Source: Candidatus Desulfatibia vada (GTDB lineage: Bacteria; Desulfobacterota; Desulfobacteria; Desulfobacterales; UBA11574). From it: DNA of 56,391 bases. Positions 1 through 56,391 of the stretch are shown piece after piece (position 1 is the first letter of the stretch; each line of letters opens with the position of its first letter). The DNA lies in the NCBI GenBank assembly GCA_014383215.1, contig JACNIG010000142.1, forward strand, positions 1-56,391, written 5' to 3'. Below the pieces are notes generated by a model. That model saw nothing but the letters and a program-made list of their open reading frames with translations, ran no database searches and was not told the DNA's origin. A program made the translations under genes and the position numbers.

Positions 1-247
1 ATTATCTGTCAGCGGAATGGATGATCTTTTTTTAAAGCGGGTGCTGTTTGAGTGTATTAGGGATCCGTTAGAAAGAACAGACGTATGCCGCAATTGTTTC
101 ATAGCAAACGATTGCCCATCGTAAAGCAAACCTGTTGTTTTTTTGTGAGAAAAGCCTCTGTTCTTTCTTTACGAGCCCTTATACGCGAGTTCACACGGTT
201 TAAAAAAAGATCATCCATGAAGCGACCATATGAGAAGACTCCCCGAC
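1..247 (-). repeat. Long palindromic MITE-like element, copy 1 (left end runs off the window)
   Basis: Reverse complement closely matches 39992-40260: GGTCGGGGAGT..., TTTAAACCGTGTGAACTCGC, GTAAAGAAAGAACA, ATACGTCTGTTCTTTCT, CTCAAACAGCAC. Confidence 0.8.
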
Positions 248-275
248 CCCTAACATAGTTGAACTGCACAGCGAG

Positions 276-307
276 CGCTAACCCCGCAGCTTGCTGCGGG
301 GTTAGCG
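276..307. terminator. Perfect hairpin CGCTAACCCCGCAG-CTTG-CTGCGGGGTTAGCG
   Basis: 14-bp perfect stem with 4-nt loop, downstream of alr. Confidence 0.6.
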
Positions 308-342
308 AGCGAATCAAGAAATTAATAGAATTCCTTACAGTC

Positions 343-374
343 GAAGAACCCTGCAGCTTGCAGCAGGGTTCTTC
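343..374. terminator. Hairpin GAAGAACCCTGC...GCAGGGTTCTTC
   Basis: 12-bp perfect inverted repeat just downstream of the alr stop. Confidence 0.65.
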
Positions 375-401
375 AATAAATTCATCAGTAGGTTGCCCTG
401 G

Positions 402-1559
402 TTATTTTAAATAAATTCTGGGTATGCGGGCGGTTAAAGAGGATACGATTTCATAATTGATGGTATCGAGAGATGCGGCAATTTCATCTGCGGTAATGGA
501 TGCATTCTGCTGCCGACCTAAGATTACCACCTCATCCTCGAGATCGATGCCGGGGACATGCCCTACATCCAGCATGGTCGTATCCATACAAACCCGGCCG
601 AGGATGGGCGCCCGGCGCCCACCGACCAGCATATGGCCCCGGGAAGAAAGCAGCCGGCTGAAGCCGTCGGCATAACCGACCGGTACCGAGGCTATGGTTG
701 TGGGCTTTGAGGTTTCGTGAGTCATGCCATAGCTGACTTTGAAGCCGGCAGGGACCTTTTTCAGGTGAACCACTCTGGATTTTAGAGCCATGGCCGGCTG
801 CAGTGCAATACGATCCTTGTCAACTTCATCAGAGGGATAGAGTCCATAGATTGAGATGCCGGCGCGCACCATGTCAAGGTGAGTTTCAGGCATGTCGATA
901 ATCGCTGCGCTGTTGGCAGCGTGGCATACGGGGATATCCAGACCGGCTTTGCGGATTTCATCTAAAAATTCTGCAAATATTTCAAACTGCTTGCCGGCAT
1001 ATGACTTGTCAGCGCTATCGGCCGCGGCAAAATGTGTATAGACGCCTTCTAACTGGAGACCGGCAAGAGATGCGATCGCTTCAACTTCGCCGAGGGCCTT
1101 TGCTGTTGAATGTGCATCCAGCGCCGGCAGTCTGCAGCAGTCCGGCAGCAGGCCGAGTCTTCCCATGCCGGAGTCGACCTTGAGGTGCACCTTCAGTGCT
1201 TTTCTCGCTGCAACCGCATCTGAAAGCGCCGCAGCGGTTTGATACGACCAGACTGTTTGAGTCAGATCAAATTCGAGCAGCTTCTTGGCAAGCGCAGGCG
1301 GAGTATAGCCGAAAATCAGAGTCGGTGCATCAAAACCTGCTTTTCTGAGCTCAATGCCTTCGTTTAAGCGGGCCACACCCAGAACATCCGCGCCGCTCTC
1401 TAAAGCCCTGCGGGCAACCTCTATAACTCCGTGTCCGTATGCATTGGCTTTGACAACCGCCATCAAGCGGGCCTCAGAATTGGTGATACGACGTAGGGCA
1501 CGCACGTTTTGCGCTATGGCTTTCAAATCAATTTCTGCCCATATAAGCGGCGTATCCAA
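402..1559 (-). CDS. alr: Alanine racemase
   Basis: N-terminal WAEIDLKAIAQNV...AVVKANAYGHG PLP-lysine motif; full length 385 aa. Confidence 0.96.
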   Translation of the reverse strand: MDTPLIWAEIDLKAIAQNVRALRRITNSEARLMAVVKANAYGHGVIEVARRALESGADVLGVARLNEGIELRKAGFDAPTLIFGYTPPALAKKLLEFDLTQTVWSYQTAAALSDAVAARKALKVHLKVDSGMGRLGLLPDCCRLPALDAHSTAKALGEVEAIASLAGLQLEGVYTHFAAADSADKSYAGKQFEIFAEFLDEIRKAGLDIPVCHAANSAAIIDMPETHLDMVRAGISIYGLYPSDEVDKDRIALQPAMALKSRVVHLKKVPAGFKVSYGMTHETSKPTTIASVPVGYADGFSRLLSSRGHMLVGGRRAPILGRVCMDTTMLDVGHVPGIDLEDEVVILGRQQNASITADEIAASLDTINYEIVSSLTARIPRIYLK

Positions 1560-1623
1560 AGGTTTCCTCCTTTAAGAATGGTTTAGCATATAGAAAAAAG
1601 GCAGTTTTAACGGCAATCCGATT

Positions 1624-1658
1624 CCAGTATCCAGTATCCAGCATCCAGCATCCAGCAT
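1624..1658. repeat. 7-bp tandem repeat (CCAGTAT/CCAGCAT) x5
   Basis: Direct reading of the alr-ald intergenic region. Confidence 0.9.
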
Positions 1659-1703
1659 CTCCGCTGAAGCGGAATCTTAATTTCTCTCCTACAAGCTCTT
1701 TGA

Positions 1704-2834
1704 TTACAACAAACTGTCGATGGGGACATATTTTAGGCCGAATGCGTCGGCAACGCCTTTATAAGTGACTTTACCTTTGACCACATTGGCACCCAGCTTG
1801 ATTTCAGGGTTTTCTCTAAACGCTTTTTTCCAGCCTTTGTCCGCAATTTCAAGAGCATACGGCAACGTCGCATTGGTAAGAGCCATGGTGGATGTTTTGG
1901 CGACACCACCCGGCATGTTGGCCACGCAGTAATGCACAATCCCGTCAACGTCATAAATCGGATCATTGTGGGTGGTCGGCCGTGAGGTTTCGAAGCAGCC
2001 GCCCTGATCAATGGCGACATCCACGATCACGGCACCTTTTTTCATGGTTTTCAACATATCGCGGGTTATAATTTTGGGAGCTTGGGCGCCGACAATGAGT
2101 ACAGCCCCAACGACTAAATCGGCTTTTTTTAATAGTTCGCGAAGAATCGCCGGATCAGACATTATAGGAAAGCAGTTCCGGGGCATTACATCACTCAGGT
2201 AGCGCAGTCGCTCAATGTTGGTGTCGAGCACATAAACCTTGGCTCCCAAGCCGCAAGCCATCTTGGCTGCCTGGATGCCAACGACCCCGCCGCCGATAAT
2301 GACCACCGTGCCCGGGCTTACTCCCGGGACGCCTCCCAGCAGAATACCCCTGCCGCCTTGGGCCATCTCCAAGTACTTGGCTCCCTGCTGGACGGCCATG
2401 CGTCCCGCCACTTCGCTCATAGGGGTCAGAAGCGGCAAAGAGCCGTCGGCCTTTTGAATGGTTTCATAGGCAATATTGATACTACCGCTTTTAATAAGGA
2501 CTTTTGTCAACTCTTCTAATGCAGCCAGGTGCAGATAGGTGAATATGATCTGGTCCTTTTTGATGAGCTCATATTCGGAAGGCAAGGGTTCCTTGACATG
2601 CATCACCATGCCACAGCGTTTATAAATTTCAGCGGGCGTATTTACAATTTCAGCGCCGGCTTTGTCATAAGATGGGTTTGTGAACCCGCTGTCCCTGCCG
2701 GCATTTTTCTCCACCAGCACCGTATGCCCGTTTTGCTGCATTACCTCCACCCCGGCCGGGGTCATGGCAACACGATGTTCTTCGGTTTTGATTTCTTTTA
2801 GAATTCCGATAATCATCTCAACCTCCGCCATCAA
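1704..2834 (-). CDS. ald: Alanine dehydrogenase
   Basis: [44 protein letters not shown]-binding motif; start probably at the internal MIIGILKE. Confidence 0.95.
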
Positions 2835-2934
2835 AAAATTAAAATTTCTTTGCAGTATTTATTAAATATATAATTTCCGGGCGGACATATCAAGGCCCAA
2901 GTTACATATTAATTTAGCAAAAGTACCTGTCGTG

Positions 2935-4872
2935 CTATTGTTCATGAGAAATACGGGCGAGGATGTTGTCCGGTATATCAGCGATAAAACTGGAAGGACG
3001 GCTCAGGACCATGCCCGAGGTTCTGTCGTAAACCTGGCCTGGATAGATAAAGAACAGATTCTCCCTGGCCCGTGTGGCGGCAACATACATAAGCCTTAAT
3101 TCTTCTTCGAAATCTTCCGAACTGTGCAAAGCGTGTATTGAGGGGAAGCGGCCGTCTAAGGCCCAAATGATAAAAACAGTGTGCCATTCGAGACCTTTGG
3201 CCGAGTGTACGGTGGAAAGGATTAAGCGGCCATCACCCGGGTCATCCAGCGAAAGAGAGTTGTTAATGCTGGTGCTGGGTGGTTCAAGGGCCATATCAGT
3301 TAAAAATGATTCGATATTCAGGTATCGTTCCATTATGGTCAAAAGATGTTCAAGATCCTTTGTTCTTTTGGGATGGTCGTCATATTTATCTTTCAAAATA
3401 GGTGTGTAGTAATTTAAGACTGCCTCACCTGTTTGAGCTACGGACATGGTCTTAGAATCGAGAAACTCAAAAAGATACTTTAACCGTTGAAAGTCCCCGG
3501 TCAGGATGTTTTTGGCTTTAACTGTGAAAAGCCCTTTATATCCTTCCTGTTCAGCCAATATCGCTGCATAGATATTCTGAGCGGTCTTGGGGCCTATGCG
3601 GCTCAGCAGCAGGAGTATTCGATACCAGCTGATTCTGTCGTATGGGTTGCACAACACCTTAAGATGGGCCAAAACATCTTTTATATGTGCGGATTCGGTG
3701 AATTTGAAACCACCTGTTTTTGCAAACGGAATACCGTCACGGCTGAGCTCAATCTCAAGGTCAAAAGAATGAAAATTTGCCCGGAAAAGAACTGCAATCT
3801 GACCCAAGGGTACACCGCTTTGATTCAGCTCACGAATTTCTTCAGCCACAAAACGCGCCTGGCTGTTTTCATTGCCGGCACTGACAAGTACCGGTAAAGA
3901 CCCTCCGGATCTGCGAGTAAAAAGAGTTTTGGAATATTTTTCCGTGGCCTGCGCAATAATCACATTGGTAAGGTTTAAGATGGGTTGAGTACTGCGATAG
4001 TTTTCTTCGAGCCTGATGATATGAGTGCCGGGAAATATTTTAGGGAAATTCATGATATTTTTAAAATTGGCGCCTCGGAAAGCATAGATGCTCTGGGAAT
4101 CGTCACCAACCACCATAACATTCTGATGACTGGCGGCCAACAGGCGTATGATTTCGGCCTGGATTAAATTGGTATCTTGATATTCATCGATCATTAAATA
4201 GCGATAGGTAGAAGAGATGCTGCGGCAAATGTCGGAATGATCTTTAAGAAGGGTTTTCAAATAAACAAGAAGGTCATCATAATCGAAAAAAGAATGCTCG
4301 GCTTTGTGTCTTTTGTAGTCATTGGAAATCGCTATTATTGCTTCAGTATGGTGAGCAAAATGCGGGTAGTCATTTAAAATGACAAGTTCAATCGGCAAAG
4401 CTTTATTGACAGCCCGTCCAAAAATATTCGCCAGGGTCTGCTTCCTGGGAAAGGACCTGTGCCCGGCAACGAAAGTCATCTCTTTTCTCAACATGCTGAT
4501 CAGGCTTTCTGAATCAGCACGGTCGAGAATAGAGTAATCGGGATTAAACCCAACATTTGGTGCATATTTTCGCAACACCGTATTGGCGAAGGAATGAAAT
4601 GTTCCCCCCGCAACCCTTTCGCATCGATTGTCTAAAAGCAGCGCAGCTCGTTTCAACATCTCAAACGATGCTTTGCGGGTAAATGTCAAAAGAAGAATAG
4701 AACCCGGCGCAACGTCCTTTTCCACAAGACGAGCAACCCTGTAAGTAAGCGCTCTGGTCTTCCCGCTGCCGGCGCCGGCAATCACCAGCAGCGGCCCTTT
4801 GTTGAAGTTGACCGCTTCCAGTTGAGAAGGATTTAGTGCTTCGTGATAAGGAATATTAGAATTGATTTTCAT
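2935..4872 (-). CDS. UvrD/PcrA-family superfamily 1 ATP-dependent DNA helicase
   Basis: LNPSQLEAVNFNKGPLLVIAGAGSGKTRALTYRVARL; VMVVGDDSQSIYAFRGA; STVHSAKGLEWHTVFI. Confidence 0.94.
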   Translation of the reverse strand: MKINSNIPYHEALNPSQLEAVNFNKGPLLVIAGAGSGKTRALTYRVARLVEKDVAPGSILLLTFTRKASFEMLKRAALLLDNRCERVAGGTFHSFANTVLRKYAPNVGFNPDYSILDRADSESLISMLRKEMTFVAGHRSFPRKQTLANIFGRAVNKALPIELVILNDYPHFAHHTEAIIAISNDYKRHKAEHSFFDYDDLLVYLKTLLKDHSDICRSISSTYRYLMIDEYQDTNLIQAEIIRLLAASHQNVMVVGDDSQSIYAFRGANFKNIMNFPKIFPGTHIIRLEENYRSTQPILNLTNVIIAQATEKYSKTLFTRRSGGSLPVLVSAGNENSQARFVAEEIRELNQSGVPLGQIAVLFRANFHSFDLEIELSRDGIPFAKTGGFKFTESAHIKDVLAHLKVLCNPYDRISWYRILLLLSRIGPKTAQNIYAAILAEQEGYKGLFTVKAKNILTGDFQRLKYLFEFLDSKTMSVAQTGEAVLNYYTPILKDKYDDHPKRTKDLEHLLTIMERYLNIESFLTDMALEPPSTSINNSLSLDDPGDGRLILSTVHSAKGLEWHTVFIIWALDGRFPSIHALHSSEDFEEELRLMYVAATRARENLFFIYPGQVYDRTSGMVLSRPSSFIADIPDNILARISHEQ

Positions 4873-5170
4873 CTTCTTATAATAACTTTAAACTATGAAA
4901 AACCGCGATCATGAAAAATAAAGACTCAAACTGGGCAAGATTTTCTTTCACATGGGTGAGCTTTTGTCAACAAATCATAAAATCAATCTACGATTTTATA
5001 CTATCCGTCTCCGGCGAACCTCCAGCATTCTCAACAAAGGGAATTCCTGTACTAACAAGTAGTAAGAATCGCATTTTAATTGCAGATGTGGTTGACATTC
5101 CATAAAATAGCATTTAGAGTGAAGCATTGTTGTTGTGAAGAATATCAACCGATTAAGGAGGTAAATGTAA

Positions 5171-5755
5171 ATGAAGAAATTAAAAGTGCAATTAAATACC
5201 GTGACTAAGTCACTGGCAGCTCTTTCCAAACAGGTAGATAAAATCACAAAACAGTTAGATAAACTTAAAGCCCCCAAAGCAGCTCCTGCAAAAAAAGCCG
5301 TGGCGAAGAAAAAGGCGCCCGCGAAAAAAGCCGTGGCGAAGAAAAAGGCTCCCGCGAAAAAAGCCGTGGCGAAGAAAAAGGCGCCCGCGAAAAAAGCCGT
5401 GGCGAAGAAAAAGGCTCCCGCGAAAAAAGCCGTGGCGAAGAAAAAGGCGCCCGCGAAAAAAGCCGTGGCGAAGAAAAAGGCTCCCGCGAAAAAAGCCGTG
5501 GCGAAGAAAAAGGCGCCCGCGAAAAAAGCCGTGGCGAAGAAAAAGGCTCCTGCAAAAAAAGCGGCAGCAAAGACAAAAGCTACTGTTCTGGACACCGTCT
5601 TTGGCGCTATTAAAAAAGCCCGTAAAGGCATTAGTGTCGCTGCACTGAAAGAGAAAACAAAACTTAATCCCAGACAGCTTAGCAACGCGCTTTACAAGCT
5701 TTCAAACAAAGGTATGATCGCTGCAAAGTCGCGCGGCCTTTATGTGAAGAAGTAG
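5171..5755 (+). CDS. Lys/Ala/Pro-rich H1-like protein with N-terminal coiled coil and C-terminal winged-helix-like domain
   Basis: RBS AAGGAGG upstream; (KKAVAKKKAPA)n tail; C-terminus VFGAIKKARKGISVAALKEKTKLNPRQLSNALYKLSNKGMIAAKSRGLYVKK. Confidence 0.88.
   Translation: MKKLKVQLNTVTKSLAALSKQVDKITKQLDKLKAPKAAPAKKAVAKKKAPAKKAVAKKKAPAKKAVAKKKAPAKKAVAKKKAPAKKAVAKKKAPAKKAVAKKKAPAKKAVAKKKAPAKKAVAKKKAPAKKAAAKTKATVLDTVFGAIKKARKGISVAALKEKTKLNPRQLSNALYKLSNKGMIAAKSRGLYVKK
5297..5560 (+). repeat. 33-bp in-frame tandem repeat x8, organised as a 66-bp higher-order unit x4
   Basis: GCCGTGGCGAAGAAAAAGGCKCCCGCGAAAAAA; alternate units carry GCG then GCT at the seventh codon. Confidence 0.95.
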
Positions 5756-5813
5756 TCGCCGGTATCTGAAGACATTCCGTTTATATTTTACCTAAAACCA
5801 ATAACGGATAACA

Positions 5814-5839
5814 CCTAATTGAGTTTTGACTCGGTTAGG
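5814..5839. repeat. Dispersed palindrome CCTAATTGAGTTTTGACTCGGTTAGG
   Basis: Related to copies at 9002, 14597 and 25093. Confidence 0.8.
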
Positions 5840-5883
5840 GTTCTATGCTTGGTATTCTTGCGACGACCGCTTTTGCAGCCCTT

Positions 5884-5935
5884 AAAAAGCCTTCAGTCTG
5901 TTTAATATTTTGAGCGAGCAGACTGAAGGCTTTTT
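5884..5935. terminator. Rho-independent terminator
   Basis: AAAAAGCCTTCAGTCTG ... CAGACTGAAGGCTTTTT, 17-bp perfect arms with U tract. Confidence 0.9.
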
Positions 5936-6050
5936 ATTTCTCATCGAAAATCGTTTCCGGAGATATTGCCATTTCCATGACTTGTTTTATATTATCTATT
6001 ACGGTTTCGCAAAAAGGAATAGATATATTCGTGATGGCAGGAGTAAAATT

Positions 6051-8996
6051 ATGTCCAAAGAACGATTTGGCCCTTTTATCCTAAGGTTTTGCACGTGGGC
6101 TGCAATTATAGGTACTGCATTATTTTTTTTCTCCGGCAAACAAGGTGCCGGCAACGCCGGCAGCAGCGTTTTCTTTCAAAATTCCCCCACCCATCTTTCC
6201 AATGCCGCCGCTGCTTCTGAAAAAATCGACGATTTAAATGCATGGCCCCATGAAAAGAGCGATCTTCTGCCGGACCCTGCCGTTGTATTTGGAACACTGA
6301 AGAATGGATTCAGGTATGTATTACTGGAAAATCATAAGCCCGAAGGCAGGGTGAGTATGCACCTGAATGTCCAAGCAGGCTCAATAAATGAAGCAAACTC
6401 TCAACAGGGCCTGGCTCATTTTCTGGAACACATGCTTTTTAACGGTTCTACGAACTTTAAACCCGGAGAACTTGTAAAATATTTCCAAAGCATCGGGATG
6501 CAATTTGGACCCGATGCCAATGCTCATACCGGCTATAATCAAACCGTTTATGATATCCTGCTGCCTGAAAGCAGCCGGGCAAGCCTGGAGCAAGGACTGG
6601 TTGTAATGCAAGACTATGCCGAAGGTGCGCTTCTCTTACAGTCAGAGGTTGTCAGAGAGCGGCGGGTAGTTCTGGCTGAAAAGCGAACCAGGGATTCAGC
6701 GTCGTATCGAACCCATGTTGCGACGATGAAGTTCGAGTTTCCTGACTCAAAAATATCGAAAAGACTTCCAATCGGTGTTGAAAAAGTTCTGCGCAATGCC
6801 GATAGCATGCAGCTTAAAGCTTTTTACAATACATGGTACCGGCCGGAAAAAATGATACTTGTTATGATGGGGGACTTTGACGTTAAGTTGGCGCCGTCGC
6901 TTATCGAAGATAAATTCTCATCTTTATCCCCCCGGGCACCTCCCGAACCACAGCCCGACTTAGGACCAATTCACCATAAAGGGGTAAAATCGTTCTACCA
7001 TTTTGAACAGGAAACCGGCAATACCCAAATAAGCGTTGAAGTTATGCAAAAGATTCCAAGGCAGCCGGATTCTCTCGCCCTTCAAAGCAGTTTGTTGACG
7101 GCAAACATTGCCGACCGAATTGTTCAGAACAGGCTGGACAGACTGGTCGGCGAACCGAACACCCCTTTTACTTCGGCTGCTGTCAGTTCCGGTGTTTTTT
7201 TACACCAAATTAAACATGCCGACATATCTGCCGAGAGCAGTCCGGAGAACTGGGAGAAATCACTTGCGCTTATCGAACAAACCTTACGACAGGCATTGGA
7301 ATACGGGTTTGTGAAATCAGAGCTCGAAAGGGTGAAAAAGAATATTCTTTCAGAACTTGACCAGGCGGTTAAAAAGGCTCCGACACGCGACAGCCGGCAT
7401 CTGGCACGTAGAATAATGTGGTCACTGAACGCCGACAGGGTTTTCATGTCGCCTTCACAGAAAAAAGAACTTTTTACACCGTTGCTCAATTCCCTGACAC
7501 TAAAAAATGTTCACGATGCTTTCAAAAAAACGTGGTCGCCCAACCATAGACTTGTCCTTGTAACGGGCAATGCCGATCTGACCGGCAGGGACAAAAAACC
7601 TGAGCAGCAGATACTGGCAACCTATAACAGTAGCCATAAAGTTGCAGTATCAAGGCCGCCTGAATCTAAAGCAGTGATGTTTCCTTATCTTTCCGAACCT
7701 GCAAAAGCAGGCCGGATTGTAAATCGATCAGCATTGCCTGATCTTGGAATTGTCCAGATTGACTTTGAAAACGGGGTGCGGCTGAACCTCAAAAAGACAG
7801 ATTTTGAGGCTGATGAAGTTTTGGTTAAGCTTGCTTTTGGTATGGGCCGGTCTGCCGAACCTGCCGACAAGGCCGGGCTGGCCACTCTTGCCACAATGGT
7901 GATTAATGAAAGCGGACTCGGCACACTCGACAAGGATGAAATAGAGTTGGCCATGGCTGGGAAAAATACGACGGTCAATTTCAGTGTTGGGGAAGACCGC
8001 TTTTATTTCACGGGCAAAACTGTTCCCGAAGAAGTGCCCCTGCTTTTTCAGTTGTTATACGCCCATCTGGTTGATCCGGGTTTTCGGGAAGATGCCTATA
8101 CTCTTTCCATGGAACGCTTCAAACAACAATACCAGAGACTCGCAAGTTCCATCGAGGGGGCTATGGAACTTACCGGCAAACGCTTTCTTGCCGGGGGCGA
8201 CAGCCGCTTAGGTCTTCCTGATTACAAAGGATTCAAGCGATCGACCCTTGAACATGTGCGATCGTGGTTCGACGCTGCATTGAAAACGGAAGATATTGAA
8301 GTTTCGATAGTGGGAGACTTTGATGTCGAAAATGTAGTAAAAACAGCATCTACATATCTTGGCAATCTTTCTAAAAAGCCAAGCGTATCTAAAGAAAAGT
8401 CATCACGTTCACCTCAATTTCCGGTTAATCAATCTCTGTTGATACCGGTTGAGACAGAAATACCCAAGGCCCTTGTAGTTATCGCCTACCCATCAGAAGA
8501 TTTGTGGGATATCGGAAGAACACGCCGTTTTGCTGTCCTGGCAGATATCGTTTCTGACGAACTTCGTGAAAAGGTCCGGGAAAAACTGGGAGCAGCCTAT
8601 TCCGCATATGCTTTTAACAGTCCTAAACGAGCTTACCCGGGATATGGCGTCTTCCAGATCATGATACATGTCGATCCTGAAGAAGTCGATATGGTTGTTA
8701 GTGTGGTAAAGAAATTAATAGCGGATCTTGCTGAAAATGGCGCTTCCCAGGACGCGTTGAGACGGGCCGTGACTCCAACACTCACCAGCATTAAAGATAT
8801 GAAGCGCAAGAATAACTACTGGTTGAATACGGTTCTCAACGGCTCGAAACAGTATCCTCAGGAGATAGAATGGAGCCGAACAATAACGCCGGATTATGCA
8901 TCGATTACAAAAGAAGAGGTTTCGGCGCTTGCCAGGCAATACCTGGACAATAGCAAGGCGGCAGTCATTATCGTAAAACCAAAAAAGAAAAAATAA
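6051..8996 (+). CDS. M16 (insulinase/pitrilysin) family zinc peptidase, exported or membrane-anchored
   Basis: HFLEHMLFNGSTNF (HXXEH); two M16 halves; RBS GGCAGGAG before ATG 6051; N-terminal hydrophobic segment. The supplied ORF start (5910) lies inside a terminator. Confidence 0.92.
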   Translation: MSKERFGPFILRFCTWAAIIGTALFFFSGKQGAGNAGSSVFFQNSPTHLSNAAAASEKIDDLNAWPHEKSDLLPDPAVVFGTLKNGFRYVLLENHKPEGRVSMHLNVQAGSINEANSQQGLAHFLEHMLFNGSTNFKPGELVKYFQSIGMQFGPDANAHTGYNQTVYDILLPESSRASLEQGLVVMQDYAEGALLLQSEVVRERRVVLAEKRTRDSASYRTHVATMKFEFPDSKISKRLPIGVEKVLRNADSMQLKAFYNTWYRPEKMILVMMGDFDVKLAPSLIEDKFSSLSPRAPPEPQPDLGPIHHKGVKSFYHFEQETGNTQISVEVMQKIPRQPDSLALQSSLLTANIADRIVQNRLDRLVGEPNTPFTSAAVSSGVFLHQIKHADISAESSPENWEKSLALIEQTLRQALEYGFVKSELERVKKNILSELDQAVKKAPTRDSRHLARRIMWSLNADRVFMSPSQKKELFTPLLNSLTLKNVHDAFKKTWSPNHRLVLVTGNADLTGRDKKPEQQILATYNSSHKVAVSRPPESKAVMFPYLSEPAKAGRIVNRSALPDLGIVQIDFENGVRLNLKKTDFEADEVLVKLAFGMGRSAEPADKAGLATLATMVINESGLGTLDKDEIELAMAGKNTTVNFSVGEDRFYFTGKTVPEEVPLLFQLLYAHLVDPGFREDAYTLSMERFKQQYQRLASSIEGAMELTGKRFLAGGDSRLGLPDYKGFKRSTLEHVRSWFDAALKTEDIEVSIVGDFDVENVVKTASTYLGNLSKKPSVSKEKSSRSPQFPVNQSLLIPVETEIPKALVVIAYPSEDLWDIGRTRRFAVLADIVSDELREKVREKLGAAYSAYAFNSPKRAYPGYGVFQIMIHVDPEEVDMVVSVVKKLIADLAENGASQDALRRAVTPTLTSIKDMKRKNNYWLNTVLNGSKQYPQEIEWSRTITPDYASITKEEVSALARQYLDNSKAAVIIVKPKKKK

Positions 8997-8998
8997 TA

Positions 8999-9880
8999 TT
9001 ACCTAATCGAGTTTGACTCGATTAGGTTGTTGCTTAATTTGACAAACTCGGCGATGCTTAGAGTTTCGGCACGGCGGTCAGGATCAATATCCGAACGTTG
9101 CAGTAATTGGGCGGCTGTCTTGGAATCAATGTTGAGTTGGCTGGCGCTAAGCGCGTTTTTAAGGGTTTTTCTTCTGTTTCCGAAACCTGCTTTGACTACC
9201 TTGAAAAGGACGGTTTCATCATGTGCCGATATTTCCGGGGATGATTTAAAAATGAATTCAAGAACCTCGGAATCGACTTTGGGTTTCGGAAAGAAAAGAG
9301 CAGCCTTGACATCGGCTATTTTTTTTATATCGCTGCAGTACCGCAGCATAACCGTAAGTCGTCCATATGCCTTGCAGCCGGGGTAAGCGGTAATGCGTTG
9401 GGCCAGTTCTTTCTGGAACATGAGAACGGCCCGGCATACCACGCTTCTGGAAGTTATAAGTTGAACAAGAACTTGAGAAGAGATGTTGTAGGGAAGATTC
9501 CCCATGACGACGATTTTACGGCGCATGTTTTCAGCCAGCGCCTGAATATCGATCTTAAGTATATCTTCCCCCATTAAAACAACATTTGAAAGGTTATTGA
9601 CAAGAAGCTGGGTTTTAAGAATATCTAAAACTTGACGATCTTTTTCAACCGCATAGACCTTCTTAACGGTTCGAGCCACAGGGATAGTAAGGGCACCGAG
9701 ACCGGCCCCGATTTCCAGAACGACATCCTCGGGCAAGATTCCGCTGCGTCTGACAATCATCTCTGCGGTGGTCGGCTCCGTCAAAAAATTTTGGCCGAGT
9801 TGCTTCTTGGGCCGCACATTATGAGCCGCAAGGAGTATTTTGGGATATATCATACTTTTTTCGTGAACGTATTTTTGCAA
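8999..9880 (-). CDS. rsmA: 16S rRNA (adenine1518/1519-N6)-dimethyltransferase
   Basis: KKQLGQNFLTEP; VLEIGAGLGALTIPVA; VMGNLPYNISSQVLV. Confidence 0.95.
   Translation of the reverse strand: MQKYVHEKSMIYPKILLAAHNVRPKKQLGQNFLTEPTTAEMIVRRSGILPEDVVLEIGAGLGALTIPVARTVKKVYAVEKDRQVLDILKTQLLVNNLSNVVLMGEDILKIDIQALAENMRRKIVVMGNLPYNISSQVLVQLITSRSVVCRAVLMFQKELAQRITAYPGCKAYGRLTVMLRYCSDIKKIADVKAALFFPKPKVDSEVLEFIFKSSPEISAHDETVLFKVVKAGFGNRRKTLKNALSASQLNIDSKTAAQLLQRSDIDPDRRAETLSIAEFVKLSNNLIESNSIR
9002..9026. repeat. Dispersed palindrome CCTAATCGAGTTTGACTCGATTAGG inside the 3' end of rsmA
   Basis: Perfect inverted repeat; encodes the RsmA C-terminal residues NLIESNSIR. Confidence 0.85.
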
Positions 9881-10040
9881 ATATTTTCCGCGTTATAAAG
9901 TAAGCCACAATACCCGGCACAATACCGAGTATCGCTCCCCCGGCAATCTCAGCAACGGTGACATCCAATCCCAGCGCCGTCAGTTCCCGTATTGACTCGT
10001 AACTAATGTCATGAGGTATTGATTTGCCGAGCATAAACAT
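9819..10040 (-). CDS. Small putative membrane protein (73 aa), possibly a fragment
   Basis: One hydrophobic segment GGAILGIVPGIVAYFITRKIF followed by basic residues; overlaps the rsmA 5' end. Confidence 0.35.
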   Translation of the reverse strand: MFMLGKSIPHDISYESIRELTALGLDVTVAEIAGGAILGIVPGIVAYFITRKIFAKIRSRKKYDISQNTPCGS

Positions 10041-10266
10041 TCCGGCTTTATAACTTGCTATGTAGAATACAGGTTAAGCCAGTGGCTTGACATTTTGGTG
10101 TTCAGGTTGTTCTTGTCCGATTTCATCAGAAAGGGATTAACATGAAAGCCTTTTCTTCTCAACATAAAATCACCTAGCTATTTTATAATGAAAAGTTGCT
10201 AAAATTTACAGGCTGTGGTGTACTTCACTTTGTAAATACAATTGATTAGTGTCCAAGGAGAATAAC

Positions 10267-10656
10267 ATGACGAGGAGAAAGGGAAAATCAGTAAGTTTTG
10301 ATGCCATGGTGAAATTCTTCATGCAATACTACAACATCCCTACTCGCAAAGATATTGACAAACTGATGGCCAAAATGGATCAATTGGAAAAGCTGATCAA
10401 GCCAACAGCCACCGGTAAGAGCCGAAAGGTTTCCGGTCCCAAGGCAGCCAAAGGCAGAGCAATAGCCAGCCGATCTGCCGCGACTTCGGCTGACATCACG
10501 CTGGATGTTATTAAACGTTTCCGAAAAGGTGTTGGGTTTGCCGAAATTCAGGTCCGAACAGGTTTTGGAGAAAAAAAGCTTCGCAATATTATTTTTCGGC
10601 TTCACAAGATGGGCAAAATCGTTCGCAAAAGTCGTGGAATTTACTTAGTGCCATAA
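10267..10656 (+). CDS. Winged-helix-like basic protein, paralogue of 5171-5755
   Basis: RBS AAGGAG with ATG at 10267; YYNIPTRKDIDKLMAKMDQLEKLIK phasin-like coiled coil; C-terminus VIKRFRKGVGFAEIQVRTGFGEKKLRNIIFRLHKMGKIVRKSRGIYLVP. Confidence 0.85.
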   Translation: MTRRKGKSVSFDAMVKFFMQYYNIPTRKDIDKLMAKMDQLEKLIKPTATGKSRKVSGPKAAKGRAIASRSAATSADITLDVIKRFRKGVGFAEIQVRTGFGEKKLRNIIFRLHKMGKIVRKSRGIYLVP

Positions 10657-10667
10657 AGGACTGATTT

Positions 10668-13661
10668 ATGAAAACCTCTGTTGATCAAAACAACCCGGAT
10701 ATTAGCGCCGGCGGCCGCATTGCCGGTTACGATGTTCAGCGTGTTACAAAAATCAGGGAGACCGGTTTCTATTTTTATGAACTCGAACACACCGCTACAG
10801 GAGCCAAGCATGTCCACATCAGTAATGATGATAAGGAAAACACATTCAGCGTAGCTTTTAAGACAGTTCCGGCAGATTCTACCGGTGTCGCTCACATCCT
10901 GGAACACACGGCCTTATGCGGTTCGGATAAATTTCCTGTTCGTGATCCATTTTTTTCCATGCTGCGCAGGAGTTTGAGCACTTTCATGAACGCTTTTACG
11001 GCATCGGACTGGACCATGTATCCTTTTTCCACCCAGAACAGCAAAGATTTTTACAACCTTATGGACGTTTATCTTGACTCTGCTTTTTATCCCAAAATCG
11101 ATGAGCTGAGCTTCAAACAGGAAGGTCATCGACTGGAAGTTGATGATACGCTATCTTCCGACTCTGTAAAACTGATTTATAAAGGAGTCGTCTATAATGA
11201 GATGAAAGGCGCCATGTCGTCGCCCAGTCAGGTAATGGGCCGGTCTATTTTAAATGCCCTCTACCCTTCAACGACATACAGGTTCAATTCGGGTGGTGAT
11301 CCGGCAGTTATACCTACTTTGACCTATACACATCTTAAAGCTTTCCATAAAAGACATTATCATCCGAGCAACACTTTTTTTTATACTTACGGAAACTTGC
11401 CTTTAAAAGACCATTTGAGTTTTATCGCTGATAAAATTTTAAAACATTTTGAGCGCATCGATCCCCAAACGGATGTTTCTTCACAACCTCGCTGGAGCGA
11501 ACCTAAAAAAGCAACCTACTCATACCCTTTGGATAAGAATGAAGATCCATCCAAAAAATGCCAGGTTTGTCTAGCCTGGCTCACGGCCGACATCAAGGAT
11601 GCGTTTGAGGTACTGACTCTGGTGCTTTTGGGACAAATTCTTCTTGGAAACTCCGGCTCTCCCCTGCGAAAGGCTCTGATAGATTCAAAATTAGGAACCG
11701 CTCTTGGCGACGGAACCGGATTTGACAGCGCCAACAGAGACACCCTGTTTGTCTGCGGACTGAAAGATGTGAAAGAATCCGCCGCCGGCAAGATCGAAGA
11801 GATCGTATTCGACGTCTTGAAAAATCTATCGTCAAATGGAATTGACAAACAAATGATTGAATCGGCTATTCATCAGCTGGAATTTCATCGCAAAGAGGTA
11901 ACCGGCACACCCTATCCATATGGTATCAAATTGCTGCTTGCTTTTGCCGGCAGCTGGTTCCATGGCGGCGACCCTCTAAAAATATTGCAGTTCGACACTG
12001 ACATTGTAAGGCTCCGCCGGGAAATAGCTCAGGGACCATTTTTTGAAAATTGTATCAAAAAATATTTTTTGGATAATCCGCACCGGGTGCTCATAACACT
12101 TGTCCCTGATCAGCTGTTGGAAGAGCAAGAGGCTGCGCGGGTTGCTGCTGAACTTGGACGCATACAGGCCGATATAAAACCGTCTGACCTTGAAAAAACA
12201 ATTGAGGATGCCAGGGCTCTAAAACAACTCCAGGAAGGCACAGAAGACGTTTCCTGCCTTCCTACCCTGGTACTTGAAGAGATTCCGCCCACAGTGCAAA
12301 GTGTGCAAGCGCCAACATCATTCGACACTGTACCTGCCGCCTTTTATCAGCAGCCGACTTCCGGTATTTTTTATTTCTCGGCGGTTGCCGGAAGCGGATT
12401 GCTGCCCAGGCATCTGCTCCCCCTGGTCCCTTTTTTCTGTTATACGTTTTCTAAAATCGGTACATCTTTTCGCGATTATACCGAATTAGCACAGCTAATT
12501 GATCTTTTTACCGGCGGAATCAGCTTGTCATGTAGTGCACGAACCGGTTTTGAGGCCCAAGGAGGCTGTTTGCCTTTGGTAGTATTCAACGCCAAATGCC
12601 TGGTTAGGAACCAGGAACAGATGTTTGAAATCGCTGAAGAGCTTTTCAGCAAAGTCGATTTTGCAGATCTGGTGCGTTTAAAGAGCCTATTTTTAGAGTA
12701 CCGGGCAGGCCTGGAATCTATGATCGTTCATAATGGCCATCGACTGGCAATGTCTCTGGCTTCGCGGAATTTTTCAACAACCCATGCTCTCGGTGAAATC
12801 TGGCACGGAGTTCACCAGTTGAAAACCATAAAAGAAATAACCGATGATCTTACGGACCACAGACTCCAATCGATCTCCCAAGAGCTTGCTGCTATCGGCA
12901 AAGCCATTTTCATCAAGGATAATTTCAAAATGGCCCTGATCGGCGAAGACCAGACGGTTTCAGAAGCTGCTTCATCGGCGACATCCATTCAGACAAAATT
13001 TGGCAAAAAGCCGGAAGATATAAAATCGGTCCATGGTTTTATACCGCCGGAAGTCGGCCTGACAGATGAAGTCCCCAGAGAAGGCTGGAGTACATCGACC
13101 GCCGTTTCATTTGTCGCCCGGACATTTCCAACCGTTCGACTGGGCCATGATGATGCCCCCGCTTTATCCGTCATCAGCAAGCTCCTCCGCTCTTTGTACC
13201 TGCATCGTGAAATACGTGAAAAAGGCGGAGCATATGGCGGCTTTGCCATATACAACCGTGAAGACGGGCTGTTTTGCTTCGGTTCTTATCGGGATCCACA
13301 CATTGTAACTACCTTGAAAGTATATGATGATGCTCTGACTTTCATCCAATCGGGAAGCTTCAATGATGAAGATGTCAAGGAGGCTATCCTGCAGGTATGC
13401 TCTGACATTGACAAACCCGATACGCCGGGGGCGGCGGCCAGAAAAGCTTTTTTAAGACAGATTATCTCTCTGCCGGACGAGACGCGCCAACGGTTCAAGA
13501 AGCGGCTTTTGGCCGTAACCCGCAATCAGGTTATTGATGCTGCCAAAAGATACTTTGACGATGATAAGAATCATGCTGTAGCCGTAATATCGAGTGAGGA
13601 CCGGTTGCAAGCAGCCAACAAAAGCCTTGCCGGCAATCCTCTGCAACTTCACAGAATCTAA
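10668..13661 (+). CDS. M16C family metallopeptidase (presequence-protease/PreP-like)
   Basis: GVAHILEHTALCGSDKFPVRDPFFSMLRRSLSTFMNAFTASDWTMYPFSTQN; EKGGAYGGFAIYNREDGLFCFGSYRDPH. Confidence 0.94.
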   Translation: MKTSVDQNNPDISAGGRIAGYDVQRVTKIRETGFYFYELEHTATGAKHVHISNDDKENTFSVAFKTVPADSTGVAHILEHTALCGSDKFPVRDPFFSMLRRSLSTFMNAFTASDWTMYPFSTQNSKDFYNLMDVYLDSAFYPKIDELSFKQEGHRLEVDDTLSSDSVKLIYKGVVYNEMKGAMSSPSQVMGRSILNALYPSTTYRFNSGGDPAVIPTLTYTHLKAFHKRHYHPSNTFFYTYGNLPLKDHLSFIADKILKHFERIDPQTDVSSQPRWSEPKKATYSYPLDKNEDPSKKCQVCLAWLTADIKDAFEVLTLVLLGQILLGNSGSPLRKALIDSKLGTALGDGTGFDSANRDTLFVCGLKDVKESAAGKIEEIVFDVLKNLSSNGIDKQMIESAIHQLEFHRKEVTGTPYPYGIKLLLAFAGSWFHGGDPLKILQFDTDIVRLRREIAQGPFFENCIKKYFLDNPHRVLITLVPDQLLEEQEAARVAAELGRIQADIKPSDLEKTIEDARALKQLQEGTEDVSCLPTLVLEEIPPTVQSVQAPTSFDTVPAAFYQQPTSGIFYFSAVAGSGLLPRHLLPLVPFFCYTFSKIGTSFRDYTELAQLIDLFTGGISLSCSARTGFEAQGGCLPLVVFNAKCLVRNQEQMFEIAEELFSKVDFADLVRLKSLFLEYRAGLESMIVHNGHRLAMSLASRNFSTTHALGEIWHGVHQLKTIKEITDDLTDHRLQSISQELAAIGKAIFIKDNFKMALIGEDQTVSEAASSATSIQTKFGKKPEDIKSVHGFIPPEVGLTDEVPREGWSTSTAVSFVARTFPTVRLGHDDAPALSVISKLLRSLYLHREIREKGGAYGGFAIYNREDGLFCFGSYRDPHIVTTLKVYDDALTFIQSGSFNDEDVKEAILQVCSDIDKPDTPGAAARKAFLRQIISLPDETRQRFKKRLLAVTRNQVIDAAKRYFDDDKNHAVAVISSEDRLQAANKSLAGNPLQLHRI

Positions 13662-13697
13662 TTGGTGTCCATCCATAAAGGGCCCTCAAAATCTTTT

Positions 13698-14579
13698 CTA
13701 CCCAACAGAAGGCCCTAGGAGACTTCTCAACTGCTTGACGGTAGATTCCGAGATCGTTGTTTTGGCCGTTGCGATATCAATGGTATGCCATCCTAAGGTT
13801 TTATAAAGGTCCAGCAGCTGGGGTGTTCTTAATCCGATTTCTTCTATGTGTTTTTCCACAGTTTCTGCATCTCCCCGGACAATAGGCCCGGTGAGCGCTG
13901 CGGGAAGTCCGACCTCTTCGATATTGGACAGGGTACCTTCAATCAAGGGTTTTAATACCTTAAATGCATCTCGGCCTGCTATTCCCGATGCGCCCATGAG
14001 CCGGAATGCAAGGTCAAGCAAGGCCACCAGGTAGTTTGAGGCCACCACCGCCGATGCATGGTAGAGGGTTTTGGCTTCCGTCAGAATTGTAACGCTGCTT
14101 CCACCAAGATCGGCGGCGATTTGCTTTGCCATATTAACCGCATCGTTTTCACCCTCTATAGAAACGGTTATGCCTTGAAAAGGGTTGGTGTTAAATTCTT
14201 TGGAAGCAAAAGTCTGCAGCGGATGCATGGAACCTGTCCGAGCGCCGCATGTTTTTGCAGTTGATAAGATAGTCGACGGTAGAGCACCGCTGCAGTGCAG
14301 CACCACTGCTCTATCGGCAAATCCTTTGTGGCCGGCAATGCTGTCGCAAGTCTCTATAATGGCTCCGTCCGGAGTTGTTATAAAGACAACATCAGCATTG
14401 CGGGTTATTTCCCAGGGAACATCACTGTAATGATCACACCCCATGATTTCTGCCGTCCGTTGGGCTGAAGCTAGACTCCTGCCTGCCAAACCCACGGCTT
14501 TGTACCCTGCCTTGGCAAGAAATATTCCAAGAGCCGTCCCAACCTTACCGCATCCTACAATGGCGAAAGATGGCTTCAT
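13698..14579 (-). CDS. Rossmann-like/DUF2520 domain protein (PanE/F420-reductase-like fold)
   Basis: FAIVGCGKVGTALGIFLAKAGYKAVGLAGRS; HCSGALPSTIL; SMHPLQTF. Confidence 0.88.
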   Translation of the reverse strand: MKPSFAIVGCGKVGTALGIFLAKAGYKAVGLAGRSLASAQRTAEIMGCDHYSDVPWEITRNADVVFITTPDGAIIETCDSIAGHKGFADRAVVLHCSGALPSTILSTAKTCGARTGSMHPLQTFASKEFNTNPFQGITVSIEGENDAVNMAKQIAADLGGSSVTILTEAKTLYHASAVVASNYLVALLDLAFRLMGASGIAGRDAFKVLKPLIEGTLSNIEEVGLPAALTGPIVRGDAETVEKHIEEIGLRTPQLLDLYKTLGWHTIDIATAKTTISESTVKQLRSLLGPSVG

Positions 14580-14596
14580 GTCTGACTCCTTGTTGT

Positions 14597-14622
14597 CCTA
14601 ATTGAGCTGATACTCAACCAGG
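14597..14622. repeat. Dispersed palindrome CCTAATTGAGCTGATACTCAACCAGG
   Basis: Same family as 5814, in reverse orientation, with associated GTTATCCGTTAT. Confidence 0.7.
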
Positions 14623-14645
14623 GGTTATCCGTTATGTGTCATCGG

Positions 14646-15926
14646 CTATTTTGCCACCAGTTGTGCCATCCACATAGTCAGAGGCGCGTAAAAAGTAATC
14701 AGCAGCAGATCTACCAGCAGTACCGCTAAAAATGGCAGAATACGCTTGCTGACAGCCGTGAGACTGCTGTCTGAGAGCGAACATGCAACGATCAGACAGA
14801 TTCCCATGGGCGGGGTGAGCATTCCGATGGCCAGATTTGTGACCACAATTGCTCCCAGGTGAATCATATCAATCTTGAGTACAGGAAGCATTGCTGCAAT
14901 CATGGGCACCAGCAGGATTAAAGCCGCCGTGGTCTCTACAAATGTACCTGCAACCAGCAGGATCAAGTTGATCATCAAAAGCAGCAAGACCGGACTTGAA
15001 GTCATTCCGAGCAGGGTGCCGGCCAAGCGGGCGGGGATGTCTTCGATGGCTGCAATCCAGGAAAAGATCGATGCCGTAGCAATGATAAACATGACAATAG
15101 CCGCTACTACGGCCCCTTCGCTGAAGAGGCTGACAAGGTCTTTAAACTTGATTTTTCGATATACAAACATACCGACCACCAGCGCATAGACTACAGCTAC
15201 GGCGGCCGATTCGGTGGCGGTAAAAATACCGCCAAGAATACCTCCCAGGATGATCACCGGTGTCCCCAAGGCCAGAATTGCCCGCTTTAAACTGCGCCAA
15301 ACCTCACTCATCGAAAAGGCTGCCGTGGCCGCGTAACCCTGTTTCCATGAAATCAAGGTTGCAACGCCGATCAGGGACATGCCGATTAAAATCCCGGGCA
15401 GAATTCCGGCCGCAAAAAGCTGGCTGATAGAGGCTCCGGTCAGAAAACCAAAAATAATCATAGGTATTGAAGGTGGAATAATAACCCCGATGGATCCACC
15501 GGATGCCTGTACCGCTGCGGCAAAATCAGGCTCATAGCCCGATCTCTGCATGGCCGGTATCAGAATGGCTCCTACTGCCGCAGTGTCAGCCGCCGCTGAT
15601 CCGGAAATTCCGGCAAAAAACATTGCGGAAACGATGGCTACAGCCGCCAATCCGCCGGGGAGCCATCCAACCAGGGCATTGGCAAAATCTATAATTCTGC
15701 GACTGATTCCGCCGGCTTCCATAATAACTCCGACAAACATGAAAAGCGGAACCGCCAAAAGGTGAAAAGAGTCTGTGCCTCCAAACATCCGCTGAACAAC
15801 CATCATCAACGAAAAGTCGCCTTGAACTATGATACTGAAAATTGAGGCAACACCTATGGCGATTGCAATCGGCGTGTTAATGGCAAAAAGAAAAAGCAAG
15901 GCTAACATGAGGATTTCAGCTGTCAC
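14646..15926 (-). CDS. dctM: TRAP transporter large permease
   Basis: 12-TM DctM-type sequence; ISGSAAADTAAVGAILIPAM, LTPPMGICLIVACSLS. Confidence 0.94.
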   Translation of the reverse strand: MTAEILMLALLFLFAINTPIAIAIGVASIFSIIVQGDFSLMMVVQRMFGGTDSFHLLAVPLFMFVGVIMEAGGISRRIIDFANALVGWLPGGLAAVAIVSAMFFAGISGSAAADTAAVGAILIPAMQRSGYEPDFAAAVQASGGSIGVIIPPSIPMIIFGFLTGASISQLFAAGILPGILIGMSLIGVATLISWKQGYAATAAFSMSEVWRSLKRAILALGTPVIILGGILGGIFTATESAAVAVVYALVVGMFVYRKIKFKDLVSLFSEGAVVAAIVMFIIATASIFSWIAAIEDIPARLAGTLLGMTSSPVLLLLMINLILLVAGTFVETTAALILLVPMIAAMLPVLKIDMIHLGAIVVTNLAIGMLTPPMGICLIVACSLSDSSLTAVSKRILPFLAVLLVDLLLITFYAPLTMWMAQLVAK

Positions 15927-16401
15927 GGCTGCATCCTTTTAACTCACCGAACAGCATGGTGAAGCTGTGCAGCGTCAAAATGAGCCCGCTGACAGGAATG
16001 ACAGAAAAGATAATCCATTTGGGCAGGTAAAGGGCCGGAGATATCTGCGCTCTTACAAAATACGCGAACTTGATTCCATATAATATCATAACCCCGAACA
16101 GCAGCATTGAAACCAGATGGACAATTATTGCCGCTGTTTTTTGAACCGGGGCCGGCAGGCGGCCATAAATAATATCTATGCCTGGATGGACGTTGCGGTA
16201 GTAAGCTACCGAACTGCCGAGAAAGGTGAGCCATACCAGTAAATAACGGGCAAGCTCCTCGGACCAGAACAGAGAGTGGTTGAGGGCATAACGGGAAAAA
16301 ACCTGGGCGGCCACAATTGCGGACATGGTAAAACCGAGCCCAAAAAGCAACAATTCAACCCAGCTGTTGACTCTATAACTGCAGCGTTTAAGAGCATTCA
16401 C
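15916..16401 (-). CDS. dctQ: TRAP transporter small permease
   Basis: FSRYALNHSLFWSEELARYLLVWLTFLGSSVAYYRNVHPGID. Confidence 0.93.
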   Translation of the reverse strand: MNALKRCSYRVNSWVELLLFGLGFTMSAIVAAQVFSRYALNHSLFWSEELARYLLVWLTFLGSSVAYYRNVHPGIDIIYGRLPAPVQKTAAIIVHLVSMLLFGVMILYGIKFAYFVRAQISPALYLPKWIIFSVIPVSGLILTLHSFTMLFGELKGCSRDS

Positions 16402-16409
16402 TTTTCTGT

Positions 16410-17387
16410 TTATTTGGTGGCGTTTAATATATCCAAAAGCAGCGCCTGCACCCTCGGTTCCTGGTAGAGATCCATCTCCTTTAATTTTGCCGCCTTGGCG
16501 CGAAAGGCATCGATATCCGGATGCTCTTCAACCAGCATTCCTTTTTCTTTAAGTAAATTCAGCCGCATGGCATTTTTCGAACGATTATCTTTGCGCTGAA
16601 ACAGGGCTGCTTCATAAAGCGCCTTTTGGATTAATTGCTGAGTTTTGGCGTCTAATGTTTTCCACCAGCTAAGAGAAGCCACGTTAATATGCGGGGAATA
16701 GACGTGGCGGGAAAGGGTCATGTATTTTTGAATTTCATAAAATTTATATACTTCCATGACCCACAAAGGATTTTCCTGACCGTCGATGACACCTTGCTCT
16801 AATTCAGTATAAATCGGCCAAGGCATGGGCGTAGGGTTAGCTCCCATGGTCTGCCAGATGGTTTTATGCAAAGCAGATGACATGACCCTGATTTTGAGCC
16901 CTTTGACATCATCCGGTGTTTTGACAGGCCGCTTACTGTTCGTAAGATTCCTAAAGCCGTTTTCTGAGAAACACAGGCCTTTAAAGCCGGAAGTTTCCAG
17001 GCTTTTCATTATCCTGGCACCTAACGGCCCATCCAGAATCCGGTCGGCCTGCTCGTTGCTGTTAAACAAAAAAGGATAGTTGATTACCCTGACGATGGGG
17101 TCAAAAGTGTCAAAAGGGCCGCCGGTGATAATACCCAGCTGGACGGTGTTCATCTGAATTTGTTGCAAGATTTCAGTTTCGTTGCCGATGGCTTTGGAGT
17201 GGAAAATCTGGACTTGGATATCTTGGTTGGATCGCTGTTCAATCAGTTCTTTAAATTTTTCGGCTACAATGTTTTGCGCGGAGCCCGGTTTGGTTACCAC
17301 ACCCAACTTGATCTTAATGACAGCCATCGCCGGTTCAGCAAAAAAGATTAACACAACCGCGGTTAAAATCGCCCAAAATTTTTTCAT
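16410..17387 (-). CDS. dctP: TRAP transporter substrate-binding protein
   Basis: Signal peptide; KLGVVTKPGSAQNIVAEKFKELIEQRSN; GLKIRVMSS; YTELEQGVIDGQENP. Confidence 0.94.
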   Translation of the reverse strand: MKKFWAILTAVVLIFFAEPAMAVIKIKLGVVTKPGSAQNIVAEKFKELIEQRSNQDIQVQIFHSKAIGNETEILQQIQMNTVQLGIITGGPFDTFDPIVRVINYPFLFNSNEQADRILDGPLGARIMKSLETSGFKGLCFSENGFRNLTNSKRPVKTPDDVKGLKIRVMSSALHKTIWQTMGANPTPMPWPIYTELEQGVIDGQENPLWVMEVYKFYEIQKYMTLSRHVYSPHINVASLSWWKTLDAKTQQLIQKALYEAALFQRKDNRSKNAMRLNLLKEKGMLVEEHPDIDAFRAKAAKLKEMDLYQEPRVQALLLDILNATK

Positions 17388-17604
17388 AATTAAATCCTCT
17401 TTTAAATTATCGATATCATGGTGTAAATGGATGAGTTAGATTCTGCTTTGATGCTTAAAGGTGACTACAATGGCAAGCCGGATCTTGTCAAGGCAAAACC
17501 ACGGGCAGGTGCTCAAATCCGAGTAATATTGGCTTGACATACAGAGGCCGTTTCGTCATACTTTCAATCTTTAATAAAAGCAAAGTTGATGGTTTCGTAA
17601 TACG

Positions 17605-17634
17605 TGATGAATTCGACTTTTTACGAATTCATCA
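17605..17634. repeat. Palindrome TGATGAATTCG-N8-CGAATTCATCA
   Basis: 11-bp perfect arms upstream of hxlB; related sequences at 40693 and 44493. Confidence 0.7.
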
Positions 17635-17661
17635 ATCTTAAATGTCGCCCTGGGACAAAAT

Positions 17662-18252
17662 TTGTCAAATACAAGCGATAAAAATACAGAAAAGATAAGT
17701 GTTCAGGAGGTAATCGGCACAATTTTGGAGGAAAACCGGTGTTTGCTCCTCAGTCTTAGTGATGAAGCTGCCCAAGATTTAATCCGAAGGATTAACAGCG
17801 GCGGATCTATTTTTTGCTTTGCTCAAGGCAGATCCGGCTTTGTCCTGCGCTGTTTCTGCATGCGACTGATGCATCTGGGCTACCAGGTATACTTTTGTGG
17901 TGAGACCATTACTCCCGCCATTGTCCGTGATGATCTGCTCATCGTTCTTAGCGGATCAGGAGAGACCCCTGCAACCCTTGCAGCGGTTAAAAGTGCTAAA
18001 GAACATCATGCCGTAACCTATGGAATTCTGGGGAATCTTGAATCTGCCATCGCCGCGCTGGTGGATATGTGCATCCATCTTCCGGGAACCACCAAGCTGT
18101 GCCTGGACCATGAGCCCCATTCGTCGCAGATGGCCGGCTCCTTGTTCGAACAAGCGGCCTTTCTTTTTTTAGAAGCGCTAATTCTGAACCTTTACCAGAA
18201 AAGCGCCAAGGATGTGGGACCACTTTCACCACGACACGCAGTTATTGAATAA
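17662..18252 (+). CDS. hxlB: 6-phospho-3-hexuloisomerase (SIS domain)
   Basis: SGGSIFCFAQGRSGFVLRCFCMRLMHLGYQVYFCGETITPAI; LSGSGETPATLAAVKSAKE; TTG start is uncertain. Confidence 0.88.
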   Translation: MSNTSDKNTEKISVQEVIGTILEENRCLLLSLSDEAAQDLIRRINSGGSIFCFAQGRSGFVLRCFCMRLMHLGYQVYFCGETITPAIVRDDLLIVLSGSGETPATLAAVKSAKEHHAVTYGILGNLESAIAALVDMCIHLPGTTKLCLDHEPHSSQMAGSLFEQAAFLFLEALILNLYQKSAKDVGPLSPRHAVIE

Positions 18253-18262
18253 AGGAGCATAA

Positions 18263-19549
18263 ATGAAACCGATCCTGCAGTTAGCCTTAGATTTTGTGGA
18301 TCTGAAACGGGCCTTGAAAAGCGCTCAAGCCGGAGTTGCCGGCGGAGTTGACTGGCTTGAAGCGGGCACGCCCCTGATCAAAAGCGAAGGGCTTCACGCT
18401 GTCCGGGAACTGCGCCGACTTTTTCCTGACATTACCATTGTCGCCGATATGAAGATTATGGATACCGGCCGGGTTGAAGTTGAAACTGCCGCCAAAGCCG
18501 GTGCAAATATTGTAGATGTGCTGGGTGCATCCAGCGATGCCACCATCCGGGAATGCATCCAGGCGGGCAAAAACTATGGCGCCAAGATTGTAGTGGATAT
18601 GATTGCGGTGGATGACGTCCTGTCCAGAGCAAAGCTTGTTGAAGATCTGGGGGCCGACTATGTGTCGGTCCATTGCGCCATTGACGAGCAGATGGAAGGC
18701 AAGGATCCTTTTGATACGTTGCGGCAAATAACCCGGGCATTGTCGATTCCGGTGGCGGTGGCCGGCGGCATTAATTCCGAAACAGCCGCCGACGCGGTGG
18801 AGGCCGGTGCCGCCATTGTCATTGTGGGCGGTGCCATTACCAAGGCCATGGATCCCGAACAGGCAGCCCGGGACATTCGTAAAGGAATCGATACCAAAGA
18901 AAGCATTAGCACGACCCTTTTTAAAAGAAGAGGCGCAGCGGAAATTCGCCAAATTTTGGAACAGGTGTCGACAGCGAATCTTTCCGATGCTTTGCATCGC
19001 GGCGGTGTTTTGCAGGGAATTCGGCCTCTTTATCCAGGTATTAGGATGATTGGCCGGGCCGTTACCGTCAGAACGTATCCGGGAGACTGGGCCAAACCGG
19101 TCCAGGCCATTGACGTGGCGGAGCCGGGTGATGTCGTTGTCATTGATGCGGGTGGTGCGGGGCCGGCTCTCTGGGGAGAACTGGCAACCCAATCAGCCGT
19201 GCAGCGAGGCCTGTCCGGCGTCGTCATTGACGGCGCCCTCCGGGACAGCCCCGAAATCATAGCCATGAAATTTCCGGCTTTCAGCCGGCTTGTGATGCCT
19301 AACGCCGGCGAGCCCAAAGGATTCGGAGAAATCGGCGTACCGGTAACGGTCGGCAATATGCGCGTTGAACCGGGCGACTGGCTGTTGGGCGACGACGACG
19401 GGGTGGTGCTGCTGCCCAAGTCCATTGCCGTGGAATATGCCAACCGTAGTATGGATGTGCTGGAGAAGGAAAACCGCATCCGGGAAGAAATCAAAGAAGG
19501 GAGCACCTTGAGCAAGGTGATCGAACTTCTGCGCTGGGAAAAAAAGTAG
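18263..19549 (+). CDS. Bifunctional 3-hexulose-6-phosphate synthase / RraA-like fusion
   Basis: N-half ILQLALDFVDLKRALKSAQAGVAGGVDWLEAGTPLIKSEG (HPS); C-half STANLSDALHRGG...GDVVVIDAGGAGPALWGELATQSAVQRGLSGVVIDGALRD (RraA). Confidence 0.93.
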   Translation: MKPILQLALDFVDLKRALKSAQAGVAGGVDWLEAGTPLIKSEGLHAVRELRRLFPDITIVADMKIMDTGRVEVETAAKAGANIVDVLGASSDATIRECIQAGKNYGAKIVVDMIAVDDVLSRAKLVEDLGADYVSVHCAIDEQMEGKDPFDTLRQITRALSIPVAVAGGINSETAADAVEAGAAIVIVGGAITKAMDPEQAARDIRKGIDTKESISTTLFKRRGAAEIRQILEQVSTANLSDALHRGGVLQGIRPLYPGIRMIGRAVTVRTYPGDWAKPVQAIDVAEPGDVVVIDAGGAGPALWGELATQSAVQRGLSGVVIDGALRDSPEIIAMKFPAFSRLVMPNAGEPKGFGEIGVPVTVGNMRVEPGDWLLGDDDGVVLLPKSIAVEYANRSMDVLEKENRIREEIKEGSTLSKVIELLRWEKK

Positions 19550-19582
19550 CCATTTGGCAACACATCCATAGCCAGCAATCAA

Positions 19583-19606
19583 AAAGGCCGGATTCCCCCG
19601 GCCTTT
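19583..19606. terminator. Rho-independent terminator
   Basis: AAAGGCCGG...CCGGCCTTT followed by a T-rich tract after the HPS-RraA gene. Confidence 0.85.
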
Positions 19607-19646
19607 ATATTTTTGGCTCCGTTTCGGCAAACCTCTTCACAACTCT

Positions 19647-20339
19647 TTACATAGGCCACGCCTCTAAACTGGATAACCACTCACTAAAATGCTGGCACTC
19701 TCTTCGGATGTTGGCTAATCCGATTTCTAGAGCAGCCAGCGTCCCAAGTAATGGCTTTTGGTAGCCTTGAACCAATCTTTCCACACGTTTGGAAGGAGCC
19801 GTTACCGGAGAGTCATTGATCTCTTCCGGAGAGACAAACTCGTCGCGAACCGCTTGAAACGCATCCGCCAAGTCCGGGCGTCCAATGCCTCGGCTGAATA
19901 GCGTACATTCACTAAACAGGAGTCCTTCGAATTCATGTATCACCACAAAAGGGATAAAACGAGACGGATCAAATCCATCACCCAATTCATGACAAATATC
20001 TGCAAAAAGTGCGTTTTCAACTGTGGCCGCCTTCTGAGCAAACGGCAACCCGCCCGCCTCCTCTCGACCGGGCCAAGCCCTGGAGCCTGTTTGTGGGAGA
20101 CCATAATAATCTACCATAGTGGTGGCAAGACAGCCGGGATCTTCCTTCAGATGCCTGAGTATGTCTTTACGCACAGAGCTCCATGCCCGGATACCGCCAC
20201 GACGGTCCCGCAGTCGTGCATTCCCTAAAAGGCGAGCACCGACATTTGCATATCCCCGTCTGTAAAGGTGTGGACGAAGAATCTCGTTTACAAAGGTTTC
20301 TTCGGTCTCTCCTTCCACATGAATGAGCAGTCTGGCCAT
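19647..20339 (-). CDS. DUF4276 family (TOPRIM-like) protein, partner of the upstream ATPase
   Basis: LLIHVEGETEETFVNEILRPHL; FIPFVVIHEFEGLLFSE; ATG 20339 lies 4 bp after the ATPase stop. Confidence 0.85.
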   Translation of the reverse strand: MARLLIHVEGETEETFVNEILRPHLYRRGYANVGARLLGNARLRDRRGGIRAWSSVRKDILRHLKEDPGCLATTMVDYYGLPQTGSRAWPGREEAGGLPFAQKAATVENALFADICHELGDGFDPSRFIPFVVIHEFEGLLFSECTLFSRGIGRPDLADAFQAVRDEFVSPEEINDSPVTAPSKRVERLVQGYQKPLLGTLAALEIGLANIRRECQHFSEWLSSLEAWPM

Positions 20340-20343
20340 AAGA

Positions 20344-21462
20344 TCATTCCCCTCTTGGACGTCCACCTAATTCATTTTTTTCCCAGAGCTGTCCGAGACT
20401 GTAATCCTCAAGCCAGGCAGAAAGCTTGGCAGATTCTAGTTTGGTAAACTGAGTCTTTCCGTTTACACGATCGGCAACTAGCACATCCTCTGGCTGAAAA
20501 TGATCAAGGAGCAAAGAAGATTGCGTTGAAAGGATAACTTGTGTCTGTTGCGATGCTTGTTTGACCAACGATGCCAGCAGCGTAATTGCGTGAGGATGAA
20601 GACCTAGTTCAGGCTCATCAATCAAAATAATTGATGGCCGAAATTCCTCTGGTTGAAGAAATAACGTCGCCAGAACTATAAACCGAAGTGTGCCGTCGGA
20701 CAACGACGAAGGTCCAAAATATTGGTCAGAGTTCCGGTGTTTCCAAGATAGTCTAATGACTTCTTCGTTGAGCGGGTCGGGTCTGAGATCGAAATCGTCG
20801 AAGAACGGAGCGACGCGCTGCACACTACGGCGTATTAGATCATAAGAGGTATCGTGTTTTTCCCGAAGCAGATACAGGAAAGCTGGCAGGTTGGCACTGT
20901 CCGGTCGTAGAAAAGCATTGTCATTAACTTGAGCGGTCTTTCGCATAGGCGAGCTTTCACTCGTGTCATGTGCATGATACAAACGCCATTTCCCGAGGCG
21001 AAAACGCACCCAGTCTGCTGTCCTTTTTACTTTTGGATCGCTGATCCCTGCCTCGCGACCACCCTCGCAAGCGGACAGCGACCGTTCATAGGGGGTAGCA
21101 TACCTTGTTTTATCCCAAAAGTAGACCCGTTCATCAAAAGGGTACAGACTATCATCGTCGGTTGGTTTTAGCGAAAGACTATACTGATTCACACCTTGTT
21201 TGAAGGAGATATGGATGCTGATTTCCTGGGTAACCTTCGAACCAAAGTGCAGCAACTGCTCGGCCCCACCAGCCTTACGCACATAGTCGCTCAGACGACC
21301 TTCCCGGATCGTATGCAAGAAGGAAAACACGCCTACGAAATTCGACTTGCCTGAACCATTCGGTCCAACAAGCACATTGATTGAACCAAGCTCCAACTTT
21401 TCGATCGAACCGATACTTTTAAAGCCTTTGACTGTGATATAGCTGAGTTCCGGTGTGCTCAT
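20344..21462 (-). CDS. AAA family ATPase (AAA_21/OLD-like, COG4637-type)
   Basis: SINVLVGPNGSGKSNFVGVF; SLSDGTLRFIVLATLFL; SIILIDEPELGLHPHAI; VILSTQSSLLLDHF. Confidence 0.92.
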   Translation of the reverse strand: MSTPELSYITVKGFKSIGSIEKLELGSINVLVGPNGSGKSNFVGVFSFLHTIREGRLSDYVRKAGGAEQLLHFGSKVTQEISIHISFKQGVNQYSLSLKPTDDDSLYPFDERVYFWDKTRYATPYERSLSACEGGREAGISDPKVKRTADWVRFRLGKWRLYHAHDTSESSPMRKTAQVNDNAFLRPDSANLPAFLYLLREKHDTSYDLIRRSVQRVAPFFDDFDLRPDPLNEEVIRLSWKHRNSDQYFGPSSLSDGTLRFIVLATLFLQPEEFRPSIILIDEPELGLHPHAITLLASLVKQASQQTQVILSTQSSLLLDHFQPEDVLVADRVNGKTQFTKLESAKLSAWLEDYSLGQLWEKNELGGRPRGE

Positions 21463-21797
21463 AATGTTTTGGTTTCCAATAGTTATAGCCCGTCATTTCC
21501 ACAGGTGCAACTTTTGTTGCGATCATACGTTTATGGCAGGTAACACGTTCAAAGATTATAGATTTGAAATGTATCCATGTCAATTGTCTCTGCAGCTCGG
21601 AGACAATCTCCTAACCGTATTCTGTACGATTTTCTTTTAAAGTAGCTTCCTGTATGCACATTCCCACATTCCAGAAGAGCATGGCCAGATGTCATAAACC
21701 ATGTATTGAGTCTGTCGTAAATTGTGTTGTAAGATCTATATACCACTTCACCTGGTAGCTCAACTGGTTGGTTGCGCTTTCCGAGAACAGAATCCCT

Positions 21798-22478
21798 TTA
21801 TCCACCATGGACATTAATCGGTGCACCCGAGTCCCTTAATATAGCAATGACTTCCGCCTTAACTTTGATGGGGATTTCAGCAGCCTGAGATATGGGTACA
21901 TACTTGAAGGTCGTCAGGTCGAACGGCACTTTGTCCTTTCGATTGCGCGGCTCAAAAAGAAAAATGAGGCGATTCTTTTCATGATGCTTAAGGGCATAGC
22001 CAGCTTCGACAAAAACATTGGGTCGCTGGCCGGTCAGATCGCAAATGATGATATCGGACGAGGCAATGGCTTCGTACATACGATGGTGAATCGGAAAAGT
22101 GCCGCCCTCTTCGGTCCCCATGTCGATCAAATCCAGTTGAACACCATGATTCCTTTTGATGGTTGCAAGTGTTTCCCTAAGCTGCTGAAGGCGTAAGTTT
22201 GCCTTGTTAAAAGCATCATACGGGGCATCCTGGGAGGGATACCAGTGGGCCAGGAAAACCCGTTTGGGAACCCGCTGCTCGGCAGCCTTGAACGTTTCAA
22301 GAAGCTGCTTGGCCGGGGAAAGCGGATCGAGTAGACTGGTGATCCCCTCGGCGCCAAGCCATAGGCCGATGCTATCCAGCAAGCTGACCGCGGCATTCAC
22401 CTTGGCATCACCGTCCCATATCTTCGGCCGACTGCCCCGATTTTCCAATGCGCAGCAGAACCGCCAGTAACTCACCAT
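21798..22478 (-). CDS. TIR-like/nucleoside 2-deoxyribosyltransferase-like domain protein, 5' end probably replaced by radC sequence
   Basis: [44 protein letters not shown]; the N-terminal ~22 aa are out-of-frame radC sequence. Confidence 0.65.
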
Positions 22479-22602
22479 CTGACAATCCCTCGGGGCCTAA
22501 CTGAAGCAGTTTCTCACGAGGGCGTTCGGCCTCGGGCCAATCTTTGATCGGCTCACACACGGTTTCCGGAACGGGTTGAACGATTTTTTTATTCTTACCC
22601 AT
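22408..22602 (-). pseudogene. radC: Truncated RadC (N-terminal ~60 aa only)
   Basis: [48 protein letters not shown] then stop. Confidence 0.88.
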
Positions 22603-22740
22603 TTTCCCACTCCAGCAGGTTCAATTTCTCAGCCTTCAGGATCCGGCCGCAAAAGGCATCTGGTTCAAGAATCTGCCCTTACTATTTTCTTACTTCCCCG
22701 GTTGGCATTTTATATATTGTGCAGCGGGGGAATCCCAGGA

Positions 22741-22820
22741 AACATGTCCATGTCGTGCACATTTCCTGACAACGTGTCCACATTTATTCGAAATTTGGTC
22801 ACGTTTTGGTAACATGTCCA
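22741..22820. repeat. Three copies of AACRTGTCCA, an IS-end-like repeat cluster
   Basis: AACATGTCCA 22741, AACGTGTCCA 22771, AACATGTCCA 22811, same orientation. Confidence 0.6.
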
Positions 22821-22824
22821 CGAC

Positions 22825-23080
22825 TTACACATGTTCGCTGGAAAGCAGCTCATATAACTTTGTGTTCAGATAGAGCACTTCTTTCCCTATTTTTTGGCTC
22901 TCCAGAACACCAATCTTCTCCAACTCCTTGATTGGGAATGGTTTGCCCAAGGCCTTTAAGTTCGGCCAACATGCGACCGGTGCTTATACTCCTTTTCAAG
23001 ACCGTCTTTGTTTCCAAATCCGCTGCCGGTGGTAGCAGGGGCAAATCGTTGAAAGGTTTGTCGGGATCAAATTTCTTCAT
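22825..23080 (-). pseudogene. Fic family protein with internal deletion (N-terminus joined out of frame to C-terminus)
   Basis: N-terminus FNDLPLLPPAADLETKTVLKRSISTGRMLAELKGLGQTIPNQ; shifted frame reads IKELEKIGVLESQKIGKEVLYLNTKLYELLSSEHV*; Fic core HPFxxGNGR absent. Confidence 0.85.
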
Positions 23081-23089
23081 CCTACCACC

Positions 23090-23320
23090 TTACCCTTTGT
23101 CCCTTTCAGGTAGGTTTAATTTTCCAGCTTTTATCATACGCTTACAAAAAGAATCCAGTTGAGCCTTGGCAAGTTTTGAGGGCTTGGATTGCCCGTTTTC
23201 CCACCGGTTAACGGTGGCGAAACTTATGCCAAGTTCCCGGGCCAGATCTTCCTGGCTTATGGCAAGCTGGCTTCGAACTTCTTTCACCAATGTGGGGTAA
23301 TCTCGACTTATTGTTGGCAT
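23090..23320 (-). CDS. XRE-family helix-turn-helix regulator
   Basis: VRSQLAISQEDLARELGISFATVNRWENGQSKPSKLAKAQL. Confidence 0.88.
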   Translation of the reverse strand: MPTISRDYPTLVKEVRSQLAISQEDLARELGISFATVNRWENGQSKPSKLAKAQLDSFCKRMIKAGKLNLPERDKG

Positions 23321-23602
23321 AGACTATACCTCTCTGCGGGTTCGAATCAACCACCTTGTATTCAAATGCGATATCAAATGTTATATCATCTGCAAGAAAC
23401 AAATCAACCATAATTTTTCAGGTTTGAGCCGACACTGCGGATTAATTCAACCTATCTCGGTAGCGCCTTATGGTCAAAAACCCTTTAGCACCAAATATAA
23501 TTGTTGACGAAGATGTTATCCATCGAATAATTAATAAAGTTTATTGAATATTGCTTATCGCTGCATTTTACCGTTAGTGTTTAACAAAGAGATTGATCCG
23601 AA

Positions 23603-24859
23603 ATGATACAATTAATCAGAGGTTTTAAAGATATCCTGCCGGGAGAAGTGGAACTTTGGCAAAAGATCGAAAAGACGGCCGTTGAGCTTTTGGAGGACTT
23701 TGGCTTTAAGGAAATCCGCATTCCGATTATGGAGCGCACCGAGCTGTTTGCCAGGAGTATCGGGGAAGATACCGATATTGTGGAAAAGGAAATGTATACC
23801 TTTCCCGACAGAAAAGGGGATCTTCTGACCCTGCGGCCGGAAGCAACGGCATCGATTGTGCGGTCCTATATTCAGCACAAACTGTATGCCCAAGATCCTG
23901 TCCGCAAATTTTACACTATCGGCCCCATGTTTCGCAGGGAAAGACCCCAAAAGGGGCGCTACCGGCAATTTTACCAGATTAATGCCGAAATTTTCGGTGT
24001 GGATTCCGCCTTGGCAGATGCTCAGCTCATTTTTATCCTGGCAACGTTGTTTGAGAGACTGTCGGTTACGGATGTTCAGTCCCATATCAACTCCCTGGGT
24101 TGTCCGGCGTGCCGACCCGATTTCAAGAAATCATTAAATGAATTTTTGTCAGGCGTAAAGGAGAGGCTTTGTGCGGACTGTAACAGAAGGCAAATCCGTA
24201 ACCCGCTGAGAGTTCTGGATTGCAAAGTTCCTGCTTGCAAGGAAGCCATAGAGGGAGTACCTTCCATTCTCGATTCTTTGTGTCCGGAGTGCCACCGGCA
24301 ATTTGAAATCTTAAAGCATGCCCTTGAAAGGCTCCATGTTCCGTATGTAATCGACAAACGCCTTGTTAGAGGGCTTGACTATTACTCCCGGGCAACTTTC
24401 GAGATCAAAACCGGTTTGTTAGGGGCCCAGGATGCCGTGGCCGGCGGCGGCCGTTACGACGGCCTCGTTAAAACTCTGGGTGGACCGGATCTTCCGGCCA
24501 CCGGATTTGCCATCGGTTTTGACAGACTGGCAGAGCTCATAGCCGACAGCAAAGTTGACGATGCTCGAACATTGGACATTTTTGTGGCCTCGTTAGGTGA
24601 AAAAAGCCGGGCGCTGGCTTTTGAATGGTCCTGTGCGCTGGGCCTTGCAGGGATACAGGTCGAAATGGATATGGGTGACAGGAGTCTTAAAAGTCAGATG
24701 AAACGGGCTAATAAGTTTGCGGCCAAACATACGTTAATCGTAGGAGAAAAAGAGCTTGAACAGGGTGCGGTTATTCTGCGCAATATGGCAACCAAAGAGC
24801 AGGTTTCAATTCCCATCCAAGGCCTGGTTGAGAATATAAAGGCTCAACTGGCTATGTGA
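23603..24859 (+). CDS. hisS: Histidyl-tRNA synthetase
   Basis: RGFKDILPGEVELW; LRPEATASIVRSYIQHKL; FYTIGPMFRRERPQKGRYRQFYQ; VRGLDYYSRATFEI. Confidence 0.97.
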   Translation: MIQLIRGFKDILPGEVELWQKIEKTAVELLEDFGFKEIRIPIMERTELFARSIGEDTDIVEKEMYTFPDRKGDLLTLRPEATASIVRSYIQHKLYAQDPVRKFYTIGPMFRRERPQKGRYRQFYQINAEIFGVDSALADAQLIFILATLFERLSVTDVQSHINSLGCPACRPDFKKSLNEFLSGVKERLCADCNRRQIRNPLRVLDCKVPACKEAIEGVPSILDSLCPECHRQFEILKHALERLHVPYVIDKRLVRGLDYYSRATFEIKTGLLGAQDAVAGGGRYDGLVKTLGGPDLPATGFAIGFDRLAELIADSKVDDARTLDIFVASLGEKSRALAFEWSCALGLAGIQVEMDMGDRSLKSQMKRANKFAAKHTLIVGEKELEQGAVILRNMATKEQVSIPIQGLVENIKAQLAM

Positions 24860-24887
24860 GATATAAGTTGTAAGTGTAGCCGTTTAC

Positions 24888-24990
24888 GGGTTCAAAGGTT
24901 CAGGGTTCAGAGGTTCTGGGTTAATGAAACCCTAATTGAACGAAAACGCTTAATTGGGGTGTCCGTTGTCCTTTGTCCGTCGTCCGTTGC
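24888..24990. repeat. Intergenic heptad-type repeats (GGTTCAG-like, then GTCCGTT-like)
   Basis: GGTTCAAAGGTTCAGGGTTCAGAGGTTCTGGGTT and GTCCGTTGTCCTTTGTCCGTCGTCCGTTG. Confidence 0.75.
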
Positions 24991-25092
24991 TAAGCATAAG
25001 AAGCAAGATTTTAATTCAAGTTACATGTGAAACACAAAAATAAGCCCTAAGAACCTGTAAAACAAATGACTACGGACAACTGACCACTGACG

Positions 25093-25118
25093 CCTAATCG
25101 AGTTTTGGTTCGATTAGG
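25093..25118. repeat. Dispersed palindrome CCTAATCGAGTTTTGGTTCGATTAGG
   Basis: Same family as 5814, 9002, 14597. Confidence 0.8.
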
Positions 25119-25196
25119 GTTGTATATTTAATTAAGTTCGCCGAAGGCGGACGTTATATAAAATCGCAAAGCGATTTTATTAAAGGAGTTTAGCAA

Positions 25197-26978
25197 TTGG
25201 CAGATCTACTTGGAGAAATGAGAAAAACCCACACCTGCTGCGAGCTGGGTGCATCTGACGTCGGCCGGGAAGTGGTGCTGATGGGATGGGTGCAGCGTCG
25301 CAGAGATCATGGAGGAGTCATATTTGTCGATTTGCGGGACCGCAACGGCCTAACCCAGATCGTCTTTAATCCAACTGTGGATCAAAAGATCCATGCTAAG
25401 GCCCATGTAATTCGAAGTGAATATGTGCTGGGTGTGCGCGGCAGAGTGGAAAAAAGACCCGCGGGTATGACCAACCCCAATCTGGTTACCGGCGAGATTG
25501 AAGTCATGGTGACGGAGTTGAAAATATTAAATGCAGCTCAAACCCCTCCTTTTCTAATCGAGGATGCTATCGACGTGTCGGAAATGATTCGCCTGAAATT
25601 TCGGCATATCGACCTTCGCCGCCCCCAACTGCAAAAAAATATTATCCTAAGACATAAGGCCGCCCTGGCGGTGAGACAGCATCTGAACGGACTTGGTTTT
25701 CTGGACATTGAAACGCCGGTGTTAACCGGCAGCACCCCTGAAGGCGCCAGAGACTATCTGGTGCCCAGCAGAGTTAATCCGGGACAGTTTTATGCCTTGC
25801 CGCAGTCGCCCCAGATTTTTAAGCAGCTTTTGATGATATCCGGATTTGACCGCTATTATCAAATTGTGCGCTGCTTCAGGGATGAGGATCTGCGGGCGGA
25901 CCGTCAGCCGGAGTTTACCCAGATTGATTTGGAAATGTCTTTTGCCGGCGAAGAGGACGTCATGCAGGTGACCGAAGGGCTGATACAACACATCTTTATG
26001 GATGTTATGGGGCTTGAAATTAAAATCCCCTTTGCTCGCATGCCATATACCGATGCCGTCGGCCGCTTCGGCCTTGACAAACCGGATATCCGTTTTGGAT
26101 TAGAACTGCAAGATGTCTCTGACATTGTCGTTGATTCAGGGTTCAAACTCTTTTCCGGCGCCGTAAAAAAAGGAGGCGTCGTCAAGGCGCTGAATGCCAA
26201 GGGCTGTATCGATTTTTCACGCAAAGAAATTGACGATTTGACTGATTTTGTGGCGATTTATCGAGCCAAGGGCCTGGCGTGGATAAAAATCCGGGAAGAT
26301 GCCTGGCAGTCTCCCATTGAAAAGTTTTTCACAAAAAGCGAAAAAGAAGCTTTGGCCGAGCGCCTGGACATAGAACCCGGCGATCTGGTCTTTTTTGTGG
26401 CTGATCATCTCAAGGTTGCCAATGAAGCTCTGGGTCATCTTAGAAACCTTATAGGTAAAAAGCTGAACCTGATAGACGAAAGTGAATTCAGTTTTGTATG
26501 GATTACCCGTTTTCCGCTGCTGGAATACGATGAAGACGAAGGCCGCTATCAGGCCCTGCACCATCCGTTTACCGCTCCTTTTGAAGAAGATTACGACATG
26601 CTCAAAGATGAGCCCTTGGCAGTCAGGTCCCGCGCTTATGACCTTGTGTTAAACGGCTCTGAAATCGGAGGCGGCAGTATCCGTATTCATGATAAGGATA
26701 TTCAGGAAAAGGTATTTGAAGCCCTGGGCATGGACCGGACGACCTACGAAGCGAAATTCGGATTCCTGCTCTCAGCACTGGAATCCGGTGCGCCGCCCCA
26801 CGGCGGTATTGCCCTGGGGTTCGATCGGCTGGTGATGATCCTGTGCGGGCAGCCTTCCATCCGTGACGTGATTGCTTTTCCAAAAACCCAAAAAGCGGCC
26901 TGTCTGCTCACCGATGCGCCGGCTGAGCCCGACAAAAACCAGCTGGCTGAACTTTCTTTGAGGGTCACAAAAAGCTAA
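25197..26978 (+). CDS. aspS: Aspartyl-tRNA synthetase (TTG start)
   Basis: RTHTCCELGASDVGREVVLMGWVQRRRDHGGVIFVDLRDRNGLTQIVFNP-type sequence; RCFRDEDLRADRQPEFTQIDLEMSF; GIALGFDRLVMIL; RBS AAAGGAG. Confidence 0.97.
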   Translation: MADLLGEMRKTHTCCELGASDVGREVVLMGWVQRRRDHGGVIFVDLRDRNGLTQIVFNPTVDQKIHAKAHVIRSEYVLGVRGRVEKRPAGMTNPNLVTGEIEVMVTELKILNAAQTPPFLIEDAIDVSEMIRLKFRHIDLRRPQLQKNIILRHKAALAVRQHLNGLGFLDIETPVLTGSTPEGARDYLVPSRVNPGQFYALPQSPQIFKQLLMISGFDRYYQIVRCFRDEDLRADRQPEFTQIDLEMSFAGEEDVMQVTEGLIQHIFMDVMGLEIKIPFARMPYTDAVGRFGLDKPDIRFGLELQDVSDIVVDSGFKLFSGAVKKGGVVKALNAKGCIDFSRKEIDDLTDFVAIYRAKGLAWIKIREDAWQSPIEKFFTKSEKEALAERLDIEPGDLVFFVADHLKVANEALGHLRNLIGKKLNLIDESEFSFVWITRFPLLEYDEDEGRYQALHHPFTAPFEEDYDMLKDEPLAVRSRAYDLVLNGSEIGGGSIRIHDKDIQEKVFEALGMDRTTYEAKFGFLLSALESGAPPHGGIALGFDRLVMILCGQPSIRDVIAFPKTQKAACLLTDAPAEPDKNQLAELSLRVTKS

Positions 26979-27064
26979 GCTCAGCAAATATTCTGATCCA
27001 GAGGACCAGGCTTTGGGTTACCCCTGGAGGAGATTTGCTTTACAGGAGATTTATTGAATTATTG

Positions 27065-27300
27065 AAATTTCAAATACCAAAATACAAATATCAAACAATT
27101 TCCAATGACCGAAAATAGTTTAGGAAGTGGAAATTCCAAATAACAAGCATCAAATTACAAATAAATCACAATAACCGAAATTCAAAATAAAAAACTTTGA
27201 AATTCCCTTGAGATTTGGTGCTTGTAGTTTGGAATTTCATTGGAATTTGGTGCTTGTAGTTTGGAGCTTGTTTGTTTTTTGGTGCTTGGAGTTTGTGATT
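27065..27300. repeat. Imperfect inverted-repeat intergenic element rich in AAATTCCAAAT / GGAATTTGGTGCTTGTAGTTTGG
   Basis: Left part rich in CAAAT(A/T)CCAAAT motifs, right part in their complement (TTTGGTGCTTGTAGTTTGGAATTTCATTGG). Confidence 0.65.
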
Positions 27301-27400
27301 TTAGATGCAAAACTCCAAGGCAAAGCCATTGGCCTCTGACCTGCTCAAAGGACCAGGTTTTTCAGTGCAAAACAAATCGAGGATATTGGGGAAGACTTAA

Positions 27401-28216
27401 ATGCCACAACCGAAAAATGCCATGGAAATCTTTCGGCATCTCGACAAGTCGAATTGCCGGGAATGCAGGGAAAAGACATGTCTCGCATTTGCCGGAGCGG
27501 TCTTTACGGGTCAAAGAAAGCTTACCGAATGCCCGCAACTGGATCGAGAGACCATCGACCGGCTCTCCGGAGAATCCGAAAATCAGACTGGGGTTGAACC
27601 CGAACGGGGTGAATACCTGCAAGATCTGAAAAACGAAATCGCCAACATTGACCTTGCTGCCGCAGCCCAAAGAATAGGAGCCCGGTATTCTGACGGCAAG
27701 CTGATGCTCAAGGTATTAGGTAAAGACTTCAGCGTTGATGAAAAGGGCAATCTTTCCTCTGACATCCACATCAATGCGTGGGTGGTCATCCCGTTGCTCA
27801 ACTATGTTCTTTACGCCCAAGGGCTGCCGGTTTCAGGCAATTGGGTTTCGCTGCGGGAGTTGAAAGAAGGAACGGAACGATACCCGCTTTTTAAAAGACG
27901 CTGCGAAGATCCCATGAAACGAACGGCAGACACCTATACCGGTCTTTTTGACGACATGGTTCACGTTCTCAGCGGAAAGCAGGTGGCAAAACAATTCGAA
28001 TCAGACATATCCGTGATTCTGTACCCCCTGCCCAAAGTTCCTGTCATGATATGTTACTGGTCGCCGGAAGAAGGTCTCGAATCGAGCCTCAATATTTTCT
28101 TCGACGAAACAACCGACAAGAACCTCGACATCAACTCCGTCTTCACCCTGGGAGTCGGGCTCACGCAAATGTTCCAGAAGATCGCCCTAAGGCACGGGTT
28201 TCCCGAGGATGTGTGA
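27401..28216 (+). CDS. Putative Fe-S motif plus DUF3786 domain protein
   Basis: N-terminal IFRHLDKSNCRECREKTCLAFAGAVFTGQRKLTECPQL Cys cluster; C-terminal DUF3786-like region. Confidence 0.8.
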   Translation: MPQPKNAMEIFRHLDKSNCRECREKTCLAFAGAVFTGQRKLTECPQLDRETIDRLSGESENQTGVEPERGEYLQDLKNEIANIDLAAAAQRIGARYSDGKLMLKVLGKDFSVDEKGNLSSDIHINAWVVIPLLNYVLYAQGLPVSGNWVSLRELKEGTERYPLFKRRCEDPMKRTADTYTGLFDDMVHVLSGKQVAKQFESDISVILYPLPKVPVMICYWSPEEGLESSLNIFFDETTDKNLDINSVFTLGVGLTQMFQKIALRHGFPEDV

Positions 28217-28279
28217 GACCCTTTAAAAACGGCCCAATTCCACCCATCATAATATATTCTATTTGTAATAAAATTTGAA

Positions 28280-28303
28280 TACGGTGCGATATTAGGCACC
28301 GTA
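28280..28303. terminator. Bidirectional terminator hairpin between convergent genes
   Basis: TACGGTGC-N8-GCACCGTA. Confidence 0.75.
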
Positions 28304-28310
28304 ACATTCT

Positions 28311-37893: not shown

Positions 37894-39882
37894 ATGTTCC
37901 GTGTCAGGAACATTGCGGTGACGGTATTTGTGGTTGTTGCAGTGCTCTGGGGCGCAGCTTATGCAGGGGCCGCCCAGAATGCTCTGGCAATTTTTAATCT
38001 CACGCCTACCAACATGGAGGCTATGGGATATGATGGTGAGATTTTATATGCGTTGATATCCGCTCTGGAAAGGCAAAAAACAATTGAACTGATGTCCAGG
38101 CGAGACATGGAAGAAGTTCTTTTTCAGGCGGGACTGGTTCAGGGCGGTGATACGGCATCGGTTGCCAAAGCCGGCAAAGCCCTGGGGATCAATTTTATTC
38201 TTTTCGGAAGTGTCACTAAAAAAGCCGGACGGATTCTGGCAACACTCAAGCTCATGGATGTTGAAAATCAACGACTGATCAAAACCTGGAATAAAAGTTT
38301 TGCCGGGCGTGAAGCCATTTTGAACGAAGTCCCGAAGTTTGCCGGGGAGTTGACCAGCACAATCAGCAACAGGGAAGGGTCATATGCCGTTCCTGCCGCG
38401 GCTGCGGCCCAGGTGGAAGCTACAATTGAGAACCTGAGAGCCAAAAGCCAGGGGAAAAAAGTCTTGCTGACATGGAAGTTTGACCCCTCCCAACCGATTG
38501 TTGGCTTTAATGTCTACCGCTCGGAAAATTCAGAAGGTCCCTATCAGTATCAGGGCAAAACAGACCAGAACCTTTTCGAAGATGCCAAAATCAAGAAAGG
38601 TAAATCCTATTACTACCGGGTGGGGCTTAAGCTAAGTTCCGGCAAGGAGATTAAGAGCAGCCTTACTGCCCAAATCAAAAGCGCCGGCGAAAAAATTCCC
38701 CATCCGCCACTGGTTATGGGCGGCATAGGTTACATCCGGCGTACGGAAATTAAATTCGTCCCCGCGCTGATGAACGAGCAGGAAAAATTCAAGATAAAAA
38801 CATACAAAGTCTTGCGCAAAAAAAGAGCCGACAGCAGCTGGGAGATGATATCTTCCGTCAATGCCAAAATGACATCTCAATCGGAACTGGCCTTCACGGT
38901 AGAAGACAAGAAAGACTTAGAGGACGGTGAGACTTATTTTTATGCGGTTGCAAGTTTGGACGACAAAAAGCGGGAAAGCCCGATGTCGGATCCGGTAACC
39001 GTGAAAACGATTGACCGCCCTGTTTTAAAGGTTGAGCAGGACAACCTTCTAAGGAAAATAAACATTGCCTGGGAACCCCAGGAAAACATTGCAGGGCATT
39101 ACCTGTATCGCCGGCAGGGCCAAAAGGACTGGCTCAAGGTGGCCACAATCAGAGCCCCGGCAAAACCCGGCATTACAGATACAAAAGATCTTGAGGATGG
39201 ACAAACCTATCAATATCAACTGACATCTTATGATGCTAAAGGCGAAAGCGGACCTTCAAATACCATTCAGGCCAAGACCAAGGATCTGCCGCCGTTTCCT
39301 CAGGATGTAATCACCCAAAGCGGCCTGGTAAAATCCGTCAAAATTTTCTGGACACCCATCGAGGATCCGGATGTCGGCGGTTACGCCATTTATCGGGGAA
39401 CCAGCACTGAAAACCTCAAAATGATTACCAAGGTAAAAGGATATAAATCCAACAGTTTCCTGGACAAAGGCAGAGGTTATGACCCTTTGAAAGACGGGCA
39501 GGACTACTTTTATGCAATCGTCAGTTACAATCTCTTTGGTGCGGACGGGAAACCCACCAAGGCCGTCAAAGCAACCACCAAACCAAGACCGACCCCTGTC
39601 CAAGGGCTTATGTCGACCAAAGGGGCGGATTATATTCAGATAAAATGGGACAAAAATCCGCAGAACGATATAAAAACGTTTATTCTCTCCCGCAGCCGAA
39701 ACAATGGATACTGGTCTAATTTGGAGAAACTTACTGCTGATCAAAACGTTTTCAAAGATGTTGACCTGAAACCGGAAACCAACTACCGGTACAAGATCAT
39801 TGCCCTGGACAAAGACGGTCTTGAAAGTGATCCGGTAGAAAGCGAGAATGTTGCCAGTCCTATCGTCAAGCCTAAAAAGTAA
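37894..39882 (+). CDS. CsgG/FlgO-like N-terminal domain plus multiple fibronectin type III repeats, exported
   Basis: ALAIFNLTPTNMEAMGYDGEILYALISALERQKTIELMSRRDMEEVLFQAG; repeated FN3 signatures (VTWKFDPSQP..GFNVYRSE..YYYRV; INIAWEPQENIAGHYLYRR). Confidence 0.85.
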   Translation: MFRVRNIAVTVFVVVAVLWGAAYAGAAQNALAIFNLTPTNMEAMGYDGEILYALISALERQKTIELMSRRDMEEVLFQAGLVQGGDTASVAKAGKALGINFILFGSVTKKAGRILATLKLMDVENQRLIKTWNKSFAGREAILNEVPKFAGELTSTISNREGSYAVPAAAAAQVEATIENLRAKSQGKKVLLTWKFDPSQPIVGFNVYRSENSEGPYQYQGKTDQNLFEDAKIKKGKSYYYRVGLKLSSGKEIKSSLTAQIKSAGEKIPHPPLVMGGIGYIRRTEIKFVPALMNEQEKFKIKTYKVLRKKRADSSWEMISSVNAKMTSQSELAFTVEDKKDLEDGETYFYAVASLDDKKRESPMSDPVTVKTIDRPVLKVEQDNLLRKINIAWEPQENIAGHYLYRRQGQKDWLKVATIRAPAKPGITDTKDLEDGQTYQYQLTSYDAKGESGPSNTIQAKTKDLPPFPQDVITQSGLVKSVKIFWTPIEDPDVGGYAIYRGTSTENLKMITKVKGYKSNSFLDKGRGYDPLKDGQDYFYAIVSYNLFGADGKPTKAVKATTKPRPTPVQGLMSTKGADYIQIKWDKNPQNDIKTFILSRSRNNGYWSNLEKLTADQNVFKDVDLKPETNYRYKIIALDKDGLESDPVESENVASPIVKPKK

Positions 39883-39991
39883 TCGTCTAACTCGATTCTG
39901 CCTGCTACCGACTGCCCTCCTGACACCTTGCAAGAAAATCGGGCCGACATCTCAAATTATCGCCTGAATTTTGCATACTAAATATTTGAGG

Positions 39992-40260
39992 GTCGGGGAG
40001 TTTTCGCTGTAAGACCGCTCAATGGATAATCATATTTTAAACCGTGTGAACTCGCATATAAAGGTTCGTAAAGAAAGAACAAAAGCTTTTGCAATAATAT
40101 TAATTGTTTTGCGAAACAACCGGTAATCGCTTGCGATGGCAGCTTTTGGCAATACGTCTGTTCTTTCTACGATCCTTAATATACTCAAACAGCACACGCT
40201 TTAAAATCTGATCACCCATTTCGCTAATTCACCAAGCATTATGGGAAAAAACTCCCCGAC
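39992..40260 (+). repeat. Long palindromic MITE-like element, copy 2 (complete)
   Basis: 13-bp perfect TIRs GTCGGGGAGTTTT (39992-40004) / AAAACTCCCCGAC (40248-40260); further inner inverted repeats. Confidence 0.85.
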
Positions 40261-40320
40261 TGCTGAAATATTCTAAATTATATTTTTTATGTTAAAAATA
40301 TCAAAACCAGGGAGGAACAA

Positions 40321-40602
40321 ATGAAGAAAACCATTTTTTATCTTACCATCGCCGTTGTGGTGTTGTTATGCGCCGGACCGCTTTACAGCGCTGAGCAACA
40401 TGAAGCAAAGGACAGGTTCCAATTGTTTAACGCGGAATACAAATCGACCTTCATTCAGACCAGCAAAACAACGGTTTTTAACGAAAAAAAATTGTTCAAG
40501 ATCGACTCAAAAACCGGTGAGACCTGGATGCTTATCGACGTGTTTAAAGAAGGTCGAGACATAAAATACTGGAAAAAAATCAAGGAAACTCCAGACAATT
40601 AA
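40321..40602 (+). CDS. Small exported protein of unknown function
   Basis: RBS GGGAGG; signal peptide VLLCAGPLYSAEQ; 93 aa. Confidence 0.75.
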   Translation: MKKTIFYLTIAVVVLLCAGPLYSAEQHEAKDRFQLFNAEYKSTFIQTSKTTVFNEKKLFKIDSKTGETWMLIDVFKEGRDIKYWKKIKETPDN

Positions 40603-40720
40603 GCACTGCGTGGCCCTGATTGAGTCAAAATTCAATTGAGGTTGAAGTTTTTTTGCATAATTTGTAGGCTTAAAGAGCTGAAAAACAATGCAATTTTTTA
40701 CGAATTCGTCAATTTAACCC

Positions 40721-43700
40721 ATGCCTGATACACCTACATCAGATTCAAAAAGCGGTAAAGTAAAGAAACTTCTGCTCGTACTGAGTGTTACCGCACTTAT
40801 CATGGCATCCTTTCTGGTTGGTCTGGTTGTTTTCCTGCCGCAGCTTGTTTCCACGGCAAGGTTTAAGGGTTTTCTTGAAAACCGGGCATCAAGCGCCCTA
40901 AACCGCCCCGTGCAAATTGAAGAACTTCAGTGGGCATGGACCGAAGAAGTTGTAATTAATAATATCAGCATAAAGGATGATCCGGCTTTTTCAAACAAAC
41001 CGATCTTGAGTACCAAGAGTGCCCGGATAAAGATATTTTTTGGTGAAATACTAAGGGGCCGTCTGCATTTTGACTTTGTTATTGACGGCCTTGAAGCCGG
41101 GTTGATCCGCAGCAAAAACGGACGGACCAATGTGGGTATGCTGCTGGCACAATTTAAACCTGCTGACACAAAAGAAAAGGAGCAAGCACCGCTGGATCTG
41201 AATAATTTGGCCTTTTCCGTTCCTTTTGATCTTCAAGGCAGGGTCCATCTTGACAATATTTTTGTGCGGGTAGAAGATCGCAGACAAAACAAACGGCTTG
41301 CACTGCAAAATGCTGCCGTACATGTTGATATACCATCCCTTTATCTTGAGCCGGCAGCACTGCAAGCTTATACAGATATTGAAATAGACGGCAAAAAAAT
41401 TCCCGACGCTCATCTGAACATTTCCGTCAAGAACTTATTTAATCCAAAAGGAAAATTGCAAATAGCCGACGCATATATTGATATGGAGGGTACCGGCCCC
41501 GGCGCCAAGTTTGCGTTCAACAGCAATCTTAGCAAACTCAAGATAAACAGCCGGATAGAATTTGACCTTGCAAAGCTTACCCGGATATTAAAACCTTTTA
41601 TGCCCCCGCAGATTTCGTCGACTGCAATCGCGGGCAACCTAAAATTCATATTTAACGGTTCGGCAAATCCACAGGAGTCGCTATCTTTCAATTCCACTTT
41701 AGAGGGCAAAAGCCTGGTCATTTTAAAGGGTTTTTTAAATGATAAAACACTTGGACCGCTAAACTTTAATATTGACAACAGAGGAACTCTGGATGCCTTA
41801 AAGGGAAGACTTTCCATCGAGAAAGGCGCACTTGTTTTGCTTGAAAAAAGCACAGCGGTTTGGAAAGGAGTAGTTGATAATTTATACAGTACTGCGCCCC
41901 AGGCAGATTTGAAATTTGGATCGATACGGTTTGATATTGGTGAATTGCTTGATAAATCCAGTGGATTTATACCGGAGGGTATAAAATTAAGTAAAGATAG
42001 TGCACAAAATTTTCCGATTCTTGAAATCGTAAATGCCGGCTTTTCCGGGCCTGTGCCGTCGGGTCCCAACGATGTCAGCATCAGCGACCTGGTTTTAACG
42101 ATGCCCGATTTTCATTTTATTCCCAGAAAATTTCAAAAGCCTTGGTTGTCAGCAAAGAAAGTGCGGTTTGCCATTGAGGACTTAAGATCAACCCTCAAGG
42201 ACTTTTTGCCCACGCAAATGAGTTTGACGGCATCTTTAACCACAGACAGCATCTTGGTTAAAGGAAAAAAGGATGTTAATGTCAAGAATTTGTCAATTCC
42301 AAACATAACCGTTGCCTCCAATCAAATCCATAAGTCTAAAAATCCTCTTGTTGGTTTAACGGCAAGTTTTAAAGTACACGAAGCACTGACGGTCGACGAA
42401 ATAAGTATACCGTCAGCGCTTACTGTCAACAATGTTCAGCAAACCCTGGATGCAGAACTGGAGTTCCCTGACGGCATAAATGCCCGGCTTGCAATCAAGG
42501 ATTTAAAAATAAAATTGCCGTCTTTGGTAATTGAAAATTCCCGGTACGGTCCTTTCAAAACCAATGCCCAACTTAACGGCAGCATTGATAAAATAGAGCT
42601 TCTTAATACAGAACCTCTGAATGCAGACGTCAAGGGAATTAAATCAAATCTGTCGGTTGACAACATCCTTGTAGCAGAGTTTGAGGCTGATGCCGAGAAC
42701 ATGGCTGCGGCACTTCTTAAGACAAAAGGTAAGGTTTTCATAGATATGGCCCCATTGTCCGAGAAACTTATTGCCAGGTTTTATGATAAAATCAGGCTGA
42801 CCGGCCGGACAAAGCTCACCTGGGATATTGCCGGCAGATTGCCGCATAAGAGAGAAATAGCTAAGCTTGCGTCTTTAAAAATCGACTTCAAAAATGACTT
42901 GAGCTTTGTAGACCGGTTTAATACTAGCGGCAAGCTGCAAGATGTGGGAGTTGACCTGACTGTTTCAAAAAGCAATCATTTAAAAGTTAATTCAATTTCA
43001 ACCGGATCGCCTTTAAGCTACAGTTTTGACAACAAGACCGGCAAGGGAAAATTTGACGGGAAAATTTTAATTCGAGGTATTGACAAGGTGCCTTTTAACC
43101 TGGTCAGTGATAAAAATTTAAGCGCTGACATCCTTGTTTCCGGCGGGCATGATTATCTTGAATCAGCAACTTTTTATCAGGTCGCGGAACTAAAACCGGC
43201 AAACATAAAGCATACTTTTGATCTGTCATTAAGCGGCATGGATCGTATCTTTAAACGCAACCTGAAAATGCCGTTGCCGTTGTGGTTGAAGTATATCAGC
43301 GCCACTGCTCACGGGACCTTAAATGTTACGGAAGAAACCAACCTTGCCGGGCTTGTCGAAAGGCTGGCCTTTGACGGCCGGGTGGAGACCGGCCTGGAGC
43401 TTATGCTGGTTCCCAACGAAAATATCAGGCTGCAAGCCTGGGCTTTGAGTCCTGCAATGAACATAAAGCTGGGAAAATTATTTAGCGTTAAAAGCCTGAA
43501 GACAAATTTAAAGATAAAAAAAGATTATCGTATTCTAACAGAAGAAGAGATAAAAGCTAAACAAAGCAAAATTGTACCGTTATCAGTCAGGGTTCTAAGG
43601 GTTGAGTCTGGACCGGTTGCTGGTTCTTCAAGCGCATTGGCTGCCGAAGATACGGCCATTACAAAGTTCACCGGTGCATTGCAAAACCGTTTCAGCCCAC

Positions 43701-44413
43701 AACATGCCATTGCATTCAAGTCGGCATATATGGGATTCGGTCCCTTGCCGCTGCCCATTGATCACTCTGTGATAGATTTTGATCTGAACAAGGGCCTTCC
43801 AACTTCAGACTATTTTAAGGTTGAATTATTGGGAGGGACGGTTATCGGTTCCGTGGCAGTTTTAAAGAAAAATGACCTCTTTTTCCTGCAGATGCGGTTG
43901 GCCTTTTCAGGTTTAAATACAGACAAAATATATCCGCCGGCCAATGCAAAGGATAATGATGACAGTGAATTGAGCGGCCAGCTATGGGCACTGATCCCTC
44001 TGTCTTCTCAGGTGAGCACTGTGCTGCAACAGTTTCAGATGGATCTGAATCTGAGCCGCATAGGTACCCGCTCGTTTGAAAGATTTCTTTATGCGCTGGA
44101 TCCTTCCGAGAGCAATGAAGCCATTGTATCCCAGCGTCAACTTTTGCGATTGGGTTCTCCACGCTGGATTAATGTTTACGTTAAGGACGGCGGTCTCTCT
44201 TTGGAGGGTGAAGTAGATGCGCAAGGTGTTGCTGTGGCCATACCGAGTCTCAGGCGGCTGAATATTGCCAATGTGGCCGGGCTTGAAAATTATGCCGAAT
44301 CCCTTGCACGTCTTGATCCGATTGTTGCAGTTCTGAAAATCTGTGCGGCAAACGGTATCAAAATTAGCAAAGACGGTAAACATGTGAAATTTCAAACCGC
44401 AACTTCTCAGTAA
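40721..44413 (+). CDS. AsmA/DUF748 (YdbH/TamB-superfamily-like) inner-membrane-anchored protein
   Basis: N-terminal TM; FKGFLENRASSALNRPVQIEELQWAWTEEVVINNISIKDDPAF; long beta-rich repeats; 1230 aa. Confidence 0.85.
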   Translation: MPDTPTSDSKSGKVKKLLLVLSVTALIMASFLVGLVVFLPQLVSTARFKGFLENRASSALNRPVQIEELQWAWTEEVVINNISIKDDPAFSNKPILSTKSARIKIFFGEILRGRLHFDFVIDGLEAGLIRSKNGRTNVGMLLAQFKPADTKEKEQAPLDLNNLAFSVPFDLQGRVHLDNIFVRVEDRRQNKRLALQNAAVHVDIPSLYLEPAALQAYTDIEIDGKKIPDAHLNISVKNLFNPKGKLQIADAYIDMEGTGPGAKFAFNSNLSKLKINSRIEFDLAKLTRILKPFMPPQISSTAIAGNLKFIFNGSANPQESLSFNSTLEGKSLVILKGFLNDKTLGPLNFNIDNRGTLDALKGRLSIEKGALVLLEKSTAVWKGVVDNLYSTAPQADLKFGSIRFDIGELLDKSSGFIPEGIKLSKDSAQNFPILEIVNAGFSGPVPSGPNDVSISDLVLTMPDFHFIPRKFQKPWLSAKKVRFAIEDLRSTLKDFLPTQMSLTASLTTDSILVKGKKDVNVKNLSIPNITVASNQIHKSKNPLVGLTASFKVHEALTVDEISIPSALTVNNVQQTLDAELEFPDGINARLAIKDLKIKLPSLVIENSRYGPFKTNAQLNGSIDKIELLNTEPLNADVKGIKSNLSVDNILVAEFEADAENMAAALLKTKGKVFIDMAPLSEKLIARFYDKIRLTGRTKLTWDIAGRLPHKREIAKLASLKIDFKNDLSFVDRFNTSGKLQDVGVDLTVSKSNHLKVNSISTGSPLSYSFDNKTGKGKFDGKILIRGIDKVPFNLVSDKNLSADILVSGGHDYLESATFYQVAELKPANIKHTFDLSLSGMDRIFKRNLKMPLPLWLKYISATAHGTLNVTEETNLAGLVERLAFDGRVETGLELMLVPNENIRLQAWALSPAMNIKLGKLFSVKSLKTNLKIKKDYRILTEEEIKAKQSKIVPLSVRVLRVESGPVAGSSSALAAEDTAITKFTGALQNRFSPQHAIAFKSAYMGFGPLPLPIDHSVIDFDLNKGLPTSDYFKVELLGGTVIGSVAVLKKNDLFFLQMRLAFSGLNTDKIYPPANAKDNDDSELSGQLWALIPLSSQVSTVLQQFQMDLNLSRIGTRSFERFLYALDPSESNEAIVSQRQLLRLGSPRWINVYVKDGGLSLEGEVDAQGVAVAIPSLRRLNIANVAGLENYAESLARLDPIVAVLKICAANGIKISKDGKHVKFQTATSQ

Positions 44414-44537
44414 GCTCTGAAAAATAATGTTGTGAACTTTCCGCCCACTGATAATAAAATGTAAAATTATACCTAAAACTTAAAACCTAAAACGTGATGA
44501 ATTTTGCATTTTAGAATTTATCAAAGAAGAGGAAGCC

Positions 44538-45119
44538 ATGAGAGCATTAATCGGAGTTATCTTGATTTTTGTTGCCGGGTGTACCCTGGCTGAAGTTAAG
44601 GTCGAAGTAATGAGCGAACGCACGGCTCTGGAAAATCAGGTTCTTGGTACTTATAACGCCCTTGACAGAGAAATGCTTCTGGTTGCCTCTGTCAGGGGGG
44701 TCGATTCCCGGGGACGCATCCAACCGCCGCCCAAGCACAGTCAGGAGCACAAGGATGCCGTAACAGCCATGCAGGCTTTAAGTTTTCATGCCGATGACCT
44801 TCAAACGTTTAAGCAGTTGGGCTGGGCCGGAGAAAACAACTCCGGGTTGGTTGAAATTTTTCAGATGGAAAACGATAATGTCCCTGAGAGCCTTAAAGAT
44901 TTTGCCGAACGATTCAAGCCGGAAGAATTCAAATACGTGGTTGCACAGATCAACGAGTCAAGAGAACTGATTATGCACCGGGTTATTGATATAAATGAAA
45001 ATCTGACGGAAGCTGATATGCCCCAAATCCGCCGGATATTCGGCAAGCTCAACACTGAAAATGCCCTGCCCGGTGAAAAAATTCAGCAACCCGACGGCAC
45101 CTGGACGGTGAAAAAATGA
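44538..45119 (+). CDS. YdbL-like (DUF1318) lipoprotein
   Basis: Lipobox VAGC; EVMSERTALENQVLGTYNALDREMLLVASVRGVD; NENLTEADMPQIRRIFGKL. Confidence 0.75.
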   Translation: MRALIGVILIFVAGCTLAEVKVEVMSERTALENQVLGTYNALDREMLLVASVRGVDSRGRIQPPPKHSQEHKDAVTAMQALSFHADDLQTFKQLGWAGENNSGLVEIFQMENDNVPESLKDFAERFKPEEFKYVVAQINESRELIMHRVIDINENLTEADMPQIRRIFGKLNTENALPGEKIQQPDGTWTVKK

Positions 45120-48100
45120 CTCAAAAGAAATTTTTTATAAGAAAAATCTTTCTCATCACGTTGTTTGTTGCTGGGGGAGCAATTTGGACCTCTTTTTGCC
45201 AGGCAGGATTAAAAAAAGCCGGGCCCAAAGTTTTGCCCGTAAACAAACCGGAACAAATAACTTTCGAAACTGATCCTGTCCTGCATGCCGTGGTTTCCGA
45301 TGACGGCAAATGGATGGTTTATACTTCGGGACGGGGAAACTTCACAGACCTCTGGCTGCGTTCTGCTGATCCCGGCGTTGTTGTGCTGCCGCAAAGATTA
45401 ACATCTGACCCTGCGCCGGAGTCCTCACCGGCTTTTTCTCCTGACGGCCGCTTTATTGCGTTCACGGGCACGGCCAATGATGTCAAAGGTGACATCTATT
45501 TGCTTGATCTTAAATCAGCAGAATCAGGAGCCATACGCCTGACCGGAAGGGATACCGCAGACGGCGGACCCTGCTTTTCAGCAGACGGCCATAAACTTTA
45601 TTTTCATCAGGCCGGACCCGCTGATGAAAACAGGCGGCTTGCGGTTCTGGACCTTAACGAAAAAGACAAAACTCCCGTGCTTTTAAATACCGGGGGTGAC
45701 GGCTCTTTTCCTGCGGTTGCGCCCGACGGCAAACAGCTTGCCTTTGTTACCTACCGGAATGATCCGGCCGGGGACATCTTTGTATTGGATTTAAAAGATA
45801 AAAATGTAAGGCGCCTGACCACAGGGCCTTACATGGACGGCTTTCCTGAATGGTCGTCAGACAGCCGCTATGTTTATTTCTCCCGTATTGCCGCTGATAC
45901 CGACCTAGACGGACGGCTTACCCAAAATGACAATCCAACCATATACAGGGTAAAAGTTAAAGACGAGCATCTTAGACCTTATCCCTTGACTTTATTTACT
46001 TTTTCGGCTTTTCAGCCTCAACTGTCCGGACCCAAGCTGTTTTTTCTATCAGACAAGGGCGGTGCTAACAATTGTTGGTCCATACCGGCAGAGGGATTCA
46101 TACCTGTAAAGGACAGCCCCGAACAGCAGCTGACGCTGGCCGAGAAACTTTCCGTAAAGATCCCTCCGGATCCGTATCTGACCTTGCTTGCATATTACAA
46201 AGTCTTAGAAAAATATGAAAATGTGAAGCCTTGGGGGGCTAAAGCCGCCTTTGAAATTGGAAAGATTTACAGAAAACTAAATATGCCCGTCTTGGCCGGT
46301 TTGGCCTTTAAGGTTGTAAGCCAAGACTACAGCGACATTCAACCTGAAGCCGACCTTGCTTTAATTGAATTGAATATGATTGATACAGGCGAACGTTTAA
46401 AGTTTGAAACAGATGAATCAAGGCGGCTCGCGTTGATACAGCCGGGCATGGCTCAACTCGATAAAATCGCCGGCAGCAAAAATCCTAAAATAAAAGCCAG
46501 GGCGAACATCGAACGCGCCCGGCTGCTCTCTATGGCCGGCAGGGATCCGGCCTCTTTTGTTAAAGCTGTCAACCTGCTTGACGCGGTTATCGACGACGAT
46601 CGGTCAGCAAGGTCTCAGGCTGCCGAAGCCATGATTTTAAAGGCGGATATTTTTGGCAAAATAGGAACCCCGGATGAGATCTACCCCGCCTATATAGCTG
46701 TGATAAAAAAATATCCTGACGTCAGCGTTTGGTCTGATGTGGCGGTGGAACGCATACTGCAACTCACGCTGGCCAATATTGAGGATAAAAAGATTGCAGA
46801 AAAAATAAACTATTTGCGAAATTTTGCAGATAAACATCGCCGGGAAAATCCACTTTTGTCTATAGGGGCCTTAAATCGTATAGGGGATCTGTTTTACAGT
46901 ATTGATGAGTGGACCCAGGCCAAAGCTGTTTACTATCAAACCTTAGAGCAGTTTAAAGTTGTAAACACCCAGACATCCGCCGCCAGACTGTCTCTGGCTG
47001 AAATTTTATACCAGGAAGAAAGATTTCGTCAGGCCCTGGACCTGTATGAAGCTGAAATAGCCCAAAGGCCTTATGAGGATAACATAAGCAATCTGGCCCG
47101 TGCCGGTTTCATACGCAAATCGATTGCGTCAGGAGAGTTATTGTACCGCTTGGGTGAAATTTCTTCTGCCAATAAAATTTTTGCAGAATTGATCGCCTAT
47201 GATGACTTCATTGTCGAAGCACACCGGGGGTATATAAAATGCGCGGCCGCTTTTAATAATATTCAAGGGGTGCTGGATAAATACAAAGAAAGTCTTGCAC
47301 ATGATCCCAACGATCCTATCGCCATTTACGCCACAGCACTTTCTCTTACGTATTTGAATGATAAAAGTTCGATAAAAGAAGCTGAAAAGCTGCTTTTGCG
47401 TGCAATTAATATCAACGGGAGGATCGAGTATTTTCATCAGACTTTAGGGTATGTTTTTGAGGTCCTGGAAACGGTTTACCAAGAAAAGGGAACCCTTGAA
47501 ATGGCCCTGGAGTCATACAAAAAAGCGTATTTTTTAAATGATCACAAAAACAATCCGGAAAATGCCGCCAATCTTCTCCTTAACCTGGGAAACACGTATT
47601 ACCTTCTTGGCCAGTATCCCAAGGCCTTTTCATATTATACACAACGCTTAAAGACAGACCTGGCCTTTGACAACTATAATACAGAGATACTGTTTTACAG
47701 GCGCATGGGAGCTGCGTCCTTTCAGGCCCGGGAAACGGAAAAGACCATCCAAGCTTTCACCAAGGCGCTCGACCTGATAGAGCGCCGCATGGAACCGCAG
47801 CAGGCATCTGATGCCTTTGACAGGATCAGCCGTTATATGATGGACCGGGTTGTCGCTGTCGGGATAAGGCATGGGGATATAAGTAAGGCAATCAAAGCTA
47901 TTGCCGCCGCTCAGTCCAAGATAAACCGCAGCTTGTCTAAGCTGCATCACAAAGACATTCTGCCGCCGCCCGCACCTGATTGGAAAACATACAAAGAGGG
48001 GATAGAAGCATTACTGACTGAGCAGGAAAAATTAAACCATCAGGCAATCTCATTGCTTTTAAAACACAAAAAGGCGGAACTGCCGGCTGCAGAGGTCAGT

Positions 48101-51100
48101 GAAACCTTGTCCGGTATGGTGCCGAAGGTCAACGAGGCCTTAGAGTTTCCGGAGCGCCTGGTGCAGCTTAAAGCGGAAATGTTAGATCGTCTGGGCCTTG
48201 CTTACCAGGAAGCCGGTTATTCTGAAAAGGCCGCCAAGACCTTTGAGAAAGTTTTTGCATTAAATCAGGACCTGGTTGATCAGGACCTGGGAGTGCCGGC
48301 AAACCTTGCGCGCAACCGGCGCTCAGCGGCCTACAATGCTTATTTTTGGGCTGAAACACTCTCTGGCGAAAAACGTAGAGAACTGCTGCGAAAAACAGCC
48401 CAAGACTTTGCCGGTGTAATCGACCTGGTGGAAAAGTTCGGTGTGCCCGACAAGCAAATGGGGCAAGGCCAAGGCCTGGTAAATATTGCCGTACAGGTGT
48501 CAGCAGATGAAATCGGTTCCAGCCAGGCGGGCCATGGTTTTACGGCCCAACAGGAGATAAGGCTGGCGGAAGCCTTCCTGACCCGTATTCACCTGGAATT
48601 AGGTGAATTGAAGCCCGCCGAAGAAGCCGTCAAAAAGCAGCTTAACGCGTATCCTGTGAACAAACCGGTATCAGATAAAAACGTTTACGGCGTATCGCTG
48701 CTTTACCACCGGGCCGGGCAACTGGCCGTTGCCCGCGGGAAGCTTGCCGCGGCTTTTGAATATTTCGGCTTTTCTGCTGATTTGTCTTTCCGTATGCAAA
48801 ACCCGGTAAGCACGGCCGTTAATGTAACCAATATGGCAAGCCTGCTGGCGAGGATGTCCGCCAAGACTCCCGGAGTAATGCAGCTGGGACGCCGGCTGGA
48901 AGCCCTGGACACAAAAACCACCCGGCTGCTTGCCCAAAACCCGATTGCCGCCGACCAACCAATCGCGGCTATCTACCATAACAAAATGGGGGTTTATTGG
49001 CTGAACTTTCCCAAGCTTCCGGCCGGCAATCTTGAGGCCGCTGTTTTACAGACAAGGGCCCTGCAAAAGGCGGCCATACATTTTGAAAGGGGGTTAAAAT
49101 TACTTGAAAATAAGCAACACGACCCTAACCGGGAAAAGCTGGCGCTCTTTGCTGCTTTGCATCTTAATACGGCCGGGGTCGCCCTTGATTTTGCAGCCAG
49201 GCAAAGCGCTGCCGAGCATTTTGAATCAGCGCTGCAAGCATCCCGGCACGGCCTGCTTCCCGAACTGGAATGGAGGGCGCTTGCAGGCTTAGGTCGCTTG
49301 AATGCAGCCCTTGATGTGCTTAATTCTGTAACGCTTTTAAGAGCAGGGTGCGGCCCCGGTGAGATTGTGGCGCTATTTGGCCCCCTTGTAGTTGACCTGG
49401 TCAAAGCAGGCCAAGCCGAAGAAGCTTTTAATCTTGCTGAGCGCCTTGCAGAGCTCGAAAGATTTAACCGGCTGGCCCCTGTCGTTGGCGAGTTGCAACA
49501 GAAAGCACAAGATCCTTTCAGCCGAACTGTTTTCAGAAAAATATATATAAAGCTGGAACGGATACAAAAACTGCGCCAAAAGATTGCCCGAGCGCAAGGA
49601 GAAGAAAAGGAGTATTTGACAGAAGAGTTGAGCCGCGAGAGCCGGCTGGTTGCAGAAAAATTAGAAAAAGATAAACAGGCGCTGCCGGATGCTATCCGTC
49701 TTTTGCAGGACAATCAGATTCAAGAGACGTCTTTAATCCTTTTAGGACTGGCCGTACATGCCGAAGAGACCGCCGATGCTTTGGTCAAAACCAGGGATCA
49801 AGACAGGGCCGCAGCTCTTTTGCAAAAGTACAAGGACCTTGTTAAACGCTACCAGCAGGTAAGACAAGCAGCCATAGCAGCAAGGCCCGCTGAAACAGCG
49901 GCAGATATTATTACTTTTTTCGGACCGGAGCCTATTAGGGCTGCTGATGTTATGCAGCATCTGCCCGCAGACGGCAAGCTGGTGCGGTTGTTTGCAGCCG
50001 ATGATGAAATGTCCGCATACATTGTTTTTAAAATTACTCCCCATGCAATCGACGCCGCCCGGGAAGCATTAACCCAAGAGTCTTTGAAAAGTCTTATACC
50101 TCTTGATGAAGGTGTGGTGTATGTGGGCTATGAAAATATCCTCAGGCTCTATAAAGACATGCCGGATGATGCATCCGTATCATATGCATTAAGCGGTACG
50201 CACCTTGTACGTTCCATCATGCATCGCAAACCCTTTAAGCACTCTCTGCTGGCTGTTCCCGCTGTTGATAAAGATATTACAGGCTATGATATTGAAGTTC
50301 TAAAAGGGTTATCAGAGAATGAGATCTTACAAGCAACCCAAGGGGCAAATATATTTTTGATATCCGACAGTGTCGCTCTGACAGCTGCCGTTCCCACCAA
50401 AGCAGGCAAATATCCGGAACAGTTTCTGGCCGTACATAGCCCGGATCAAACCGGCACTGATCAAGCAGCAGGACGCCTTGAGAGTGTCAGTTTTGCTCCC
50501 AACGGCTACGCCATTCCGGTCCAAAGGCTACTGGCAAACTCATCGGATCTGTCCCTGGCCCTGCTGCCCACCGCATCAATTGCAGACGCTTATTTAATCG
50601 GACATCTATTTTCCATCTATGGATGTCCCTCCGTACTATTGCCTGACAAGCCCGCCAGCGGGTCAGACTTTGTTGACCATTTTCTAAAAGCATACCCTCT
50701 GGCATCCGCCCAAGAAGCCCTGGCAAAGGCCGGGTCTTTGTCTGCGCAAAAGCAGCGCTGGATACAACTCGGTTTTAAGGGTATGACACCGGCAGAGTCC
50801 CAAGCGTTTGCCATGCAGTATTTTGCCCGCTACGTTCAAAACGGCCAACAGGCCTTTGAAAATAACAATCCTGCCAGGGCGCTTTCAATGTTTGAAAATG
50901 CGATCCGGATTGCCCAAACAGTGGAACAATTTGAGCAATATCTGGCCCCCCTTTATAACTTTGGCCGCGACAGCGCTGTTATGATGGGTGAGCAAAAAAA
51001 AGCGGTTAGATACGGCAATGCTGTTGTAAAACTTGTGGCCGAGGCAAATCCCGATTCAGAGCAGCACGCTCAAACTCTTTTGATGTTAGGCAGTGTTCAT

Positions 51101-53659
51101 GCTCAATTTGAACAATATGAAAAGGCGGTTCCGTATATTGAGAAAGCTGTAAATATTATGGCGGAGTTGGAATTAGGGCCCGAACAGATCGAAGCTTTGG
51201 CCGGCCTTAGCGTGGTTTTGGCAAATGCCACCTATTACAACAGAGCTCTGGTTCATTTACAATCCGCCGTCTCTTTGAGCAAAGTATTCAACCAGCAGGA
51301 ACTGCTTGCACGACACTACGTCAGCATCGGTGGGATATACGACCGCGGCTTGAATCAGTATGCCCTGGCCGTCAAGGAATACAACAAAGCCCTGACGATA
51401 TATCGTCAAACCGGCCGGACAGCAGACATCGCCCGGATGCTCCTTAGCATCGGCCGGTGTTATCGATTGATGGGCAATTTTATCGAAGCCGCATCTTTCT
51501 ATCAACAGTCTCTTGAGCTCATAGAACCGGATTCCGAGAACATACGCTTAAAGGCCGAGATCATATTTGAGCAGTCCAACCTGGCCTGGTTTCAGGCCGG
51601 GTATGAAGAGGCTTTTAAACTGCAAAGAGAATGTTACAAGCTTGCGAGACTGCACGGCTGGCCCCTGATGCAAACCTTGTCCTTAAATACTTCGGGGTTG
51701 ATATGGTGGACCTTGGGCAACAACGGCAAAGCGTTAGAGGAGCTTGAAAAAGCATTGTCTTACGGCCGCAACCTTATGGTTCCGGATGATGAAATCGCCA
51801 ACATACTCCATAACACCGGGCTTGTGTATCGAGAAATGGGACGCTACACCGAAGCGCTTAACGCACTCGATGAGGCCCTGGCGATAGATACCCGGCTCAA
51901 GTCCCGCTGGGCCGTGGCCTACGATCTGCGCAACAAAGCGCTCACATATTTAAAAATGGGACAACCTGACAAATCTGTACCGCTGTTTGAAAAGGCTGTG
52001 GATGCGGCTAAGTCTATCGGCAACCGTGTTAATGAGGCTAAAGCGCTATTAGGTTTGGGAGAGGCTCTTTTTGCTACTAAGCAGAATAGTAAAGCTGAAA
52101 AAGTGTATACCGACGCCTTAAGCCTGGCAAGGTCAATGGCGCTGCGTGAGACCGAGTGGAGATCGTTATACGGCCTGGCTAAATTGCGACTGGCTGAGGA
52201 ACAAAGAGACGAGGCAATCGACTTACTCTTTGAGGCTGTAAAGATTATTGAGAAAGTGCGTGCTGATATTAAAATCGATCAGCTCAAGGAGAGTTTTATT
52301 GATAATAAGCTGGCCGTATACGAAACCCTGGTGCGCCTGTTAGCCGATACGGGCAAGATAAAAGAATCTTTTGAGATGGCCGAACGGTCCCGGGCCAGAA
52401 ACTTTGTAGATCTTTTAGGCAACCAGCGCCTTTCTTTTGGTTCAACCATTGCCCGGCAGCTCTACGACCGCCAGATATTAATAAAGTCAAAAATAAAAGA
52501 GCATGAAGCCCTGCTGGCACAATCCACGGAAGCAATTGACCGTGATACGTATAAGCAGACCCTCGGTCAGCTAAACAGCGATTACAATGACTTAATGCTG
52601 GATATTCAGGCGGCCAATCCGCAGCTCAGTTCCATGGTAAGCGTTGAACCCCTTGAGGCCGACAAGCTTCTTGGCGCCCTTGAAAAAGATGTAGCCCTGC
52701 TGGCCTACTATGTTCTGCCGGATGAAATCTTCTGCTGGGTACTCAGACCCGAAGGGATTAAGCTCGCCAGAACTCCCCTTGGAAGAGACACCCTGGGCCA
52801 GACCATTCTTGAATACCGCAGAATGATCCAAAATATAGAACCTTTAGAGAAGCAGTCCCGCCAATTATTTGACTGGCTTCTGGCGCCGGTGGCAAGTGAC
52901 CTTAACGGCGTCAAGACCCTGGGAATTATTCCCCACGGACCTTTGCATTACCTTTCATTTGCCACTCTGTCCGCTGAAAGCAGTTATCTTATTGACCAAT
53001 ATGCATTGTTTTACCTACCCAGCGCCAGTGTATTGGGCTATACGTTGAGCAAAAGAACCCCTGAAAAAAAGCTTGCCGTTCTTGCGATCGGCAATCCCGA
53101 CTTGGGAGACCCGGTGTTTGAGCTTCCCTTTGCGGAACATGAGGTGGCATCAATTCAATGGAATTTCCCGCAAATAACTTCTTTGACCAGGGACAGGGCC
53201 TCTGAAAGCTGGGTGGTTAACAACATTGAAAAATTCGGCATCATTCATATGGCCTCACACGGTGAATTTAACCCTGTGAACCCGCTCTTTTCAGCGATAA
53301 AATTATCAAAGGGCGAAGATACCGACGGCAACCTGGAAGCGGCCGAGATTTTCGGCCTTAAAATTAACGCCGACGTGGTGGTTTTAAGCGCCTGCCAGAC
53401 CGGGCTGGGCAAGGTGACCGGCGGGGATGATGTTATCGGGCTGAACCGGGCTTTTTTCTACGCCGGCACGCATACGATTGTGTCGAGCCTGTGGCGGGTA
53501 AGCGATATATCGACGGCGGTTTTAATAAAACAGTTTTACCGCCAGTATGCCGGCCATAGCAAGGCCGACAGTTTGAGAATGGCCATTTTGCATGTCAAGC
53601 AGAGGCAGCCCCATCCAAGCTACTGGGGCGCGTTCACTCTGGTGGGGGATTATTACTAA
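45116..53659 (+). CDS. Giant exported PD40 beta-propeller / TPR / CHAT-domain protein (2847 aa)
   Basis: Signal peptide; PD40 repeats (SSPAFSPDGRFIAFTG; SFPAVAPDGKQLAFVT); many TPRs; C-terminal CHAT IIHMASHGEF...VVLSACQTGLG...GLNRAFFYAGTHTIVSSLWRV; start overlaps upstream stop (ATGA). Confidence 0.94.
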   Translation: MTQKKFFIRKIFLITLFVAGGAIWTSFCQAGLKKAGPKVLPVNKPEQITFETDPVLHAVVSDDGKWMVYTSGRGNFTDLWLRSADPGVVVLPQRLTSDPAPESSPAFSPDGRFIAFTGTANDVKGDIYLLDLKSAESGAIRLTGRDTADGGPCFSADGHKLYFHQAGPADENRRLAVLDLNEKDKTPVLLNTGGDGSFPAVAPDGKQLAFVTYRNDPAGDIFVLDLKDKNVRRLTTGPYMDGFPEWSSDSRYVYFSRIAADTDLDGRLTQNDNPTIYRVKVKDEHLRPYPLTLFTFSAFQPQLSGPKLFFLSDKGGANNCWSIPAEGFIPVKDSPEQQLTLAEKLSVKIPPDPYLTLLAYYKVLEKYENVKPWGAKAAFEIGKIYRKLNMPVLAGLAFKVVSQDYSDIQPEADLALIELNMIDTGERLKFETDESRRLALIQPGMAQLDKIAGSKNPKIKARANIERARLLSMAGRDPASFVKAVNLLDAVIDDDRSARSQAAEAMILKADIFGKIGTPDEIYPAYIAVIKKYPDVSVWSDVAVERILQLTLANIEDKKIAEKINYLRNFADKHRRENPLLSIGALNRIGDLFYSIDEWTQAKAVYYQTLEQFKVVNTQTSAARLSLAEILYQEERFRQALDLYEAEIAQRPYEDNISNLARAGFIRKSIASGELLYRLGEISSANKIFAELIAYDDFIVEAHRGYIKCAAAFNNIQGVLDKYKESLAHDPNDPIAIYATALSLTYLNDKSSIKEAEKLLLRAININGRIEYFHQTLGYVFEVLETVYQEKGTLEMALESYKKAYFLNDHKNNPENAANLLLNLGNTYYLLGQYPKAFSYYTQRLKTDLAFDNYNTEILFYRRMGAASFQARETEKTIQAFTKALDLIERRMEPQQASDAFDRISRYMMDRVVAVGIRHGDISKAIKAIAAAQSKINRSLSKLHHKDILPPPAPDWKTYKEGIEALLTEQEKLNHQAISLLLKHKKAELPAAEVSETLSGMVPKVNEALEFPERLVQLKAEMLDRLGLAYQEAGYSEKAAKTFEKVFALNQDLVDQDLGVPANLARNRRSAAYNAYFWAETLSGEKRRELLRKTAQDFAGVIDLVEKFGVPDKQMGQGQGLVNIAVQVSADEIGSSQAGHGFTAQQEIRLAEAFLTRIHLELGELKPAEEAVKKQLNAYPVNKPVSDKNVYGVSLLYHRAGQLAVARGKLAAAFEYFGFSADLSFRMQNPVSTAVNVTNMASLLARMSAKTPGVMQLGRRLEALDTKTTRLLAQNPIAADQPIAAIYHNKMGVYWLNFPKLPAGNLEAAVLQTRALQKAAIHFERGLKLLENKQHDPNREKLALFAALHLNTAGVALDFAARQSAAEHFESALQASRHGLLPELEWRALAGLGRLNAALDVLNSVTLLRAGCGPGEIVALFGPLVVDLVKAGQAEEAFNLAERLAELERFNRLAPVVGELQQKAQDPFSRTVFRKIYIKLERIQKLRQKIARAQGEEKEYLTEELSRESRLVAEKLEKDKQALPDAIRLLQDNQIQETSLILLGLAVHAEETADALVKTRDQDRAAALLQKYKDLVKRYQQVRQAAIAARPAETAADIITFFGPEPIRAADVMQHLPADGKLVRLFAADDEMSAYIVFKITPHAIDAAREALTQESLKSLIPLDEGVVYVGYENILRLYKDMPDDASVSYALSGTHLVRSIMHRKPFKHSLLAVPAVDKDITGYDIEVLKGLSENEILQATQGANIFLISDSVALTAAVPTKAGKYPEQFLAVHSPDQTGTDQAAGRLESVSFAPNGYAIPVQRLLANSSDLSLALLPTASIADAYLIGHLFSIYGCPSVLLPDKPASGSDFVDHFLKAYPLASAQEALAKAGSLSAQKQRWIQLGFKGMTPAESQAFAMQYFARYVQNGQQAFENNNPARALSMFENAIRIAQTVEQFEQYLAPLYNFGRDSAVMMGEQKKAVRYGNAVVKLVAEANPDSEQHAQTLLMLGSVHAQFEQYEKAVPYIEKAVNIMAELELGPEQIEALAGLSVVLANATYYNRALVHLQSAVSLSKVFNQQELLARHYVSIGGIYDRGLNQYALAVKEYNKALTIYRQTGRTADIARMLLSIGRCYRLMGNFIEAASFYQQSLELIEPDSENIRLKAEIIFEQSNLAWFQAGYEEAFKLQRECYKLARLHGWPLMQTLSLNTSGLIWWTLGNNGKALEELEKALSYGRNLMVPDDEIANILHNTGLVYREMGRYTEALNALDEALAIDTRLKSRWAVAYDLRNKALTYLKMGQPDKSVPLFEKAVDAAKSIGNRVNEAKALLGLGEALFATKQNSKAEKVYTDALSLARSMALRETEWRSLYGLAKLRLAEEQRDEAIDLLFEAVKIIEKVRADIKIDQLKESFIDNKLAVYETLVRLLADTGKIKESFEMAERSRARNFVDLLGNQRLSFGSTIARQLYDRQILIKSKIKEHEALLAQSTEAIDRDTYKQTLGQLNSDYNDLMLDIQAANPQLSSMVSVEPLEADKLLGALEKDVALLAYYVLPDEIFCWVLRPEGIKLARTPLGRDTLGQTILEYRRMIQNIEPLEKQSRQLFDWLLAPVASDLNGVKTLGIIPHGPLHYLSFATLSAESSYLIDQYALFYLPSASVLGYTLSKRTPEKKLAVLAIGNPDLGDPVFELPFAEHEVASIQWNFPQITSLTRDRASESWVVNNIEKFGIIHMASHGEFNPVNPLFSAIKLSKGEDTDGNLEAAEIFGLKINADVVVLSACQTGLGKVTGGDDVIGLNRAFFYAGTHTIVSSLWRVSDISTAVLIKQFYRQYAGHSKADSLRMAILHVKQRQPHPSYWGAFTLVGDYY

Positions 53660-53811
53660 TACCTGCATAAACTGTTCTTTAAAAGATTGCAGATTTTAGG
53701 TCTTATATCTCAAGTTTCGCACCCCTGAAATGGCGCAAATCCACTTAAAGCATCGGTTAGAGCGTCTAAATAGTGCTGAAAGTCTTCATTTATTTTAAAA
53801 AGGCCCGCCAG

Positions 53812-54097
53812 TGTCAGCAAAAGGCCCAAAATCTCACATGTGGGCAGCGCTTATCTGAGGCATTGGCTATATCATTATGCCATGCGTCTGGTGGCACACG
53901 AAAGTCAATTTAAAACATTGTATCAACGTCGTAAAAAGAAATCCCCCGGCAAAGGCGCCGGGAAACGTGCTTTAATGGCTGTCAGTGACAAGGTCATACG
54001 AATTGTTTATCGCATATTAAAAGACAATGCCAAGTATGCGCCGCGAAAGGACCGAATTATTGCGCAATATTATTCATCTTTGAAAAAAGCGGCTTAA
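53812..54097 (+). pseudogene. IS110/IS1111-family transposase C-terminal remnant
   Basis: VSKRPKISHVGSAYLRHWLYHYAMRLVAHESQFKTLYQRRKKKSPGKGAGKRALMAVSDKVIRIVYRILKDNAKYAP resembles the IS110 C-terminal (Transposase_20) region. Confidence 0.8.
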
Positions 54098-54104
54098 CTA
54101 CCAG

Positions 54105-54300
54105 AGAGTAGATGAAAAGTTTGGGTGGTGAGGGGATACCTGGATATGGCTTCGGTCCCCGCCGAGGTGGGGAAAGCCAGTGCGTTAGTGCAGGTCCCTC
54201 ACCGCTCCAAAAAACCAGGATAAAGAACCGATGGACCGTCTTGGGCGGAAAACCCGAATCGGCCTTACGAGGATAGGTTTGAAGCATTAGCAAAGTGAGG
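54105..54300 (+). ncRNA. Candidate IS110/IS1111-associated guide (bridge/seek) RNA
   Basis: Follows the transposase 3' end; nested stems GGTGAGGG 54127-54134/CCCTCACC 54196-54203, TGGCTT 54147-54152/AAGCCA 54174-54179, TCCCC 54156-54160/GGGGA 54169-54173. Confidence 0.5.
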
Positions 54301-54416
54301 CCTCACCGCTCAATCTCTTTTTCTGCTCCAGGTGCAGCTTTGATCTTTGTTCGTTTTATCAAAGAACGAAACACTAGAGGTGTGCACTAGTAAAAAAATG
54401 CTTGCATTTTCTATAG

Positions 54417-54493
54417 AACACTAACGTGGGCATAACCTGCTGGGGTTGAGCGACAGCGAAAACCCAGTCAGCGTTCATGCCATGGTTAGTGTT
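54417..54493 (-). other. attC-like integron recombination site
   Basis: AACACTAAC-gtg-GGCATAAC-CTGCTGGGGTT...AACCCAGTCAGC-GTTCATGCC-atg-GTTAGTGTT: paired outer box, 3x3 unpaired spacer, inner box with one extrahelical base. Confidence 0.7.
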
Positions 54494-54498
54494 TTGCT

Positions 54499-55017
54499 TT
54501 AATAACCAATCCGCCTTTTCTTTGGCAGCGGGTCTGGTTTTAAAAGCTGTTTGATTGCTTTAATCAACTCTATAATCTGTTCATCATGGTCAGCCAGGTG
54601 CCGTTCGATTTGTACAATCCGTCTCGACAGTTCTTTGTTCTCCGCTATCATCCGGCGTAACTTCACAAACGCCCGCACAATGAAAACGCTAACTTCAATT
54701 GCCCTTGGGGAATTCAGGGCATTTGCAGCCATTATAGCACCATGTTCCGTAAATGCATAAGGTAAGGAACTGGAATATTTCAGTTTTGAAAGGTGGTCGC
54801 AATTTGCGACCACCTCGGACTTTTCTTCTGCTGAAAGTTGAAACATGAAATCATCTGGAAATCGGCCTTTATTCCGTTTAACCTGCTCATTCAGTCTTTT
54901 CGTCGGTACGCCGTAAAATTCTGCCAAATCAGCATCGACAATGACTTTTTCATCTCGAATGAGTAGTATACGCTGCTCTATTCTTCCAACAGGAACTATC
55001 GGTTTTTTCTCAGGCAT
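54499..55017 (-). CDS. ORF6N domain protein (cassette-borne)
   Basis: VGRIEQRILLIRDEKVIVDADLAEFYGVPTKRLNEQVKRNKGRFPDDFMFQL; SSLPYAFTEHGAIMAANAL; ATG at 55017 more plausible than the ORF-track start. Confidence 0.9.
   Translation of the reverse strand: MPEKKPIVPVGRIEQRILLIRDEKVIVDADLAEFYGVPTKRLNEQVKRNKGRFPDDFMFQLSAEEKSEVVANCDHLSKLKYSSSLPYAFTEHGAIMAANALNSPRAIEVSVFIVRAFVKLRRMIAENKELSRRIVQIERHLADHDEQIIELIKAIKQLLKPDPLPKKRRIGY
54791..54815. promoter_or_regulatory. Perfect intragenic palindrome AGGTGGTCGCAATTTGCGACCACCT
   Basis: 12+1+12 inverted repeat inside ORF6N; near copy at 55051-55067 upstream of the start. Confidence 0.6.
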
Positions 55018-55212
55018 GGATGTTGAGTCCTTTATTATCAGAGTGTAGCCGGTCGCAAATTGCGGCCACATTTTTAGAACACTAACGCAGAAGTGAGGGG
55101 GTGGGCGGCGCTCTGTGAAAAAGGTATTTAAAAGCTCAAATCGCAGCACTTGAAAAACGTTTTAAAAGCCGCGATTTTAGCCCGGTCCCTCTCCACTGAC
55201 ATGTTCTGTAAT

Positions 55213-55443
55213 TCAGTGATTGTTAATATGACTATTGAACTTCTTCGCCAATTCTAAAATAGAGATCTGAATTCCGGCTATTTTCTGGATAGCCCATGCT
55301 TGGAATATCTCATCTTTTCGGTCTTTATCTTCAGGGCGTAGCTCGATGTATTCCTGATAATGCGCATGAAATTCATAGATTAATTCTTCCGTCTTTTCCT
55401 CGACCATTTTTTCGCCTTCTTTAATTTTGTCTATGGCTGACAT
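55213..55443 (-). CDS. Hypothetical protein (76 aa), possible first integron cassette
   Basis: Coherent charged ORF between the cassette boundary and the intI remnant, antiparallel to intI. Confidence 0.55.
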   Translation of the reverse strand: MSAIDKIKEGEKMVEEKTEELIYEFHAHYQEYIELRPEDKDRKDEIFQAWAIQKIAGIQISILELAKKFNSHINNH

Positions 55444-55530
55444 ATACGGTTTTCCTTTTCATATGTGCAAAATTTTTATGGTACAGAACAGGTATTGGTA
55501 GGACGCCTGTATATCCAATAGGCGGGAATC

Positions 55531-55576
55531 CTCATAGTACCATATTGCGGGATTCCCGCTAACAACCTATTGCGGG
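55531..55576. repeat. Dyad containing GCGGGAATCC...GGATTCCCGC, flanked by CAATAGG...CCTATTG
   Basis: 10-bp perfect arms plus 7-bp outer arms, upstream of the intI remnant. Confidence 0.6.
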
Positions 55577-55786
55577 CCAAGTTTCAATAATTTTACTGAG
55601 AAATATTTAAATCGGCACAGAAATTTGTGCGCTTATGCACGGATTCTTGGGCATTTTAAGACTTCCGATACGGCCTGAAACCACCTATGTTTCATGAAAT
55701 CAAGAGGTTGGGAGTCTGGCACGCAAATTGCTCATTTTCAGGTCGGTAGATGTATGCCGTTTTCAGAAATTCTTTGGAAAAGTATA

Positions 55787-56391: not shown

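Follow-up and report, generated by a model that had tools for sequence, protein, structure and literature searches.

The DNA analysed here, called the window, comprises 56,391 nt and is the entire contig C342 of a MAG of Candidatus Desulfatibia vada (4.78 Mb in 471 contigs, 92% complete and 6.2% contaminated). Since the MAG is fragmented, integron arrays are split over contigs. A hairpin at 54417-54493 lies 1.9 kb before the right end of the contig. Between the hairpin and that end are found, on the minus strand, the gene of an ORF6N-domain protein (54499-55023; Pfam PF10543, E 7e-29), a 76-aa open reading frame (55213-55443) that is without a Pfam or NCBIfam match, and an attI-like segment, and, on the plus strand, the remnant of an integrase gene (intI) and the end of a RIT-like mobile element. 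A fragment of an IS110-family transposase lies on the other side of the hairpin.

On the plus strand of the window AACACTAAC (54417-54425) pairs with GTTAGTGTT (54485-54493) to form an outer stem. A 3x3 unpaired spacer follows (54426-54428/54482-54484), and then an inner stem in which GGCAT-AAC-CTG-CTGGG pairs with CCCAG-T-CAG-C-GTT-C-ATGCC. Folded with DNA parameters, this strand has a minimum free energy of −21.7 kcal/mol compared to a shuffle mean of −11.8 (z −4.04, 0/200 shuffles); the opposite strand has a z of −3.86. Both the coordinates and the 3x3 mismatch given in the original prediction were confirmed by the fold. It had also described an extrahelical base, which is present, but the count has to be corrected from one plus a bracketed T to three unpaired single bases (T54468, C54472 and C54476), all of which lie 4 nt apart on the 3′ arm. 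Looser palindrome scans gave many chance matches and were replaced by a stricter layout scan, which had no match in shuffled sequence. A strict search for the full architecture returned a single match in the 56 kb, this hairpin, and none in 60 Markov shuffles.

The hairpin lies at the end of a predicted gene cassette that is read from the minus strand, so the plus strand of the window corresponds to the bottom strand of the cassette. This cassette, cassette 2, carries the ORF6N gene and spans 54426-55086, from its left core GTTAGTGTT (55086) to its own attC, as delimited by an exact repeat and by a 9-nt match to its own left core. The attC of cassette 2 (54417-54493, minus strand) was assigned from the fold, the homologues and the covariation described below. 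Its boxes are R″ at 54493-54485, the unpaired central spacer (UCS) at 54484-54482 and 54428-54426, and R′ at 54425-54417, and the fold places the extrahelical bases of L″/L′ at 54476, 54472 and 54468. When we searched the whole genome for further copies, as had been proposed, CGTTAGTGTTC was found exactly twice, in R′ of the attC (54416-54426) and at the left end (55077-55087), and these copies mark both ends of a single cassette, the ORF6N cassette. Over 9 nt, the inverse core AACACTAAC is reverse-complementary to the left end of this same cassette. Cassette 1, which carries the 76-aa ORF, follows the same rule in that its R″ TACAGAAC (55210-55203) matches its own left core GTTCTGTA. Its attC of ~130 nt (55080-55210, minus strand), with R′ GTTAGTG at 55086-55080, was assigned by sequence and has a weak predicted fold (z −0.87). 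Among homologous sites, R″ matches an upstream left core across 9 nt or more in 10 of 30; when R″ boxes were swapped among sites, the mean was 1.0 and the maximum 5. Matches of this kind would be expected if the excised circle of a cassette is where its attC becomes complete.

Clear homologues of the 77-nt site are present on four other contigs of the genome (C368, C456, C79 and C180), and the site was matched in 19 of 115 related genomes of the family and order (20/116 counting its own genome), at 78-98% identity. These homologous sites adjoin different genes. What they have in common is the series R″-UCS-L″-loop-L′-GTT, and outside R″/R′ the sequence diverges abruptly. Cassettes beside other copies hold toxin-antitoxin genes (PIN/MazE-type, HicB, HigBA and BrnT-BrnA), of a kind that chromosomal integrons often carry. 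GTT or a matching left core is missing from several homologues in the sequence examined around each of them, and some copies may therefore be decayed. In an alignment of 24 sites, 84.7% of the pair cells are standard. Compensatory two-sided changes were counted in 42 cells versus 19.8 after shuffling (0/500), a control that is affected by the relatedness of the sites, and slid-structure controls were far lower. At the outer R positions about half of the aligned sequences form pairs, as expected, since the R′ of a site in an array is part of the cassette that comes next. Within the family, the attC site is present in 8 of 9 genomes that have an over-cut-off intI and in 6 of 15 that do not (Fisher p 0.033).

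Compared to the consensus GTTRRRY, which is customary for attC sites without being strictly required, the core GTTAGTG keeps GTT/AAC and is off at two of the other four positions. The original prediction had suggested that the core may be lineage-specific or degenerate, neither of which was borne out. The homologues likewise keep only GTT/AAC, and family cores vary freely after GTT (GTTAGTG, GTTATGA, GTTCTAC, GTTCGAT and others), which makes GTTAGTG one of many. As read from the homologous sequences, the lineage signature is the L-box/loop sequence and not the GTTAGTG core.

The first extrahelical base is a top-strand G (bottom-strand C) in 19 of the 25 predicted sites from the MAG itself and its attC-bearing relatives, and these 19 are mostly homologous copies and thus non-independent. 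At other intI-associated loci C is the commonest base at this position (27/61), with G second (17/61). A bottom-strand C at the L-box extrahelical base was reported to be rare in resistance cassettes, yet to be better excised by some integrases (PMC3053210). By having C for G at this base, the site resembles attC-dfrA1 and the engineered T-N6-C attC sites of that study; it differs in that C is found in most of a lineage-wide family here.

Among known sites, the VCR attC of Vibrio cholerae, which has the extrahelical bases G16, T20 and T24 (PMC2727003), is similar in its R and L boxes, in its unpaired central spacer, in an L box shared by the lineage and in three single extrahelical bases on the R″-L″ arm, spaced by 4 and 4 nt. 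In contrast to the VCR, the present site has a shorter loop and bottom-strand C, C and T instead of G, T and T, and the sequences are unrelated. The taxon-specific attC families of sedentary chromosomal integrons, for which there is also a Deltaproteobacteria model (PMC8352920), likewise combine an attC shared by the taxon with varied cassettes.

The intI remnant lies 1.2 kb from the hairpin, and the cassettes are divergent from it, which is the canonical integron layout. It consists of an N-terminal part (55694-56113, plus strand; TIGR02249 positions 5-97) and a C-terminal part (56113 to about 56311-56325, plus strand; positions 208-266) that stops at HTLRH codons. Between these pieces ~110 positions are missing and the reading frame is lost. 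We conclude from the sequence that intI on this contig is dead, by an internal deletion and then by insertion of the element at the HTLRH codons. No over-cut-off intI was found in this MAG. As the local intI is broken, the cassettes would be immovable by the local integrase and would need an integrase in trans.

The attI-like segment (55485-55541, minus strand) ends in the crossover core GTTCT, and a homologous stretch opens contig C456. The start of C456 is 89% identical to window 55541-55485 over 57 nt. The similarity stops within the GTTCT core, beyond which the first cassette of C456 differs from that of the window, and from this comparison the attI-like segment and the crossover were placed. 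C456 may represent another integron or come from a variant strain. Of the parts of a complete integron, the window thus has an attI-like segment beside intI with divergent cassettes, but not a functional intI.

Two further intI loci were observed. A second intI N-terminal fragment (TIGR02249 1-126, with one TAA) is found on contig C415 (7500-9800); a BrnT-BrnA-like pair and sequences resembling attC sites lie close by, and this is probably another decayed integron of the same MAG. In a related genome (G013, locus L021, 2281-2338) a truncated attC copy lies just 3′ of an intact intI, opposite the usual attI side.

All of this leads us to conclude, at a probability of about 0.95, that a small sedentary chromosomal integron is present here and that the hairpin is the attC belonging to its ORF6N cassette. 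The attC reading put forward in the original prediction is supported by the intI remnant, the arm of extrahelical bases, the homologues at cassette boundaries, the covariation and the match of R″ to the left core. The R″/R′ and L″/L′ boxes, AAC...GTT, the unpaired central spacer and the position at a cassette boundary are all present. Moreover, when the site is read in the cassette orientation dictated by intI, the extrahelical bases fall on the R″-L″ arm, as they do in described attC sites (PMC2727003). From established integron biology, the bottom strand (window plus strand), once single-stranded, would fold as described above, the extrahelical bases would guide an integrase in binding the R and L boxes, and cassettes would be excised or inserted by strand exchange in R′ (G^TT, with the G at 54425).

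We also considered that the site could be a decayed attC, its recombination lost since the core is not GTTRRRY. The two deviating positions and the dead local intI would fit this, but R″ and R′ form 9 bp without a mismatch, and the equally free cores of other cassettes also match their own left ends. We therefore regard such a loss as improbable. Copies of 78-98% identity on separate contigs and in several genomes could also be produced by a REP/MITE-like dispersed repeat, unrelated to integrons and spreading as one unit. This is very improbable, since the outer R boxes vary between copies and often match the cassette's own left end, the GTT crossover is conserved, intI and the attI-like segment adjoin, and non-homologous attC sites of the same architecture share the arrays (locus L108). 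That the stable hairpin directly past the ORF6N stop codon is an intrinsic transcription terminator or another RNA hairpin 3′ of the gene, its copies being simple terminators, is hardly credible, as a terminator scan passes over it, an Rfam scan of the window gave no match, the stem is interrupted with its bulges fixed on one arm, and many of the homologues lie at cassette junctions beside unrelated genes. Judged by these sequence features, the attC is genuine and the system is one already known; what is new is this lineage's example in a decayed chromosomal integron.

At 53840-54097 (plus strand; NF033542, E 9e-7), past the last attC, lies a C-terminal fragment of an IS110-family transposase, and the next cassette is truncated between this fragment and the attC of cassette 2. 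The truncated cassette and the ORF6N cassette have identical first 12 bases (GTTAGTGTTCTA; 54413-54426 and 55073-55087), and the former may be a duplicate of the latter. In window 53840-54400 the IS110-family fragment is followed by a structured stretch holding GCGTTAGTG, the attC core. The RNA downstream of the fragment folds somewhat above chance (z −2.9), and no second full copy was found in the genome or the relatives searched. A bridge-RNA link of the IS110-family fragment to the attC is conceivable. A short dispersed repeat around CTCAAGTTTCGCACCC was seen in window 53700-53800 and also on contigs C222, C288, C176, C463, C394, C76 and C40.

The element inserted in intI (56297-56391, plus strand) was recognized by a 28-nt terminal repeat, ATTATGCCGAGTTCCGGATTATGCCGAG, which starts at the HTLRH codons where the C-terminal piece of intI ends. 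The contig stops inside the element, 67 nt past the repeat. The same junction of intI and element is found at L087, L026, L094 and L101. At L087 and L026 the element is ~3.3 kb long and holds, between inverted repeats, three overlapping tyrosine recombinase genes in tandem, and at L026 and L101 intI resumes past the element. The first recombinase of the element has homologues on, among others, the known RIT plasmids of Cupriavidus necator H16 and Aromatoleum EbN1. These relatives thus share with described RIT elements (PMC3414803, PMC2864759) the size, the three tandem overlapping tyrosine recombinases, the inverted terminal repeats and the palindrome at one of the ends. The targets differ, being radC and transposase (tnpA) in those reports and HxLRH codons of tyrosine recombinases here.

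Element ends directly after HxLRH (or HxxRH/Y) codons were observed in the intI of five lineages and in other tyrosine recombinase genes (the window at 56297-56391 and loci L087, L026, L094, L101, L153, L154, L157, L158, L162 and L167). Further copies follow HSFRH, HSLRY, HSLRH and HNLRH codons, and the Aromatoleum copy follows HVIRH on both sides. The copies on C303 and C418 of the MAG itself and the Polaromonas RIT have no junction at HxxRH codons, and the terminal repeat is absent from the viral contigs searched. RIT target specificity is listed as "not formally tested" in a table from 2023 (PMC10214605); the HxLRH-codon target may already have been described in the RIT literature of 2013. 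The junctions suggest that the element prefers HxLRH catalytic-motif codons as its target. Whether this integron was silenced by a RIT-like element homing to HxLRH codons, under a rule common to RIT copies in the intI of several lineages and in other recombinases, we consider an even bet.

The present case shows that an attC can be recognized from structure in raw sequence even when its core departs from GTTRRRY. It adds a lineage-wide attC family that mostly has C rather than G at a base linked to strand choice, and the integrase remnant beside the attC is a concrete case of integron decay. The repeated RIT-like insertions at HxLRH codons provide a testable rule for mobile elements silencing recombinases and, if this rule is true, a RIT-like element would recurrently freeze integrons.
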